A stretch of DNA of 64,000 bases from Maricaulis salignorans. Lineage in GTDB: Bacteria > Pseudomonadota > Alphaproteobacteria > Caulobacterales > Aquidulcibacteraceae. The translations under genes were made by a program, and so were the position numbers. Location: assembly GCA_945891505.1 (NCBI GenBank), contig CAMDDL010000004.1:1-64000 (forward strand). Reading direction: 5' to 3'. The notes beneath the pieces were generated by a model that saw only the letters and a program-made list of their open reading frames with translations, was not told where the DNA came from and ran no database searches. Below, piece by piece: positions 1 to 64,000 of the stretch; the first letter of the stretch is position 1, and the number at the start of each line of letters is the position of its first letter.

Positions 1-6
1 CAATCC

Positions 7-35
7 TTGACTCTGAGGCACCAATCCCGTTTAAG
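7..35 (+). promoter_or_regulatory. Candidate sigma-70 promoter of rpsD
   Basis: A TTGACT hexamer (7-12) is followed after 17 bases by TTTAAG (30-35). This matches the -35 element at 5 of 6 positions and the -10 element at 4 of 6. It lies about 125 bases upstream of rpsD, which would leave a leader long enough for the translational control known for ribosomal proteins. Nothing else in bases 1-159 looks coding. The call rests on hexamer match alone. Confidence 0.35.
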
Positions 36-159
36 CGCGCCTTCCTGCTGGGTTGGCACTGCCTTCACTGGGGGAAAACATGGGTGATGGATTTCCGGCC
101 ATTGCAATCGCGACACATGGTGTGCCGCCCGGACCGTCAAAAACGTAAATGGACTAAAC

Positions 160-780
160 ATGTCAAAGCGCATTGCTGCGAAGTATAAAATCGACCGTCG
201 CCTCAGTGAGAACCTGTGGGGCCGTCCAAAAAGCCCAGTGAACAAGCGGACCTACAAGCCAGGTCAGCACGGCCCAACCGCCCGTCCAGCCAAAGTTTCT
301 GCATTTGGTGCTCAGCTGCGCGCCAAGCAAAAGCTGAAGGGCTATTATGGCAACATCACCGAGAAGCAGTTCGCTGGGCTCTATGAAGAAGCCGCGCGCC
401 GCAAGGGCAACACTGCTGAAAACCTGATCGGCCTGTTGGAGTGCCGTCTTGATGCAATGGTCTACCGCGCGAAATTCGTGCCAACCGTATTTGCGTCACG
501 CCAATTTGTGAACCATGGCCACATCACGGTCAACGGCAAGAAGGTCAACATTCCTTCGTACCGCTTGCGCGTCGGTGACGTTGTCCAAGTTCGTGAAAAG
601 TCCCGCACCATGGCGCTTGTCTTGGAAGCCCTGGACTCGGCCGAGCGCGACTTCCCTGACTATGTTGAAATGGATGTCGGCGCGATGAAGGCCACCTTCT
701 TGCGCGTGCCTGAATTGGCTGACGTACCTTATCCAGTCAAAATGGAACCAAACATGGTTGTGGAATATTACGCTTCGTAA
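160..780 (+). CDS. rpsD: 30S ribosomal protein S4
   Basis: This is a primary 16S rRNA-binding protein that nucleates assembly of the small-subunit body. The 206-residue length is normal for alphaproteobacterial S4. The N-terminal S4 domain begins [10 protein letters not shown] and carries the conserved NLWGRPKSP segment. The S4 RNA-binding fold follows around residues 95-160, with CRLDAMVYR and [14 protein letters not shown]. There are no paired zinc-binding cysteines near the N-terminus, so this is the zinc-independent form. It is a single-gene unit with its own terminator right after the stop codon. The identification is secure. Confidence 0.98.
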
Positions 781-803
781 TCTCGACCAGAAATCAAACA
801 CAG

Positions 804-839
804 AAAAGCCCGCTCAGCATTGGCTGGGCGGGCTTTTTT
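804..839 (+). terminator. Rho-independent terminator after rpsD
   Basis: A 12-bp stem (AGCCCGCTCAGC paired with GCTGGGCGGGCT, one G-U pair) with a short loop is followed by a run of six T. An A-run precedes the stem, so the same hairpin can also terminate the convergent grxD transcript coming from the right. Confidence 0.9.
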
Positions 840-859
840 GTATCTTGAAGATCGGGCGA

Positions 860-1189
860 TCAAGCTTGAAGTGGAACGCCTGCATCGCTGAGAACCTGCT
901 TCAATTCGCCGGTTTCAAACATCTCGCGAATGATGTCGCAGCCACCAACAAACTCACCCTTGACATAGAGCTGTGGGATGGTGGGCCAGTTGGAATAGTC
1001 TTTGATGCCTTGACGGACGTCTTCATTGGCCAGAACGTTCACGTCTTGAAAGTCCACACCAACATGGTCCAAAATCTTGACCACGGTCCCGGAGAATCCG
1101 CACATTGGCATGCGCGATGTGCCCTTCATAAACAGAACCACATCATTGGTTTTGACCAGATTATCAATAAAGGCTTGTGCGTCGCTCAT
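860..1189 (-). CDS. grxD: Monothiol CGFS glutaredoxin
   Basis: This protein carries and delivers [2Fe-2S] clusters, usually as a homodimer or as a heterodimer with a BolA protein. It has 109 residues, with the CGFS active site near residue 30 and the glutathione-binding WPTIPQLYV and GGCDI segments. The frame stays open a further 28 codons upstream, but the ATG at 1189 matches the family start and has a GAGGAG ribosome site about 9 bases before it. The BolA gene with which such glutaredoxins usually form a unit lies 2.2 kb away, separated by an opposite-strand gene. The family call is secure. Confidence 0.95.
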   Translation of the reverse strand: MSDAQAFIDNLVKTNDVVLFMKGTSRMPMCGFSGTVVKILDHVGVDFQDVNVLANEDVRQGIKDYSNWPTIPQLYVKGEFVGGCDIIREMFETGELKQVLSDAGVPLQA

Positions 1190-1504
1190 GGCTCGTGCTC
1201 CTCGCTGGGGTCCAGGATGTGTTGAAGAAGGTTTCAGCCTTCGATGGAACACATGAACCGCTGCGTCAATCATTGTTTGACCAGATGGGTCTGAGAAAAG
1301 TGTCTGTCTAGCCTTCAGCTAGGGATTACGGGCCATCTGGTCAAGTCCAAGAAGAATTTGCGCTTGTTTGGCGATACCCATTGCTAGCAAGGCGGATCTC
1401 TCATTATAGATAAGGCATCTGGTCTATTCTTTGGCTTTCGACGCGGTGCATTTTGACCAGAAGTCGCGCCCGTCTGAGGGGGCCATTTCGGTGGCTGCAT
1501 CTTG
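1190..1504. other. 315-bp divergent intergenic region with clustered GACCAGA repeats
   Basis: This is the shared upstream region of grxD (leftward) and the PPC-repeat gene (rightward). It holds the 12-bp inverted repeat described separately and further GACCAGA/TCTGGTC copies at 1418-1424 and 1455-1461. A possible rightward promoter is TTGCTA (1381-1386) with TATAGA (1405-1410). In the grxD leader there is a 5-bp GAAGG/CCTTC hairpin. No coding sequence or tRNA is visible. Confidence 0.5.
1277..1344. repeat. 12-bp perfect inverted repeat with nested hairpin
   Basis: TTGACCAGATGG (1277-1288) and CCATCTGGTCAA (1333-1344) are perfect inverse complements 44 bases apart. Between them CTAGC (1308-1312) and GCTAG (1318-1322) form a second, inner hairpin. 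The arrangement could be a folded RNA element, two facing operator sites, or a degenerate miniature repeat. The core heptamer recurs on either side, at 1154, 1418, 1455 and 1574. Confidence 0.6.
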
Positions 1505-3370
1505 ATGCGTCAACATTGGTTAGGATCAGTTTCATTCTTTGTGATTTTGGTCGCCAGTCCTGTCATCGCGCAATCTGGTCTCCGCCCTCTGACGCTTGGG
1601 CAGCCCCTTCAAGGCTCCATGGGTCCAGAAGACCCAGTCCTTGAAAGCGATGATAGCAGTTATGAGCTTTTTCAAGTTCAGGCCCCTAAGGGGCAGATGG
1701 TCACGGTGACGCTAACCAGCACGGCCTTCCAGCCCATATTGGCCGTTGCTGAGCAAATTGACGAGGAATGTGAGGGGTGCACAGCATCGGTTGGCGAGAC
1801 GGACAAGCCCGCGGTTGTTCGCCGACTTGTTCCCGCCTCTGGTTTACTCCAAGTCCGGGCCAACACCATGAATAAGGGCGACCGCGGGGTGTTTACGATC
1901 CTTGCAACAGTGTCGCAGCCACCCCCGATTTCGGCGCGTTCGCTCCCCTTTGGCCAAAGCGTTTCTGACGCTCTCGATGTAAACGATGCGGTCACGAGTG
2001 AAGGGACAACAATTGACGCTTATGCCGTGCGTTTGAACGCTGAGCAGGAAATTCAGCTTGATCTTACGTCCGATGACTTCGACCCCAAGCTTGAGCTATT
2101 GACCCCTGCAGGTGCGAAGGTTGCTGAAGATGATGATGGCGGGCCGGGCACCAGTGCACGCATCCGCTACGTTGTCCCGCGTGCAGGTCTCTACCAAGTT
2201 CGTGTCACTGCTGTCGGTTCTGGTGAAGTCGGCACTTATGTCTTGACGACAGGATTACGTCAGGAACTGCCGCCAATGCCAGCGCCCATCTTGATTGCCT
2301 TGGGCCAAGCAGTTACCGGAGCGTTATCAAACACGACGCCACGTTACGAGACAGATGGCGAAGAAATCTTTGCCGTGCGTTACGGTCTTCGCCTAGAGGG
2401 AGGCAAGGCATATCGGATCGCGCTGAATGCTGCCAACGGCAGTGAGTTAGATCCCAAGATCTCCATTGGAAAAATTGCGGCCGATGGCAGTCTGGAAAGT
2501 TTAGCCCAAGATGATGATGGCGGCAACGGCAAAAATGCCCTTTTGCGCTACCGTCCAGAGACGTCTGGAGCTTATGTTTTAGAAGTTCAAAAAATAGGCC
2601 GCACCAATGGTTCTTACCGGTTGCTGGTCGAGCAAGCCGCAGCAGACCGCGCGCCTTTGGCCTCCCAAGCCTTGCGCCTTGGTGAAAATGTAACTGGTGA
2701 GCTGCGCGATGGGGGCGCGCGCTTGGGTGCTAATGATACCCTTTTCAACACCTACTCCATCGCGCTGCGGGCCGGCCAACGGGTCAATGTGACGATGGAG
2801 AAGGAGGGTGATACCAGCCTAGACCCCTTGTTAGAGATTGGTCTTTTGACGTCCTCCGCTTTTAAGGCTCTAGCCAAAGATGATGACGGTGGACAAGGCT
2901 TGAACGCCAGAATTAAGTTTACCGCACCGAGCGATGGTACCTATGTTATTCGCGCGACAGCAGGTGAGCCGACGCAAGAAGGCGCTTACACCATCGGTGT
3001 CAGTGACATACCGGCATCTGTTGTGCCGCCGTTCCCTGCCAGGGCAAAATTTGGCGAAACGATTCGCGGTAGTCTCGGCACAAATGACCCCTTACGAAAC
3101 GATAGTCACTATTTCGATCGCTATGTCTTCAATGGCCAAGTCGGTGAAACCTTTGAGATTACGGCCAGCTCGGAGAGCTTCGATATTAGTGTGGGCGCAC
3201 GCCAGCTTGACCGCGTCGATGACGACTATGCTTTCGACGATGATAGTGGCGGCGGCACAAACGCCAAATTGATCTATACGGTCACGACTGCCGGGCCGCA
3301 GATCATTCGTGTCACAACGATCGAGGAATCAGCGGAGGGCGATTACAGCCTGTTGATCATCAAGAAGTAG
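1505..3370 (+). CDS. Secreted protein with five PPC-type beta-sandwich repeats
   Basis: The product is a 621-residue exported protein built almost entirely of tandem repeats resembling the bacterial pre-peptidase C-terminal (PPC) domain. A signal peptide with a hydrophobic core ends near residue 23 (SPVIAQ). Five units of about 110-120 residues follow. Units 2, 3 and 4 carry an identical acidic DDDGG turn followed by an aromatic strand. Unit 5 has DDDSGGG, and unit 1 replaces the turn with a two-cysteine EECEGC segment. No protease or other catalytic domain is attached, so the repeats themselves must be the functional part, perhaps for binding at the cell surface. A TTG three bases upstream is a less likely start. 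The exact role is unknown. Confidence 0.75.
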   Translation: MRQHWLGSVSFFVILVASPVIAQSGLRPLTLGQPLQGSMGPEDPVLESDDSSYELFQVQAPKGQMVTVTLTSTAFQPILAVAEQIDEECEGCTASVGETDKPAVVRRLVPASGLLQVRANTMNKGDRGVFTILATVSQPPPISARSLPFGQSVSDALDVNDAVTSEGTTIDAYAVRLNAEQEIQLDLTSDDFDPKLELLTPAGAKVAEDDDGGPGTSARIRYVVPRAGLYQVRVTAVGSGEVGTYVLTTGLRQELPPMPAPILIALGQAVTGALSNTTPRYETDGEEIFAVRYGLRLEGGKAYRIALNAANGSELDPKISIGKIAADGSLESLAQDDDGGNGKNALLRYRPETSGAYVLEVQKIGRTNGSYRLLVEQAAADRAPLASQALRLGENVTGELRDGGARLGANDTLFNTYSIALRAGQRVNVTMEKEGDTSLDPLLEIGLLTSSAFKALAKDDDGGQGLNARIKFTAPSDGTYVIRATAGEPTQEGAYTIGVSDIPASVVPPFPARAKFGETIRGSLGTNDPLRNDSHYFDRYVFNGQVGETFEITASSESFDISVGARQLDRVDDDYAFDDDSGGGTNAKLIYTVTTAGPQIIRVTTIEESAEGDYSLLIIKK

Positions 3371-3381
3371 TAAGCCTTGCT

Positions 3382-3615
3382 TTAGGACTTCAAACTCGTT
3401 TCAAGGGCGAGCGCGTGTAGCTCGCCCCCCATCTTGCCCTTCAGCGAGGCATAGACAGCTTGGTGCTGCTTGACCCGGTTCATACCAGCAAAGCCGTCGC
3501 TTTTTACGATGGCCTTGTAGTGGTCTCCGTCGCCAGCGAGATCGATGATCTCAATATCAGCATCGGGAAAAGCATCCAAAATCATTGACTTGATGTCATT
3601 GGCGGCCATGGGCAT
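3382..3615 (-). CDS. bolA: BolA/IbaG family protein
   Basis: This is a 77-residue BolA-like protein. Such proteins pair with monothiol CGFS glutaredoxins to bind and traffic [2Fe-2S] clusters. The fold is seen in the N-terminal helix (IKSMILDAFPDADIEIIDL), the DGDHYKAIVKSDGFAGMNRVKQHQ core and the C-terminal ALALET helix. The conserved histidine in the RVKQHQ segment is present. The start at 3615 has GGAG eight bases upstream. It follows purL by 30 bases on the same strand and is probably co-transcribed. Its likely partner GrxD is encoded further left at 860-1189. Confidence 0.9.
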   Translation of the reverse strand: MPMAANDIKSMILDAFPDADIEIIDLAGDGDHYKAIVKSDGFAGMNRVKQHQAVYASLKGKMGGELHALALETSLKS

Positions 3616-3645
3616 GTCTGTCTCCGGGGTAAGGGGGTTTGGCCG

Positions 3646-5859
3646 TTAAGCCATAAAGGCGGGCATCCAGGCTTCGTGGGCCTGTTTCAGATCAGCAATA
3701 TCAATGGCTAAGACGTCTTGAATGGCCAGTTCGCATCCCCCGGCCGAACCAATGGCCGCGCAGGGAATGGCTTTCGCTTCCAAAGCTTCAAATACGCTAT
3801 CGGCATGGGTTGGGTTTACAATAAGGAGGTAACGGGCCTGATCCTCGCTTAATAGGGCTGCTTCGGCGCTTAAGCCTTGGGGCAAGGTGATTGCGAGGCC
3901 GGTGCCGGACGCCATAGCAATGTCAGCCGCAGCAATCAGGAGACCGCCGTCGGATAAATCATGGCAGGAGCGGATATGGCCTGTTTGGATGAGGCCGCGG
4001 ACAACGTCACCGTTCAAGCGCTCTTGCGTGAGATCGATTTGCGGTGGCGCGCCATCTTCACGGCCCCAAACTTCGCGTAGGGCCAAGGTCGCGCCCAAAT
4101 TGTCTGTGGTTTTTCCAACCAGTATGACCATGTCGCCCATGTCTACCGCACCAAAGCCAACGCGCTTGGTGTAGTCTGATAGAAGGCCGACTCCGCCAAT
4201 CGCCGGGGTTGGCGGGATCGCTTGGCCCGAGGTCTCGTTATAGAGGCTGACATTGCCCGACACGACTGGGAAGTCGAGGACGGCACAGGCCTCAGCCATA
4301 CCATCGGTTGCGCGCACAAATTGGCCCATGATTTCAGGACGTTGTGGGTTGCCGAAATTCAGATTGTCGGTAATTGCAATGGGGCTTGCGCCTGTGGCCG
4401 TCAGGTTTCGCCACGCTTCGGCGACGACTTGCTTCCCGCCTTCAAACGGGTCCGCCAACACATAACGGGGCGTACAGTCACAGCTGATCGCCAGCGCTTT
4501 TTTAGTATTGTGGATACGCACAATCGCTGCATCTGACGGCGTGGCGCTTTCTTCGAGGCTGTCAGCCATCACATGGCGGTCATATTGTTCCCACAGCCAA
4601 CGCTTCGACGCGCCATCAGGGCAGGACAATAACTTCAAAGTTGCTTCACGCCAGTCCGCAATAGGGGTCAGCATCGCGCTGGTGACAGCAGGGTGCAGCG
4701 CAGGCTGTACCCAAGGCCGATCATAATTTGGCGCATCTTCACTCAAGGGTGCAACCGGGATGTCGCAAACAATGTCACCATTCCAGTGCAAGACCATCCG
4801 GCCTGTATCCGTGGTTTTGCCAATCACAGCAAAATCAATGTCCCACTTCTTCATGATGGCCTCAGCCTCGGCCTCACGGCCCGGCTTTAGGATGGCCAGC
4901 ATGCGCTCCTGGCTCTCTGATAACATCATTTCATAAGGCGTCATGCCGGTCTCGCGAACGGGAACGGTGTTCATATCTAGCTCGATGCCCAGATATTCCT
5001 TGCCCGCCATTTCGACCGAGGAAGACGTGAGGCCAGCTGCCCCCATGTCTTGGATTGCCTCGATGCTGTCGGTTGCCATCAATTCAAGGCAGGCCTCAAT
5101 CAAGAGTTTCTCGACAAATGGGTCGCCAACTTGCACGGTTGGGCGCTTCTCCTCGCTCGCCTCGTCGAATTCAGCGCTGGCCATGGTAGCCCCGTGAATC
5201 CCATCGCGGCCTGTCTTGGAACCGAAATAGACAATCGGGCTGCCGATTTTGGCGCCGCGTGCATAGAAAATCTTGTCCGCATCGGCGAGGCCTACGCACA
5301 TGGCATTGACAAGAATATTGCCATTATAGCCCGGGTGGAAATTCGTCTCGCCGCAGACGGTTGGTACGCCAACGCAATTGCCATAGCCGCCAATCCCAGC
5401 CACCACGCCAGATACCAGACGTCGGGTTAAAGGATGGTCTGGACTGCCAAAGCGTAGCGCATTGGCCAATGCGATCGGGCGGGCACCCATGGTGAACACA
5501 TCACGCATGATGCCGCCCACACCCGTCGCCGCCCCTTGATAGGGTTCGATAAAGCTTGGGTGGTTATGGCTTTCCATCTTAAAGACGGCGGCCTGCCCAT
5601 CATCAATGTCGATCACACCAGCATTTTCGCCTGGACCCTGGATGACGCGCGGGCCTTTGGTGGGGAATTTAGCCAAATGCCGCCGTGAGCTTTTGTAGCT
5701 ACAATGTTCTGACCACATGACAGAGAAAATGCCGAGCTCTGTTAAATTGGGTTCTCGGCCCAAGCGGTCTAGAATTACGGCATATTCCGCCTCTGATAGG
5801 CCGTGTTCGGCAACCAGGGCGGGGGTCATGGGCGGTTCGGCGGGCAAAGCTGTGATCAT
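3646..5859 (-). CDS. purL: Phosphoribosylformylglycinamidine synthase subunit II
   Basis: PurL converts FGAR to FGAM in purine synthesis using ATP and ammonia supplied by PurQ. The 737-residue length is that of the small, three-subunit (PurS/PurQ/PurL) type. Recognisable segments are [10 protein letters not shown] near residue 50, MESHNHPS near residue 95, the ATP-binding GGNGVG-like region around residues 110-120, and the SNVSLYNET-type motif (seen here as [10 protein letters not shown]) in the second half. purS and purQ are not in the window. An alternative ATG ten codons in (5829) is equally possible because neither start has a clear ribosome site. It leads into bolA. Confidence 0.97.
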
Positions 5860-5982
5860 GGGAAGTGTTTAGCCTGCGTTGGCTGTGGTTTGAAGGGGAA
5901 ACGGGCTTCTCCCCTGCAGTGAAAGCAAGTTGGCTGCCCCATTTGACTTGGCGAAAGGGGCAAATCCGCCCTACATCCACCT

Positions 5983-7482
5983 ATGGTACAAGAGGTGGAT
6001 CGCGAACCCGTAACAATTGTTTCTAAGCCGATTTATGGCCCGCGTTTTGGCGTTGGCATGCTGGCGCTGGTAGCTTTGTTTTCTTTTGGGGTTGGTGTTG
6101 CCACCGGTGGGATTATTCTGCCGTTTTTGAGATCGGCTGCCCCGCTAGGCATCGGCTCGGCCGTGACGGCACCAACGCAAGGGCAAACCAACCAAGCGCT
6201 TCTGTCTATATTACCTCAGACAATCTTGGCTGAATTAGATTCGGTGCAAGGTCCGGTGTCGACCAATTTATCGATTGAGCAATATCTCAATGATCTCGAA
6301 ATCCGCGCGTCGCGAGCAGGCTATCGCGCGTCAAGGTCGTTTCAAAGCCTGCAAACTGGTGCTGAAATTGGCTATGTTTTCAAGCCCGGGCCCAGTGGTA
6401 AGGCCGCCACTAGCGGCATGCCCGAGACTTTGGTTCTAAGGTTTCAAACTGGTCCGCAGGCAGGCACATTGGTTCTAACGCAAATGCGCCGCGATGGGGT
6501 GGCGCTGTCGGCTGGGAAGCGCTTTGCCGATTTGGTGCGCGCAGGTGCTGCTTTGCCGAGTTTGGAAGACACGCAACTTTTGACGTCACGCGGCTTGCTT
6601 GAAGTTAAGGCAGCTGATGGCGGCGCTGCAGCCTATCTTGATGGCGTGCTGGTTTACCCCCGCGCGGCCCAGTTAAAGGGGGAGGACTTGTTGCCGGAGA
6701 AGGCGGGTTCGGATGCGAATGCCGAAGTCATGGCAGCTGGCGCCCCACAAAAGCTGTCGATTCAAGGTGTTTGGCCTGCGGGTGGATTATTGCCGGAGGT
6801 GGCGGTTTTAGTGGCGGCCGAGGCTGCACCAAAGCCCTGCTCAGCGCGTGTAATCGTGTTGGACTTGCGCCGGGGAACGCGCTTCATGTTGGTGGAGCGG
6901 CTTGAAGCTGGCAATCTTCGGCCGGAGGTTCGGGCGCGAGGATTGGCACTCGCCGGGTTTTGTCCATCGGCCTCATCTCTGGCGGTGGCCTCTGGCGAGG
7001 GCCCAGTTCAGTCTGTCGCTTTCTATGACGTGAAAGCAGGCAAACTGGCGTGGGAGACAGCCGCCACTCAAGCGACACCAACAAAGGCCGAGAATCTGGC
7101 ATGGCGAGAGCCGAATGCGGGCCGGATCGCGTCACCCTTGGGCCAGAAAGGCGCACTGGCATCGGTCGCATGCAGGGCGGGCGGCGGCTATACGATCGCT
7201 GTCTCGGGGCTACCCGCGCCTACGAAGGGTACTAATGGGCCTGTGCGAGTCAGCAGTGGCGGGAAAAGTGCAAGTTTGACAATGGACTGGAAACCAAGCG
7301 CCAATGGCTATGAAGTCGATGGCACGGCAGACGCTGTATCGTCTGATCCTTTTTTGGCCCGCCTTGGTGCTGGTCAGCCTTTGGACTTCGCCAGCAATGG
7401 CGCAACAATCACGGTTTCAGCCCCCCAGCCAGCCCAGCTTGAAAGGCTAATCGCGCGCTGCAAGAAGCCCAAGGCCGAGTAG
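5983..7482 (+). CDS. Unrecognised membrane-anchored protein
   Basis: This 499-residue protein belongs to no family I recognise. A single membrane segment spans about residues 22-48, preceded by a short cytoplasmic tail, so the rest is probably periplasmic. The remainder has an alternating beta-rich, low-charge character. Four cysteines occur in the second half (PKPCSAR, AGFCPSA, SVACRAG and IARCKKP), enough for two disulfides. The gene is divergent from purL and convergent with bdhA, so it is probably transcribed alone. The start is uncertain: no clear ribosome site precedes the ATG. The reading frame is long and uninterrupted and should be real. Confidence 0.7.
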   Translation: MVQEVDREPVTIVSKPIYGPRFGVGMLALVALFSFGVGVATGGIILPFLRSAAPLGIGSAVTAPTQGQTNQALLSILPQTILAELDSVQGPVSTNLSIEQYLNDLEIRASRAGYRASRSFQSLQTGAEIGYVFKPGPSGKAATSGMPETLVLRFQTGPQAGTLVLTQMRRDGVALSAGKRFADLVRAGAALPSLEDTQLLTSRGLLEVKAADGGAAAYLDGVLVYPRAAQLKGEDLLPEKAGSDANAEVMAAGAPQKLSIQGVWPAGGLLPEVAVLVAAEAAPKPCSARVIVLDLRRGTRFMLVERLEAGNLRPEVRARGLALAGFCPSASSLAVASGEGPVQSVAFYDVKAGKLAWETAATQATPTKAENLAWREPNAGRIASPLGQKGALASVACRAGGGYTIAVSGLPAPTKGTNGPVRVSSGGKSASLTMDWKPSANGYEVDGTADAVSSDPFLARLGAGQPLDFASNGATITVSAPQPAQLERLIARCKKPKAE

Positions 7483-7492
7483 TTATGTAAAT

Positions 7493-8281
7493 TTACTGGG
7501 CAGTCCAGCCGCCATCCATCGTCAGAATCGCGCCATTGATTTGCGCGGCTGAATCGCTAGCTAGATAAAGCGCGAACGAAGCCACTTGCTCAACCGTCAC
7601 AAATTGCTTGGTTGGCTGGGCAGCTAGCAACACGTTTTGGATGACTTCCTCTTCACTAATCCCACGTGACTTTGCTTGATCTGGGATTTGTGCTTTCACG
7701 AGGCCGGTCAAGACATAGCCGGGGCAGATCGCATTGCAGGTGACGCCGTCTTTGGCATGTTCGAGCGCAACCGCTTTGGTTAACCCCACGACGCCATGCT
7801 TGGCTGCGACATAGGCTGACTTGAACGGGCTGGCGACCAGACCGTGCGCCGAGGCGATATTGATGATCCGGCCCCATTTTTGTGTTGCCATGCCCGGAAT
7901 CGCGTGGCGGATGGTATGAAAAGCTGAGCTGAGATTGATGCCGATGATTTGATCCCATTTTTCGGCCGGGAAATCTTCAATCGGAGCGACAAACTGAATA
8001 CCCGCATTATTGACGACGACATCCAGCCGCCCAAAGTGCGTCCGTGTTTTGCTGACCATGTCTTCTATTTCAGCCGGGGCCATCATATTGGCAGGATGAT
8101 AAAGCACATCGACCTTATGGACGTTGGCAAGCTTCGCCCGAACGGTTTCGATCTGATCCGCTTCCCCCAGTCCATTGATGACCACGCCATAGCCAGCTTC
8201 AGCAAAGGCTTCTGCAATGGCAAGTCCGATTCCGCTGGTGGAACCGGTAACAAGGGCGACTTTTTGCGTGGTTGCAGTCAT
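7493..8281 (-). CDS. bdhA: 3-hydroxybutyrate dehydrogenase
   Basis: This NAD-dependent short-chain dehydrogenase interconverts 3-hydroxybutyrate and acetoacetate, the first step after poly-3-hydroxybutyrate breakdown. It has 262 residues, with the cofactor motif TGSTSGIG (12-19), NNAG (91-94) and the catalytic set N116, S144, Y157, K161. The family-specific IASAHGLVASPFKSAYVAAKHG stretch distinguishes it from generic reductases (positions 142-163). A GGAG ribosome site lies about 8 bases before the ATG. The mRNA leader carries competing hairpins (see 8303-8331). It acts together with the acetoacetyl-CoA reductase at 37169-37891 in polymer metabolism. Confidence 0.93.
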   Translation of the reverse strand: MTATTQKVALVTGSTSGIGLAIAEAFAEAGYGVVINGLGEADQIETVRAKLANVHKVDVLYHPANMMAPAEIEDMVSKTRTHFGRLDVVVNNAGIQFVAPIEDFPAEKWDQIIGINLSSAFHTIRHAIPGMATQKWGRIINIASAHGLVASPFKSAYVAAKHGVVGLTKAVALEHAKDGVTCNAICPGYVLTGLVKAQIPDQAKSRGISEEEVIQNVLLAAQPTKQFVTVEQVASFALYLASDSAAQINGAILTMDGGWTAQ

Positions 8282-8302
8282 TTTAGCTCCAATTCAGATC
8301 AG

Positions 8303-8331
8303 GCAGGTGGGGCTGACCTGCAGGCCCACCT
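8303..8331 (-). promoter_or_regulatory. Mutually exclusive hairpins in the bdhA leader
   Basis: Two stems share bases and cannot coexist: AGGTGGG (8305-8311) with CCCACCT (8325-8331), and GCAGGT (8303-8308) with ACCTGC (8316-8321). The element begins about 20 bases upstream of the bdhA start codon on its transcript strand. Whether it is transcribed, and whether it regulates bdhA, is not shown by the sequence. Confidence 0.35.
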
Positions 8332-8411
8332 CCATTTGATGCTTGACGCATTAGAGCCAAAACGTCAGCACTGGAAGTTATGTTCCACCGAGGAAGCGAG
8401 GAAAGTGAAGC

Positions 8412-8825
8412 ATGGATCCTTCGTTGCAAGCCTTTGTCACCGGTCTGCCCGCCTTTCTGTTGCAAGGCGGCGTTGCGATCGCAATCTGGGCCTTTGGGGT
8501 TTGGCTTTATATGGCCATAACGCCCCATCGCGAGATTGAGCTTGTCCGCGCCGGCAATGCGGCTGCTGGACTCTCGTTAGGGGGCGCAGCAATTGGCATT
8601 GCCATTCCCATTGCTGCCACTTTAGCGACGTCCCATGCCTTGATGGATGTCATTATCTGGGGCTTGACCGCCTTGATTCTGCAATTGGTCATGTTTCGTT
8701 TGGTAGATTTCGTGGTTCGAGGTCTGTCGACGCGCATTGAAAATGGCGAGATGGCCTCTGCCGCGGTTCTTGTAGGCGTCAAGATTGGGGCCGCACTCTT
8801 AACGGCGTCGGCCTTGAACGGCTGA
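8412..8825 (+). CDS. DUF350 family membrane protein
   Basis: This 137-residue integral membrane protein of the DUF350 (YjfL-like) family has four predicted hydrophobic segments at about residues 10-35, 48-70, 76-98 and 115-135. The family signature is visible in AGNAAAGLSLGGAAIGIAIPIA and in the second-half GLSTRIENGEMASAAVLVGVKIGAAL segment, which looks like an internal duplication of the first half. The function of the family is not established. A purine-rich GAGGAAAG precedes the ATG. The next gene begins only 6 bases after its stop, so the two form an operon with the anchored protease. Confidence 0.85.
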   Translation: MDPSLQAFVTGLPAFLLQGGVAIAIWAFGVWLYMAITPHREIELVRAGNAAAGLSLGGAAIGIAIPIAATLATSHALMDVIIWGLTALILQLVMFRLVDFVVRGLSTRIENGEMASAAVLVGVKIGAALLTASALNG

Positions 8826-8831
8826 TTTGCG

Positions 8832-9707
8832 ATGTTGAGACGGTTCGGCGATGGGATTTTGATCCTTTTGGTCCTGATCATGGGCGCGGCGTGGCTATTG
8901 GGCCGTGTCAATGATCGTTCTGACTCGCGGCTGCCTTCAAAGCCTGCTGAAACCTTCGTCGCACCTCCTTCTGACTCGATAGTGGAAGAAGAAAAGGGGC
9001 CACTATTGCCGGCACCCAGCTCGTTAGACGATCAGTCTATGGTGGAAGCGCAGCGCGCTGGTCCTTGGTCGAGTGGGACGGGCTTTGCCATTGGGGATGA
9101 TGGGATTTGGTTGACCGCCCGCCATGTAGCCTTGGGATGCGAGCGGTTGGGTGTGGTCAATGGACAGGACCAAGAACTTGTAGCTGCCTCGTTAGTTTAT
9201 GCGTCAAAGCGCGCCGATGTGGCCATATTGAAGACCCAGGGCGGTCCCGAACCTTTAGCACTGGACTTGAATGAAGCTGACCTACAGCTTGGCGCGACTG
9301 GATTCCATATTGGGTTTCCACAAGGCCAGCCGGGCGAAGTGGTCAGCCGCCTAATTGGGCGCGAATTGATGATTACCGAAGGAGCTTGGCGCGGGCGGGA
9401 GAACACCTTGGCTTGGGCAGAGGTTTCAAGGTCTAAAGGGCTGCGCGGCACTTTAGGTGGGCTTTCGGGCGGCCCCGCCTTTGATGCGCGCGGCAATGTG
9501 ATTGGAATTACGATTGCTGAGAGTTTGCGGAGAGGCCGCGTTATCACAACAAGCTCTGACAGTGTAATTCAAGCCTTGAAGGAAGCGCGTCTAATTCCGA
9601 AGGGTGAGGCGATTACACCCCTTCAGACAAACGATATCACGCGTGTTGCCAATCGGGTTCGGCGCGACCTGAAAGTTATTCAAGTTGTTTGTTTGCCGCC
9701 AGAATAA
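8832..9707 (+). CDS. Membrane-anchored trypsin-like serine protease
   Basis: This 291-residue protein has one N-terminal membrane segment (about residues 8-24) and a periplasmic S1-type protease domain. The catalytic triad is readable: H98 in LTARHVA, D129 in KRADVAIL and S212 in GGLSGGPAF. There is no PDZ domain, unlike DegP/DegQ relatives, and a proline-rich linker (residues 35-65) separates anchor from protease. It directly follows the DUF350 gene and is probably co-transcribed, suggesting joint work at the membrane. The substrate is unknown. It ends 5 bases from the convergent trxA. Confidence 0.85.
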   Translation: MLRRFGDGILILLVLIMGAAWLLGRVNDRSDSRLPSKPAETFVAPPSDSIVEEEKGPLLPAPSSLDDQSMVEAQRAGPWSSGTGFAIGDDGIWLTARHVALGCERLGVVNGQDQELVAASLVYASKRADVAILKTQGGPEPLALDLNEADLQLGATGFHIGFPQGQPGEVVSRLIGRELMITEGAWRGRENTLAWAEVSRSKGLRGTLGGLSGGPAFDARGNVIGITIAESLRRGRVITTSSDSVIQALKEARLIPKGEAITPLQTNDITRVANRVRRDLKVIQVVCLPPE

Positions 9708-9711
9708 GGCT

Positions 9712-10032
9712 TTAGAGGCTTTCGCCAATCCAAGCCGAAATACGGCTTTTTGCCATCGCACCCACTTTGGTCGAGACCACGAGACCGTCTTTGAACAGCA
9801 TCATGGTTGGGATGCCGCGAACACCATAGCGTGATCCAGTGCCTGGATTATCGTCGATATTGAGCTTAGCAACCACAAGCTGACCCGCCATTTCCTCGGA
9901 GATCTCTTCCAAAGCAGGGCCGATCTGCTTGCATGGACCGCACCATTCCGCCCAAAAGTCCACAAGAACTGGACCCGACGCTTTTAGGACGTCTGATTCA
10001 AAGCTGTCGTCGGTGATGGCTAGGGTTGGCAT
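9712..10032 (-). CDS. trxA: Thioredoxin
   Basis: This is a cytoplasmic disulfide reductase of 106 residues with the canonical WCGPC active site (C31, C34), the preceding VLVDFWAEW strand and the cis-proline loop [14 protein letters not shown] ribosome site lies 8 bases before the ATG. It follows addA by 27 bases on the same strand, an order (addB-addA-trxA) common in alphaproteobacteria. It may be the main housekeeping thioredoxin. Confidence 0.95.
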
Positions 10033-10059
10033 GGTATGAACTCCAAGTGACTTATTACC

Positions 10060-13000
10060 TTAACTAGGCAGCCCGGCAATCACGCGCAAGGCGTCATCCA
10101 GAATTTGATCAGGTATTTCCATGAGACGCGGTCCGTCAGTCCACAGAAGGGCGCAACGCACTTTTTTGTTCGGCCAATTGCCTTGAAGAAGGGCGCGATA
10201 GGCGGCCATCTGGTTCAGATAGACTTGGGCAACGCCTTCAACCGTTAAGGGCGGTGGCCGATTGGTCTTAAAGTCCAGCACGAGAACTTCTGTTTCGGTC
10301 ACGACCAAACGGTCAACACTGCCATTGACAACCATATCGTCGGGTAGACCGGGCCCTCGCCCAACGATGGTTGCTTCGGCACGGCTTTTAGGGCCAAACA
10401 GGGGCGCGAACGTCGGATGGCGCAGGACGGCGAGCGTTTCCTCTAGCATTTGATGCCGGGTGTCCTCGCTCAATTCTGGTTCTCGCGCCAAGCGACTTCG
10501 TCCACGATCTGCCCATGTTTGTGCAGGAACATCGGGGAGTCTTTGCAGCAATTCGTGGATCAGGCGTCCGCGCAGAAAGCGCAGCCGTGCATCGGGTTGC
10601 AATGGTGATAGCGTTGCCGGTTCCGATCCATCTGGTGCCAAGGCCGACGGCGCAATTCGGCGTGCGCGCTGCTGTTCTGCCGGTGGTGCTTGATCGATCC
10701 AGGCGGGCAATGGCGGGGGCGACGGACGGTTCAGCGCCTGTGTTTGCAGAGCCCCAGCATAGTGGCCCCAGAGTTGGTAGGTGAAGGCGTCGTCGATTCC
10801 GGCTTGGCCCTCAAGCTTTTGGCCTGGACCCATGAGGGAGAGCGCTTGATCAAACAAATCGTACCATGTGTCCTTTGCGCTTGTGTCCGGCTCGTCTTGG
10901 CTGGACTCGGCTTTGTCCTTTTTCTGTTGGCCAAAATGGAAGCCACAGAGGATCAATAGGTCGCGGGCCCGCGTCATTGCGACATAAAGAAGCCGTGCGT
11001 CCTCGCGCTTTTCCGCCTCGACTTGGGCTGAGCGGAGATTGGCAAAGGCTTCGGGGTCTTCCTTGGCGCTTGGTGACCATAGAAAAGCTTGGGTATTTGC
11101 GTCGTAGTGAAAGGTTGTTTTTGTCGCCCCCCTTGGTGATGTTGTTTCTGGCAGAATGACGACTGGGGCTTCTAAGCCCTTCGCCCCATGAATAGTCATG
11201 ACGCGCACGCCATCGCTGCCCTGCTCCATTTCGCGCTTAACGTCAGCGGCGTCATTTTCGATTGCAGCTAAAAATCCATGCAGATTAGGTGTCTCAGTCC
11301 GGCCATGGCTGAGGGCGCGGCCCAAAAACGCTTCCACCGGTTCACGGGCTTCATGGCCTAAACGTTCAATCAGCAAGGTCCAGCCGGTTTTGCCATCAAG
11401 GCATGGCCGTTCAAGGATTGAGGCGTAAAATTCATAGGGCGGCAAATGACCTGCGCGACCAAGCACAGATTTTAGCAACGCCGCGACCGGCGCATGGGCG
11501 GGATCGGCAGATTGTTGAAGCTGCTGCCATAAAGAGTGACTGCCGCGGTCCCAAGCTAGAGGGAATAGATGAGCGTCGTCGTCGACCAGGCCGCAAAATG
11601 CGCCCTTAAGCACACAGGCGACGTTGAAATCATCCTGAGGCAACAAGGCAAATCGGCCGAGCGCGACTAGGTCTTGTATGGCCGGGTCCTCCACCAGCTT
11701 AATCCGGTCTGCCCCGGCCACAGGGACCTTGTGGTATTTCAGGCGTTTAATGAGTTGGTGGAAAAAGGGCCCGCGCTTTTTCACAAGGATCATGACATCG
11801 CCTGGCGTCATGGGTCGGAGGCCTTCTTTGGATGGGATGGCAAAACCCCGAGCCAAGCGTGCCTTAAGCTCCAACGCGATCCGTTCGGCGAGACGATTGC
11901 GGCTACTATCCTCGCGTTCGATGTTGAGGGGGTGGTCCCAAGCGTCGGATTCAGGTGCTTTTTCGCCGGTAACAGTCTTCGGCCAAAGCTCCACCGCGCC
12001 TGCATGCTCCGTGCGATACGCGATATGCGCGGTCGGAAAGGCATATTTGCGCTCAAACGGCGGGTCGATTTCGTCTGTCTGCGCTATGGTGGGTGCGTGG
12101 CCAAGGGTCGTGCAAGCCCAAACCGCATCGACGGCACTAAGGATCGTCTGGCTAGAGCGAAAGGAAAGGCCGAAAGCGAGACTGCGTCTTTGATCGGCCC
12201 CTTCGGCTGCTCCTGCCTCAAAACGCGCCTTTTCGTCCAAGAATCGCTCCGGCTTTGCGCCTTGGAACGAATAGATGGATTGTTTTTCGTCACCCACGAT
12301 GAAGCGGGTGCGGGGTTGGGTTTTGGCCTCTTGCTCTAGCACCGTGAAGAGCGGCTCCAAAAGGTCCCATTGCTGCGGATTGGTGTCTTGGGCTTCGTCG
12401 ATCAGAATGTGTGCAAGGCCTGTATCGAGCTTATAAAGCACCCAGGCCGCTGCCCCCTCCCCTGCCCGCAACAAGGTTGAGGTCCGCACTAAGAGGTCAT
12501 CAAAGTCCAGCGCGCCGATGTCTTGCTTGGCCTTGGTCCATGAGCTTTTGAAGGTATAGACGGCTTGGGTAAGGGCTAAAGAGCGGTGGTAGGTTTGGGC
12601 GGCGTGTGTTTTCTCTAGCGCTGCTTTCAGGCCGCCGATCAGCGCGCCGTCGTCTTCAAACAAGCAGGTGATTGCATAATCTTTCTCAAATTGCTTGGTG
12701 TAAAGGCGTTTACGTTGCTGTCCATTATTGGTGAGTACGAGGTCCAACCAAGCAGCCCAAGCGTCCTCGAGATCTGCGACACTGGCTAAACGCTGAAGCT
12801 TTTCCGCTACTTCGACGTCTGATTTCTTCCCCCGCGAAAGGGTGGCGGCGGCGGCTTTGAGCTCTTCGGGGTCGAGAGCCTGCAATGCTGCCGCGCGATA
12901 GGAGTCTTCGCTACGGTTCGGATCAATAGAGAGGGTGCGCGCCAGTGCTTGGGCCACCGCTTCAAGTTCGGGGTCGGCGGCAAGGTCGGGGCCAGCTGCA

Positions 13001-13587
13001 GCCATAGCATCTAGGATCAGTTTCTGATGATCATCTTGGCTCGTTAGGCGCGCAACTTGGAGGAAGGCATCAGGGGCTTTGGCAAAGGCTTCTTGAAAGG
13101 CCTTGGCTTGCAGGGCCTTGGCTGCCGCGTCCTCCAAAACATTAAAGCCCGGCGGTACCCCGGCTTCGAGCGGGAAGCGCTGGAGAATGGTTTGGCAGAA
13201 GCCGTGAATGGTCTGAATTTTTAGGCCACCTGGCGTCTCCAGTGCCTTTGCAAACAGCGCGCGGGCGTTAGCGAGGAAGCTCGCTTCAATCTCGCCCAAA
13301 TCGGGGTCGAGTTTTTGCAAGGCGCTCGTTAGGTCCTGATCTGGTGAAATCGTCCATGACCCTAAAAGTTCATATAGTCTGGTTTGCATTTCGGCCGCGG
13401 CGGCCTTGGTATAGGTGACGGCCAGAATTTTGGCGGGATCAGAGCCGCGCAGCAACAGGCGGGCAATGCGGTCGATCAGGACCTTTGTTTTCCCGGCCCC
13501 TGCATTTGCACTGGCCCAGACAGATAGTTCCGGCGTTGTGGCAATTGCCTGGTTTTGACTGGTGCGTGTAACGATGTCGCGGGTCAT
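10060..13587 (-). CDS. addA: Double-strand break repair helicase-nuclease AddA
   Basis: This is the large subunit of the alphaproteobacterial AddAB complex, which resects broken DNA ends for RecA-dependent recombination. The 1175-residue protein has a UvrD-type superfamily 1 helicase. Walker A is ASANAGAGKTK (25-35), motif II lies around ILIDEAQDTNPQQWD (near 390), and VMTIHGAKGLEAPVV is motif V-like (near 800). The C-terminal RecB-type nuclease carries VLDFKTNRPPP (near 1120). It starts inside the last codons of addB (4-base overlap), so the two are translationally coupled. Translation length and order agree with the family. Confidence 0.95.
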   Translation of the reverse strand: MTRDIVTRTSQNQAIATTPELSVWASANAGAGKTKVLIDRIARLLLRGSDPAKILAVTYTKAAAAEMQTRLYELLGSWTISPDQDLTSALQKLDPDLGEIEASFLANARALFAKALETPGGLKIQTIHGFCQTILQRFPLEAGVPPGFNVLEDAAAKALQAKAFQEAFAKAPDAFLQVARLTSQDDHQKLILDAMAAAGPDLAADPELEAVAQALARTLSIDPNRSEDSYRAAALQALDPEELKAAAATLSRGKKSDVEVAEKLQRLASVADLEDAWAAWLDLVLTNNGQQRKRLYTKQFEKDYAITCLFEDDGALIGGLKAALEKTHAAQTYHRSLALTQAVYTFKSSWTKAKQDIGALDFDDLLVRTSTLLRAGEGAAAWVLYKLDTGLAHILIDEAQDTNPQQWDLLEPLFTVLEQEAKTQPRTRFIVGDEKQSIYSFQGAKPERFLDEKARFEAGAAEGADQRRSLAFGLSFRSSQTILSAVDAVWACTTLGHAPTIAQTDEIDPPFERKYAFPTAHIAYRTEHAGAVELWPKTVTGEKAPESDAWDHPLNIEREDSSRNRLAERIALELKARLARGFAIPSKEGLRPMTPGDVMILVKKRGPFFHQLIKRLKYHKVPVAGADRIKLVEDPAIQDLVALGRFALLPQDDFNVACVLKGAFCGLVDDDAHLFPLAWDRGSHSLWQQLQQSADPAHAPVAALLKSVLGRAGHLPPYEFYASILERPCLDGKTGWTLLIERLGHEAREPVEAFLGRALSHGRTETPNLHGFLAAIENDAADVKREMEQGSDGVRVMTIHGAKGLEAPVVILPETTSPRGATKTTFHYDANTQAFLWSPSAKEDPEAFANLRSAQVEAEKREDARLLYVAMTRARDLLILCGFHFGQQKKDKAESSQDEPDTSAKDTWYDLFDQALSLMGPGQKLEGQAGIDDAFTYQLWGHYAGALQTQALNRPSPPPLPAWIDQAPPAEQQRARRIAPSALAPDGSEPATLSPLQPDARLRFLRGRLIHELLQRLPDVPAQTWADRGRSRLAREPELSEDTRHQMLEETLAVLRHPTFAPLFGPKSRAEATIVGRGPGLPDDMVVNGSVDRLVVTETEVLVLDFKTNRPPPLTVEGVAQVYLNQMAAYRALLQGNWPNKKVRCALLWTDGPRLMEIPDQILDDALRVIAGLPS

Positions 13588-16500
13588 TCGCTATCCTCGG
13601 CATTGGCCCACTCTGCCCGTCGCGCCAGCCGGTCGATGGGGTCATCATAGGTCGCCTTCTTGATCAGGCTGACACGCGGCTTGGGCAAATAGGCGCGCAT
13701 TGGGTCATGATAGAGGGTCGAGAGTTTTCTCAACGTATTCTCAGCCCGGTCGACAAGCTCTTCGACACTGGTTTTGGCATGGACCGCCGGTTCGACTTTT
13801 GGGTTCCGACCGCCAACATGGATGTGGCGTAAATCATGCGGCAAACCGATGGCGGGGTCGTCAAAGCCACCCTTTGCTGCAATCAGCGCGATGATCGGTA
13901 ATTGTGCACCAAACATGGCGTAGACTTCGCTTGTGGAGGGGGGCTTTCCGCTTTTGAAGTCGAGGATTTCGGTGCCTTCAGGTCCAACATCGACCCGGTC
14001 CGCCCGCGCGGTCACGGTAAAGTCGCCTTGGAGTGTGTCGAGCGTGAGGGTCCCGGACTTTTCGACCATTGGGCACCAGCCTGCGCGCAGGCGCTCGATC
14101 TCCAGGTTGGCAGCAAAAGCAATCGTCGGCTCTAAGCGTGCCAATTCCACAGCAAGACTTGTGGCATCATAGCCAGCTTCGCGCAGAGCTGTGTCAAACG
14201 CCTGATGAAGGGCTTTGCGCGCGTCTAAAGGTGGGCGATTGTACCAGTCAGCGATGACTTCAAAGCCTTTGTGGATCGCACTACCGCGCACGCCAGCGCT
14301 AATTGGCCCACCTAGTGGGTCAAGGGCGCGTAGATTGAGGATTTTTTCAACATAGGTGCGATAGGGGTCTCGGATCCAAACCTCGACTTGCGTCGCGTGA
14401 AAGCTGCGCGGTCGGGCATCCACAGGTGGTCTTGGGCTTGGAATAGCTTTGGTCGGCTCGAAGACGCGGTTGGGCGCGTGCGCCCGCAACAGCGACTGCC
14501 AATGCGAGCCCTCCGTCAGAACCCTAAGTGCGTTCGTTTGACCCAAGGCCCCTGCTGCAAGGGTCTTCAATCGCCAGAGCCACCGCGAGGGAACGGCCGG
14601 CGCATCTTTTCGGCGGGCAGAGCGCGTCAATACGACATGCGGCGCAGCGGCAAATTGGGCGAAGTCATGCGCAGACAGGCCGATCCGTGTGTCAGGGGAA
14701 GGCAGGCCTAAATGCCGGCGCATCGGGCGAGACAAGAATGGGTCCGGCGCTGCGGGTTGTGGCCAGACGCCTTCATCAAGGCCTGCCAAGACTACTTTGT
14801 TGAACTGCAGAAGCCGTGCTTCGAGGGGCCCCAGAATGGCGATGCGGGGATGAGTCCCACGTGGGCGAACGACCAAGTCTGCCATTAAGTGATCGAGTGT
14901 TCGGCCGATCGCTTGGGGCTGGATTGGCAGAAAGAGATGGCCATGTTCCATTAAGGCGGCAAAGAAGCGTGCGGCCGATTCGCCCGCCTCCCCGCGCCAA
15001 ACGATTTCGGCGCCCTTTTGGGTTGGTGTGGCGGCGAGCGCTTCGGCTAATCCAGCGATACTTTCGGCACAGTCTGGCAAGGCGCCGCTGAGATGTCCTG
15101 CTTCGGTGAGGTGCTGATCAAGCTTTTTCAGTAAGTTGATACCATCGTGCTTCTGCACAGACTGGCCATCGACCTTCATGGTGCGCCAATAGGCCGGTTT
15201 GAGGGCTTCAACTTGGGTAATTAATTGAGGCAGGGTTCGCGCTTTTCTCGGCCCCCGCAAGATGCCAATTTCGATGGCCGCCGCACAGGCAGCAACCTGA
15301 TCGCGCGCAAGACCAACTGAGGTCAAGGGATGACCGAGCAATGCGCATAAGACCACAGGGTCGCTAGGGTCTTGGCTCCATTGCATCACATGACGCAGGA
15401 AGCTGCCCACGCTGGTATCACTGATCGGGCGGCCAGATGAGACGTCTACCTGAATGTCCCAGCGCTGCATTTTTGCGGCAACCCGGCGAGCGATCTCTGC
15501 GCTGGGGGTAACAAGGGCAACGGTTTGATAAGGCGTTTCAAGTGTTTCGCGCAACTCATGGGCGATCAAACTTGCTTCTTCTTCCTCGCTGGCCGCCTCA
15601 ATTAGGGTTAGGCCTTCAAGGCCCGCGATAATATTTTCCTGTCCAAGTTCCTCGATCCTCGAAGGCCAGTCGGCGGTCGATGCTTGTGGCGTCAAGGCTT
15701 CATTGATCACAAGGCGTCGCTGCGCCAGTTCAAACGGCTCTGCAACACCGGGCAAAACTTGGACGTCGTGGCGCTCGATACCAATGGCTTCAATCGCTTC
15801 CGACAAGGCACGCTGGGGATGTTGATCATCGTGTCGTGCTGCAATCCACGCGCCGCTTGAAATATGCGTATCGAGACCGGGTAAGACGACCATGCCCTTT
15901 GGGAGGCGTGCTATCAGATGCATTAATTTGCGCGTTACAGGCATTGAACCGGTGGAGCCTGCCAGCACGATCGTTTGCTCTGGGGGCGCGGCGCGCCATT
16001 TATTGACCATCGCCTCGATATTGCGCCGCTGCTGCACGCCGGGATCGACCTTGTTGACGCTGGCCAGATAGGCAGGCCAAGCTTCAGTGACAATGGATAG
16101 GAACGTGGTGGATTGTTCCCAATGTTTGGCCAGTTCATGCTCGCTGACCATGGTCGACAATTTGGACCAGTCAAACATGTCTGCACCGCTGGCCATCATC
16201 GCCGCAGAGTCCAGCAAATCCGCGAGTGCGTCGGCAGCGAGGAGGGCGGAGACTGGGTCGCTTGACCAGTCAGACTCGAGGCCACGGGCTTGGATGAGGC
16301 GGGCGAGGATTAGGCGCCGTGCGAGTGGGTTTATGGCAGGGATCTGGTCTAAATCGTCGCCAAACTCACCAAGGCCTGCATCGTCAGGGTCAAGGTCGCC
16401 CAAAGTGCGGATGCGCGGCAAAAGCGTGGCGGCCTGTGGGCTACAATTTAAGAATGCTTGAGCAAGCCCACGTGCCGCCCGGCGGGTTGGAAGGACGATG

Positions 16501-16646
16501 ATGGCATCAGACAGCGCAAACGGGGTCTCATCGTGCGACAGGGTGCCGACTAATGTACCAGCGAGTACGTCAAGAAACGATATGGCTGGCGGGATGGTGA
16601 AGACCCGGGGTGTTGGCGTCTCAAATAAGTCGCGCATTGTGGTCAT
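13584..16646 (-). CDS. addB: Double-strand break repair nuclease AddB
   Basis: This is the partner of AddA. The 1020-residue protein has an inactivated helicase-like N-terminal part in which the Walker A region reads VLPTRRAARGLAQAF without the GKT of an ATP site. Its C-terminal RecB-family nuclease is active-looking, with ILDFKSGKPPSTSEV (near 925) and the upstream GSAIHKGFE motif (near 805). The ATG at 16646 has AGGA shortly upstream. It overlaps addA by 4 bases. In many relatives addB is preceded by tsaE and nucleotidyltransferase genes; here it is preceded by pyrF, 34 bases away. Confidence 0.93.
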   Translation of the reverse strand: MTTMRDLFETPTPRVFTIPPAISFLDVLAGTLVGTLSHDETPFALSDAIIVLPTRRAARGLAQAFLNCSPQAATLLPRIRTLGDLDPDDAGLGEFGDDLDQIPAINPLARRLILARLIQARGLESDWSSDPVSALLAADALADLLDSAAMMASGADMFDWSKLSTMVSEHELAKHWEQSTTFLSIVTEAWPAYLASVNKVDPGVQQRRNIEAMVNKWRAAPPEQTIVLAGSTGSMPVTRKLMHLIARLPKGMVVLPGLDTHISSGAWIAARHDDQHPQRALSEAIEAIGIERHDVQVLPGVAEPFELAQRRLVINEALTPQASTADWPSRIEELGQENIIAGLEGLTLIEAASEEEEASLIAHELRETLETPYQTVALVTPSAEIARRVAAKMQRWDIQVDVSSGRPISDTSVGSFLRHVMQWSQDPSDPVVLCALLGHPLTSVGLARDQVAACAAAIEIGILRGPRKARTLPQLITQVEALKPAYWRTMKVDGQSVQKHDGINLLKKLDQHLTEAGHLSGALPDCAESIAGLAEALAATPTQKGAEIVWRGEAGESAARFFAALMEHGHLFLPIQPQAIGRTLDHLMADLVVRPRGTHPRIAILGPLEARLLQFNKVVLAGLDEGVWPQPAAPDPFLSRPMRRHLGLPSPDTRIGLSAHDFAQFAAAPHVVLTRSARRKDAPAVPSRWLWRLKTLAAGALGQTNALRVLTEGSHWQSLLRAHAPNRVFEPTKAIPSPRPPVDARPRSFHATQVEVWIRDPYRTYVEKILNLRALDPLGGPISAGVRGSAIHKGFEVIADWYNRPPLDARKALHQAFDTALREAGYDATSLAVELARLEPTIAFAANLEIERLRAGWCPMVEKSGTLTLDTLQGDFTVTARADRVDVGPEGTEILDFKSGKPPSTSEVYAMFGAQLPIIALIAAKGGFDDPAIGLPHDLRHIHVGGRNPKVEPAVHAKTSVEELVDRAENTLRKLSTLYHDPMRAYLPKPRVSLIKKATYDDPIDRLARRAEWANAEDSE

Positions 16647-16680
16647 TCCATCCTGAAATCTGAGCTCTGATTGGCCTCGT

Positions 16681-17583
16681 CTACCGTGCCCCTACGACAT
16701 CTGCGGACGCAGCCCTGAGTTCGCCAATAGAGGCTTGCAAGGTTTGCTGAAAGGCGGTTCGCCAGGCTGACAGGGTTTGCGCGTCTGCGGCAGCTTTACT
16801 ATAGAGAATTGCGCGGGAAGAAGAGACCACGCCACCTTCATGGCCGCTTGGTCCAGGAACAAGTCCTGCCAGTGCATCCTTGGCCGCCCCGCCTTGTGCA
16901 CCATAACCTGGCACCAAAAAGAGGGTTCTTGGCAGAATAGCGCGCAATCTTACAGCTTCTGCGGGCCAAGTTGCCCCGCACACCACCATCAGGGATGAAA
17001 AGCCAGATTGGCCCATCAAATTATCTTGGAGGCCTACAAGTTGTTCGCCGACCCGGACCCAAAGAGGGGCTCCAGAGCAATCGATATCTTGGAAGTCCTT
17101 TGCGCCGGGATTGGAGGTTCGGACAAGGACCGCGATGCCTTTGTCATTTGCTTTCGCGGTATCGGCAAAGGGCTGGAGCGAGTCGAGGCCCAGATAGGGG
17201 TTGACCGTCAAGCAGTCGCAGGGTGTCGGCGCGTTTGCGCCAAGAAAGGCGCGTGCATAGCCTTCTGCTGTCGAACCAATGTCGCCCCGCTTGGCATCAA
17301 TCAGGACCATAAGGTCTTTGTCCCTTGCGAAACGAGCGAGCTTTCCAGTTAGTGCGACGCCATCGGCACCCCACGGCTCAAACAAGCCGATTTGGGGCTT
17401 CACAATGGGTACTTGGCCGGCAAGTTCTTCGATGACAGCGCTAAAGAAGCGCTCGAGCGTTTCTAGCTCGCCCTTCGGGCCAAAAAGTGATGGGATCAAA
17501 TCGGGGAATGGGTCAAAGCCAACGCAGAGCGGACTGGCGCGTAAGCGGGTTTGTTCGGTTAGGCGGTCGCCGAAAGTGGTCAT
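16681..17583 (-). CDS. pyrF: Orotidine 5'-phosphate decarboxylase (type 2)
   Basis: This enzyme catalyses the last step of UMP synthesis. The 300-residue length and the active-site segment IDAKRGDIGST (near residues 93-103) identify the larger, type 2 subfamily, not the common ~230-residue bacterial form. KPQIGLFEPWG and PGYGAQGG further support it. It reads toward addB with a 34-base gap and may share its transcript. The start is the first ATG after the pyrF-ogt gap. Confidence 0.93.
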   Translation of the reverse strand: MTTFGDRLTEQTRLRASPLCVGFDPFPDLIPSLFGPKGELETLERFFSAVIEELAGQVPIVKPQIGLFEPWGADGVALTGKLARFARDKDLMVLIDAKRGDIGSTAEGYARAFLGANAPTPCDCLTVNPYLGLDSLQPFADTAKANDKGIAVLVRTSNPGAKDFQDIDCSGAPLWVRVGEQLVGLQDNLMGQSGFSSLMVVCGATWPAEAVRLRAILPRTLFLVPGYGAQGGAAKDALAGLVPGPSGHEGGVVSSSRAILYSKAAADAQTLSAWRTAFQQTLQASIGELRAASADVVGAR

Positions 17584-17633
17584 AGAATTTGTTTAGGCGA
17601 TCTCATCTGCTTTGCCCAGCGGGCAGGGGAGCC

Positions 17634-18155
17634 CTATAAAAGATTTTGCGGCAGCGACCGTTCATGGCGCAAGAGCCAATTTTTCCGCTCCATGCCGCCG
17701 CCATAACCTGTCAGCGTGCCGTTCGCACCAATCACGCGGTGGCAGGGAACAATGAGTGCGATTGGATTGGCACCATTTGCCAAACCCACGGCCCGCATCC
17801 CTTTTGGATTGCCGATTTGGGCAGCGAGCTGGCCATAACTAAGGGTCTTGCCGGCTGGGATCGTCTGCAGCGCTTGCCAAACTGTTTGCTGGAAAACTGT
17901 GCCGCCAAAGGCAATCGGCAGGGTATCGAGCGCTTCAAGCTCGCCTGCAAAATAAGCATGTATGGCCTGATGATAGGGTCTCGGTGGCGTCTCTTCAGAG
18001 ACTGAGAAGCTGGTCTTGGGATAGTGGCGCGCAAGGAGACGATCCATACGAGCCTGATGGTCGACCCATTCAAATAGGCGCACGCGCCTTTCTTCGTCCA
18101 ATAACAACATCATTGGGCCGGTAGGGGTGTCAATGTGGCTGAGCGTGAGCTTCAT
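17634..18155 (-). CDS. ogt: Methylated-DNA-protein cysteine methyltransferase
   Basis: This suicide enzyme removes alkyl groups from O6-alkylguanine. It has 173 residues, with the acceptor cysteine C138 in the IVPCHRVIGANG motif, the GNPKGMRAVGLANGANP helix-turn-helix before it, and YGGGMERKNWLL after it. It is divergent from ada-alkA across a 160-bp region that contains a long inverted repeat, so the two repair genes are probably co-regulated. An AGGA ribosome site lies upstream of the ATG. Confidence 0.94.
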   Translation of the reverse strand: MKLTLSHIDTPTGPMMLLLDEERRVRLFEWVDHQARMDRLLARHYPKTSFSVSEETPPRPYHQAIHAYFAGELEALDTLPIAFGGTVFQQTVWQALQTIPAGKTLSYGQLAAQIGNPKGMRAVGLANGANPIALIVPCHRVIGANGTLTGYGGGMERKNWLLRHERSLPQNLL

Positions 18156-18218
18156 GAGAGTGGTCCTAAGACAAGGGAATAGCAGTGGCTATGATCTGAA
18201 ACATTGCTTTGGACTTGG

Positions 18219-18284
18219 CTAGCGGTTTTCGGACGTGCTGATTACGCGCCGCGATTGGGTCTAGTCATGTCCGAATTCCGCTAG
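18219..18284. promoter_or_regulatory. 16-bp inverted repeat between ogt and ada-alkA; candidate Ada operator pair
   Basis: Arm 1 (18219-18234) reads CTAGCGGTTTTCGGAC and arm 2 (18269-18284), read on the minus strand, reads CTAGCGGAATTCGGAC. They are identical at 14 of 16 positions, face each other and lie 34 bases apart. A second, overlapping inverted repeat GGGTCTAG / CTAGACCC sits at 18257-18264 and 18281-18288. The site is 64 bases upstream of ogt and 31 bases upstream of ada-alkA, where an activator or repressor of both genes would bind. Ada itself is the natural candidate, by inference. Confidence 0.55.
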
Positions 18285-18315
18285 ACCCCAAGCGGGTGCG
18301 CTGGCAAGAGGACCC

Positions 18316-19776
18316 ATGACCCTCGATCAAGACGCCTGCTATGCGATTATTTCAGCGCGCGACAGCCGCTATGATGGCCGCTTCTTTACCGCCGTTAAAA
18401 CGACGGGAATCTATTGTCGCCCAATCTGTCCCGCACGGCTGCCGAAGCGTGAGAATGTTATTTTTTATTCCTCGGCCGCTGTGGCCCAAGACGAAGGGTT
18501 TCGACCTTGTTTACGCTGCCGTCCTGAGACCGCGCCAGACACCCCAGCTTGGCGAGGTACGTCGAGTTCGGTAGGGCGGGCGCTACGCTTAATTGAAGAA
18601 GGGGCGCTAGATAGCGGGAGCGTAGAGCAAATGGCGGCCCGGCTTGGCTTAGGCGAGCGGCAAGTGCGTCGGCTGTTCTTGAAGCATGTTGGGGCAAGCC
18701 CGGTTAGCGTGGCGGTAACCCGCCGCCTGTTGTTGGCAAAGCAATTGCTTCATGAAACCGATTTGACGATCACCCAAGTCGCCATGGCTTCGGGATTTGG
18801 GTCGATCCGTCGTTTCAATGAGTCGTTTCAGGAGGTATTTAAAACCGCGCCTTCGTTTTTGCGTCGTGAGATTGGCGTTGAAGGGCCTGGCATTCCTTCC
18901 GCCGATATTAATCTGAAGCTCCGTTATCGTCCGCCTTATGACTGGGGCGCTATGGCCGAGTTTATGAGGGCGCGGCTCTATCCGGGGGTGGAGACTTTTG
19001 AAGCGGGCATTTATCGTCGGAGTCTATGCTTAGACGGCCAGATTGGCTTGGTTGCTGTGGCGCAGGGTAAGGGCGATTGGCTGGATGTGCAGGTAAGGCT
19101 GCAGGATCTGACTTTGGTGCCCAAGGTGATTGCACGGGTTCGCGAAGCCTTTGATTTAGCCGCCGATCCTGATGTGATTGGCGCACATTTGGGCCAAGAT
19201 CTAGCGCTGCAGGGTTTGGTGCTGCGCAGGCCGGGATTGAGGGTCCCTGGGGCGTTCGACCCTTTTGAGATAGGTATTCGTGCCATCCTTGGTCAACAGA
19301 TCATGGTCAGCGCCGCGATCAAGCTGGGCGCGCGCTTAGTAACTCAATTGGGAGCGGCTTTGCCCAATGAATGGGCGCAGGAATTGGGTGTGTCGCGCCT
19401 ATTCCCATCGGCCGACTCCATCCTGGCATCATCGTTGGATTTTTTGGGTATGCCAAAGGCGCGGGTGCGTTGCCTAAAGGCATATTGCGAGGCGTATCTG
19501 GCCGATGAGGATTTGTTTGGCGGGGACACTCGGCTCGTATTGGCGCGACTGTTGGGCGTTAAAGGCGTCGGCCCATGGACCGCCAGTTACATTGCGCTGC
19601 GTGCTCTACGAGACCCAGATGCCTTTCCCGCCGAGGATGTCGCGTTGGCGCGTGGTTTGATTCAGCCGGGAGGTGAGCGACCCACGCGCCACGCGCTTGA
19701 GCAGCGGTCACAGGCGTGGCGACCGTGGCGCGCCTACGCGGCGCAGCATATCTGGACGGAGTTAGCGGCTGGTTGA
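18316..19776 (+). CDS. Ada-AlkA fusion: methylation sensor/activator and 3-methyladenine DNA glycosylase II
   Basis: This 486-residue protein joins two parts of the adaptive response. Residues 1-75 are the Ada zinc domain with C34, C38, C65 and C68; C34 corresponds to the methylphosphotriester acceptor C38 of E. coli Ada. Residues 85-180 are an AraC-type DNA-binding domain. Residues 195-486 are AlkA, with the helix-hairpin-helix VKGVGPWTASY (near 415) and catalytic D441 in FPAEDVAL. The O6-methylguanine transferase domain of classical Ada is missing and is supplied by the divergent ogt gene. GAGGA lies 6 bases before the ATG. Confidence 0.93.
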   Translation: MTLDQDACYAIISARDSRYDGRFFTAVKTTGIYCRPICPARLPKRENVIFYSSAAVAQDEGFRPCLRCRPETAPDTPAWRGTSSSVGRALRLIEEGALDSGSVEQMAARLGLGERQVRRLFLKHVGASPVSVAVTRRLLLAKQLLHETDLTITQVAMASGFGSIRRFNESFQEVFKTAPSFLRREIGVEGPGIPSADINLKLRYRPPYDWGAMAEFMRARLYPGVETFEAGIYRRSLCLDGQIGLVAVAQGKGDWLDVQVRLQDLTLVPKVIARVREAFDLAADPDVIGAHLGQDLALQGLVLRRPGLRVPGAFDPFEIGIRAILGQQIMVSAAIKLGARLVTQLGAALPNEWAQELGVSRLFPSADSILASSLDFLGMPKARVRCLKAYCEAYLADEDLFGGDTRLVLARLLGVKGVGPWTASYIALRALRDPDAFPAEDVALARGLIQPGGERPTRHALEQRSQAWRPWRAYAAQHIWTELAAG

Positions 19777-19785
19777 GGGTTTAGC

Positions 19786-20145
19786 TTAAGCTGCCATGAC
19801 CTTTTCCACTTCAGCGACCAGTTCTCGCAAGTGGAAGGGTTTAGACAGGACTTTTGCCTTCGAGGGGGCTTGGTTGGCAGGATTGAGAGCCACTGCTGCA
19901 AAGCCTGTGATGAAGACGATCTTCATGGCCGGGTCTACTTCGGCTGCCCGTCGCGCAAGTTCGACACCATCGACACCTGGCATCACGATGTCTGTCAGAA
20001 GCAAATCGAAGCCCATTGCGTTCAGGGCTTCAAGCGCCTGATCCCCATCTGGGAAGTCTGCAACAATATGGCCTGCTTTGTTAAGCGCAGCAGCAAGGAA
20101 CGTCCGCAAGGAATCGTCATCTTCCGCTAAGAGAATTCTCGCCAT
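19786..20145 (-). CDS. cpdR: Single-domain response regulator, CpdR type
   Basis: This 119-residue protein consists only of a receiver domain. It has the acidic pair D10/D11 (LAEDDD), phospho-acceptor D52 in LLLTDIVMPG, a Thr in FITGF and the lysine of LSKPF. In Caulobacter and relatives, CpdR in its unphosphorylated state directs ClpXP to cell-cycle substrates such as CtrA. Length, MARILLAEDD opening and a neighbouring N-formylglutamate amidohydrolase gene support CpdR over other stand-alone receivers, but orthology is inferred. A GGAG lies about 10 bases before the ATG. Confidence 0.75.
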   Translation of the reverse strand: MARILLAEDDDSLRTFLAAALNKAGHIVADFPDGDQALEALNAMGFDLLLTDIVMPGVDGVELARRAAEVDPAMKIVFITGFAAVALNPANQAPSKAKVLSKPFHLRELVAEVEKVMAA

Positions 20146-20204
20146 CTGGGCCGTGCTCCGTTAGTTATTGGGCGTACTAATCGCTCAATATGGTGAAGGC
20201 GAGG

Positions 20205-20219
20205 TTGACAAGTCTTGTC
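20205..20219 (+). promoter_or_regulatory. TTGACA hexamer overlapped by a 13-bp palindrome
   Basis: A perfect -35 hexamer TTGACA (20205-20210) is overlapped by the palindrome GACAAG-T-CTTGTC (20207-20219), a layout typical of a repressor operator. A fitting -10 is weak (TAATTT at 20226, 15-base spacing). It lies between divergent cpdR and the amidohydrolase gene. Confidence 0.35.
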
Positions 20220-20320
20220 CTGAAGTAATTTTTGCACAGGTTACTGTATGTCGTCTTTGGGCGGTCGAGACTGTTCGCGACCTTCTTTTTTTTTCACGGG
20301 CCCAGGGCTATAAGTGCGAT

Positions 20321-21232
20321 ATGCAGGAAATGAATACGGCGACAGAGTCTCGGCGGGTTGATCATGACGGTGCGTCGGAGATGCGGCCCCCTGCTTATCG
20401 TTTGCTGCGCCCATTGGTTGGTCGTTCTGGCGTGATTGTTTGTTGCCCGCATTCTGGCCGCTTCTATCCTGATGACCTGTTGCGCAGCTCAAAACTGGAT
20501 AGGCTTGCGTTGAGGCGTTCAGAGGATGCCTTTGTGGACGAGCTCATGGCGGCTAGCCCAGAACTTGGCGCTTCTCTGCTGCTCGCGGATTTCGCTCGCG
20601 CCTATGTGGATTTGAATCGTAGTCCGGATGAACTTGATCCGGATCTTATTCTTGATCTTCCAGCCGGTGACCGACGCGTGCCTTCGCCGCGGGTTTTGGC
20701 GGGGTTGGGCGTAGTTCCCCGCACTGTTGGCGACGGCGTCGAGATTTATGCGAGTCGTTTGTCCTATGCTGCCGCCCACGCCCGACTGAAAGAGGTTTAT
20801 GAGCCGTGGCACGCTGCAATCGAGGGTTTGATTGAGACCGAAAAGCAGGCCGTTGGCCAGTCTGTTGTGTTGGATTGCCATTCCATGCCCGCCTCGGCGT
20901 CTGGTCTGCCCGAAAATGACATTGTCTTGGGGGATCGTTTCGGTGCCTCCTGCGCGCCCATCTATATGGCTGAGGCCTTTACGTTTCTTAGGTCCAAAGG
21001 TCTGCGTGTGGCACGCAATAACCCCTATGCTGGTGGATATGCCACCGAGCGTTATGGAAGACCGGCTCATAATCAACATAGTTTGCAGATTGAGATTAAT
21101 CGGTCTCTTTATATGGTTGAGGGCGCGATGAGCAAACGAAGCTCGTTCGCGCACGTGGCGGAGATATTGTCAGGGCTTGTTGCGCGCATTGTCGAAATTG
21201 CTGAAGCAAAGGCACCGCGCCGCTCTAGGTGA
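20321..21232 (+). CDS. N-formylglutamate amidohydrolase
   Basis: This zinc hydrolase of the FGase family cleaves N-formylglutamate, or a related N-acyl amino acid, to release formate and glutamate. The metal-site motifs are VCCPHSGR near residue 41 of this start, the D/R pair in ARAYVDLNRSPDELD, VLDCHSMP, and the YAGGYATERYG and LQIEINRSLYM C-terminal motifs. The frame remains open upstream to about 20168, but only from a TTG. ATG codons at 20321 and 20330 give the normal 300-residue length. No complete histidine degradation (hut) cluster accompanies it, so a strict HutG role is not implied. Confidence 0.85.
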   Translation: MQEMNTATESRRVDHDGASEMRPPAYRLLRPLVGRSGVIVCCPHSGRFYPDDLLRSSKLDRLALRRSEDAFVDELMAASPELGASLLLADFARAYVDLNRSPDELDPDLILDLPAGDRRVPSPRVLAGLGVVPRTVGDGVEIYASRLSYAAAHARLKEVYEPWHAAIEGLIETEKQAVGQSVVLDCHSMPASASGLPENDIVLGDRFGASCAPIYMAEAFTFLRSKGLRVARNNPYAGGYATERYGRPAHNQHSLQIEINRSLYMVEGAMSKRSSFAHVAEILSGLVARIVEIAEAKAPRRSR

Positions 21233-21242
21233 GGCGGAGCAG

Positions 21243-21272
21243 AAAAAAGGGCCGGGCACGAGGCCCGGCCTT
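21243..21272 (-). terminator. Leftward Rho-independent terminator
   Basis: Read on the minus strand, GGCCGGGC and GCCCGGCC form a perfect 8-bp GC stem with a five-base loop, followed by six T (forward A-run 21243-21248). On the plus strand no T-run follows the stem, so the element is oriented against the upstream amidohydrolase gene and needs a leftward transcript to act on. Confidence 0.8.
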
Positions 21273-21430
21273 AGAGGTGTTTGGGAGGAAACGCCCAAAA
21301 AGGGCAGGGACGCCACGGCATCCATGAGCTTGTTTATCTCGCATCTGCAAAATTTTCAACGTTTTTTGCACTGGACGATTTCGAATTAGGATGATTCCGT
21401 GTGGTTTTAGACTAGAACTTCCTGAAAAAA
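21243..21430 (-). ncRNA. Candidate small RNA of about 190 nt with exposed CCUCCC loop
   Basis: A leftward promoter (TTGCAA, 17 bases, TATAAA) is followed about 190 bases later by a strong leftward intrinsic terminator, with no open reading frame of note between them. Near the 3' end the RNA can form a GUUU/AAAC stem presenting a CCUCCC loop (21279-21292), complementary to Shine-Dalgarno sequences. Alternative stems UUUGGG/CCCAAA and GCCC/GGGC compete for the same bases. A further GGAUGCC/GGCGUCC stem lies upstream of these. Exposed CCUCC loops are known in several alphaproteobacterial trans-acting small RNAs. Family membership is not established, and 6S RNA is not supported because the ends do not pair. 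Confidence 0.6.
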
Positions 21431-21436
21431 TTAGAT

Positions 21437-21465
21437 TTTATATATATTGCACTGCAGCATTGCAA
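21437..21465 (-). promoter_or_regulatory. Leftward sigma-70 promoter of the candidate small RNA
   Basis: On the minus strand the -35 box TTGCAA (21460-21465) and the -10 box TATAAA (21437-21442) are separated by the ideal 17 bases within a very AT-rich stretch. Transcription would start near 21430. Confidence 0.6.
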
Positions 21466-21588
21466 AATTGAGTAGCTAAGAGATTCTCGTCTGTTGTCGC
21501 TGTCTTGGCTTGATTAAGCTTGAAGATATCCCTTATGTGACCCGATATGCGGCCAAGGTGCCGATTTTCGGGTTTTGAAGGATTAGCA

Positions 21589-22308
21589 ATGCCGTATTTA
21601 GCGTTAGTTCGCCACGGACAGTCACAATGGAATCTTGAAAATCGGTTCACTGGGTGGATGGACGTGAATTTAACCGCGGAAGGTGAGGCGCAAGCCCGCA
21701 AGGCCGGCCAGCTTTTGAAGTCATCCGGTGTTGGTTTCTCACGGGCGTTTACGTCGCTGCAGACCCGGGCAATCCGGACGCTTTGGCTGGCGCTGGAGGA
21801 AATGGATTGCTGTTGGCTGCCTGAAGAGAAGAGCTGGTGTTTGAACGAGCGTCACTATGGCGCGCTCACCGGCCTAGATAAGGCCGAAACGATGGCGAAG
21901 CATGGCGAAGAACAAGTGCGCATTTGGCGGCGCTCCTATGATGTGCCGCCACCACCGCAACCAAAGTCTGATCCGTTCCATCCTATCCATGATCTGCGGT
22001 ATCAGCACGTTCCAGCTGGCGCTTTGCCGGACGGTGAGAGTTTGGCCATGACTTTGGCGCGCGTGTTGCCTTATTGGTCGGCGAGCATTGCGCCACATCT
22101 GAAGCAGGAGAGCCTCGTGATTTCGGCGCATGGAAACTCCCTGCGCGCCATTATCAAGCATGTGTTCGCGCTCGATGAGGATCAGATCATGGAAGTCGAG
22201 GTTCCTACAGGCAATCCGCTTTTGATTGAGCTAGACGGCGGCTTGAAGCCTATTTCGGCCAAATATCTCGACGCCAGCCGGGCACAGCCTTTGCCCGTCA
22301 TTGGATAA
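21589..22308 (+). CDS. gpmA: 2,3-bisphosphoglycerate-dependent phosphoglycerate mutase
   Basis: This glycolytic enzyme interconverts 3- and 2-phosphoglycerate. The 239-residue protein has the phosphohistidine motif LVRHGQSQWN (H9), the NERHYGALTGLDK segment and the second histidine in SAHGNSLRA. The frame is open 14 codons further upstream, but the ATG at 21589 gives the family N-terminus (MPYLALVRHG) and has AAGGA about 8 bases before it. The next gene begins 4 bases after its stop. Confidence 0.95.
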   Translation: MPYLALVRHGQSQWNLENRFTGWMDVNLTAEGEAQARKAGQLLKSSGVGFSRAFTSLQTRAIRTLWLALEEMDCCWLPEEKSWCLNERHYGALTGLDKAETMAKHGEEQVRIWRRSYDVPPPPQPKSDPFHPIHDLRYQHVPAGALPDGESLAMTLARVLPYWSASIAPHLKQESLVISAHGNSLRAIIKHVFALDEDQIMEVEVPTGNPLLIELDGGLKPISAKYLDASRAQPLPVIG

Positions 22309-22312
22309 ATCC

Positions 22313-22966
22313 ATGCCAGAGCCGGTGATACATTGGTCGCTGGCTGACATAGGCTTCATGTCGCGCGCGCTGGAGCTTGCACGATCAGGCCTTGGCCATA
22401 CCATGCCCAATCCCAGCGTTGGCTGTGTCTTGGTACAGGATGGACTGATTGTCGGCGAAGGTCGAACCCAAGCGGGTGGCAGGCCGCATGGGGAAGCAAT
22501 AGCGCTAGCGATGGCCGGTTTGAAGGCGTCCGGTTCTCTTGCCTATGTGACGTTGGAGCCTTGTGCACATGACAGCATGCGCGGCCCCGCTTGCAGCACC
22601 AGTCTGGTAGAGGCCGGTATTGGTGATGTGACGATCAGCGTGTTGGACCCAGACCCGCGTACGCGGGGTCTAGGGGTGGCGCGGTTGGAATCCGCTGGCA
22701 TTGGGGTCCGCTTGGGACTTCTTGCCGAACAGGGACAACAACAGATCGCGGGCTTTGAGAAGCGTTTGCGCACGGGGTTTCCTTGGGTCCATGTCGGTAG
22801 AGACGACGGCACCTTTGATGCTGTTATGGGCAACCTTCAGGCTACAGATTTGGCGGCTTATTTGGCTGACGCAGGTGCTAATGGGGTAATGCGCTTGTGC
22901 TTGTTGCCAGGTTCGGCGGCGGCCGTCCAGGCAGTGGCTTTGAGTTTGGTTGATTCTTATGATTGA
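22313..22966 (+). CDS. RibD-like pyrimidine deaminase without reductase domain
   Basis: This 217-residue protein starts like RibD, the riboflavin-pathway bifunctional enzyme. The deaminase part has MPNPSVGCVLVQ, the zinc and proton-transfer motif PHGEA near residue 56, and PCAH with a later cysteine (GPACS) near residues 83-95. The hinge GFEKRLRTGFPWV, where the reductase normally begins, is present. Only about 60 further residues follow, without the DGR-type NADPH-binding motifs, against about 190 in full RibD. It is therefore deaminase-only, or a shortened and partly decayed RibD. A TTG four codons upstream is a less likely start. It is coupled to gpmA. Confidence 0.75.
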   Translation: MPEPVIHWSLADIGFMSRALELARSGLGHTMPNPSVGCVLVQDGLIVGEGRTQAGGRPHGEAIALAMAGLKASGSLAYVTLEPCAHDSMRGPACSTSLVEAGIGDVTISVLDPDPRTRGLGVARLESAGIGVRLGLLAEQGQQQIAGFEKRLRTGFPWVHVGRDDGTFDAVMGNLQATDLAAYLADAGANGVMRLCLLPGSAAAVQAVALSLVDSYD

Positions 22967-22969
22967 TTG

Positions 22970-23911
22970 TTATCGCGCAATGGTTGTCAGTTTGCGACAC
23001 AGTTCGTCTAATTGTTCCAAGCTGCGATAGTGAATGGTTAGGGCCCCACCTTTTTCGCCCTTGTGGGCCAAGCTGACATCCAGACCGAGTGTCGCGGATA
23101 AATCGTGGGCGAGTGCCTTTGAATCTGCGCCACTTGGATCTTCGCGTTTGCTGCCAGAACCAGTCCCCGAGCCAATTTTTGCGCCCTCAGACTTGGTCAG
23201 GAGCTTTTCAGCATCGCGAACACTCAAGCCCCGATCGATAATGGCGCGGGCTGATGCGAGGGGATCGGGCGCACTGATGATCGCGCGTGCATGACCTGCA
23301 CTGAGGTCTCCGGACCGGACAAGGTCTTTTACCGATTCCGGCAAGGATAAGAGCCGCAACGTATTGGCGATATGAGCTCGGCTCTTGCCGACTGTGTCAG
23401 CGATGGCTTGTTGGGTGCGTCCGAAACGCTCGGCCAGTTGTTGAAAGGCAAGGGCTTCTTCGATTGGGTTTAAGTCGGCGCGTTGCACGTTTTCAACGAT
23501 GGAGACTTCCAACGTGGTGAGGTCATCAAAGCTACGTATTAAGGCTGGCACAACATGCAAACCTGCTAATTGCGCCGCACGCCAACGTCGCTCACCCGCA
23601 ACAATCTCATAGCGGCCAGAAGCATCAGGGAGCACGCGCAGCAACAACGGCTGCAAGATGCCATGCTGCCGAATGGAATCGGCCAAGGTCTGCAGGTCTT
23701 GTTCGTCAAATTGACGACGCGGTTGTTGGGGGTTGCGGACAATGAGGTCGAGACCAATCTCACGTGTCCCGCCGTCAGCGCCGCGTTCTTCCGTAGGGCG
23801 CGTCGTTTCGGTGTCGCCCAGTAGCGCAGAAAGTCCGCGGCCTAAACCGCGAGCGGGGCGGTTGTCGATCTTGCTTGGGGCTTTGGTGCCCAATTCGGTT
23901 TCGTCGCTCAT
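22970..23911 (-). CDS. parB: Chromosome partitioning protein ParB
   Basis: This CTP-dependent DNA-binding clamp loads at parS and organises the origin region. The 313-residue protein has the ParB/Sulfiredoxin N-domain with the CTP-pocket motif GERRWRAA near residue 110, an extended HTH that binds parS (QQAIADTVGKSRAHIANTLRLL, near 165-186), and a C-terminal dimerisation domain. The opening GLGRGLSALLGD is the conserved ParA-interaction peptide. The ATG at 23911 overlaps the parA stop by 4 bases. Two matching parS sites lie within 3.5 kb. Confidence 0.97.
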   Translation of the reverse strand: MSDETELGTKAPSKIDNRPARGLGRGLSALLGDTETTRPTEERGADGGTREIGLDLIVRNPQQPRRQFDEQDLQTLADSIRQHGILQPLLLRVLPDASGRYEIVAGERRWRAAQLAGLHVVPALIRSFDDLTTLEVSIVENVQRADLNPIEEALAFQQLAERFGRTQQAIADTVGKSRAHIANTLRLLSLPESVKDLVRSGDLSAGHARAIISAPDPLASARAIIDRGLSVRDAEKLLTKSEGAKIGSGTGSGSKREDPSGADSKALAHDLSATLGLDVSLAHKGEKGGALTIHYRSLEQLDELCRKLTTIAR

Positions 23912-24717
23912 GCTGCTAACCTTGTGCGTTCGCGTTGCAGGACTTCGCTCGCCAAACGCATATAGGCTTGGCTGCCAGAGCATTTGTAGTCGTAGAGGAG
24001 AGCGGGCGTGCCAAAAGAGGGCGCTTCAGAAATCCGGACATTGCGGGGGATTACGGTCGCATAAACCTTGTCACCCAAATGGGTGCGAACATCTAGCGCG
24101 ACCTGGTCGGACAGATTGTTGCGCTGGTCATACATTGTTAGCACGATGCCTTGAATCTCCAGCGCTGGATTGAGCGAGCCTTTGACGAGATCGACGGTGC
24201 GCATCAATTGCGTAAGGCCTTCTAGTGCAAAGAACTCACATTGCAACGGAACCAACACCGCATCAGCCGCCGTCATCGCATTGATGGTGACGACATTGAG
24301 GGAGGGTGGGCAGTCGATCAGAATGAAATCAAAATGCACCCCATCGCCACGGCTGATGTCAACTCGGTGGCGGGCCAGGGCATCGCGGAGGCGGAATGCC
24401 CGGTTGGGTGCCTGCGACAATTCCATCTCGACCCCGGCTAGATCGACGCTGGCCGGTATGACCGCTAGATTGGGAATTCGAGTTTGGATTGCCGCTTCTG
24501 CAAACGAGGCCTCACCCATCATGACGTCATAGGAGGTAAGTTTGCGCGCCGCCGCTGATACACCCAAACCTGTTGAGGCGTTGCCCTGTGCATCGATGTC
24601 TAGGATCAAAACCGTTTCGCCGACAGCGGCGAGCGCTGTTGCGAGGTTGATTGCGGTTGTGGTTTTGCCAACGCCACCTTTTTGGTTTGCCACGGCAATG
24701 ACGCGTGTCTTTTTCAT
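23908..24717 (-). CDS. parA: Chromosome partitioning ATPase ParA
   Basis: This deviant-Walker ATPase forms the nucleoid gradient that pulls ParB-parS complexes apart. It has 269 residues. The signature KGGVGKTTTAINLA spans residues 13-26, the Walker A' lysine is K13, and Walker B is FILIDCPPSLN (near 120). It lies two bases downstream of rsmG and overlaps parB, so rsmG-parA-parB form one unit, the usual alphaproteobacterial order. Confidence 0.97.
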   Translation of the reverse strand: MKKTRVIAVANQKGGVGKTTTAINLATALAAVGETVLILDIDAQGNASTGLGVSAAARKLTSYDVMMGEASFAEAAIQTRIPNLAVIPASVDLAGVEMELSQAPNRAFRLRDALARHRVDISRGDGVHFDFILIDCPPSLNVVTINAMTAADAVLVPLQCEFFALEGLTQLMRTVDLVKGSLNPALEIQGIVLTMYDQRNNLSDQVALDVRTHLGDKVYATVIPRNVRISEAPSFGTPALLYDYKCSGSQAYMRLASEVLQRERTRLAA

Positions 24718-24719
24718 GA

Positions 24720-25394
24720 TTACGTGGATCCTGTTCTAGCTTGGCATTCGGTGATCTCAATAATGCAGCCCCGTGCATCGCTGAGTGAAGGGTGGATTGT
24801 CGACTTAAACAGCCAGTTTGTCGAGGCCTGCGCAAGCTCGGACGACACTTCTTCCCCCTTTGAAAACAGTGCTTGTGTCTGGGGTCCTTGCCAAGGTTCC
24901 GCGTAGGCGAGTAGGCGATCCAGCGCCGTAAAGGCTCGGGCAGTAATGATGTCGACCGGGCGGGGCTTAACGTTTTCAAGCTTGTCGTTGATGATATCAA
25001 CTTGTACCTGCATGGCACGCGCGGCTTCTCTCAAGAACCCACAGCGCTTGGTGCTGGCTTCAATGAGGGTCACCTGTCCTCCATTGAGGGGCTGAACAAG
25101 CGCAGCAATGACCAATCCCGGGAAGCCAGCGCCTGAACCGAAGTCTACCCAGCTCCTGGCCTCTGCACGCGCGAGTGGCAGAATTTGTGCAGAATCGAGG
25201 ATGTGACGATCCCAGAAGGAGCCGAGGGTGGATGCGCCGACGAGATTTATCCGTGGTGCCCATTTGGTGAGTATGGCTTGATAGGCCAGAAATCGTTCGA
25301 TGGTTTCACGTGAAACACCGTAGTCCGATATAAGTAGTGCTTGGACGGCCTCGGGGGAGCGATCCCTGTTTAACTCAGGCGGACGCACGCGCAC
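24720..25394 (-). CDS. rsmG: 16S rRNA (guanine(527)-N7)-methyltransferase
   Basis: RsmG methylates G527 of 16S rRNA using SAM. This 224-residue protein has the SAM site [13 protein letters not shown] near residue 88 and the RINLVG-T-RHILDS segment before it. Its 5' end overlaps the 3' end of mnmG by about 20 bases, so the start shown (25394) may be slightly long. A parS site lies within the coding sequence at 25302-25317. In the ParB locus this gene is a standard neighbour. Confidence 0.94.
25302..25317. promoter_or_regulatory. parS: parS centromere site 1
   Basis: GGTTTCACGTGAAACA matches the bacterial parS consensus TGTTTCACGTGAAACA at 15 of 16 positions and contains the full GTTTCACGTGAAAC palindrome. 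It lies inside the rsmG coding sequence, so the palindrome is maintained despite coding constraint. Confidence 0.9.
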
Positions 25395-27276
25395 TTACCC
25401 CTCGACGAACAAAAGCCAATAGGGCAGTAAGTGCCCCGGCGGTCATGCCCTCGATACGCGAGGCCTGACCCAATGTAGACGGGCGGACCGCCAAAAGCTT
25501 TTCCCGTGCCTCATTTGAAAGACCGCCGATCGCGCCATAATCGAGATCTTGCGGCAACACTAAGTCCTCATCTCGACGGAAAGCCACGATATCGGCCTGC
25601 TGGCGATCTAAATAGCCAGAGTAGACCGCCTCGGTCTCAAGCTGCGTTAGGGCCCTTTGGCTCATTCCTGCTAGGCCCGGGAACAAGTCCATCAAACGCG
25701 GCAAGCCAATTTGCGGGTGGGCAATCAATTCCAACACACTTCGTTTCCTGCCATCTTGGTTGACGGGCAGGCCTAGCTTTAGGGCCTCTGTCGGTGTGAT
25801 CGTGGTTTCAGTCGCATAGGAACGCGCTGACGAAATCTCACTCAGCTTTTGTGCGAATGCTTGTGTGCGATACGCGCCGACCAAACCGAGCGAGATGCCG
25901 ACTGGTGTGAGGCGCTGATCCGCATTGTCTGCGCGGAGTGTCAAGCGATACTCAGCACGCGATGTAAACATCCGATAGGGCTCTGAAACGCCGCGCGTGA
26001 TCAGATCGTCAATCAGGACGCCGATATAGGCCTCGTCGCGTCGGAAGCTAAAGGGCGCGAGCCCGCTCACCCGTCGCGCCGCATTAAGGCCGGCCATAAG
26101 GCCCTGAGCTGCTGCTTCCTCATAACCAGTCGTCCCGTTAATTTGCCCGGCCAAATAGAGCCCCTGGACGGCCTGAACGGACAGGTCTGAACCCAGCGCA
26201 CGAGGATCTACATAATCATACTCAATCGCATAGGCGTAACGGAGGATCTCCACCTGCTCCAGACCTGGGATCGTGCGCATAAACGCAGCTTGGACTTCCT
26301 CTGGGAAGGACGTCGAAATTCCATTGGGGTAGATGGTGGGATCATCCAGACCTTCTGGCTCTAAGAAAATCTGATGGCGATCCTTATCGGAGAACCGCAC
26401 AATTTTGTCTTCAATCGAAGGACAATAGCGAGGGCCGCGGCCTTCAATCGCGCCGCCATAAACAGCCGATAGATGGAGATTGTCGCGAATGATTTGATGG
26501 GTTGCCTCGTTCGTCCACGTGATCCAGCAAGGCACTTGAGGAATGGTTATCTGTTCGTTCAAGAAAGAGAAGGGAGACGGTGGCTCATCCCCCGGCTGCA
26601 TTTCACAGACACTATAGTCAATGGTGCGCCCATCCAGTCGTGCCGGCGTGCCAGTTTTAAGTCGTCCCATCGGCAAGCCGAGCCGATAAAGGGTTTGGGC
26701 CAGTCCAATAGCCGGGGCTTCATCAATACGCCCGGCTGGCCAAGTCTTCTGGCCCAGATGGATCATGCCATTCAGAAAAGTGCCCGTTGTGAGCACAACC
26801 GCAGCCGCTTCTATTTTGTCGCCATTCCCCAACACAATGCCGCGACAAATTCCGTCCATGAGGATCAAGTCTTCAACCGCGGCACTGAGGATGTCTAGAT
26901 TGTCCTGCCCGGCCAGAAGTGACTGGACGGCTTCCCGATAGAGTTTGCGATCCGCCTGCGCCCGTGGTCCGCGAACGGCAGGACCTTTGGAGCGGTTCAG
27001 CATTCTAAACTGAATGCCCGCCGCATCCGCGGCCTTGCCCATGATGCCGTCTAAGGCGTCTATCTCACGAACCAAGTGGCCCTTGCCAAGTCCGCCAATC
27101 GCTGGGTTACAGGACATCTCACCGATCGTCGCGGCATTGTGGGTGACCAGAAGCGTCTTGGCACCAACGCGCGCACTTGCCGCCGCAGCCTCGCAGCCAG
27201 CATGACCGCCGCCAATGATAATAATGTCGTAAACGCTCTGTGCCAAAGTCTTGCCTCTAACTGGGGCGGTCTCCAT
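25375..27276 (-). CDS. mnmG: tRNA uridine-5-carboxymethylaminomethyl modification enzyme MnmG
   Basis: This FAD-binding subunit works with MnmE to install cmnm5 or related groups at the wobble uridine of tRNAs. The 633-residue protein has the FAD motif [13 protein letters not shown] at residues 19-31, [11 protein letters not shown] near 163, and the conserved [15 protein letters not shown] stretch near 205. The annotated ATG gives about 10 residues more than the core and may be preceded by an imperfect GGGA ribosome site. The second parS site lies just upstream, between it and mnmE. Confidence 0.96.
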
Positions 27277-27316
27277 AGCGAAATTTCCCGCCTAGGTCGA
27301 CTCATCGGTTCAGGGC

Positions 27317-27332
27317 TGTTTCACGTGAAACC
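27317..27332. promoter_or_regulatory. parS: parS centromere site 2
   Basis: TGTTTCACGTGAAACC matches the parS consensus at 15 of 16 positions with an intact 14-bp palindrome. It lies between mnmG and mnmE, 2.0 kb from site 1 and 3.4 kb from parB. The two sites bracket mnmG. Confidence 0.93.
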
Positions 27333-27348
27333 AGATGCGTCTGTGGTT

Positions 27349-28662
27349 TTACTTGCCGATGCAAAACTGGGAGAAGAGCCGGTCAAGCACATCTTCCATA
27401 TCTACTCGCCCGGTAACACGACCCAAAGCGCGCGCGGCCAAGCGCAAGTCTTCTGCAACCAGTTCCGGCGCATGAACCGAAGCTGTCAGCGCCCGATCCA
27501 GCGCCGCGACCCCTTCCCGAACCGCTTCGTGATGGCGCAATCGCGTTAGGGGCGCGGCTTCAAACTTACCAAGGTCGGCTTGCGCCCGTTGTGTGAGAAT
27601 GGCTTCCAGTTCGTCCAGCCCAAGTCGGGTCACGCTTGAAACACAGAGCTCCCCGACGCGCGCGTCTGCCCATGCTAAACGATCCGCCTGACCAAGCAGC
27701 CACAGATCTCCATCGGTCATCAGATCTTCGAATTCTGATTTATCGTCATGGCTTGTTACAAGGGCCAAACGTAAATCAGCCTCCTTGGCACGTTGCCGGG
27801 CCCGACGCACCCCCTCTGCCTCAATCAAGTCTTCAGAATCCCGTAGGCCCGCCGTATCAGAAATCAGGATCACCATCCCGCCCAGGATCAGACGTACTTC
27901 GACAATGTCACGCGTTGTACCAGGAATCGGGGACACGATCGCTGCATCCCGACGCGCTAATTGATTAATCAGACTCGACTTCCCGGCATTGGGCTTGCCA
28001 ACAATCGCCACCTGAAAGCCAGTACGAACCCGCTCTGCACGCTGGGACTCATTCAAGAAGCTTTCTAAGCGTTCCTTGAGAGCGTGGATGCGGCTCCGCG
28101 CCCGATCACTTAAGCCTGGAGGCAAATCCTCATCCGGAAAATCAATGTCGCCCTCGGCATCGGCGAGGCAATCAATCACCGCGTCGCGCCAGCGACCCAT
28201 TTCATCTGCCAGCTCTCCATCCATCTGCCGGAGCGCTTGGCGACGTTGTGCGGCTGTTTCGGCTTCAACCAAATCGGCCAAGCCTTCAGCAGCGGTCAGG
28301 TCCATCTTTCCATTCATAAATGCACGACGACTAAACTCGCCCGCTTCGGCAAGCCGCACATCGGAAACGCCCAAACAAGCCTCAATCGTATCGCGTACAA
28401 CCGCACGTCCACCGTGAACCTGCAGTTCTAAAACGTCTTCGCCAGTAAAGCTGTTTGGCTTTGGAAAAAATAAAACCAAAGCATGATCAATAGGTTCGTT
28501 GTTCAGATCGACCACGCGCGCCAGCTTTGCCCGCCGAGGCTCCGGAACCCCGCCAGTCAAGCGTAATGCGACGGTCGTACAGGCGGGCCCGGATATGCGG
28601 ATGATGCTGACTCCGGCAGGTCCCGGCCCCGAGGCAAGGGCCACGATGGTAGACAGTGTCAC
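27349..28662 (-). CDS. mnmE: tRNA modification GTPase MnmE with an atypical G4 motif
   Basis: This potassium-dependent GTPase is the partner of MnmG. The 437-residue protein has an N-terminal formyl-THF-binding domain (PAGVSIIRISGP at 15-26), a helical domain, an inserted G domain with G1 GKPNAGKSS near residue 222, G2 PGTTRD and G3 DTAGLR, and the C-terminal FCIGK. The usual G4 NKxD, which reads the guanine base, appears as GQAD in LWLLGQADRL. It starts with GTG at 28662, overlapping the upstream DUF6489 stop by four bases, so it is translationally coupled. Confidence 0.94.
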   Translation of the reverse strand: MTLSTIVALASGPGPAGVSIIRISGPACTTVALRLTGGVPEPRRAKLARVVDLNNEPIDHALVLFFPKPNSFTGEDVLELQVHGGRAVVRDTIEACLGVSDVRLAEAGEFSRRAFMNGKMDLTAAEGLADLVEAETAAQRRQALRQMDGELADEMGRWRDAVIDCLADAEGDIDFPDEDLPPGLSDRARSRIHALKERLESFLNESQRAERVRTGFQVAIVGKPNAGKSSLINQLARRDAAIVSPIPGTTRDIVEVRLILGGMVILISDTAGLRDSEDLIEAEGVRRARQRAKEADLRLALVTSHDDKSEFEDLMTDGDLWLLGQADRLAWADARVGELCVSSVTRLGLDELEAILTQRAQADLGKFEAAPLTRLRHHEAVREGVAALDRALTASVHAPELVAEDLRLAARALGRVTGRVDMEDVLDRLFSQFCIGK

Positions 28663-28952
28663 GAGCCCGCGTCGCTCGCGCCTTTGTCCGTTGTCGGTGC
28701 GGGCTTAGCCGGAATATCGCTGGTCGCTACCTTTAAAGCCGCGCCGACAAGCGCGCCGAAGGCTTCCGTGGCTGCGCCACCAAGCCCAGTCCAAGTTCGC
28801 AGCATGGGCTCAACATCGACCATATTGTCGGTCTTCTCGATCTTGTCCTTAGCGATCCCAACAAACGCTTCTTGGATGGAGGTCAGGTTTGGCATGCCCA
28901 AAAGCTCGCGCGCCTCGGTCGGTGTCAAATCCACTTCAATGCTGACTTTCAT
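28659..28952 (-). CDS. DUF6489 family small protein
   Basis: This 97-residue protein of unknown function begins MKVSIEVDLTPTEARELLGMP, the signature of DUF6489, and continues with an amphipathic helix and a Pro/Ala/Thr-rich tail. A purine-rich GGAGATAG ribosome site precedes the ATG at 28952; the frame is open further upstream, but that segment lacks conservation. Its stop overlaps the GTG start of mnmE. The family is found mainly in alphaproteobacteria, and its location before mnmE suggests co-expression. Confidence 0.8.
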   Translation of the reverse strand: MKVSIEVDLTPTEARELLGMPNLTSIQEAFVGIAKDKIEKTDNMVDVEPMLRTWTGLGGAATEAFGALVGAALKVATSDIPAKPAPTTDKGASDAGS

Positions 28953-29153
28953 GCTACCTATCTCCAGATTTGCGGACAAACACTTTTGGCCGCGCGCCTC
29001 ACCCATCGTGGCCTTCCCGAAAGACAACAAAACCGATTGTCATCCTGTGGTCTTGCGACTAGGTCATAGCCGTTACACCCCCTCACTTGGGGCGCGACTT
29101 TCGTCAGGTCAAGCAAGGCGACGATCAATTTTGATTTTGCGGAGGATACACAT

Positions 29154-29840
29154 ATGGGCGAGCATGTCACGATCAACGGACCAGATGGCGCATTCACGGC
29201 TTATATTGCCAGCCCGGCGCAGGCCAACGGCCGAGCTTTGGTGGTGATTCAAGAAATCTTTGGCGTCAACAAGGTCATGCGCGACTTGGCCGATACCTAT
29301 GCAGCCCAAGGATACTTTGCCGTGGTTCCAGACCTGTTTTGGCGTATCCAGCCCGGCATTGATATCACCGACCAAACGCCAGAAGAATGGCAGCAAGCAT
29401 TTGACTATTTTGCGAAGTTCAATGTCGATCAAGGCGTCGTCGATATACAAGCCACCATTGATTATGTCCGGCAAATTCACGCGACAATTGGCGCAGTTGG
29501 TTATTGCTTAGGTGGATTGTTGGCCTATTTGACGGCAACCCGCACCACCATCAATGCCAGCGTCAGCTATTATGGTGTTGGCATCCAAGATCGATTGGCC
29601 GAAGCCACGGCAGAGACCAAACCTTTGCTGCTCCACGTTGCTTCTGAAGACTCATTTGTAAACAAAGATGCACAGGCCGCCATGAAGGCCGGGCTTTCTG
29701 GCCATGCTCAAATCGAAATGTATACCTATGAGGGTCTCGACCACGCCTTCGCCCGGGTTGGCGGCGAGCATTATGATGCCACAGGGGCCAAGCTCGCGAA
29801 TGAGCGAACGATGGCCTTCTTCGCGGAAGCCTTGTCATGA
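29154..29840 (+). CDS. Dienelactone hydrolase family protein
   Basis: This is an alpha/beta hydrolase of 228 residues similar to carboxymethylenebutenolidase. It uses a cysteine nucleophile: C118 in AVGYCLGG, acid D166 in HVASEDSF and H197 in EGLDHAFAR. The EIFGVNK segment near residue 34 carries the conserved glutamate that activates the cysteine in this family. A strong GGAGGA ribosome site precedes the ATG. It overlaps the next gene by 4 bases. Substrate is not evident; no aromatic ring-cleavage genes are nearby, so a broad-specificity role is likely. Confidence 0.88.
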   Translation: MGEHVTINGPDGAFTAYIASPAQANGRALVVIQEIFGVNKVMRDLADTYAAQGYFAVVPDLFWRIQPGIDITDQTPEEWQQAFDYFAKFNVDQGVVDIQATIDYVRQIHATIGAVGYCLGGLLAYLTATRTTINASVSYYGVGIQDRLAEATAETKPLLLHVASEDSFVNKDAQAAMKAGLSGHAQIEMYTYEGLDHAFARVGGEHYDATGAKLANERTMAFFAEALS

Positions 29841-30817
29841 TGCGTCAAGTCGGCCTTTCGAGGCTTGGCGGACCAGAGGTCCTCGAATTGCGCGAGGTCC
29901 CAGTCCCCACACCAAAGCCTGATGAAATTTTGATTGAGATGGCCGCGTGTGGTCTCAATTTCATCGATACTTATCAACGTACCGGCCTTTATCCGATTCC
30001 CTTGCCCTCTGGGCTTGGCCTTGAGGGCGCGGGCATCGTGACGGCTATTGGCGAAAAAGTAACTCGCTTTGCAATTGGCGACCGTGTGGCTTTTTCATCG
30101 GGTCCATTGGGTGCCTATGCCGACTATGCTGCTGTGCCAGAGGGCCGAGCGGTAAGGGTTCCAGACAGTATCGGGCTCGATGTTGCCGCGGGCATCCTCC
30201 TAAAGGGCTTGACCGCCGAATTCCTAATCCAGCGCTTGCGCCCCATCAAAGCGGGTGACACCGTTCTATTTCATGCTGCAGCGGGCGGAGTTGGCCTAAT
30301 TGCCTGCTCCTGGCTCGCCCATTTAGGCGTACGCGTAATCGGAACGGTCGGGAGCGAAGCCAAAGCAGAGCTGGCACGTGAGCATGGCTGCTCAGAAATC
30401 ATCCTCTATCGCTCAGAGCCAATTGCCGAACGGGTCAAGGCGATCACAAATGGTAAGGGCTGCGACATCGTCTACGACTCTGTTGGTGCCGATACCTTGG
30501 TGGCATCGCTCGACAGCTGTGCACGACGTGGATTGGTGGTCAGTTTTGGCAATGCATCCGGTCCGCCCGCCCCGGTTGCTCCGCTCGACTTGTCCCGTCG
30601 TGGCTCCCTATTTCTAACTCGGCCAACCTTGTTTGATTATGTGGCAACGACTCACGAATTGGATCAAGCCGCCAAAGACTTGTTCGCCTTAGTCGAAAAA
30701 GAGGTAATCCGACCCGTCATTGGCGCGCGATATCCCTTGGAGCAGGCGGCCGACGCGCATCGCGCTTTGGAGGGGCGACAAACAACGGGTGCGACCATTC
30801 TTATTCCGCGCGGCTAG
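29837..30817 (+). CDS. Quinone oxidoreductase (zeta-crystallin-like)
   Basis: This NADPH-dependent medium-chain reductase lacks the zinc-binding residues of alcohol dehydrogenases. The 326-residue protein has CGLNFIDTYQRTGLYP near residue 38, GLEGAGIV near 62, and the nucleotide-binding HAAAGGVGLIACSWLAHLG near 145. Members reduce quinones or enones by one or two electrons. The ATG lies within the last codon of the dienelactone hydrolase, so the two are coupled and may act on related carbonyl compounds or share a stress response. Confidence 0.9.
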   Translation: MMRQVGLSRLGGPEVLELREVPVPTPKPDEILIEMAACGLNFIDTYQRTGLYPIPLPSGLGLEGAGIVTAIGEKVTRFAIGDRVAFSSGPLGAYADYAAVPEGRAVRVPDSIGLDVAAGILLKGLTAEFLIQRLRPIKAGDTVLFHAAAGGVGLIACSWLAHLGVRVIGTVGSEAKAELAREHGCSEIILYRSEPIAERVKAITNGKGCDIVYDSVGADTLVASLDSCARRGLVVSFGNASGPPAPVAPLDLSRRGSLFLTRPTLFDYVATTHELDQAAKDLFALVEKEVIRPVIGARYPLEQAADAHRALEGRQTTGATILIPRG

Positions 30818-30837
30818 TCCTCACCAGGAGGGCCTCT

Positions 30838-31383
30838 TCATTCGAATGCGGCTTCCAGCTCTTCGCGCAGCACATATCCAACGCCCTTTTCTTTGTAGCG
30901 CGTGATTTCTGCCCAGTTTCCGGACGGTGTCGCGGTATAGCCCCAGACTTGCACCATGGTCTTTGCAGGGATTTGATCGACCTGCGCTGTCCCCGGATTG
31001 GGTTCTTCCCGCAGCGAAATCGCTTTCTGGAGTGCTTTGGCTTTGTAGGCCCCCGTAAGAACGGGCCGACGGTCCGTGTCAATCTTAGACAACGGAAGAA
31101 AACCGCCACTTGACAGCTGAACCGTGACCATTGCCCAGTCATTTAGCTCCTTAGCTAGCATGACATTGACTTTTGCGCCGCGATCTAATTTCATCACCAC
31201 TTTAGAACCCGGCTGTGCCTGATCCAGAATTGTGGTCGAAACCCGCGCATAGCGAACATCGGGCTTCGGCTTCACAAACCAAAAAGTAAGACCACCAACA
31301 GCAATGACCGCAGCGATAGCTGGAAGGACACGTCCTATCGAGAATGGCTTCTTGGAAGGTGCGGGCTCTGGAAACTCAGGCAT
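30838..31383 (-). CDS. Membrane-anchored SH3-like domain protein
   Basis: This 181-residue protein has a proline-rich N-terminal tail, one membrane segment (about residues 17-37) and a periplasmic part with two bacterial SH3-like stretches. The first is near residues 45-100 (RGAKVNVMLAKELNDWAMV). The second is near 120-175 (EPNPGTAQVDQIPAKTMVQVWG and SGNWAEITRY). Such modules often bind peptidoglycan. GGGAG lies 8 bases before the ATG at 31383, and a GTG one codon upstream is also open. The ribosome site sits in the arm of a small hairpin (31394-31408). No specific family is recognised. Confidence 0.65.
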   Translation of the reverse strand: MPEFPEPAPSKKPFSIGRVLPAIAAVIAVGGLTFWFVKPKPDVRYARVSTTILDQAQPGSKVVMKLDRGAKVNVMLAKELNDWAMVTVQLSSGGFLPLSKIDTDRRPVLTGAYKAKALQKAISLREEPNPGTAQVDQIPAKTMVQVWGYTATPSGNWAEITRYKEKGVGYVLREELEAAFE

Positions 31384-31393
31384 CACAATTGCT

Positions 31394-31408
31394 CCCTATT
31401 CAATAGGG
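31394..31408 (-). promoter_or_regulatory. Hairpin covering the ribosome-binding site of the SH3-like gene
   Basis: On the minus strand CCCTAT and ATAGGG form a 6-bp stem with a three-base loop. The 3' arm is part of the AGGGAG Shine-Dalgarno sequence of the 30838-31383 gene, so folding would hide it from ribosomes. Confidence 0.45.
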
Positions 31409-31446
31409 TTCACTATGATGTCCCGCCAAGATTGTGTCCAGCCCCG

Positions 31447-31484
31447 CCGTTGGCGCTAGGACACCTGCGTCCTAAACGCCACGG
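31447..31484 (-). other. Long imperfect hairpin downstream of the PraR-like gene
   Basis: Three nested stem segments are separated by single-base or two-base bulges: CCGT/ACGG, GGCG/CGCC and TAGGAC/GTCCTA, around a six-base loop. It begins 9 bases after the stop of the 31493-31915 gene on its transcript strand. No T-run follows, so it may be a Rho-related or RNA-stabilising 3' structure instead of an intrinsic terminator. Confidence 0.45.
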
Positions 31485-31492
31485 TTGCGAAC

Positions 31493-31915
31493 TCAGTCTG
31501 CCAGCAACTTTACCAAGTCGATCGCCTTCTGGCGTTGCTTGGAAGATTTGATCGCGGCGAAGGCGATGACCAGATCTGTAGCATCTGGGTTCTGTGCGAT
31601 CAGGCTGAGGATGGAGGATTGTGGACCCTCAGCACGCTCAGACTTAGGGGTTAAGCCATATTGAGAACAATCAACGCCTTCGTAGAAATACTCAGGCCCG
31701 ACACCCAGAACACACGAAATTTGGAACAAACGCGACGCGGAAATCCGATTGACGCCACGCTCGTATTTCTGAAGCTGCTGGAACGAAATGCCCAGTGCTT
31801 GGGCAAGTTGATCTTGAGTCATATCGACGGCATCACGTTGCCGGCGAACCCGCTGCGCAACGAAATGATCGAGGTCATCGGCCTTACGGGGGTTTACGTT
31901 CTCTTTTCCGGACAC
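31493..31915 (-). CDS. XRE-family transcription regulator, PraR-like
   Basis: This 140-residue DNA-binding protein has a helix-turn-helix of XRE type at about residues 18-72: RVRRQRDAVDMTQDQLAQALG followed by FQQLQKYERGVNRISASRL. A C-terminal region ends in a helical AIDLVKLLAD. The QQLQKYERGxNR form and overall length resemble rhizobial PraR, a regulator of surface and quorum-sensing genes, but that assignment is from memory. It lies 24 bases after the end of the neighbouring LysR-type gene on the same strand. Confidence 0.8.
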   Translation of the reverse strand: MSGKENVNPRKADDLDHFVAQRVRRQRDAVDMTQDQLAQALGISFQQLQKYERGVNRISASRLFQISCVLGVGPEYFYEGVDCSQYGLTPKSERAEGPQSSILSLIAQNPDATDLVIAFAAIKSSKQRQKAIDLVKLLAD

Positions 31916-31939
31916 TTCACATACTCCATTACTACAACC

Positions 31940-32989
31940 TTAAGCACCACTTGTGGCGATACGACGTTTTGGCACCTGTGTTTGTGCAGGTGACCTCTCG
32001 GTAACTTTGCCTGCCCCTAGCGGCAGGTTAGACGTTTGCCCTACCAGAAAAGGTGCAAACTCTTTGGGCGGAACGAATTCCCTGCGGTACCAAGGCTTGG
32101 TTCTTTGGTCAAAAACCGCCTCTAACCACTTCAGTACAACTTTGATCCGAGGAATTCGTTCAATGTCGCGATGATAAACAAGGCTTAGCTCTATCGGCTC
32201 AACGGCCTCGCCCACCATGACCAGTTCCGGGTAAACTGACGCTAGAACGGTTGGCATGCCAGCTAGCCCTATCCCTGCCAAAACACCCTCAACAACGGCG
32301 GCACTGGAATTGGTTTCTACGCGTCGGCGCGCTAAATCCTGAAACGCAGGAACTTTACGCGGCATGTTAGCGGTCAGATTCTGTGCTGTATGGTGCAAGA
32401 ACGGATGCCGAAGCGCGTCTTCAGGGCTCTCGGGCATACCGTATAATTTAAAAAAAGCTTGCGAACCAAATAAGGCATAATGGAAATAGGCTACTGGCTT
32501 TGCTATATAACCAGGAACGGGTTCAGCATTGAAAACCAAAGCGATTTCTGCGTCAGCTTCGATTGGATTATTCGGCCAGAGCCCACAATCTAACCGCACG
32601 TCCAACTTTGGATTTTCCCGTAACAAGTGAGTCAGCGCCGGCGTCAAAAGATAGGCACCGACACCATCCGAGCAGGACAATGTGACCGCGCCAACGGGAG
32701 AAGTTGACTCGGAATCAAAGACTTCCCGTTCCATTTCCTCGATCTGGTTCTCGATGGTGCGCACCCGCGCAAAAGCCGTTTCCCCCGCCTTAGTCAGAAC
32801 GACACCTTGCGCGGTTCGCCGCACCAGTCGGGTATTCAGCCGGGCTTCCAATTGATCAAGCGCGCGAGACACAGTTGAAGGGTCAACCCGAAGGCTGCGA
32901 GCGGCCGCGTTTAACCCGCCGCAGACTGCGACCGCATAAAAAACATGGAGATCGGATAGATCTGATCGATGGACGACGACATCCTTCAA
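31940..32989 (-). CDS. LysR-family transcription regulator
   Basis: The N-terminal winged helix spans residues 9-68 of 349 (VFYAVAVCGGLNAAARSLRVDPSTVSRALDQLE, with QLEARLNTRLVRR after it). A periplasmic-binding-like effector domain follows, and the C-terminal tail is about 40 residues longer than usual. The effector is unknown. It is divergent, across 187 bp, from the four-gene unit at 33177-35317, which makes that unit its most likely target. It is followed at 24 bases by the PraR-like regulator. Confidence 0.9.
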   Translation of the reverse strand: MKDVVVHRSDLSDLHVFYAVAVCGGLNAAARSLRVDPSTVSRALDQLEARLNTRLVRRTAQGVVLTKAGETAFARVRTIENQIEEMEREVFDSESTSPVGAVTLSCSDGVGAYLLTPALTHLLRENPKLDVRLDCGLWPNNPIEADAEIALVFNAEPVPGYIAKPVAYFHYALFGSQAFFKLYGMPESPEDALRHPFLHHTAQNLTANMPRKVPAFQDLARRRVETNSSAAVVEGVLAGIGLAGMPTVLASVYPELVMVGEAVEPIELSLVYHRDIERIPRIKVVLKWLEAVFDQRTKPWYRREFVPPKEFAPFLVGQTSNLPLGAGKVTERSPAQTQVPKRRIATSGA

Positions 32990-33176
32990 CTAGGGTCCCC
33001 TCAAGTAAGCGGCCACTCTATTGCAATTATTCTGGCTCCCCAAGCTTTTTTTACTGAGTAACCCTTGAACCAATCCCCGCTCGGCAGCGCGTCTTTGCGT
33101 CCAAGCCTCTGCGGGTTACACCAAAGGCCAGAGAGAACACCACCTAAACTGTTCCCGATCAATACGTTAGGACCCA

Positions 33177-33833
33177 ATGTCACAAAGTTTTGCCCGCTCT
33201 AACTTAATGGCGCGTAGCCCCATGGCGGGACGGACGACTATTGCGCGCATCGCACGCGCGGCCCAAGATTTCCACGTTTACGCCTTGTCCGGGTCCCGTC
33301 TGATCGAAGGGCGCTCTTTAGCAATTGGTCTTGTCGGAGAGCAGATTGCCAGCTTGGAAACCATGAGCTGGGTGCATGAGCGCACGAAACTTGGCCTTCT
33401 AGGCGTGACACATGCCGGGCTTAATGGTGAAACTGACCCTAGCGACACGAGCCCGCTTTGCGGTCTTTTGGGTGTCGTACCCCTTACGGTGGCCGGCAAC
33501 CAAGCCGTTCTGGTTGATGCGTTTGACGCTGTTAGCCCTGACCCGGCTCATGTCTGTTCGATAGAAGATGAGCCTGCGGGAGTCTTCGGTTGGGGCGTTG
33601 CCGTTTCTCGGCATGAAGCAGCGCGCCTTTTGGTAAACTTGGCCCTGTTTCTCTCTGAACACATCATCCCATCTGCAGATTGGTATGCGCGCGCCGTCAC
33701 CGATGATGGTGCCAGACTGCTTATGGGCCGAATGAATCTCAGCCTGTTGGAAGGTACCAAAATTGGCACCCTGTGGATGTCATCTTTCCAAAAAACAGAA
33801 GCCATCAGGGTCCAACTTAGAGGTACTGCATGA
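33177..33833 (+). CDS. Unrecognised 218-residue protein, first gene of a four-gene unit
   Basis: I do not recognise a family. The protein has no signal peptide or membrane segment and is mixed alpha/beta with a basic N-terminus (residues 1-30, rich in Arg and Ala). A core follows around residues 35-130 with several hydrophobic strands and the pair CGLLGVVPLTVAGNQAVLVD. There are two cysteines. It overlaps the next gene (GNAT) by 4 bases, so translation is coupled. It is divergent from the LysR gene. The start has no strong ribosome site and might lie further in, at the ATGs of codons 11 or 16. Confidence 0.65.
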   Translation: MSQSFARSNLMARSPMAGRTTIARIARAAQDFHVYALSGSRLIEGRSLAIGLVGEQIASLETMSWVHERTKLGLLGVTHAGLNGETDPSDTSPLCGLLGVVPLTVAGNQAVLVDAFDAVSPDPAHVCSIEDEPAGVFGWGVAVSRHEAARLLVNLALFLSEHIIPSADWYARAVTDDGARLLMGRMNLSLLEGTKIGTLWMSSFQKTEAIRVQLRGTA

Positions 33834-34453
33834 TCCCAAACCTAGGCGTGCCCGACCGCATCGTCCCCAGCAATGGGCCCAATTGGAAAATTTGCGTTGC
33901 CCATCGTCTGGATGAAATCATGCAAGTGATTTCTCTGCGCGCGATTGCCTATATGCACGAACAATCCTGCCCTTATGACGAAGAAATTGACTGCAATGAC
34001 TTTGCAGGGGCCACCCATCTCATAGCCCGCTTGAATGGCGAGCCCGTTGGGTGCGTCCACCTACGGTGGTTCTCTGGTTTCTTCAAAGTCGGGCGGGTTG
34101 CTGTCCTACCCCGCTATCGCAAATCTGGTCTGGGTGCTGCTCTCTTAGAAGCCTCCTTCGAACTGGGGGCCAAGAAGGGATATGGCCATGCGCTTGGCCA
34201 TGTTGAACCGTCAATCGTCGGCCTTTGGCAGCGTGCTTGTGGTCTGACTCCACGGCCCGGGCGCACCAATCTAGCTTTCTCAGACCATGAATATGTCGAA
34301 GTTGAAAAATTCATTCTGAAACTTGAAGAAGCGATCCATCTGGACACCGACCCCATGATTCTATTGCGGCCAGAAGGCGAATGGGACCACCCCGGCGTGC
34401 TGGAACACTCCAATAACAGATTGATTCCATTGCGAACAGCAAGGCAAGCCTAA
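33830..34453 (+). CDS. GNAT-family N-acyltransferase
   Basis: This 207-residue protein has the GNAT acyl-CoA loop VLPRYRKSGLGAALLE (near residues 96-111) and the preceding beta strand FKVGRVAV. N-terminal to it lies YDEEIDCNDFAGATHLIARLNGEPVGCVHLRW, whose acidic E..D....ATHL layout resembles the GNAT subgroup that includes autoinducer synthases. That resemblance is weak. The C-terminal 50 residues are extra. The substrate is unknown. It overlaps the preceding gene by 4 bases and precedes the isochorismatase-like gene by 2. Confidence 0.8.
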   Translation: MIPNLGVPDRIVPSNGPNWKICVAHRLDEIMQVISLRAIAYMHEQSCPYDEEIDCNDFAGATHLIARLNGEPVGCVHLRWFSGFFKVGRVAVLPRYRKSGLGAALLEASFELGAKKGYGHALGHVEPSIVGLWQRACGLTPRPGRTNLAFSDHEYVEVEKFILKLEEAIHLDTDPMILLRPEGEWDHPGVLEHSNNRLIPLRTARQA

Positions 34454-34455
34454 CC

Positions 34456-35022
34456 ATGTATTCCCACAGTTTTGCGTATCCGGGCCCCAAAAACCAAGCA
34501 CCACCGCTTCTAATCTGTAGCGATCTTGTTGTTGACGGACATTTGTCGGAAGAACCTGCCTCTTGGCGAACCTGCATTCACAATAGTGCGCTAATCCTGA
34601 AGACTGCTCGTAAGCAGGGCTGGCAGATTGTGCACGTGTATCGCCAAGATCGCGCCCCAAATCCAATTGCCAGTCTACGACCCGCAACCGAAGAGCCGGT
34701 CTTTCAATGCCGGGGGCCCTCTGCACTGTCCTCCTCTGCCCTTCGTGACTTCTTGGCCATGAATGCGACAGAGGAAATTATTCTGATTGGTCGCTCTCTG
34801 GTGCCGTCTTGTCTGTCAACTGCAGTCGCAGCAGCCGACTTGGGTGTCGCTGTAACTTTGGTTGCAGATGCTGTGTCGCACGGTGCAGCCGAATCTCATG
34901 ACACATCACTCTCCATTGCTCATGCGGCGATGCGCCTGGTCCCTCAGTTTGCCACCATGACCAGCACAGCAAAGCTTTTGCAGCTTCAATCGAGCCTAAG
35001 TCTATTTGTTTCTGGAACTTGA
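34456..35022 (+). CDS. Isochorismatase-like hydrolase with altered active site
   Basis: This 188-residue protein has the alpha/beta fold of the cysteine hydrolase family that includes nicotinamidase and isochorismatase. The catalytic aspartate is present in LLICSDLVVDG (D23). The nucleophile region appears as GRSLVPSCLSTAVAAADLG, and the conserved ADAVSH follows. The lysine that completes the triad is usually found after a Val/Ile in a V-x-K pattern. It is replaced in VFQCRGPSALSSS by Cys-Arg. The protein may thus be inactive, or use a changed mechanism. It is the third gene of the four-gene unit. Confidence 0.8.
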   Translation: MYSHSFAYPGPKNQAPPLLICSDLVVDGHLSEEPASWRTCIHNSALILKTARKQGWQIVHVYRQDRAPNPIASLRPATEEPVFQCRGPSALSSSALRDFLAMNATEEIILIGRSLVPSCLSTAVAAADLGVAVTLVADAVSHGAAESHDTSLSIAHAAMRLVPQFATMTSTAKLLQLQSSLSLFVSGT

Positions 35023-35023
35023 T

Positions 35024-35317
35024 ATGACGATCTTTTCGCTCGCCAGCTCGATCAATGATAACCTCCAGACGAAGTCAGGCTCTGGCCCGCCCGCGAAAGA
35101 AGGCACGTCGCCCCAACTCCCCAGTGAGCCGGTCTTGCACGTTATGCGCACGGCCCTGCAATGCTTGGGCCCACTCGCGTTCAGCGATGCGATGGTGTTG
35201 TCGCGGATGCTAAAGCGTCTGTTTGAAATTGAAACTGACGATGGCGTCGTCGTTGCAATCGATCACGCTAAAGAACTGACCGAACTGCTACAACTTCAAA
35301 AGCGCGCGGCCCGATAA
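35024..35317 (+). CDS. Unrecognised 97-residue protein, last gene of a four-gene unit
   Basis: I do not recognise a family. It is a small soluble protein with a Pro/Ser/Gly-rich first third (residues 20-40) and a helical second half (SDAMVLSRMLKRLFEIE and AKELTELLQLQKRA), which suggests a partner or dimerisation surface. The ATG lies one base after the stop of the preceding gene, and no separate promoter is likely. A longer frame opens at a TTG 18 bases upstream but would overlap the previous gene. Confidence 0.6.
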   Translation: MTIFSLASSINDNLQTKSGSGPPAKEGTSPQLPSEPVLHVMRTALQCLGPLAFSDAMVLSRMLKRLFEIETDDGVVVAIDHAKELTELLQLQKRAAR

Positions 35318-35326
35318 GCCCGCCAT

Positions 35327-37027
35327 CTAGCGCCGCGTGATCCGCGCAGCACCACGTGCACGTGGATCAGGCGAAACAAGGGGTTGACCATTCTTGACCT
35401 GAATGGCCGCAATGTCCCCGTTATAGTTTTGCGCCTCAATTCGATAATTACGGCGCTGAAGCTCTTGCTTCAGGTCTGAGGGTGCTGGCGCATAGGGTTC
35501 GGTGAAGAGAGTGTTTTCTGGCAGAAGCTGGTGGTGATAACGCGGCGCATCCACGGCAGCTTTCAAGGGCATCTTATAGTCCAGCGCATTCAGCAGGACT
35601 TGGAAAACGGTCGTAATGATGCGCGACCCTCCAGGCGAACCCAAAACCATGGCAGGCACGCCATTCTTCATTAGGATGGTTGGCGTCATCGATGAAAGGG
35701 GGCGTTTGAAGGGCTGAATTGCATTGGCATCACCGCCCACCACGCCAAACTGATTGGCAACGCCGGGCTTTGCGGAAAAGTCATCCATCTCATTGTTGAG
35801 AAGGAAGCCCGCACCCTCAACCACGACGCCAGAGCCATACCAACCATTGATCGTGTAGGTATTTGAAACCGCATTTCCGTCTGCATCAACGACGGAGTAA
35901 TGCGTCGTCTGTGGCTTCTCAAGGCCCGGGCGAACTTGTTCAGTTGGCGATGGAAACTCTGCTTGCACGCCTTTTGCCCGCGTCCTGATATAGTCAGGAG
36001 CCAACAATCGCGCGACGGGCACTTCGACAAAGTCAGGGTCACCCAGATAAACAGCACGATCGGCGAACACGCGCTTTTCAAGTTCCGCCAGTAAATGGAT
36101 ATATTGAGCGGAATTGTGCGCAACGCCTGCAAACAAATCCGATCGCGCTTCCTTCATGCCCAGCAACTGCAGGAGAGCAATCCCGCCTGAGCTGGGCGGT
36201 GGTGCACTAACAACATCATAGCCACGCCAGTTGGAGGTTAGCGCTGTACGCCAAGCCGGACGATAGGCTTCAAGGTCAGATAGGCTGATCAGCCCTTTCT
36301 CGATGCCCCGGCTCATTTGTGCCACGATTTGGGTCGCGACGCGGCCTTGATAGAAGGCGGAGGGGCCGCGTTGGGCAATCGCTTCAAGCGTATTGGCAAG
36401 CTCTGGTTGGGCAAAGATCTTACCCTCTGCCATTGTACCAAAATAGCTGCCAAGATTCGTATCGCGCCCCAGTTCCGCGAAGGCTTCTTGATAGATGCGG
36501 ATCATTTGGGCTGGCGGGGTGAACCCTTCCCGCGCCAAGCCAATGGCGGGCCCAACAACACGAGCCCAAGGCAGTCTTCCAAACCGGCGGTGAGCGGCAT
36601 AAAGGCCCGCTACCGTCCCAGGCGTTCCCGCCGCCAAATTGCCAATCACCGTGCTGCCAGGCCGAACACCGCCTTCTGCGTTCAAATACATATCGGCTTT
36701 GGCTTTGGCAGGTGCTGTCTCACGATAGTCGAGGAAATAGGGCTTGCCTTGGATGACAAGGGTCATAAAGCCGCCGCCGCCAATATTACCCGCTTCGGGA
36801 TAGCTGACAGCAAGTGCAAAGCCGATGGCGACGGCGGCATCGACCGCATTGCCGCCGGCTTCAAGGATTTGGACGCCGATTTCTGCCGAAGGGGTATCCG
36901 CCGTTGCCACTGCCCCAGCTTTCAAGACACGGCCGCCCTTGGCCATGCCCGCTTCCGGTAGGCACAGCGTCCCTGTCAGACCAAGGCCCAAGCCCCATAA
37001 AGTTTCACGACGTGAGGTTTTGGACAT
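35327..37027 (-). CDS. ggt: Gamma-glutamyltransferase
   Basis: This autoprocessed Ntn-hydrolase cleaves the gamma-glutamyl bond of glutathione in the periplasm. The 566-residue precursor begins with a twin-arginine-like signal (SRRETLWGLG) before a hydrophobic stretch to about residue 28. The catalytic threonine that becomes the small-subunit N-terminus is T374 in KPQTTHYSVVD. The substrate motif SPGGSRI and the LNNEMDDFS region are intact. It is convergent with the four-gene unit, ending 10 bases from it, and stands alone otherwise. Confidence 0.94.
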   Translation of the reverse strand: MSKTSRRETLWGLGLGLTGTLCLPEAGMAKGGRVLKAGAVATADTPSAEIGVQILEAGGNAVDAAVAIGFALAVSYPEAGNIGGGGFMTLVIQGKPYFLDYRETAPAKAKADMYLNAEGGVRPGSTVIGNLAAGTPGTVAGLYAAHRRFGRLPWARVVGPAIGLAREGFTPPAQMIRIYQEAFAELGRDTNLGSYFGTMAEGKIFAQPELANTLEAIAQRGPSAFYQGRVATQIVAQMSRGIEKGLISLSDLEAYRPAWRTALTSNWRGYDVVSAPPPSSGGIALLQLLGMKEARSDLFAGVAHNSAQYIHLLAELEKRVFADRAVYLGDPDFVEVPVARLLAPDYIRTRAKGVQAEFPSPTEQVRPGLEKPQTTHYSVVDADGNAVSNTYTINGWYGSGVVVEGAGFLLNNEMDDFSAKPGVANQFGVVGGDANAIQPFKRPLSSMTPTILMKNGVPAMVLGSPGGSRIITTVFQVLLNALDYKMPLKAAVDAPRYHHQLLPENTLFTEPYAPAPSDLKQELQRRNYRIEAQNYNGDIAAIQVKNGQPLVSPDPRARGAARITRR

Positions 37028-37168
37028 GGCTTCTAGTTTCTCGCAAAAAATCCGAAAGGTGGTGGCCCGTCACATTAGACTGCAGTGCGACATAAAAACA
37101 ACTTCCAAGCGGATGGAGTTTGGTTAGGGTGCCAGCAAAACAAACACATCAAGGTGGGTGAGGAAGAC

Positions 37169-37891
37169 ATGACTAAAGTTGCAGTTGTTACAGGTGGATC
37201 GCGCGGCATTGGCGCGGCAATTTCAATCGCTTTACGCGATGCAGGATATGCAGTGGCTGCCAATTATGGCGGGAACGATGAGGCCGCCGCGGCATTTTCA
37301 GCGGAAACGGGTATTGCCACCTATAAATTCGATGTTGGTGATTATGAGGCTTGTGCCGCCGCTATGGCAAAAATTGAAGCCGATCTCGGCCCGGTTGACG
37401 TGCTCGTCAACAATGCCGGTATCACCAAGGACGGCTTCTTCCACAAAATGTCGCCAGAGCAATGGCGCGGTGTGATCAATGTCGACCTCGACAGCTTGTT
37501 CAATTGCACGCGTCCAGTGATCAATGGCATGCGGGAGCGTGGCTATGGCCGCATCATCAATATCTCTTCCATCAATGGTCAAAAGGGCCAAGTTGGCCAG
37601 GTCAATTACTCCGCTGCCAAAGCGGGCGTGATCGGCTTTACTAAAGCCTTAGCGCAGGAAGGTGCAGCCAAAGGCGTGACCGTCAATTGCGTCGCACCGG
37701 GCTATATTGCGACGGAAATGGTTTCCGCCATGCACCCAGATGCGTTGGCCAAAGTAAAGGCAGGCATTCCTTGCGGCCGCTTGGGCGAAAGCGAAGAAAT
37801 TGCGCGCGCTGTTTTGTTCTTGGTAGAAGATCCAGGCTTCATCAATGGCTCAACGCTGACCATCAATGGCGCGCAATATATCGCGGGCTAA
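37169..37891 (+). CDS. phaB: Acetoacetyl-CoA reductase
   Basis: This NADPH-dependent short-chain dehydrogenase reduces acetoacetyl-CoA to (R)-3-hydroxybutyryl-CoA for polyhydroxyalkanoate synthesis. It has 240 residues, with the cofactor motif GGSRGIG (9-15), NNAG (81-84), S134, Y147 and K151 as the catalytic set, and the PhaB-type NAGITKDGFFHKM stretch. The ATG at 37169 has GAGGAAG shortly upstream; the open frame extends 28 codons earlier without conservation. phaA and phaC are not in the window. An intrinsic terminator follows. Confidence 0.92.
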   Translation: MTKVAVVTGGSRGIGAAISIALRDAGYAVAANYGGNDEAAAAFSAETGIATYKFDVGDYEACAAAMAKIEADLGPVDVLVNNAGITKDGFFHKMSPEQWRGVINVDLDSLFNCTRPVINGMRERGYGRIINISSINGQKGQVGQVNYSAAKAGVIGFTKALAQEGAAKGVTVNCVAPGYIATEMVSAMHPDALAKVKAGIPCGRLGESEEIARAVLFLVEDPGFINGSTLTINGAQYIAG

Positions 37892-37910
37892 AGCGATGCA
37901 TCGACCATAA

Positions 37911-37945
37911 AAAAGGCTGTCAGGTTCGCCCTGACAGCCTTTTTT
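37911..37945. terminator. Bidirectional Rho-independent terminator between phaB and metK
   Basis: A perfect 10-bp stem (GGCTGTCAGG with CCTGACAGCC) is capped by a TTCGC loop and flanked by an A-run on the left and T-run on the right, so it serves both the rightward phaB and the leftward metK transcripts. Confidence 0.92.
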
Positions 37946-37966
37946 CGTTTATGAGTACGTGGCGAC

Positions 37967-39163
37967 TTACGAGAGCAAGTCTTTCAAGCCATCGATCAGA
38001 TCGGTTTTCTCCCACGAGAAGCCGCCATCGGCTTCAGGTGCCCGGCCGAAGTGGCCATAAGCAGAAGTGCGGGCATAAATTGGTTTGTTAAGGTCCAGGT
38101 GGCCGCGAATGCCGCGTGGGGTCAGCTTCATCAGCTGTGGCAATCGGGCTTCCAACTTGTCGAGATCGCACCGTTCGGTCCCATCGCAATTGGCGTAGAT
38201 CGACAAAGGCTCTGCCACGCCAATGGCATAGGAGAGTTGCAGCGTGCAGCGATCAGCCAGACCGGCAGCTACGATGTTCTTTGCCAGATAGCGGGCTGCA
38301 TAAGCGGCTGAACGGTCCACCTTCGTAGGGTCCTTGCCCGAGAATGCGCCGCCGCCATGAGGAGCTGCCCCGCCATAGGTGTCGACAATGATCTTACGAC
38401 CGGTCAGGCCGCAATCGCCATCAGGACCGCCAACGACGAACTTGCCAGTTGGGTTGATGTGCCAGACGCAATCGCGGTCGATTGGCAAAATATCGCCCAA
38501 AGCATTGCGGATGTATGGTTCCACAATTCCGCGAATATCTTCGCTGGTCAGGCTTTCGTCGAGGTGCTGGGTCGATAGAACGATCGAGGTTGCAGCCACT
38601 GGTTTGCCATTTTCGTAGCGCGCGGTGACTTGGCTTTTCGCATCGGGGCCCAACATAGCCAGCACGCCACTTTTGCGCGCATCTGCCAGATCCTTCAGGA
38701 TCTTATGGCTAAACTGAATAGGAGCTGGCATAAGTTCTGGGGTTTCATTGGTGGCGTAGCCAAACATGATGCCCTGATCGCCTGCGCCTTCTTCCTTATT
38801 GCCGCTGGCGTCAACGCCCATTGCAATATGTTCGGATTGGCCATGCAACAGCACTTCAATGTCGGCATATTGCCAATGAAAGCCGTCTTGAGCGTAGCCA
38901 ATGTCCTTAATGGCCATACGCGCTGTATGCGCAATCAAGTCTTCAGTGACAGTGTCGGTGCCGCGGAACTCGCCCGCGATAACCACCCGATTGGTGGTGG
39001 CCAAGGTCTCGGCCGCGCAGCGCAAGGCCCAAGGGTCTAGCCCTTCGGCGATGGTGTGACGGAAATACAGGTCAACAACTTCGTCTGAAATCCGGTCGCA
39101 GACTTTGTCTGGATGGCCTTCAGAAACGCTTTCAGATGTAAAAAGATATGACGCTCGGGCCAA
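37967..39163 (-). CDS. metK: S-adenosylmethionine synthase, TTG start
   Basis: MetK makes SAM from methionine and ATP. The 398-residue protein has [15 protein letters not shown] near residue 14, the ATP site [13 protein letters not shown] near 128-140, and [23 protein letters not shown] near 270-292. The start is a TTG at 39163: a GGAG sits 7 bases upstream and an in-frame stop occurs five codons earlier, so no ATG start is available. The upstream region carries an AT-rich 8-bp palindrome but I see no known SAM riboswitch. It is divergent from argE. Confidence 0.96.
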
Positions 39164-39190
39164 TGGTCTACTCCAGGATGCGATTTCGGG

Positions 39191-39212
39191 GATATAAATA
39201 CATGTTTATATC
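39191..39212. promoter_or_regulatory. AT-rich 8-bp inverted repeat between metK and argE
   Basis: GATATAAA (39191-39198) and TTTATATC (39205-39212) are perfect inverse complements six bases apart, 28 bases upstream of the metK start and 65 bases upstream of argE. TATAAA-like sequence on both strands suggests overlapping divergent -10 elements, possibly an operator. Confidence 0.4.
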
Positions 39213-39276
39213 TTGAAATCAACTAAACCAACGAAAGAATTGGCCTAAACGCTGCGACCATGGCAAAGTGCTTCCC

Positions 39277-40446
39277 ATGACCCGAAATGAAGACCTGACG
39301 AACACGATCGAGATTCTGACCAGACTGGTTGCTTTTGACACCACGTCCCGGAATTCAAATCTGCAGCTAATTGAATGGGTTGAAGCCCATGTCGCACCCT
39401 TGAAGCCGCATCTGCGCCGGGTTCCTAATGCCGATGGCACCAAGACGAATCTGATCATCAGCTTTGGCCCGCTCGAAGCGCCGGGCGGGGTTGTTTTGTC
39501 AGGACATACCGATGTTGTCCCCGTCGACGGGCAGGATTGGAGCACCGATCCGTGGGTTCTGACCGAACGCGATAGCCGTTTGTATGGTCGAGGGACTTGC
39601 GACATGAAGGGATTTGCCGCCTGTGCGCTCGCATTTGCGCCGGCTATGGCCAAGGCAAGCCTAACCGCGGCCATTCATATTGCCCTGTCTTATGATGAGG
39701 AAATTGGCTGCCTAGGTGCACCCTCCTTGGTTGAGGTGCTCAATCAGCATTATGCCAAGCCCGAGGCCGTTATCATTGGCGAGCCGAGCGATATGGGCGT
39801 GGTCTCTGGTCAAAAGGGCCTGTCGACCTTTCTGATCGAAATAACCGGACGCGCAGCCCACTCCAGCCAAGTGCAGCAAGGGGTCTCGGCCATTATGGAG
39901 GCGGTGCCGCTTTTGGCAAATCTCCGCGCATTGGCTGAGAAAGTCCGGGCCAACGCGCCGAAAAATAGCCCGTTTGAGCCGCCGGGCACCACCCTCACCA
40001 TCGGTCTGATTGACGGCGGAACGGCTTCCAACATCCTCGCCCAGTCATGCAACATAACATGGGACATGCGCTTTGAAGTGGGCGATGATCCTCAGGTCCA
40101 TGAAGCCCGGGTGTCAGCGTGGGTGGCTGAAGTCGACGCGTCCATCAAGGCGCGAGCCCCCGAAGGTGGAGCACGCATGGTGCGCCGATCCCTCTCTCCG
40201 GCTATGGCACCAGAGACACAAGGCGCTGCAGAAGCTTTGGCGCGGGCCTTGACCGGCGACAACACAACCCGCGCCGTGGCTTATGCGACCGAAGGCGGCA
40301 TTTTCCAAGGCGGTGGCCTATCGACCGTCATCTGTGGTCCAGGCTCCATCCTACAAGCCCACCAACCCGATGAATTCATCGAAATCTCTCAGCTGGCAGC
40401 CAGTTGTGTGTTCATGGGCCGACTGGTGAAGCGGCTGTCTGCCTAG
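39277..40446 (+). CDS. argE: Acetylornithine deacetylase
   Basis: This M20-family zinc hydrolase of 389 residues removes the acetyl group from N-acetylornithine in arginine synthesis. The metal ligands and catalytic residues are readable in LSGHTDVVPVDG (near residue 76), RGTCDMKGF (near 109) and SYDEEIGCLGA (near 140). Close relatives include succinyl-diaminopimelate desuccinylase, but the SGHTDVVPVDGQDWSTDP spacing fits ArgE best. A GTG three codons upstream is possible; no strong ribosome site is present for either. It is a single-gene unit. Confidence 0.9.
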   Translation: MTRNEDLTNTIEILTRLVAFDTTSRNSNLQLIEWVEAHVAPLKPHLRRVPNADGTKTNLIISFGPLEAPGGVVLSGHTDVVPVDGQDWSTDPWVLTERDSRLYGRGTCDMKGFAACALAFAPAMAKASLTAAIHIALSYDEEIGCLGAPSLVEVLNQHYAKPEAVIIGEPSDMGVVSGQKGLSTFLIEITGRAAHSSQVQQGVSAIMEAVPLLANLRALAEKVRANAPKNSPFEPPGTTLTIGLIDGGTASNILAQSCNITWDMRFEVGDDPQVHEARVSAWVAEVDASIKARAPEGGARMVRRSLSPAMAPETQGAAEALARALTGDNTTRAVAYATEGGIFQGGGLSTVICGPGSILQAHQPDEFIEISQLAASCVFMGRLVKRLSA

Positions 40447-40454
40447 CAGTCAGC

Positions 40455-41912
40455 CTAAATGCCGGGAGAGCCGGCAAATGTGCGATAGAGGCCAATCGCC
40501 GCATCACTCAATTGGGCCTGATTGGCAAGGCGTGCCTGTCGCGCACTAGCGAGCGCACTTTCGGCCTCTAAACGGTCCTTGAACGAAGCAAGCCCGACGT
40601 TGAAGCTTGCTTGTGTCGCATCAAAGCGCACTTGAGCGGCGCGCTCTCCATCGACACCAGCTTTCGCGCGGGCTTGCGCTTGTCCATAGGCGGACAAGGC
40701 GTTTTGCCCTTCCGCTATCGCGTTCAACGTGGTGGAACGATAGGACAATAAAGCTTGCTCGAAGCGTGCGTCGGCAGTTTTGAGGCTGGCGCGTCTTTGC
40801 CCGAAGTCAAACAAGGGGATCGAAATCGCTGGGCTCGTGTTGCCACGCTGAATGGTTTGCGCCAGTGGGTTACCGGCTAATGACGAAAGACTGGTGATTG
40901 TCCCCACAATGGACAGGCTTGGATAGAGATCGGCACGTGCAATCCCCACGCCAGCAGCTTGCAGCACGGCATCTTGCTCCGCGCGGGCCACATCCAGTCT
41001 GCGGCGCACGAAATTGGCCGGGACAGCATCCACGATGGGAGATTCCGAGCGGAAGGCAAAATTCTGTACCGGAGCCAATGTCTGATCAAGAGAGCCTGGA
41101 ACCACACCGCGCAGGATCGCGATCCGATCCAGCGAACCACGAACGCGTAACTCAGCATCAGGCACGCGTTGGCGAATCTGGGCTGCTTGGCCTTGGGAAA
41201 GACCCTTATCTGCCAAGGAAATTAGCCCTGCAGATTCACGGGCTTCCGCAATTGCGGCCAAGGAGTCAGCGCGGGCTAAATCTTCTTGTAAGTAGGCCAA
41301 GCTTTGTTGGGCGTTGCGCAAATCAATATAAGCCGCTGCCAGATCCGCAATAATCGCAATCTTAGCCGCTTCGAGCGAGGCCCTTGCCCCAGCTTCATTT
41401 GCCTTTGCGCCAGAAACAGCAGACCCAAAGCGCCCAAACAAGGGCACCTCCCATGTTGCGCGAAGAGCCGCTGTTCCGGTCGTTTGCTGATCCACAGCTG
41501 CACCGGTTGCTGAGGTCAGCTTGGTATCACCTATCGCATAATCGGTGTCGGCTACACCAGAAGCTGTCAGGCGTGGGGCAAAGCCTGCGATGGTGGCGCG
41601 TCCATTATTGCGTGCTTCAATTAAGCGTTGGTTGGCCAATTGGACCGAAATGCCTTCACTAAGCGCCTCGCGCACAAGCTTGTCCAAAACCGGGTCTGCA
41701 AACTGTGACCACCAAGCCGCGCTTTCGCCTGCAGGGGCAGGGGGCATATCGCGAAATGCATCCGGTAAAGCGGTGACCGGATTCTTTACCTTGGGCGCGC
41801 CCATGCCTGGAAACCCGACTGACCCGCCAGTTGCGCAACCACCCAAAAAAATCAGGACTGACAAACCGCCACTTAGGCCAAATCTGCGAAGATTCTTCTT
41901 GTTGGATGACAT
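40455..41912 (-). CDS. RND efflux outer-membrane lipoprotein (OprM/NodT family)
   Basis: This is the outer-membrane channel of the multidrug efflux system encoded rightward at 42.7-47.3 kb. The 485-residue protein begins with a lipoprotein signal with lipobox LGGC (C26). Two repeats of the OEP helical hairpin domain follow (WEVPLFGRFGSAVSGAKANEAGA in the first half; IPLFDFGQRRASLKTADARFEQA in the second). GGAG precedes the ATG at 41912; the upstream extension of the frame overlaps tetR in antisense and is not real. It is divergent from tetR across an intergenic region with a palindromic operator. Confidence 0.88.
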   Translation of the reverse strand: MSSNKKNLRRFGLSGGLSVLIFLGGCATGGSVGFPGMGAPKVKNPVTALPDAFRDMPPAPAGESAAWWSQFADPVLDKLVREALSEGISVQLANQRLIEARNNGRATIAGFAPRLTASGVADTDYAIGDTKLTSATGAAVDQQTTGTAALRATWEVPLFGRFGSAVSGAKANEAGARASLEAAKIAIIADLAAAYIDLRNAQQSLAYLQEDLARADSLAAIAEARESAGLISLADKGLSQGQAAQIRQRVPDAELRVRGSLDRIAILRGVVPGSLDQTLAPVQNFAFRSESPIVDAVPANFVRRRLDVARAEQDAVLQAAGVGIARADLYPSLSIVGTITSLSSLAGNPLAQTIQRGNTSPAISIPLFDFGQRRASLKTADARFEQALLSYRSTTLNAIAEGQNALSAYGQAQARAKAGVDGERAAQVRFDATQASFNVGLASFKDRLEAESALASARQARLANQAQLSDAAIGLYRTFAGSPGI

Positions 41913-42003
41913 CTGAACTCCAAGTGCCGACGTAGACATGCTGTCTCCACATAATGATGTTTTTTCGCTCGACCGCTTGACCTCGGGAGCAAGGCCGCAT
42001 AAT

Positions 42004-42019
42004 GCGAACGAACGTTCGC
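42004..42019. promoter_or_regulatory. TetR-type operator between the outer-membrane gene and tetR
   Basis: GCGAACG (42004-42010) and CGTTCGC (42013-42019) are perfect inverse complements separated by two bases, a 16-bp dyad of the kind bound by TetR/AcrR repressors. It lies 16 bases before the tetR start and in the promoter region of the divergent outer-membrane gene, allowing control of both. Confidence 0.7.
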
Positions 42020-42035
42020 TATCGGAATAGGACTT

Positions 42036-42707
42036 ATGTCGCGCACCGTCAACCCGTTGAAAGCTGAGATTAGACGTCGGGAGATCTTGGATGCAGCTCA
42101 AGCTTGCTTTGAGCGCCGCGGATTCCATGCGACGTCGATGGATCAGATTTGTACGGAAGCCAACATCAGCCCCGGCGGCCTCTATCGCTATTTTCCCTCC
42201 AAAGAAGCGATCATTGCTGCGATGGCCGACGATGAACGGCGCACGGCAACCTTGGCTTTTGATGAAGTGCGTGCGTCGGACAATTTCCTCATTGCCCTGT
42301 CAGAGCTGTTTGAGAAATTCACCGAAGCTTATTCCGAACCCAATCGGGCCGCGTTTGCTGCTGAACTGATGGCAGAAGCCGTTCGTAATCCCAAGTTTGC
42401 CGCCGTTGCGCGTGAGGCCGAAAGCAAGATCCGCACGGAAATCACAGCCCTGCTGCGGGCGGGTCAAGAATTGGGTCATGTGGAGCCGACCTTGGACCCT
42501 GCAGAGGCGTCAGCAGTTCTGATGGCCGCAGCTGACGGTCTGGGATTGCGCATGACCTTCATGAATGACTTTACCGCCGAAGAAGCCGGCCAAGCGCTGA
42601 AGAACTTAGTTCTGCGCTATCTCAATCCCGCTTCAACCCCAATCCAAATTCCCTCCCCTACCAAAAACTCGGCGAAAAAGCCGATTGGAGTTTCTAATGA
42701 CGCGTAA
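42036..42707 (+). CDS. TetR/AcrR-family repressor of the RND efflux system
   Basis: The N-terminal helix-turn-helix (REILDAAQACFERRGFHATSMDQICTEANIS, then PGGLYRYFPSKEAI) spans about residues 14-62 of 223. The C-terminal ligand-binding helices are typical of AcrR-like repressors. It overlaps the 5' end of the adaptor gene by 11 bases, so it is the first gene of the operon it likely controls, with the palindrome at 42004-42019 as operator. The ligand is unknown. Confidence 0.9.
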   Translation: MSRTVNPLKAEIRRREILDAAQACFERRGFHATSMDQICTEANISPGGLYRYFPSKEAIIAAMADDERRTATLAFDEVRASDNFLIALSELFEKFTEAYSEPNRAAFAAELMAEAVRNPKFAAVAREAESKIRTEITALLRAGQELGHVEPTLDPAEASAVLMAAADGLGLRMTFMNDFTAEEAGQALKNLVLRYLNPASTPIQIPSPTKNSAKKPIGVSNDA

Positions 42708-44073
42708 AATCCAAGCCGTATCCTTGGCGCTTATCCTTGCCACCACGTTGGGCCTGTCCGCGTGCGGTAACTCAGGTGACGCGAAAAAGGCCGAAGACGC
42801 TAAAAAGGCAGGCCCTGATGCGAAGGCGAAAGAGGGCGGCCGCATGCCTCAAGCCGTTTCGGTTGCGCCGGTGGAAGTCAAAAGCTTCACGGGTCGTCTG
42901 GTGGTCGCTGGGCAAGTTCAGGCCGTCCAAGAAGCGCGCGTCTTCCCAACCTCTTCGGGCGCACGTGTCATTCAAATCATGGCCGACGCTGGCGACCGTG
43001 TGGTCGCAGGCCAAGCTTTGGCCCGCCTCGATGGACGCCAGGTCAATGCCGATAGCGAACTTCTCGCCGCCCAAGTCCGACGTGCCCGCACTTCGTTGGC
43101 TGAAGCGGAAGTTGGCCTGACCGCAGCGCGGCAGAATCTGACCCGGGCCGAGACGGGCCCTCGCGAAAGTGCACTCGACACCGCGTCAGCGCAAATCGCT
43201 TTTGATCAAGCCGAAGCTGAATATCAGCGCGCCCTGTCGATCAAGGGCGAAGGTGCTTTATCGGTTGAGCAATTAGAAGGTCGCCGGGCAGCGGCACGCG
43301 CCGCCGAAGCCCGTCTGCGCACACAAAAAGGCGACATCAATGCGCTTCTAGACGGCCGCCGTCAGGCGGTTGCCCAAGCCGCAGCCCGCGTTGGCGCGGC
43401 CCGCGCCGACCTCGACGTGGCAATCGCCCAGCAATCACAATCCAATTCACGCCAAAATAACGGTGTGATTAGTGCGCCAGTCGGCGGCCAAGTCATTTCG
43501 CGTTCGGTCAATGTCGGTGAAATCGCTGGGTCCACCGGCCAGCCCATGTTTGTCATTGTTGCCAATGACGCTTTGGAAGTCGCCGCCGAAGTACCAGAGT
43601 CCGAGATCAGCCGCTTAAGCCTTGGCATGGCCGCAGAATTCACCGCCCCAGATGGCTCGATGGTGACGGGTTCTTTAAGGCGCCTGCCAGCCCAAATCGA
43701 CCCGCAACGCCGCACAGGTCTGGCGCGCTTTACGCTTGCACCCAATCCGGCTGTGAAGTCTGGTGTGTTTTTGACCGGTAATGCTTCGTCGCAGCCACGC
43801 GGTGTTGCCGCCGTACCTGCCGCCGCGCTGGTTTATGGACGTGAAGGGGCTTCGGTCTTCGTGCTCCGCAACGACAATTCGGTTACCAAAGTCAAAGTCA
43901 CGCTTGGTGCCCGCGAAGGGTCGTCGGTTGAATTGGTCAGCGGGCCACCTGCTGGCTCGATGGTGGTTACCGCAGGCTCTGCCTTCTTGGCGGAAGGTGA
44001 GAAGATCAATCCGATCAAGCCTGCGACTAAAGCTGCCACCCCCGCCCAACCTGCAACTCCGCCCAAGAAATAA
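42697..44073 (+). CDS. RND efflux periplasmic adaptor (membrane fusion protein)
   Basis: This is the HlyD/AcrA-type adaptor that connects the inner-membrane pump to the outer-membrane channel. The 458-residue protein has a lipoprotein signal with lipobox LSAC (C23), a Lys/Ala-rich linker, and the lipoyl-like half-domain GARVIQIMADAGDRVVAGQALARLD near residue 90. It also has a long helical hairpin (about 110-250) and the second lipoyl half ISAPVGGQVISRSVNVGE near 262. GGAG lies 6 bases before the ATG. The pump gene follows after 11 bases. Confidence 0.92.
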   Translation: MTRKIQAVSLALILATTLGLSACGNSGDAKKAEDAKKAGPDAKAKEGGRMPQAVSVAPVEVKSFTGRLVVAGQVQAVQEARVFPTSSGARVIQIMADAGDRVVAGQALARLDGRQVNADSELLAAQVRRARTSLAEAEVGLTAARQNLTRAETGPRESALDTASAQIAFDQAEAEYQRALSIKGEGALSVEQLEGRRAAARAAEARLRTQKGDINALLDGRRQAVAQAAARVGAARADLDVAIAQQSQSNSRQNNGVISAPVGGQVISRSVNVGEIAGSTGQPMFVIVANDALEVAAEVPESEISRLSLGMAAEFTAPDGSMVTGSLRRLPAQIDPQRRTGLARFTLAPNPAVKSGVFLTGNASSQPRGVAAVPAAALVYGREGASVFVLRNDNSVTKVKVTLGAREGSSVELVSGPPAGSMVVTAGSAFLAEGEKINPIKPATKAATPAQPATPPKK

Positions 44074-44084
44074 GGTAAGTCGTT

Positions 44085-47000
44085 ATGCGCAATATATCTT
44101 CTTGGGCCATCAAAAACCCAATCGCACCCATCCTCTTGTTCTTCATGCTCACGATCATGGGCATTGGCGCTTTCTTTAAGCTGCCGATCAACTCAAACCC
44201 AGATATTGAATTCCCAGCTTTTACGGTTTCTGTTGGTCTTCAGGGTGCTGCGCCGAGCGAGCTTGAAAACCAGATTGCGACCAAAGTCGAAGGGGCATTG
44301 GCTTCCATCGAGGGCGTCAAGAAAATGACGACCACCTTGGTCACAGGTGGTTCGACAACTTTTGTAGAGCTCCAAATCGGCACCGATATCTCCAAAGCGG
44401 TTGATGATGCACGTGCAGCCGTATCGCAAATCCGCTCAGACCTTCCCGATGGGATTAATGAGCCGCAAGTCGCCCGGATCGACTTTAACGATCAGGAGCC
44501 CTTGGCAATTTATTCTGTGCGCGGCCCCGACATGCCCGCCGAAGACATTTCTTGGCTGATTGACCGCGAATTTAACCGTCAATTGCTGGGTGTAAAAGGC
44601 GTTGGCCGGGTTGAGCGGTGGGGTGGTGCCAGTCGGGAGATCACGGTCGACCTCGACCCTGCACGCTTGACTGCCTTTGGGGCAACCGCCTCACAGGTTA
44701 GCCGTGCGCTGCGCAGTCAAAACATTGATCTGCCGGCCGGCAAATCGGAGTCTGGTGCGGGTGAACAAACCATCCGTGCTTTGGGCTCTGCCAAAACGGT
44801 AGATGAGCTTCGCAATACGCCCATCGTGCTAAATGGTGGCCGCGTAGTCCGCATCTCTGACATCGCTGATGTCCGCGATGGGTCGAGCGAAGTGCGTGGC
44901 ATTGGCCGATTCAACGATCAGCCCGTTGTCATGTTTCAAGTTCTGCGCTCGAAAACCGCCAGTTCTTTGAAAGCCTATGAAGCCGTCAAACTCAAGATCG
45001 AAGAATTACGCAAAGCGTATCCAAACTTGGTCATTGAACCCGTGTTCACGCCAACCGACTATGTCCAAGAGAGCTTCGACATGTCGATGGAGACCTTGTT
45101 TGAAGGCGCACTTTTGGCGACCTTGGTGGTGGCCGTGTTCCTAGGTGGTTGGCGGCCCGTTATTGCGGCAGCAGCGATCATTGGCGTCAGCTTGGTTGGC
45201 CTTGCTTGGGTGCTTGAAACGACGACAGGCATTCAAATTTCCAAGACGGTGCTTCTGTCTATTGGAACGGTTATTCTGGGCGTCGTCACCTTTGTGATCA
45301 AGGATGGTCGAGCGACCTTCTTGGCCGCAATCGCGATCCCTTTGTCGACGATTCCAACTTTCTGGGTCATGAGCCTTTTGGGCTTTACCTTGAACGATGT
45401 GACCCTTCTGGCGCTGGCGCTTGTGGCCGGTATCTTGGTCGACGATGCGATTGTGGAAATCGAGAACATCATTCGCCACATCCGGATGGGTAAATCGCCT
45501 TATTCGGCAGCCTTAGAAGCGGCTGACGAAATTGGTCTGGCTGTGGTTGCGACAACGGCGACGATTGTCGCGGTATTTGCGCCCGTGTCCTTTATGACAG
45601 GCATCGTCGGACAATTCTTCAAAAGCTTCGGCTTGACCGTTGCGGTGGCTGTGTTGTTTTCGCTCCTCGTCGCACGCTTAATTACGCCACTCCTCGCAGC
45701 CTTCATTCTCACGCGTTCCCCACCAGAGCATGAAGGGGAGGCGGGCAAACGCTATATCGCTTTCCTTGAACTGGCGTTGCGGAACCGATGGAAAACCGTC
45801 GGCGTCGGCCTTGCGGTGATGGCTGTGTCGGTTTTGATGTTGGGCCTAGCGCCCAAGACATTTACACCAACAATTGACCAAGGCTTTGTGCAAATGCGGA
45901 TTGACTTGCCGCCGGGCCTCTCGCCTGACGAGGCGGACGCGCGTGCTCGCGAGGTTGCCGGCATCGTTATGGATCGTCCTGAGACCAAATCCGTGGTGCA
46001 AAGCGTCAATGGTGATCTGACCGGTGCCACCTACTTCATCTCGTTGGTCGAACGCAAAGAACGTGAGATCTCCCAACAAGAATACGAAGGCGAGCTCCGT
46101 AAATCCGTCGGCCAAGTTCCCGGCATTCGCGCACGCTTCGGCGGCGGCTGGGGCTCTGGCGGTCTTTCTATCAATCTGACCTCAGATGACCCAGACGCGC
46201 TGGCGGCTGCCACGCAACGTGTCATGAACGAAATGCGGAAAAAACCCTGGGCCGTTGACCTGCGCTCCTCCGCAGATTTGACCCGCCCTGAGCTGCATAT
46301 CATGCCGAAACGGGAAGAGGCTGCGCGACTTGGAGTCTCCATTGCTGAAATCGCAAACGCATCACGCTTGGCGACGACAGGCGATATTGAGCTCAACCTC
46401 GCCAAGTTCAATGCTGGGGAGCGTCAGATCCCCATTCTGGTTCGATTGGCACGGGAGAACCGGGCAGATATTGAAGCCATTGGTGCGCTGCGGGTGAACA
46501 CAGCCACGGGTGACACCGTACCCCTAAGCGCCGTGGCCGACATTGAGTTCGGCGGTGGCGAAGCCCGCATTACCCGGGAAGACCGTCAGCGCGTTGTAAC
46601 CATCTCGTCCGGTTTGGCAGCTGGTAAGCAACTTGGCCCCGCTTTGGAAGAATTGCAAAAGGAAGACTTCTACAAAAATCCAGGTCCTGGCGTAAAAGTG
46701 AAACCTGATGGTGACGCCGAAGAATTGGGCGACATGTTCGGCCAGTTTGCCGGTGCCATCGGCCTTGGCATCTTGTTAATCTATTGTGTGCTGGTGTTGT
46801 TGTTTAAGGACTTCCTGCACCCAATCACCATTTTGTCCGTCATTCTCTTGGCCCCTGCCGGTGCCTTCATCGCGCTGGGTCTGGTGAAAGAGCCGCTGTC
46901 GCTACCGGTGATGATTGGCCTGTTGATGCTGATCGGGATCGTGATCAAAAACTCGATCCTGCTCGTCGACTTTGTGATCGAGGCCCAGCATCGCGGTGTG

Positions 47001-47336
47001 CCTCGTCATGAGGCGCTAATCGATGCAGCTCGCAAGCGGTCGCGACCCATCATTATGACCACGATTGCCATGATCGCCGGCATGATACCTGCGGCCATGA
47101 CCACTGCGGGTGCAGGTGCCTTCCGGCACGGGATGGCGATTGCGGTGATCGGCGGCCTAACTCTGTCGACGGTCTTGAGCCTGATCTTCGTGCCTGCCGT
47201 CTATACCCTGATCGATGACCTCGATCAGAAGGTGAAGCGCTTCTTCTCCAAGGTCCCCACGGTGACCAATGAAGACAAGGCAATTGCCTTGAAAGAAGAA
47301 GTCGAACGGCGCGCCAGCCAAGCTGCGGCGGAATAG
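44085..47336 (+). CDS. RND multidrug efflux permease (AcrB/MexB family)
   Basis: This inner-membrane proton-driven pump has 1083 residues, with a first membrane helix at residues 10-30, two large periplasmic loops and a twelve-helix layout. Functional residues of the proton relay are readable: the double aspartate in AGILVDDAIVEIENI (TM4, near 456) and the lysine of GIVIKNSILLVDF (TM10, near 960). The extra hydrophobic insertion near residues 360-400 is slightly longer than in AcrB. Together with tetR, the adaptor and the divergent outer-membrane gene it forms a complete tripartite system. A terminator follows. Confidence 0.94.
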   Translation: MRNISSWAIKNPIAPILLFFMLTIMGIGAFFKLPINSNPDIEFPAFTVSVGLQGAAPSELENQIATKVEGALASIEGVKKMTTTLVTGGSTTFVELQIGTDISKAVDDARAAVSQIRSDLPDGINEPQVARIDFNDQEPLAIYSVRGPDMPAEDISWLIDREFNRQLLGVKGVGRVERWGGASREITVDLDPARLTAFGATASQVSRALRSQNIDLPAGKSESGAGEQTIRALGSAKTVDELRNTPIVLNGGRVVRISDIADVRDGSSEVRGIGRFNDQPVVMFQVLRSKTASSLKAYEAVKLKIEELRKAYPNLVIEPVFTPTDYVQESFDMSMETLFEGALLATLVVAVFLGGWRPVIAAAAIIGVSLVGLAWVLETTTGIQISKTVLLSIGTVILGVVTFVIKDGRATFLAAIAIPLSTIPTFWVMSLLGFTLNDVTLLALALVAGILVDDAIVEIENIIRHIRMGKSPYSAALEAADEIGLAVVATTATIVAVFAPVSFMTGIVGQFFKSFGLTVAVAVLFSLLVARLITPLLAAFILTRSPPEHEGEAGKRYIAFLELALRNRWKTVGVGLAVMAVSVLMLGLAPKTFTPTIDQGFVQMRIDLPPGLSPDEADARAREVAGIVMDRPETKSVVQSVNGDLTGATYFISLVERKEREISQQEYEGELRKSVGQVPGIRARFGGGWGSGGLSINLTSDDPDALAAATQRVMNEMRKKPWAVDLRSSADLTRPELHIMPKREEAARLGVSIAEIANASRLATTGDIELNLAKFNAGERQIPILVRLARENRADIEAIGALRVNTATGDTVPLSAVADIEFGGGEARITREDRQRVVTISSGLAAGKQLGPALEELQKEDFYKNPGPGVKVKPDGDAEELGDMFGQFAGAIGLGILLIYCVLVLLFKDFLHPITILSVILLAPAGAFIALGLVKEPLSLPVMIGLLMLIGIVIKNSILLVDFVIEAQHRGVPRHEALIDAARKRSRPIIMTTIAMIAGMIPAAMTTAGAGAFRHGMAIAVIGGLTLSTVLSLIFVPAVYTLIDDLDQKVKRFFSKVPTVTNEDKAIALKEEVERRASQAAAE

Positions 47337-47360
47337 ACTGCACCACGACGGCAAAACAAA

Positions 47361-47388
47361 AGGGGGCTCCAATTGGGGCCCCTTTTTT
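47361..47388 (+). terminator. Rho-independent terminator of the RND operon
   Basis: GGGGCTCC and GGGGCCCC form an 8-bp stem (one G-U pair) around an AATT loop followed by six T. It also lies downstream of the convergent amn gene, but no T-run exists in that direction. Confidence 0.88.
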
Positions 47389-47405
47389 CGTTTTAGAGTT
47401 TGCGC

Positions 47406-48863
47406 TTAGCGGAAGGGCGGCTCGTCAAAGCTGCGGAGCTTGCGTGAGTGCAAGACAACCCCGTCGAGGCGCATCTTTTCAATCGCCGCGATGCCAATTT
47501 TCAAATGCTCACCAATGGCGCGCTCGTAAAAGATATTGGCGGTACCGGGTAGTTTGATCTCGCCATGCAACGGCTTATCCGACACGCACAATAAGGTGCC
47601 GTAAGGCACACGGTGGCGGAACCCTTGCGCAGCGATCATGCAGCTTTCCATATCAACGCCAATAGCGCGTGAGATATTGATCAAGCGACGCTCCCGGCCC
47701 CAATAAAGTTCCCAGTTCCGGTCCGAAAAACTCACCACCGTGCCGGTGCGAAGCCGGCGCTTGAGGGATTCTCCGCTTTCGCCAGTTACTTCCATTGCCG
47801 CCTGTTGGATCGACATTTGCACTTCCGCGATCGGTGGAATGGGAACATCGGCAGGTAAAATGCGGTCAAGCACTTCGTCTTTGCGCAAATAGGCGTGCGC
47901 GAGAACATAGTCTCCAATGCGCTGACTTTGCCGCAGGCCACCGCAATGGCCCACCATCAACCAGCAGTGCGGGCGCAGAACGGCCAAATGGTCGGTGATA
48001 TTCTTGGCGTTCGACGGCCCCACCCCAATATTGACCAAGGTAATGCCTTGGCCGTCCTTGGTAGTGAGGTGATAGGCCGGCATTTGATACTTCCGCCACG
48101 GACTAGCCGCGACGCGCCCCTCTGGATCATCGTCCAAATTAGAGGCGTCAATCGTCACCCCGCCAGAGCAAATCAAGGAATCATAGCGTCCACCTTGGCG
48201 GATCTGGTCAATCGCCCAGCGTACGAACTCGTCGACATAGCGCGCATAGTTGGTAAACAGGATCCAAGGCTGGAAAGAGCGCCATTCCGTGCCGGAATAA
48301 TGGGTCAAACGCTTCAGCGAATAATCCACCCTTAACCCGTCATACAAAGCAAGGGGTCTGGGCTGACCGTGGAGAATTTCAAACTCTCCATCAACAATTT
48401 CGTCGCCAACGGCGGTCAGTTGTGGGGTTGGGAACCAACGCGCCAATTCCTGTGGCGGTACATCGCCTACACCAAGGTCGCTTACGCCATCGATGACATA
48501 GGAATAAGGCATCTCTGCTTCTGACAGGCCGACTTCAACGGTCGCGCCATATTCGCCGACCAATGGCCCAAGGTTCTCAAGCAGATAGTCGGAGAACAAC
48601 TCCGGATGGGTGACTGTGGTCGTATAAACGCCCGGCGCGTTGAATTTTGCATAAGCTCGCTGAGATACCGGTGGTGGACCATCCGGCGCATAGGTTACGC
48701 GGATCTCGGGATAGCGGAACCGTGCCCGCTCTTCTGATGTGGGAGGGACCCGGGTTTGAACAAACCGGGCGAGGGCATCGTGCAGGGCCTGAACGGATGC
48801 TGCGTGGATGTCTTGAAGCCTATCAATTGCTTCTTGTGGAGATTTGCATGGAAACATGGCCAC
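47406..48863 (-). CDS. amn: AMP nucleosidase
   Basis: Amn hydrolyses AMP to adenine and ribose 5-phosphate and adjusts purine pools. The 485-residue length equals that of the E. coli enzyme. The N-terminal regulatory half contains RVTYAPDGPPPVSQRAYAKF and HPELFSDYLLENL. The C-terminal half is a nucleoside-phosphorylase fold with NIGVGPSNAKNITDHLAVLRPHCWLMVGHCGGL and the catalytic end VDMESCMIAAQG (near 415). The ATG start has no strong ribosome site. It lies 90 bases downstream of cysK on the same strand, with a palindrome and a hairpin between. Confidence 0.95.
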   Translation of the reverse strand: MAMFPCKSPQEAIDRLQDIHAASVQALHDALARFVQTRVPPTSEERARFRYPEIRVTYAPDGPPPVSQRAYAKFNAPGVYTTTVTHPELFSDYLLENLGPLVGEYGATVEVGLSEAEMPYSYVIDGVSDLGVGDVPPQELARWFPTPQLTAVGDEIVDGEFEILHGQPRPLALYDGLRVDYSLKRLTHYSGTEWRSFQPWILFTNYARYVDEFVRWAIDQIRQGGRYDSLICSGGVTIDASNLDDDPEGRVAASPWRKYQMPAYHLTTKDGQGITLVNIGVGPSNAKNITDHLAVLRPHCWLMVGHCGGLRQSQRIGDYVLAHAYLRKDEVLDRILPADVPIPPIAEVQMSIQQAAMEVTGESGESLKRRLRTGTVVSFSDRNWELYWGRERRLINISRAIGVDMESCMIAAQGFRHRVPYGTLLCVSDKPLHGEIKLPGTANIFYERAIGEHLKIGIAAIEKMRLDGVVLHSRKLRSFDEPPFR

Positions 48864-48898
48864 ATCTGGCTGTTCGGGGTCGCCTTGTCAATCTCAAG

Positions 48899-48909
48899 AG
48901 TGTGACACT
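48899..48909. promoter_or_regulatory. 11-bp palindrome upstream of amn
   Basis: AGTGT-G-ACACT is a perfect dyad centred about 40 bases upstream of the amn start codon, directly beside the cysK-side hairpin. It could be an operator for amn. Confidence 0.3.
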
Positions 48910-48946
48910 GGCGGTCCGCGATACCAAATCTAGGTTACGGACCGCC
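48910..48946 (-). terminator. Hairpin downstream of cysK
   Basis: GGCGGTCCG (48910-48918) and CGGACCGCC (48938-48946) form a perfect 9-bp GC-rich stem with a 19-base loop, starting 8 bases after the cysK stop on the minus strand. No T-run follows, so it would act as an RNA-stabilising or Rho-assisted end, if at all. Confidence 0.4.
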
Positions 48947-48953
48947 GGTTGGC

Positions 48954-49928
48954 TTAGCCAATGCCGTCAAACAAGGCTGACGAAATATAACGCTCCGCAA
49001 AGCTCGGCACGATGAAGACAATGCGTTTACCGGCATATTCGGGACGCTGACCCAGCTTAATCGCTGCTGCTAGATTGGCGCCGGTGGAAATCCCGCCGGG
49101 TACGCCTTCGGTGCGGGCCAGATCGCGGCTGAAGTCAAAGGCTTCTTCATTGGTGACCGTAATCACTTCATCGATCACTGACCGATCCAGCACTTCAGGA
49201 ATAAAGCCTGCGCCAATGCCTTGGATCTTGTGGGGCCCGGGTGCGCCACCCGACAGGACAGGGCTGCCCGCCGGCTCAACCGCGACAATCTGGATGCCGG
49301 GACTACGCTGTTTTAAAACTTGGCCAACGCCAGTAATGGTGCCGCCAGTTCCTACGCCTGCTACAAACGCATCCACTTTGCCTTCTGTATCAATCCAAAT
49401 TTCTTCCGCCGTCGTGCGACGATGAACAGCGGGGTTGGCGGGGTTCACAAATTGACCGGGAATCAAGGCATTCGGTGTTTCATCGACCAATTGCTTAGCC
49501 CGCGCGACGGCACCCTTCATGCCTTCGCCACCCGGCGTCAGGACAAGTTCAGCGCCAAGGAATGCCAGCATTTTGCGACGCTCTAAGGACATGGTCTCTG
49601 GCATCACCAAAATCAGGCGATAGCCCCTTTGGGCGGCCACAAAGGCCAAGGCGATGCCGGTATTGCCCGAAGTTGGCTCAACCAAGACTGAGCCTTCCTT
49701 AATCAGGCCGCGGCTCTCCAATTCCTCAATCATAGACACGCCAATGCGATCCTTAACCGAAGAAATTGGGTTGAAGAATTCCAGCTTCCCCAAAAGCTCT
49801 GCCTTCACACCATACTTGGCAGCGATCTTATCTAGGCGTACCAAAGGCGTTGCGCCGATTGTCTCAGTAATGTTGGAAAAAATCCGGCCTTGGGCGCGAA
49901 TGGCGGGGCCTTGGGCGTCTTGAGTCAT
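48954..49928 (-). CDS. cysK: Cysteine synthase A (O-acetylserine sulfhydrylase)
   Basis: CysK makes cysteine from O-acetylserine and sulfide using PLP. The 324-residue protein has the PLP lysine K59 in [11 protein letters not shown], the substrate loop [14 protein letters not shown] near 88, and the phosphate-binding [10 protein letters not shown] near 195. It lies in tandem before amn. The upstream region (49929-50067) is shared with the divergent Pif1-like helicase gene and holds an 11-bp palindrome TAGAA-T-TTCTA at 49996-50006. Confidence 0.96.
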
Positions 49929-50067
49929 GTTTCGTCCTCACTCTTGTCCGTGCGTATAACACATCAGGTGCGACTTCGGCTCGCGACATACAAGATAGAA
50001 TTTCTAATCGATACATATTGGCGCAGCCGCTGCTTGACGCAAGACGCGCACCCTCCGAAGGAAGAGG

Positions 50068-51588
50068 TTGAAAAGGTCATTCGTGAAAACAGTCCGGGAA
50101 ATGGCATTGCGGGGCGGAATCGCGCGTCTGGTGGATACCGGAAGCGGCTTTTCGGCTGTTCTAATCCGCAATGGTACGGTCGTGGCGAAAGTCGATGATG
50201 CTGATGGCGCGATGGCCATGGCGCGCCTACAGGGTGGGCATGGGCGGATCGAAGGCCCCGCAAAGGCAGTCGCCCTCTCCCTCGACGATGGGCCTTATCG
50301 TGAAGTGGCTGAGAGGATTGAGAAGGCAGAAGGCGGGGTATTCCTCACTGGTCGTGCCGGGACTGGCAAGACCACGTTTCTCAAAGCCTTTATGGACGAA
50401 ACCGACCTCAAGGCCGCGATCGTCGCCCCCTCGGGCATTGCGGCCTTAAATGCGGGTGGCCAGACCATTCACTCCTTGTTCAAGCTGCCGCCTGCTATGA
50501 TTCAGCCGCAAGATGTCCGCCGCGTCCGCGAGGGCCGCATGCTGAAAACGCTCGATCTGTTGGTGATCGACGAGATTTCCATGGTCCGTTCTGATCTGAT
50601 GGATGCGATAGATCGATCCATGCGCCTGCATCGCGGCGTACCAAGGCCATTTGGCGGCGTGCGCCTCTTATGCGTGGGCGATAGTGCGCAATTGCCGCCC
50701 GTGGTCAGCCGGGAGGATGAGCCGGTCCTAGAACAATGGTTTGGTGGGCCGTATTTCTTTGATGCACCGTCGGTAAAGTCACTCTCATGGACATCGATTG
50801 AACTGTGTCAGGTGTTTCGCCAATCCGACGCGGCCTTCTTGGGGCTCCTGGATCGGATGCGGCGCGGACGACCGTCGATGGAAGACGCGGAACTCTTAGA
50901 TTCCCGCGTGGTGGGTGAACCCCCGCCCTTTTCCGACAAGGATGGCGATGGTGCCATCGTGCTGACCACCACCAATGAGGCCGCGCGCCGCATCAATGAT
51001 TTGGAGATGGCGCGCCTATCGGGGCCAGAAGCCTCCTATGGCGCGAAAGTCGAAGGCCAATTTGATGAGCGCATCTTCCCAACAGACAGCGATCTTCTGT
51101 TACGGGTCGGCGCACGCGTCATGCTGTTGCGCAATGATGCCGACAAACGCTGGGTGAATGGCACGTTGGCAACCGTGGTTGATCTGGGGAAGACATCCGT
51201 CTTCGTCCGCATCGGTGGCCGGGTGCATGAGATCGAACCTGCGGATTGGGAGCGTTACGTTTACGAGCCCGATCCAGAAGGTGTGCCCCAGCGCAAGGCA
51301 GTGGGCGTTTTCCGACAAGTGCCATTGCGACCTGCTTGGGCGCTAACGGTCCATAAGGCTCAAGGCCTAACGTTCGATGCGGTCCATGTCGATTTTGGAC
51401 GCGGGGCCTTTGCCCATGGCCAGACCTATGTCGCGCTGTCGCGTTGCCGCACCTTGGAAGGCTTAACCCTGTCGCGCCACTTGCGCCGGACCGATGTTCG
51501 CGTTGATGATGCTGCCTTCGCCTTTGCCGATAAGGCGGTTTATGCCGATCTTGGTGCGTTTCGGGTCGGCCGGATCGAGCACGACTAA
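50068..51588 (+). CDS. Pif1-like superfamily 1B DNA helicase
   Basis: This 506-residue ATPase related to Pif1/RecD helicases has Walker A GRAGTGKTT near residue 93, Walker B LLVIDEISMVRSDL near 165, GDSAQLPPV (motif III) near 215, and the C-terminal motif VI area ALTVHKAQGLTFDAVHVDFG with YVALSRC near 430-470. The first 75 residues are an additional N-terminal domain. The start is uncertain: TTG at 50068 has AAGGA five bases upstream, and GTG at 50083 has AAAAGG six bases upstream. Bacterial Pif1 enzymes unwind G-quadruplexes and stalled forks. It is convergent with ppc, two bases apart. Confidence 0.85.
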   Translation: MKRSFVKTVREMALRGGIARLVDTGSGFSAVLIRNGTVVAKVDDADGAMAMARLQGGHGRIEGPAKAVALSLDDGPYREVAERIEKAEGGVFLTGRAGTGKTTFLKAFMDETDLKAAIVAPSGIAALNAGGQTIHSLFKLPPAMIQPQDVRRVREGRMLKTLDLLVIDEISMVRSDLMDAIDRSMRLHRGVPRPFGGVRLLCVGDSAQLPPVVSREDEPVLEQWFGGPYFFDAPSVKSLSWTSIELCQVFRQSDAAFLGLLDRMRRGRPSMEDAELLDSRVVGEPPPFSDKDGDGAIVLTTTNEAARRINDLEMARLSGPEASYGAKVEGQFDERIFPTDSDLLLRVGARVMLLRNDADKRWVNGTLATVVDLGKTSVFVRIGGRVHEIEPADWERYVYEPDPEGVPQRKAVGVFRQVPLRPAWALTVHKAQGLTFDAVHVDFGRGAFAHGQTYVALSRCRTLEGLTLSRHLRRTDVRVDDAAFAFADKAVYADLGAFRVGRIEHD

Positions 51589-51589
51589 C

Positions 51590-54271
51590 TCAGCCCGTGT
51601 TGCGCAGGCCGGCTGAAATCCCATTGATGGTCAATTGTATCCCTTTTTTGACCGTCTCCGCTTGCGCTTCGTCTTGGCCTGCGCGCAGCTGCTTGATCAA
51701 CTTCACCTGCAATAGGTTCAGCGGGTCAAGATAGGGCATGCGCAGGCTAATCGAATGAGCCAACGCAGGATTATTGCCCACCAATTCAGACCGCCCGGTG
51801 ACAAGCTTTAAAGCTTCCAGTGTCTTGTGCCATTCGGCTTCGATACGGGCAAAGATGGCTTTCGCCATCTCTTGATCATCCACAAGTTCGCTATAGTGGC
51901 GCGCAATGTCCAGATTGGCTTTCGCCATCACCATTTCAATGTTGGAAACAAGATTGGCAAAGTAGGGACTGGATTCATACAGCGCCTTTAACTCGCCTGC
52001 TGCAGACGTCCCCAACTCAGCTTGATAGCCAGAAATGGCACTACCAAAGCCATACCAGCCAGGCAGATTGACACGCGCTTGCGACCAGCTGAACACCCAG
52101 GGAATGGCGCGCAAATCCTCAATTCGTCCCGACGCGGTCCGAGCCGCCGGGCGGCTACCGATCTTGAGGTCTACAATCTCTTTCAAGGGGGTGGATTGAT
52201 GGAAATAGCGCGCAAAATCAGGGGTGTCATACACGAGGCTGCGATAGGCCTTAAAGGCCAAATCACTCAAACGTGGCATGATCCGGTGTAAAATTTCCTC
52301 TTGTGCCTGATCTGTTGGGTGCAGCGCAGCCTCAAGGCTCGCGCCCACCAAAGTCTCCAAGGAAACGCGGGCACTATCTGGATGGCCATACTTTGAGGAG
52401 ATGACTTCGCCCTGCTCTGTCACTGACAGGCCCGATTCCATACTGCCAGCAGGCAGGGCTGCAATGGCATCGCGGGACGATCCCCCGCCCCGACCAATTG
52501 ATCCGCCCCGACCGTGGAAGAAGCGCATGGTGACACCCAATCCCTTGCCCAATGCCACCAATCGCCCAATCGCGCCACGAACTTCCCAATTTGCCGTCAG
52601 ATAACCGCCATCCTTATTGCTGTCCGAATAGCCAATCATCACTTCTTGCACAGGATTGGTCGCGGCGCGCGCGCGGGCGACTTCAGGCAAGGTCAACCAC
52701 GTCCGCATGATGGCTTCGCTTGCCTGCAAGTCCGCGATGGTTTCAAACAAAGGTGCAATCGCAATTTGCGGGCTTGGGTCTGGCGATAGAGCGAACAGAC
52801 CCCCTTCTTTCAGAAGTAATGTGACTTCCAAAAGGTCTGAAACACTATCGGTCTTGGAAACAATCACCCGGCGCAACACCTCCCCGCCGACCGCGGTCCT
52901 GATTGCGCCGGCCTGCCAAAACACCTCCAACTCTTTAAGCGTTTCTGCACCATAGTTCGCATAAGGCGTGGTCAGATTGCGGGGTGAGCGCCATTGCGCG
53001 CGTAATATCTCAATGCGGGCCTCTTCTGTCAGGCTGTCATAATTGGCTTCAATGCCGGCGGCCGCCAATAACTCTCCAATCGTCCGCTCATGCACGTCAG
53101 AGTTCTGGCGCAATTCCATCTGGGCAAAGTGAAAGCCGAAAACCTTTACCCCTGTAATCAAACGCGCTAGCCGCCCATCGGCCACATCGCCCGCCGCGTG
53201 GGCCCGCAGCGACGCGCCAACAATTTCGAGATCGCGCACCAGTTCGCCCGGTCCTTGAAAGGCTAAAGCCTCCAGATCGGTCGGTCGGGAAGGGGTCTTT
53301 TTCGTGATCGCCTGATAGGTCGCAGCTAAACGCGCATAGATGCCACGGATCGCCTGTCGATAAGGCTCATCGGCGCGGTGGGGAGAGGTATCGTGCCCGG
53401 CTTCTGCAAGGCGTGCCAAATCGGGTGATACGTGCGTAAGCTCAGTTGAAATAGACAATTCGCTGCCTAATTGGTGCAATTCCTCAAGGAAGGAGCCGAG
53501 CAGCAGGCTGGCATGCGACATCACTGCATGGGTTAAGGTTTGGGCGTTGACAAAGGGATTGCCGTCTCTGTCGCCCCCAACCCAAGAACCAACCCTTAAA
53601 ATGCCCGGCAATTCCTTACCCAAGCGCCGCTCAAGCCGTCGAATGAGGTTAGGCATTTCTTTGAGGAAAGAGCGGCCGAGTACGCTAGCCACGTTGGCAA
53701 TTTCATCGGCGACTTCGATACGTTCCCCGCGTAGAACGCGGGTTTGCCACAAGAGCCTGATTTCCCGCCGGAGCCGCTCTGTGCGCAGATCGCGACCATC
53801 AATGAGATCGATCCGAGACTCGAGTGTGTCCGAAATGGCAGCCTCCCGGTCTAGCACGCTTTTCCGGCGCACTTCGGTGGGATGGGCGGTTAAAATGGGG
53901 GCAATCACCATTTTGGCGAGCACCTCTGAGACATGCTCAATTGTCAGGTCGGGCCGCGTGTTCAACAAGGCTAATGGATCTTGGCGGACAGCTTGGGTCC
54001 GGCTGACATAATCATCGGCCAGATTGGCTAGTTGCGAAAACACGCAAAAGCCATGGATGAAAACCAAGGTTTCATCCAGTTCTAGCCCATCCAGCAAGCT
54101 AACGGTCGCCCCACGCGGTGCTTGCCCGCGATACTCGCGCACCGACTCTGAGCGTATGGACTCAATCGCATCAAACAGGGCATCGCCGTGTTGATCCTTG
54201 ATCACTTCCCCTAAGAGGGCACCTAAGTCTTTGATTAAGTCGCGCGCAGAGGCGGGATTGGTATCGGGCAT
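51590..54271 (-). CDS. ppc: Phosphoenolpyruvate carboxylase
   Basis: This is the anaplerotic enzyme making oxaloacetate from PEP and bicarbonate. From the ATG at 54271 the protein has 893 residues, within the family range; a GTG 23 codons upstream is the alternative. Active-site motifs are complete: VLTAHPTEVRRKS-type (seen as ILTAHPTEVRRKS), MIGYSDSNKDGGYL, FHGRGGSIGRGGG and the C-terminal RNTG end. The C-terminal residues are RNTG, needed for allosteric control in the family. It is encoded after the malyl-CoA lyase on the same strand, and both feed C4/C2 acid interconversion. Confidence 0.97.
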   Translation of the reverse strand: MPDTNPASARDLIKDLGALLGEVIKDQHGDALFDAIESIRSESVREYRGQAPRGATVSLLDGLELDETLVFIHGFCVFSQLANLADDYVSRTQAVRQDPLALLNTRPDLTIEHVSEVLAKMVIAPILTAHPTEVRRKSVLDREAAISDTLESRIDLIDGRDLRTERLRREIRLLWQTRVLRGERIEVADEIANVASVLGRSFLKEMPNLIRRLERRLGKELPGILRVGSWVGGDRDGNPFVNAQTLTHAVMSHASLLLGSFLEELHQLGSELSISTELTHVSPDLARLAEAGHDTSPHRADEPYRQAIRGIYARLAATYQAITKKTPSRPTDLEALAFQGPGELVRDLEIVGASLRAHAAGDVADGRLARLITGVKVFGFHFAQMELRQNSDVHERTIGELLAAAGIEANYDSLTEEARIEILRAQWRSPRNLTTPYANYGAETLKELEVFWQAGAIRTAVGGEVLRRVIVSKTDSVSDLLEVTLLLKEGGLFALSPDPSPQIAIAPLFETIADLQASEAIMRTWLTLPEVARARAATNPVQEVMIGYSDSNKDGGYLTANWEVRGAIGRLVALGKGLGVTMRFFHGRGGSIGRGGGSSRDAIAALPAGSMESGLSVTEQGEVISSKYGHPDSARVSLETLVGASLEAALHPTDQAQEEILHRIMPRLSDLAFKAYRSLVYDTPDFARYFHQSTPLKEIVDLKIGSRPAARTASGRIEDLRAIPWVFSWSQARVNLPGWYGFGSAISGYQAELGTSAAGELKALYESSPYFANLVSNIEMVMAKANLDIARHYSELVDDQEMAKAIFARIEAEWHKTLEALKLVTGRSELVGNNPALAHSISLRMPYLDPLNLLQVKLIKQLRAGQDEAQAETVKKGIQLTINGISAGLRNTG

Positions 54272-54345
54272 GCTGCCATTTGACGGCAAGTTTCCTTTAG
54301 GGCAAGTGGCTGGCTGTGTTGTCTTTGGGTAGGACTGCACACGCT

Positions 54346-54376
54346 TGTGTAGCGGGCAAGGTCTGCCCGCGACACA
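54346..54376 (-). promoter_or_regulatory. Strong hairpin between mcl and ppc
   Basis: GCGGGCA (54352-54358) and TGCCCGC (54364-54370) form a perfect stem around a five-base loop, extended beyond one mismatch by TGTGT/ACACA. It starts 11 bases after the mcl stop, reading leftward, and no T-run follows. It could separate the expression of mcl and ppc or protect the mcl transcript end. Confidence 0.45.
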
Positions 54377-54387
54377 GGCATTGGCGA

Positions 54388-55437
54388 TTAGACGCCGTAA
54401 GCTGCTGCCATATCCGGGTCTTTGGCGGCTACTAACTTGGCACTATCGACCATAACTTTCGCCTGCTTCCACGTGGCATCGTCTTGCATTTTGCCGTCCA
54501 GCATAGCCACGCCGCTTCCGTCTGGCATGGCTTCTAGGATGCGCTTGGCGAAAGCCACTTCAGCGGGATCAGGGCTGAAGACCTTTTTGGCAATGGCGAT
54601 CTGGTCTGGGTGCAGCGACCAAGCCCCGGCACAGCCCATAATGAACGCATTGCGGAATTGCTGCTCGCAAGCCTCAAGGTCCTTGATATCGCCAAAGGGG
54701 CCATAAAACGGCTTTATCCCGGCGGTTTGGCAGGCATCGACCATTTTTGCGAACGTATAATGCCACAAATCCTGTTGAACGCTGAACCGGGCGCGGCCAT
54801 CCGCATGGGGGTCTTCGACCACACGATAGCCTGGGTGCCCACCACCAACGCGGGTTGTCTTCATGGCCCGGCTAGCTGCCAGATCGGCGGGTCCAAGGCT
54901 GATCCCCTGCATACGCGGACTGGCCAAGGCAATTGCGTCCACATTGGCCACACCTTCAGCGGTTTCCAAAATGGCGTGTAACTGGATTGGACGGGTGACG
55001 CCTGCTTTGGCCTCAAGTTGGGCGAGTAATTGGTCGAAATAGTGAATATCCCAAGGCCCTTCGACCTTTGGCACCATGATGACGTCGAGTTTGTTGCCAA
55101 CAGCGGCGACGATTTCCATCACATCGTCCAACATCCAAGGACTGTTGAGACAGTTGATCCGGGTCCACAGGCCCGTGCCAAGGGCTTCAAAATCAGTCTC
55201 GCGGGCCATCTCGATAAAGCCAGCGCGTGCAGCCTCTTTGGCGTCTGCTGGGATCGCATCTTCCAGATTGCCCAGAATGACATCTACGTCCTTGGCGATC
55301 TCCGGCACTTTGGCGCGCACTTTTTCTAAATGGGGCGGCACAAAGTGGATCATCCGCTCCACCTTAATTGGCAGATCACGGTAAGGCGCAGGCGCACCAA
55401 TGGCGAGGGGTTTGAAGAAAGCGCGGGGAGTTTTCAT
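54388..55437 (-). CDS. mcl: Malyl-CoA lyase (CoA ester lyase, Chloroflexus-like)
   Basis: This CitE-fold enzyme cleaves malyl-CoA to acetyl-CoA and glyoxylate, and often methylmalyl- or citramalyl-CoA too. From the start used here it has 349 residues. The line [16 protein letters not shown] near residue 55, [17 protein letters not shown] near 120, [21 protein letters not shown] near 180 and the C-terminal [16 protein letters not shown] closely match, from memory, the malyl-CoA lyase of Chloroflexus aurantiacus. They match less well the shorter alphaproteobacterial Mcl1. Two ATGs, at 55437 and 55443, are candidates. Upstream of ppc on the same strand. Confidence 0.85.
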
Positions 55438-55546
55438 GAGCATCAGTTCCGTACTTTTGTTTTTCTCTGCGCTAGGCTGACCAAGCCAAAAGGTCAACGC
55501 AGCAAGGGGGTTCGCAAGCGGCTAAATGCTGCGCTAAACGCTTCTG

Positions 55547-56305
55547 ATGCAGCGTTGGAAACTGACCTTAGAATATGACGGCACCAATTTCGCCGGTTGG
55601 CAAAGCCAATCGGATGGCAAAGGCGTGCAAGACACGGTGGAGCGCGCGATCGTCGCGTTAGAGGGCGAATTGCGCCGAACCCATGCCGCTGGGCGCACAG
55701 ATCGTGGTGTGCATGCGACCGGCCAAGTGATCCATGTCGATCTGGCAAAGAATTGGGAATCATTTCGTCTACAAGAGGCCTTGAATGCGTGGATGCGTGA
55801 CTATGGCCCGGTGGCGATACGGGCCGCAGAGCCTGTTCCCGATAGCTTTCATGCGCGGTTTTCTGCGCAAGCCCGTGGCTATATGTTCCGCATGGTCGAT
55901 CGACGCCCGCCTTTGACGTTGGAGCTGGGGCGGGTGTGGCGCGTCTCGCAGCACCATGACGTGGATGCCATGCAAGAAGCAGCCAATCATTTTTTGGGAA
56001 CTCATGACTTCACCACGTTCCGTGATGCTGATTGTCAGGCGAAGAGTCCGATCAAGACACTGAGCCGGTTTGAGCTCTATCGGATTGAGGGCGTGTTCGG
56101 GCCAGAGATACAAGCGCGGGTCCAAGCTCGCTCGTTTTTGCACCGCCAAGTTCGTTCGATGATGGGGACTTTGTCGGAAGTGGGTCGCGGGAAATGGAGG
56201 CCGGACGAGGTTCGCGCTGCGCTGGAAGCCCGCGACCGTAAACGCTGCGGCCCTGTGGCACCAAGTGACGGCCTATATTTGACTGATGTCTTCTATGAAA
56301 CCTGA
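55547..56305 (+). CDS. truA: tRNA pseudouridine(38-40) synthase
   Basis: TruA forms pseudouridine in the anticodon arm of many tRNAs. This 252-residue protein has the catalytic aspartate D52 in AAGRTDRGVHATGQ, the opening LEYDGTNFAGWQ and the C-terminal RSFLHRQVRSMMGTL segment. The start at 55547 gives the family N-terminus. It is divergent from mcl and ends 4 bases before the chorismate mutase gene on the other strand. Confidence 0.96.
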   Translation: MQRWKLTLEYDGTNFAGWQSQSDGKGVQDTVERAIVALEGELRRTHAAGRTDRGVHATGQVIHVDLAKNWESFRLQEALNAWMRDYGPVAIRAAEPVPDSFHARFSAQARGYMFRMVDRRPPLTLELGRVWRVSQHHDVDAMQEAANHFLGTHDFTTFRDADCQAKSPIKTLSRFELYRIEGVFGPEIQARVQARSFLHRQVRSMMGTLSEVGRGKWRPDEVRAALEARDRKRCGPVAPSDGLYLTDVFYET

Positions 56306-56308
56306 CCT

Positions 56309-57052
56309 TTAAGCTAAGGCAAAGCAGCCAATCAGGCGCACACCCACTTCTAAAGGCTCATCTAGGTCTAAAAAGCCCGGTAATTGAATAAGGGCCAAGT
56401 CGCCCTGTTCGCTCAAACGCGTGCCACCATAGCCAGCCAATGCTGCTTTGCTTCCAGCCAACAGACTGATGTCCCCGCCCGAAGCTTCTGGGGCGCGATG
56501 GGCCAACAGCAAAGAAGCCGGCGCACCATCGGCAACAATTTGCGGGCTCGCCGCGCAGACATGTACGCCAGCAAGGCTCACATCCATTAAATCGAGCCAC
56601 CAATTTTCCGCAGCCGCTGGCCAAGGTAAGCAGGCAATGGTTCGGGGCCCTTGCTTGGCCGCCATTAGAGCATCAGTTGCAGATAAGATGCGGGTCTCGC
56701 TGGCCGACCCAAAGGCTAGTTTGGCCCAAGGGGCTGCTTCCAGTGTGGTGACAACATCTAGCCCACCTTGGGCGGCGAGATTGGCCGCAATCAGCGCTCG
56801 CCAAACGGCAGCGGCCAAGGCTGGGTCGAGGTCTGGCTCGCGCTTAATTAGCCCGCGCAAAATGTCGATCTCGCGCGCCGGCCGCCAGCCAAACCCTGAA
56901 TCCCCTCCCGCCTTTTTGGCTCCAGCAATCGCCCGCGCCAGTCCAGAACGTTGCGCAATCAAGCGCGCCAATTGCCCGTCAATGGCGTCAATCGCCTCGC
57001 GCAGGGCCGTCATATCGGTGGGTAGAGAGGCGGACGAACTTGGTGCGGGCAT
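56309..57052 (-). CDS. Chorismate mutase with a C-terminal extension
   Basis: The N-terminal part (about residues 10-100 of 247) is an AroQ-type helical chorismate mutase: LREAIDAIDGQLARLIAQRSGLARAIAGAKK followed by ILRGLIKREPDL and VWRALIAANLAAQ. The mutase channels chorismate to prephenate for Phe/Tyr synthesis. The remaining ~150 residues have no family I recognise; they show alternating hydrophobic strands (ALIQLPGFLDLDEPLEVGVRLIGCF) without prephenate dehydratase or dehydrogenase motifs. The ATG at 57052 has GAGG 7 bases upstream; an ATG two codons earlier is a poorer fit. Confidence 0.8.
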   Translation of the reverse strand: MPAPSSSASLPTDMTALREAIDAIDGQLARLIAQRSGLARAIAGAKKAGGDSGFGWRPAREIDILRGLIKREPDLDPALAAAVWRALIAANLAAQGGLDVVTTLEAAPWAKLAFGSASETRILSATDALMAAKQGPRTIACLPWPAAAENWWLDLMDVSLAGVHVCAASPQIVADGAPASLLLAHRAPEASGGDISLLAGSKAALAGYGGTRLSEQGDLALIQLPGFLDLDEPLEVGVRLIGCFALA

Positions 57053-57186
57053 ATTCATGCCTCAACCATGGTGAAAAAACCTTGTTTGCGCAAGATAATT
57101 GCCTGATTTTGGTCAATGTCAGCAGCCACCCTCCCGCAATTCAAGCGCACAGGTTAGTGGTGCACGCAACTGGAGCTAATCTGTCG

Positions 57187-58791
57187 ATGTCGCTTGCCCG
57201 TAATACCCTTGTTCAAGCTGGCTTCACCTTATTGAGCCGCCTTTTGGGCTATGCCCGCGACCGCGCGATTTCTAACCTTTTGGGCGCTGGCTGGGTGGGC
57301 GATGCTTTCGCGACGGCCCAGACTTTCCCGAACCTGTTCCGGCGGATCCTTGCAGAAGGGGCCTTTAGTCAGGCCTTTGTGCCGCTTTATGCCAAGACCC
57401 AGGCCGAGATTGGCAAAGATCAGGCCGCCGAAGTGGCAAGCCAAGCTTTCTCGGTGCTGACATTGGTCGCCGCCTTGGTGACCATCTTGGCTCAGTTGAC
57501 GATGCCTTGGATCATGTTGGTGATCCATGGTGGCTATGCCGATAAGCCACAGGCGTTCCAGTTTGCCATCCTCTTGACCCAAATCACCATGCCCTACCTC
57601 GTTGGTATGGCGATGAGTTCGCTTTTCTCCGGCGTGCTCAATACAGCTGGCAAGTTCGCCTTGTCTGCCGCAGCGCCCACCCTGTTAAACCTAACCATTC
57701 TGGCAGCAGTGGTCTTTGTCAAAGACCCCAATCAGGCGGCGATTAATGCAGCCGTGGCGATTACGATCGCTGGCTTCCTGCAGGCCACCGCCCTTTACAT
57801 CGGCTGTCGCCGGCTTGGGGTCCAAATCGGCTTTCGCCTCCCCCGTCTGACGCCAGAGGTGAAAGCCATTGTTACGGTTATGGTCCCATCGGTGATTGCA
57901 GGCAGTGCGACCCACCTCAATGTCTTAGTGAGCCAGTCGCTGTCCAGTTTTGAAGTTGGTGCCAAATCCTGGCTCTATGCGGCAGACCGACTGTTTCAAC
58001 TGCCTTTGGGCCTCATCGGCGTGGCTATCGGGGTGGCTTTATTGCCGCGCCTTGCACGCGCAGTTGCAAGTCCTGAAACTGGCGACGATACCAAAGCTCT
58101 GGACGAAGCATTTGTTCTGTCGATGGCCTTTACCCTGCCCGCTGCCGCCGCCTTGGTGGTAGCACCCTTTTTCCTGATGCAGGGCTTCTGGGCTGGTGGT
58201 CAGTTTACCGAAGCCGATGCCCGGGCCACGGCAGACGCCTTGTTTCACTATGGCTGGGGCGTGCCAGCCTTTGTGTTGATCCGCATTTTGGCTCCACCCT
58301 TCTTCGCGCGGGGCGACACCAAAAGGCCAATGAATTTCGCGCTAGTCAGCGTGTTGGTGAACATCGGCTTGGGTGCTTCCTTGTTTTTTGGACTTCGGGC
58401 CATGGACTTGCCGGGCTATGTTGGGCTTGCCATCGCGGCCAGCGTGTCGGGCTGGGTCAATGCGCTGTTGCTGGCGGCGACTTTGTTGCGCGAGCGAAAT
58501 TGGCGGCCGGAACCTTGGGTGCTTGGCAAGTTTCTCCGTATCGTCGTCGCCACAGCCGTCATGGCCGCCGTGTTAGGCTTTGCCGCCTTGAACCGGGTGC
58601 CTATCGAAGGCTGGTTTGAGGCCAGACTGGTATTTGGTAAAGAAGTGGCGACTTTATTGGTTTGCTTGATGGGTGGGATCGTTTATGCGGCAGTCGCCTT
58701 CCTTGTGCGGGCGGTCACGATGGCAGACATTAAGTTGGCATTGCAAAAGCCAGCAGGCACCTCTGCCGTTTCAACGCAAGATGACTTTTAG
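57187..58791 (+). CDS. murJ: Lipid II flippase MurJ
   Basis: This multi-spanning MOP-superfamily transporter moves lipid II to the periplasm. The 534-residue protein has about 14 hydrophobic segments and the conserved opening RLLGYARDRAISNLLGAGWVGDAFATAQTFPNLFRRILAEGAFSQAFVP, with the functional arginines of that stretch. The ATG at 57187 has GGAG 11 bases before it and gives the family start; an open frame extends further upstream. It is 15 bases from trpS on the same strand, so both are co-transcribed. Confidence 0.95.
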   Translation: MSLARNTLVQAGFTLLSRLLGYARDRAISNLLGAGWVGDAFATAQTFPNLFRRILAEGAFSQAFVPLYAKTQAEIGKDQAAEVASQAFSVLTLVAALVTILAQLTMPWIMLVIHGGYADKPQAFQFAILLTQITMPYLVGMAMSSLFSGVLNTAGKFALSAAAPTLLNLTILAAVVFVKDPNQAAINAAVAITIAGFLQATALYIGCRRLGVQIGFRLPRLTPEVKAIVTVMVPSVIAGSATHLNVLVSQSLSSFEVGAKSWLYAADRLFQLPLGLIGVAIGVALLPRLARAVASPETGDDTKALDEAFVLSMAFTLPAAAALVVAPFFLMQGFWAGGQFTEADARATADALFHYGWGVPAFVLIRILAPPFFARGDTKRPMNFALVSVLVNIGLGASLFFGLRAMDLPGYVGLAIAASVSGWVNALLLAATLLRERNWRPEPWVLGKFLRIVVATAVMAAVLGFAALNRVPIEGWFEARLVFGKEVATLLVCLMGGIVYAAVAFLVRAVTMADIKLALQKPAGTSAVSTQDDF

Positions 58792-58806
58792 AGTAAGAAG
58801 ACGGAC

Positions 58807-59826
58807 ATGACCGACATACAGACGAAGCGGGTTTTTTCCGGGGTTCAACCGACCGCGAATTTGCATTTGGGCAATTATCTGGGCGCGATCAAGCGCTTCG
58901 TTGAATTGCAGAACGAGCCCGGCTCAGATTGCATTTATTGCGTCGTGGACTTGCATGCCATCACGGTACCGCAAGACCCAGAAAAGCTGCGCGCTCAAAC
59001 CCGTGAAGTGGCCGCTGCCTATCTGGCTGCTGGTGTTGATCCAGTTCGCTCCGTGATTTTCGTGCAGTCGAACGTCTCTGCCCATGCAGAGCTGGCTTGG
59101 ATCCTCAATTGCGTTGCGCGCATGGGCTGGTTGGAGCGCATGACCCAGTTCAAGGACAAAGCTGGCAAGAATGCTGAGCGGAGTTCCGTGGGTCTGTTTG
59201 ACTATCCAGTTCTGATGGCAGCCGATATTCTGACCTATAAGGCAACCCATGTGCCTGTGGGCGATGATCAGAAGCAGCATCTTGAATTGTCGCGCGATAT
59301 TGCCGCCCGCTTTAATTCGGACTTCAAGGTCGATGGCTTTTTCCCCTTGCCAGAGCCCATCATTGGCGGCCCAGCGGCGCGTGTGATGAATTTGCAAGAT
59401 GGGTCGAAGAAAATGTCCAAGTCTGATCCAGCGGATAATTCGCGGATCAATATGACGGACTCGGTCGATTTAATGGTCAAGAAGATCAAGAAGGCAAAGA
59501 CCGATACCTTGCCCATGCCATCGCACGTCGATGAGCTAAAGGGTCGGCCAGAGGTTGATAATCTGGTCAGCATCTTTGCCGCCCTTTCCGGCCACACCAA
59601 AGAACAGGTCGTGGCGGAATTTGTCGGCGCAGGCTTTGGCGTCTTCAAGCCACGCTTAGCCGATTTGGCGGTTGAGGCCCTTGGACCCACGATGACTTCT
59701 ATGGCCAATTTCCTCGCAGACCCTGCACAGATTGATGCGATCCTGCGCGCAGGGGCGGACCGGGCAAATGCGATTGCCCAGCCGATCTTGAAAGACACCA
59801 AAGCTGCGGTCGGCTTCTGGTCTTAA
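58807..59826 (+). CDS. trpS: Tryptophanyl-tRNA synthetase
   Basis: This class I synthetase charges tRNA-Trp. The 339-residue protein has the HIGH-type motif [12 protein letters not shown] near residue 20 and KKMSKSDP (KMSKS) near 200. It is probably co-transcribed with murJ. Its last codon overlaps the end of the convergent symporter gene by 4 bases. Confidence 0.97.
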
Positions 59827-61388
59827 ACCGCCACACTCGGGGCAGGCTCAGGCTTCTTTGTCTGCCCCAATTGGCACACCAAAAATGCGACTGTGGTGCC
59901 AATGCACAATTGCCACGGGAAGGCGAGGCTCTTCCAAGCGGGTGGTAGGCCGAAATAGTCGACGATATAGGCTTGCTGAAGCAGGATGGTGACGAAACCT
60001 GCGATCAAGGCGGCAATGACGCTGGCGGTAGACCCGCGCTTCGTAAACACCGCCGTGATGTAGACGCCCGACAGGCCCGAATAGGCAAAGGTCATGACCG
60101 ACAGCACAAAGGTCAAAAGCGGGGTGTCGGTATATTGCTGCCAATAGAAGCACAGGATCGACATAGCGAATAGGGCTAGGCCCAACACCACCATGCCCAA
60201 TTGGCCTGCGCGCACATAATGCGCCTCAGGCTTTGGCCCGCGCCTATCGCGCCAAGGTCGGTAAAAGTCTTGCACCAGAACTGACGACATAGAGATCAGG
60301 CCAGAATTGACGGCGGCCGCAGCAATCACGCCGACCGTGACAAAGCCGCGCAGACCCGGCGGCATTTGGGTCAGGATAAAGGTCATGAAGACAGTGATGT
60401 CTTGCCCATCAAACTTGGTCATCACCGCTTGGCTGCCCTCTCGGATCATCAAATCAGGGCGCTGGTAAAAGACATAGAGCAAAGACCCAATGGTCATAAA
60501 GATCAGCACGACCGGGATCGTGGCAAATACGGAAACAAACATGGCCTGGCTGCCTTGCTTGGCATCCTTGCAAGCCAACAGGCGCTGAGAGGTATCTTGG
60601 TCGAGGCCAAAGTTACAGGCGTTCAGGATTGCTACCCCGGTGATCAAAGCCCAGAAGGAGAAGGGCGCGCTAAAGTCCAAACTGAAGTCGATCAAGCGCA
60701 GTTTATTGGTGCCCTCTGGCGTATGGGCCAAGCCTTGCCAAATCTCCAAGCCCGAAGCGGGGATCTTCATCAAAAGGAACACCACCACGGTCAAAGCGGC
60801 GGTCACATAGATCGCCACTTGAACCAGATCGCTCCAGATAATGGCGTTCAGGCCGCCGATGAACGTGAAGATCAGGCCAAATACCAAGAGCAGAAGCGAG
60901 GCTTGGACGATATGGTCGGGCGCTATATCGCCAAACATGATCATCGAGACGGCGATGGCGGCGAGATAAAGACGCGAACCACTGGCAAGCACGCGGCCTA
61001 CCAAATACATGCCTGCTGCTGCTTGTCGGGCCGTTCGATCATAGCGCTTTTCGAGGAGTTCATAGACGGTCGTCGCCTGCATGGCATAAAAGCGCGGCAT
61101 CAGAACGAGGGCGACGATGATCGCGCCCAAGGCCGCCCCAATATTGCTGCCCAAATAGGTAAAGTCACCGCGATAACTGGAATCTGGTGCGCCCAAAAAG
61201 GTCGCGGCGGATTGGCTGGTGGAAAGGACCGAAATGGCGACCAACCAGATCGGCATAGTGTTGCCGGCCAGAAAATAATCATTGGCCTTGGCCATTTTGC
61301 TCTTGGTCGCCAAAAGACCCGCGATGGCGATGACGGCGACATAGCCACCCAAAATCATCCAGTCTAACGTGGTAAATCCAACAGCCAT
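59823..61388 (-). CDS. Sodium:solute symporter family transporter
   Basis: This 521-residue transporter of the SSS family has about 13 membrane segments. Family marks are an early helix break [14 protein letters not shown] near residue 55 and the sodium-site helix around [23 protein letters not shown] near 365. There is also the [13 protein letters not shown] segment near 180. The substrate is not identified; it is not convincingly PutP, PanF or acetate/ActP. It follows bchD by 70 bases on the same strand, where bchO is often found in phototrophic relatives. Confidence 0.88.
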
Positions 61389-61458
61389 GGCTCAGCTTTC
61401 CCCAAAAGCTTAGAAGAGAACCCTATGACATAGGGCGCTGCCTCGCGTCCACTGCGCC

Positions 61459-63285
61459 TCAAATCGCGCTAATGGCTTGCGCGTTCAAATAGGGTAGGGG
61501 CGCATAAATCGCCCGCATGGCTTCGGCCAATTCGCGGGCACCCGGGCGCGGGAAGGGCGAGGTATCGATATGCACGGCTGCAATCTCTGCCAGCCCGACG
61601 GCGCGCGCCGCCAATAATGCATCGGCCATCGCAACGGCGCGACCGGCTTTTCCCTCACGCCCAATATTGCCGCGCCCATCGGTCAAGAACAAAAGCCGTG
61701 GCGTGCGGCCCTTGGCCTTTTCGGCCAGCGCCAACAACAGGGCCGTATCTATGCCCGCTGCCAAGGGTGTGCCGCCCCCGCCTGCCAAGTCGGATAATTG
61801 TCGACGTGCCCGTGCCAAGGACCGGGTCGGCGGCAACAGGATTTCAGCCGCCTCGTTGCGGAAAGCCACTAAGGCTACCCGACTGCGGTCGACATAGGCT
61901 TGGGCCAACAACAGCTCCACCGCGCCTTTGGCTTCGGCAAGGCGCTGAAAGGCCGATGAGCCAGAGGCATCGACGACCAGAATGGTCGTGGCCTCTTTGG
62001 GCTGAGCAAAGCAGCGGATGCGGAAGTCACTCTTGCGCACTTCAATGCGCTTCCTGCCTGTTTCCGGCGCCGCGTCGGCTTGCGGACGACGGCGCAGCTT
62101 TTGCCAAGGCGCTGCGGCGCGCAAGGTTTCGATGATGTTTAGCCGCTCACCGGGCTTTAAGGTACCGCTGCGAGAACGAATGGGCCGACCTCGAAGTGGT
62201 GACTTCTGCATGCTCCCACCACCACTGCCGCTGGCGCGTCCTTGGCGATTGGGTTTTGCTTGGCTCCCCAGTGCTGCGATTAATTCAGCGGGCAAGGCAG
62301 ATTTGACGGCATCCACCAGAATCTCACTGGGATTGGGTGGGCTTTTAGGCTCTGCATCCGCTTGAGAGTCCGGTGGGGTTTCAGCCGGCGGCTTCGCGTC
62401 CGCCTCTGCCTCGGTTTGTTCTGCTTCGTCTTGAGTTTCAGGTTGTTGGTCTGAATCTTCGGGCTGAGGCTCTTCAGGCGGTGGCGGTAATTGCAGGGCT
62501 TGGGGTGCCAGAACCAGCTGTGCAGCTAACGTGACATCACCCAAAGTGGCGACTTTTCTGCCGTCTAAGGCCGCGACCATGCGTGCGACCCGCAGACACA
62601 AAAGCGCTGGCCGGGCTGAGTTCAAGCCAAAGGCTTGGGCGGCTTCACAAATGGCCTCGAGGAGCGACTCTGACGCAAGGCCAATTTCTGGCAGGGCACT
62701 TTTGGCGCGCTCAATATCTTCAAGGCTTGCCCCGTCCCCTGCGAGATCCCCAAGGCCCAGACCATTACCATCGAGGCGGAAGCTGCAGCGTTCTAGAAGC
62801 GCAAACGGCGGGGATTCCTCCGGGCCCATGCTTTCATCTAATAGGATCAAACCAAAGCGCGCGGGCAGAAGCGATGTCAGCCCATCGCGCTCCAACTGGA
62901 ACTGGCCTTCATCCAATGCGGCTGCAATCCTTGCGGCGGTCGCCGAACTCAAGCGCTCGGCCATGGGCAAGACCAACACCCCGCCATCGACTTCGCTCAA
63001 CAGGCCGCGCTGGACGACGGGTTGACCCATGGCCAAACTGGTTGCGAGATCAAGGCCACCCAATAAGCGGTCGTCGCCCGTCTGCACCGGGCAACGGCGC
63101 AAGGGCGCGCCTTCCGGCAAAAGCTCCTTCAACAGATCGAGCCAAGCATCAAAAAATGGGCTGCCTCGACCCTTGATCGAGATACCGCCCAATCCATGGG
63201 GGTCCATCGCAAATAAGGTGGCGATCAACAGGGCTTCCGGCCAAGCGGCGCAGCGCACAGTTTCGGCTTGCGCCTCGGCGGTCAT
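61459..63285 (-). CDS. bchD: Magnesium chelatase subunit D
   Basis: BchD and BchI form the AAA+ motor that, with BchH, inserts Mg2+ into protoporphyrin IX at the first committed step of bacteriochlorophyll synthesis. The 608-residue protein has an N-terminal degenerate AAA+ domain (1-260), a long acidic proline/glutamate-rich linker (about 270-330) and a C-terminal von Willebrand A domain. Its MIDAS motif reads [10 protein letters not shown] near residue 438, and [10 protein letters not shown] follows later. The start overlaps the bchI stop by 4 bases. bchO is not found after it. Confidence 0.95.
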
Positions 63286-64000
63286 GATCCAAACAGGTCT
63301 GACATGGCGCGTTCAATCCGGGTGGACGAGCCGGTTTCATCGAGGGGGTTACGGCGCAGGCGGTGGCGCAAGGCCATGACAGCGATGCCGCGCAAATGAT
63401 GGTCCTCCACCCGTGCATCACCTTCAAGGGCGGCAACGGCGCGGGCTGCGCGGATCAAAGTCAGTTCGCCGCGCAACCCGTCGACACCGACAGCCATACA
63501 CAAGCGCGACGCCCATTCCAGAGCCGCATCAGGGGTTTCAATGTCACTGAGGCGAGCGCGTGCCGCGACAATCTTCTCCCGCACAGCTGCCTCGCCTTCG
63601 GCCTGACGGGCGGCAAAGCCCGCACTATCGCGGTCAAAGGAGTCCCGTCGGCGCACCACTTCGACGCGCACAGCCAGCTCATCCGGGGTCTTTACATCCA
63701 CCGACAAGCCAAACCGATCCAATAATTGAGGTCGCAACTCGCCTTCTTCCGGATTGCCGCTGCCAATCAAGACAAAGCGGGCTGGGTGGCGCACACTAAG
63801 GCCTTCTCGCTCGACAACATTTTCCCCTGAGGCGGCCACGTCCAAAAGCAGGTCGACCAGATGGTCATCGAGCAAATTGACTTCGTCAATATAAAGAAAG
63901 CCCCGATTGGCACGGGCCAAGAGGCCCGGCTCAAAATGCTTCTCGCCTTGGGTGAGTGCGCGTTCAAGGTCAAGCGCGCCGACGACGCGGTCTTCGGTTG
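63282..64000 (-). CDS. bchI: Magnesium chelatase ATPase subunit I, 3' part
   Basis: Only the C-terminal 238 residues or so lie in the window; the gene continues past position 64000. The visible part starts in [15 protein letters not shown] and contains Walker B ([13 protein letters not shown]), the sensor 1 and arginine-finger region [20 protein letters not shown], and the sensor 2 area near [16 protein letters not shown]. This is the active AAA+ ATPase of the magnesium chelatase. It is translationally coupled to bchD by a 4-base overlap. Confidence 0.95.

Follow-up and report, generated by a model that had tools for sequence, protein, structure and literature searches.

The founding description of the alphaR8 family of small RNAs is that of the suhB RNA motif (Corbino et al. 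2005, PMC1273637). In Sinorhizobium meliloti the family is represented by MmgR (RF00519, alphar8), and the regulator PhaR, whose consensus is YGCR-N-YGCR, binds a box in the mmgR promoter whose end lies at -13, and thereby represses the gene (PMC12542648). In Caulobacter crescentus it is represented by SisA (alphaR8), on which the sponge RNA CrfA acts. SisA has been proven to repress a TonB receptor, and does so through the same core that characterizes the locus studied here, a core covered by nucleotides 33-45 of SisA; moreover, sisA lies beside an amidohydrolase gene, a linkage typical of the family (PMC12559287). Recent work has established that SisA manages the switch from feast to famine in Caulobacter, and the 2025 SisA/CrfA paper makes no mention of PhaR. 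Our literature search likewise found no report of PhaR control of alphaR8 in Caulobacterales, a cited phylogenetic study of the family being one place where promoter motifs may have been noted.

We analysed a window of 64,000 nucleotides (the whole stretch of DNA considered here), in which a preliminary description had proposed an unannotated leftward, trans-acting small RNA with an anti-Shine-Dalgarno element, located between an amidohydrolase gene and gpmA. The covariance-model search of Rfam that it suggested gave a single match above cut-off in the window: positions 21312-21234 of the minus strand match RF00519 (suhB/MmgR, alphaR8) over the full length of the model (1-77/77) with 61.1 bits, compared with a curated cut-off of 41 bits. 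The same model scores above its cut-off in 56 of 61 relatives (genomes of the genus, family and order). The leftward small RNA gene is real, and the core of the proposal is well supported by this family membership, but the RNA is a clear member of a widespread and already known alphaproteobacterial family (MmgR/SisA). We estimate at about 0.92 the probability that it is the alphaR8 orthologue, named MmgR in Sinorhizobium and SisA in Caulobacter, and that it would act through its anti-Shine-Dalgarno core; this figure covers the identity and the mode of action, and the control by PhaR discussed below is a separate step to which we give a clearly lower probability. Assignment to another family of anti-Shine-Dalgarno RNAs, AbcR/alphar15 or SorX, is very improbable. 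These RNAs likewise use unpaired CU-rich motifs, and the SorX model (RF02784) does match the window RNA with 37.6 bits, but this score lies below its cut-off of 46.6 bits, the match contains a 9-nt gap and RF00519 reaches 61.1 bits; the two CU-rich motifs and tandem genes that are the hallmarks of AbcR/alphar15 are replaced here by one core and a single gene at the locus. The linkage with the amidohydrolase gene also counts against both assignments.

Indeed, the neighbourhood is that of the family (Table 1). The convergent amidohydrolase gene, whose closest named relatives are records from Aquidulcibacter (85% identity) and Hyphomonadaceae (74-77%), ends 11 bp from the 3′ end of the small RNA. 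These relatives point to an Aquidulcibacter-type bacterium of the Caulobacterales as the source of the window. Where flanks of Caulobacterales copies were read, the small RNA gene mostly stands beside the amidohydrolase and cpdR genes.

Table 1. Features of the small RNA locus and its neighbours (window coordinates).
Feature	Position	Strand	Basis
Predicted mature alphaR8/MmgR/SisA-type sRNA, ~82 nt	21244..21325	-	RF00519 match, conservation, fold
Hairpin 1, GGAUGC-CGUG-GCGUCC, upstream of the Rfam model	21308..21323	-	Fold
Hairpin 2, UGCCC-UUUUU-GGGCG, weak hairpin typical of the family	21292..21306	-	Rfam model, fold
Single-stranded anti-Shine-Dalgarno core UUUCCUCCCA (family 10-mer UUUCCUCCCU)	21282..21291	-	Fold, alignment
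Rho-independent terminator	21243..21270	-	Stem 21270-21250, 8 G-C pairs, then CTTTTTT (C + 6 T)
Proximal promoter	21333..21359	-	-35 TTGAAA (21359-21354), -10-like GATAAA (21338-21333); consensus match
Proximal PhaR-like box TGCAGATGCG (YGCA-N2-TGCR), between -35 and -10	21340..21349	-	Motif match
Distal palindrome TTGCAATGCTGCAGTGCAA, PhaR-like core TGCAGTGCA, containing the previously proposed '-35'	21447..21465	.	Conservation
N-formylglutamate amidohydrolase gene, convergent with the sRNA	20321..21232	+	PF05013, 235.6 bits
gpmA (2,3-bisphosphoglycerate-dependent phosphoglycerate mutase), divergent from the sRNA	21589..22308	+	NF010713, 328.6 bits
cpdR response regulator gene, second conserved neighbour	19786..20145	-	NF046022, 188.7 bits

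We showed by sequence comparison that the predicted RNA, read leftward from the proximal promoter, carries a single-stranded UUUCCUCCCA core, preceded by two 5′ hairpins and followed by a terminator. RNA polymerase would start near 21325, a 5′ end that we infer (±3 nt) from the promoter and hairpin 1, and would end at 21243. Folding of this 82-mer (21325-21244) gives a z-score of -3.7, with none of 200 shuffles as stable. The hairpins were scored sequence by sequence in 53 relatives: two hairpins form in the 38 nt preceding the core in 52 of them, compared with 24% of shuffles. Since a column alignment of 35 relatives misaligns the hairpins, no covariation count was made on it; a compensatory change in hairpin 1 is nevertheless visible in one genome (G005), where GGACGC/GCGUCC becomes GAACGC/GCGUUC. 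Hairpin 2 is invariant across the genus except for variants in G002 and G005. The core begins at nucleotide 35 of the 82-nt RNA and agrees with the family 10-mer at nine of ten positions, the last base differing throughout Aquidulcibacter, and GUUUCCUCCC is invariant in the 35-sequence alignment. Its CCUCCC is unpaired in the fold, after the weak hairpin 2. The CCUCCC element announced near the 3′ end is therefore present and unpaired, but it belongs to the linker between hairpin 2 and the terminator and not to a hairpin loop; the several competing hairpins also announced find no support in the folding or in the hairpin scores. On the other hand, the minus-strand terminator is indeed a strong intrinsic one, and the minus strand of the segment holds no credible coding frame, both as initially noted.

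The start and the length of the RNA differ from those first proposed. The loci of nine genomes of the genus Aquidulcibacter were aligned in one orientation (MAFFT). The RNA block (21325-21244) is 92-95% identical across the nine genomes, above the neighbouring gpmA codons (79-89%), and the adjoining promoter block (21359-21326) is 81-85% identical. The distal palindrome with its AT-rich arm is 85-92% identical, whereas the 64 nt that separate it from the proximal promoter block are not conserved (46-50%). The preliminary description had read the string TTGCAA-N17-TATAAA at 21465-21437 as a promoter, with a 5′ end near 21430 and an RNA of 188 nt. This string does exist at that place and is conserved in most of the genus, and one could imagine it as a second promoter whose 188-nt RNA would perhaps be processed to the alphaR8 RNA. 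We consider this improbable and rejected the distal promoter with its long RNA: the first ~60 nt of such a transcript fall in the gapped segment of 46-50% identity, and the 188-mer is not unusually stable (z-score -1.3, not better than shuffles). Moreover, TTGCAA is one half of the palindromic, operator-like element TTGCAATGCTGCAGTGCAA, and the promoter adjoins the RNA in other genera. The conserved proximal promoter and the 5′ hairpin instead place the start near 21325, for a predicted length of ~82 nt. Conservation, initially expected for the promoter, the terminator and the loop, is thus verified for the terminator and the core. The distal string shows conservation as well, but an operator accounts for it better.

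Elsewhere in the home genome, a second alphaR8-like RNA was detected (G000:C14:58572-58651; L110), with 35 bits, below the Rfam cut-off. It has the core GUUUCCUCCCA, as in the window RNA, is conserved in the genus and is preceded by two TGCANNTGCGAG boxes 27 bp apart; we regard it as a genuine weaker paralog. A further RF00519 hit on contig C1 of this genome (29 bits) and similar weak hits were discarded, being plain terminators with no core. In another genome of the same order (G054), six RF00519 matches were found, five of them above cut-off: the family has expanded there.

An orthologue such as this RNA was to be expected, and the added value of this locus lies in its promoter. The proximal promoter is kept in the nine genomes of the genus, and throughout the order it occupies the same position relative to the RNA, most copies there reading CTTG(A/C) at -35. 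The box that it encloses between -35 and -10 resembles, with a spacer of two bases (N2), the PhaR (AniA) box found in the mmgR promoter, and order-wide this position is occupied by YGCR-N-YGCR or by the variant with two spacer bases. Of 56 alphaR8 promoters from Caulobacterales, 50 have a PhaR-like box within 55 bp, about one being expected from shuffles; the searched interval of the other six holds none. Taking one genome per genus, the box is present in 19 of 23 promoters (0.6 expected). As a negative control, the upstream regions of cpdR show no excess (4/38, for 3.4 expected), and a downstream flank shows a mild one (15/53, for 7.6 expected).

Genome-wide, the PhaR pattern taken literally from S. 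meliloti shows no enrichment (36 strand matches, compared with 46 for the reversed control), and the phasin promoters were therefore taken as the lineage's own reference. Phasin genes are classical targets of PhaR. Boxes are present in 48 of 53 phasin promoters, for 4.8 expected, and the box of the Aquidulcibacter phasin promoter is identical in type to that of the small RNA promoter, the two-base spacing of the half-sites being common to both operators in this genus. The pattern YGCANNTGCGARATA has 19 matches in the nine Aquidulcibacter genomes, compared with three for the reversed control, and these matches are chiefly the alphaR8 small RNA promoter and the phasin promoter. The distal palindrome, ~107 bp further upstream than the proximal box, is found in all nine genomes of the genus, in altered form in G005, and resembles AAATGCTGCGGTGCAGCATTT, a box upstream of a phasin gene.

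Several arrangements of these boxes were observed alongside. In all nine genomes of the genus (L081-L089), a tandem pair of PhaR-like boxes with a distance of exactly 21 bp precedes the Phasin_2 gene, and in many other genera of the family one N1 box and one N2 box, ~25-28 bp apart, stand before the phasin gene. In the home genome, the perfect PhaR-like palindrome AAATGCTGCGGTGCAGCATTT (G000:C80:4879-4899; L249) is situated ~95 bp ahead of a second phasin gene (PF05597), which has a PhaC gene nearby. The distal palindrome at 21447-21465 stands between the divergent small RNA and gpmA genes. Because of this position, PhaR might act on gpmA too; in the sister genus g13, the boxes on the gpmA side have another placement.

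Boxes common to the small RNA and phasin promoters, the presence of PhaR and PhaC genes and the precedent of S. meliloti mmgR together make it likely that PhaR, the sensor of stored carbon (polyhydroxybutyrate), controls the window RNA through the PhaR-like boxes. The PhaR gene was found in seven of the nine Aquidulcibacter genomes and PhaC in all nine; G001 and G006 have the box, PhaC and the phasin gene, but no PhaR (PF07879) was found in them, possibly because of assembly gaps. The PhaR site of S. meliloti mmgR occupies the same promoter position as the boxes in the window promoter. It is less probable, though worth keeping in mind, that the RNA is as described and the boxes belong to a regulator other than PhaR, or that the distal box serves gpmA. 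The N2-spaced box is indeed one base off the published S. meliloti spacing, and gpmA, too, has the distal box upstream of it; yet the same type of box precedes the Phasin_2 and Phasin genes, and in S. meliloti the site bound by PhaR in the mmgR promoter has the same position (PMC12542648). The new detail of this locus is a conserved PhaR-like promoter site that appears to be common to the small RNA gene and the phasin genes. We lean, with some reserve, towards control of the alphaR8 RNA by PhaR throughout Caulobacterales via an operator shared with the phasin genes, in which case the PhaR-to-MmgR circuit, until now known in Sinorhizobium alone, would be ancestral.

How the RNA might then act can be outlined from its predicted features. 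As a predicted Hfq-type small RNA it would bind Hfq, and its UUUCCUCCC core would pair with the ribosome-binding sites of target mRNAs and block their translation. The best single candidate target that we infer is a TonB-dependent receptor mRNA (TIGR01782; G000:C7:9502), with 11 paired bases: the perfect 11-nt complement of the core, UUUGGGAGGAA, covers its ribosome-binding site. Of the seven genomes compared, six have all 11 nt unchanged and one has retained ten, at least the TTGGGAGGAA part being common to all seven; the leader of this receptor gene is itself well conserved, which makes the conservation of the site weak evidence. As a class, TonB receptors are not better targets than other genes by duplex energy (p = 0.18 with the corrected gene filter; p = 0.56, also not significant, with a crude one), and the class was set aside, the individual candidates alone being retained. 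A CrfA-like sponge was sought by means of GGGAGGAAA: none of the 13 sites in the genome was recognized as a sponge, these being the antisense strands of the two small RNAs themselves, an RNase-P-like sequence, gene starts and coding sequence. Upstream of this, PhaR would repress the small RNA when stores are empty and would be titrated away by polyhydroxybutyrate granules, so that plentiful carbon would free the small RNA and the phasins together and further carbon uptake would be damped. If this is true, polyhydroxybutyrate stores would be coupled to the repression of TonB-dependent uptake by a SisA-type RNA. That PhaR-like boxes are conserved in the majority of alphaR8 promoters of Caulobacterales suggests a wiring of SisA to the carbon store of the cell, a link that is directly testable in Caulobacter.

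Finally, the locus can be set beside the described systems. SorX of Rhodobacter and AbcR of rhizobia are, like the window RNA, Hfq-type small RNAs with anti-Shine-Dalgarno motifs; the SorX model, however, stays below its cut-off on this RNA, and AbcR has two motifs and tandem copies. The suhB RNA motif of Agrobacterium shares with it a promoter, a short 5′ helix and an intrinsic terminator (Corbino et al. 2005, PMC1273637), but its neighbour there is suhB. With MmgR the window RNA shares a full-length covariance match, an unpaired CCUCCC core, a terminator and a promoter whose PhaR-like box overlaps the -10 element or lies immediately upstream of it. It differs from MmgR in that its core ends in CCCA-AAC instead of CCCU, the half-sites of its box are two bases apart rather than one and its upstream neighbour is gpmA. 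As for SisA, Caulobacter has four copies (SisA-D), whereas here there are one copy and one weaker paralog; the two systems nevertheless belong to the same order and have in common the amidohydrolase neighbour, a core at about nucleotide 35 and a plausible TonB receptor target.
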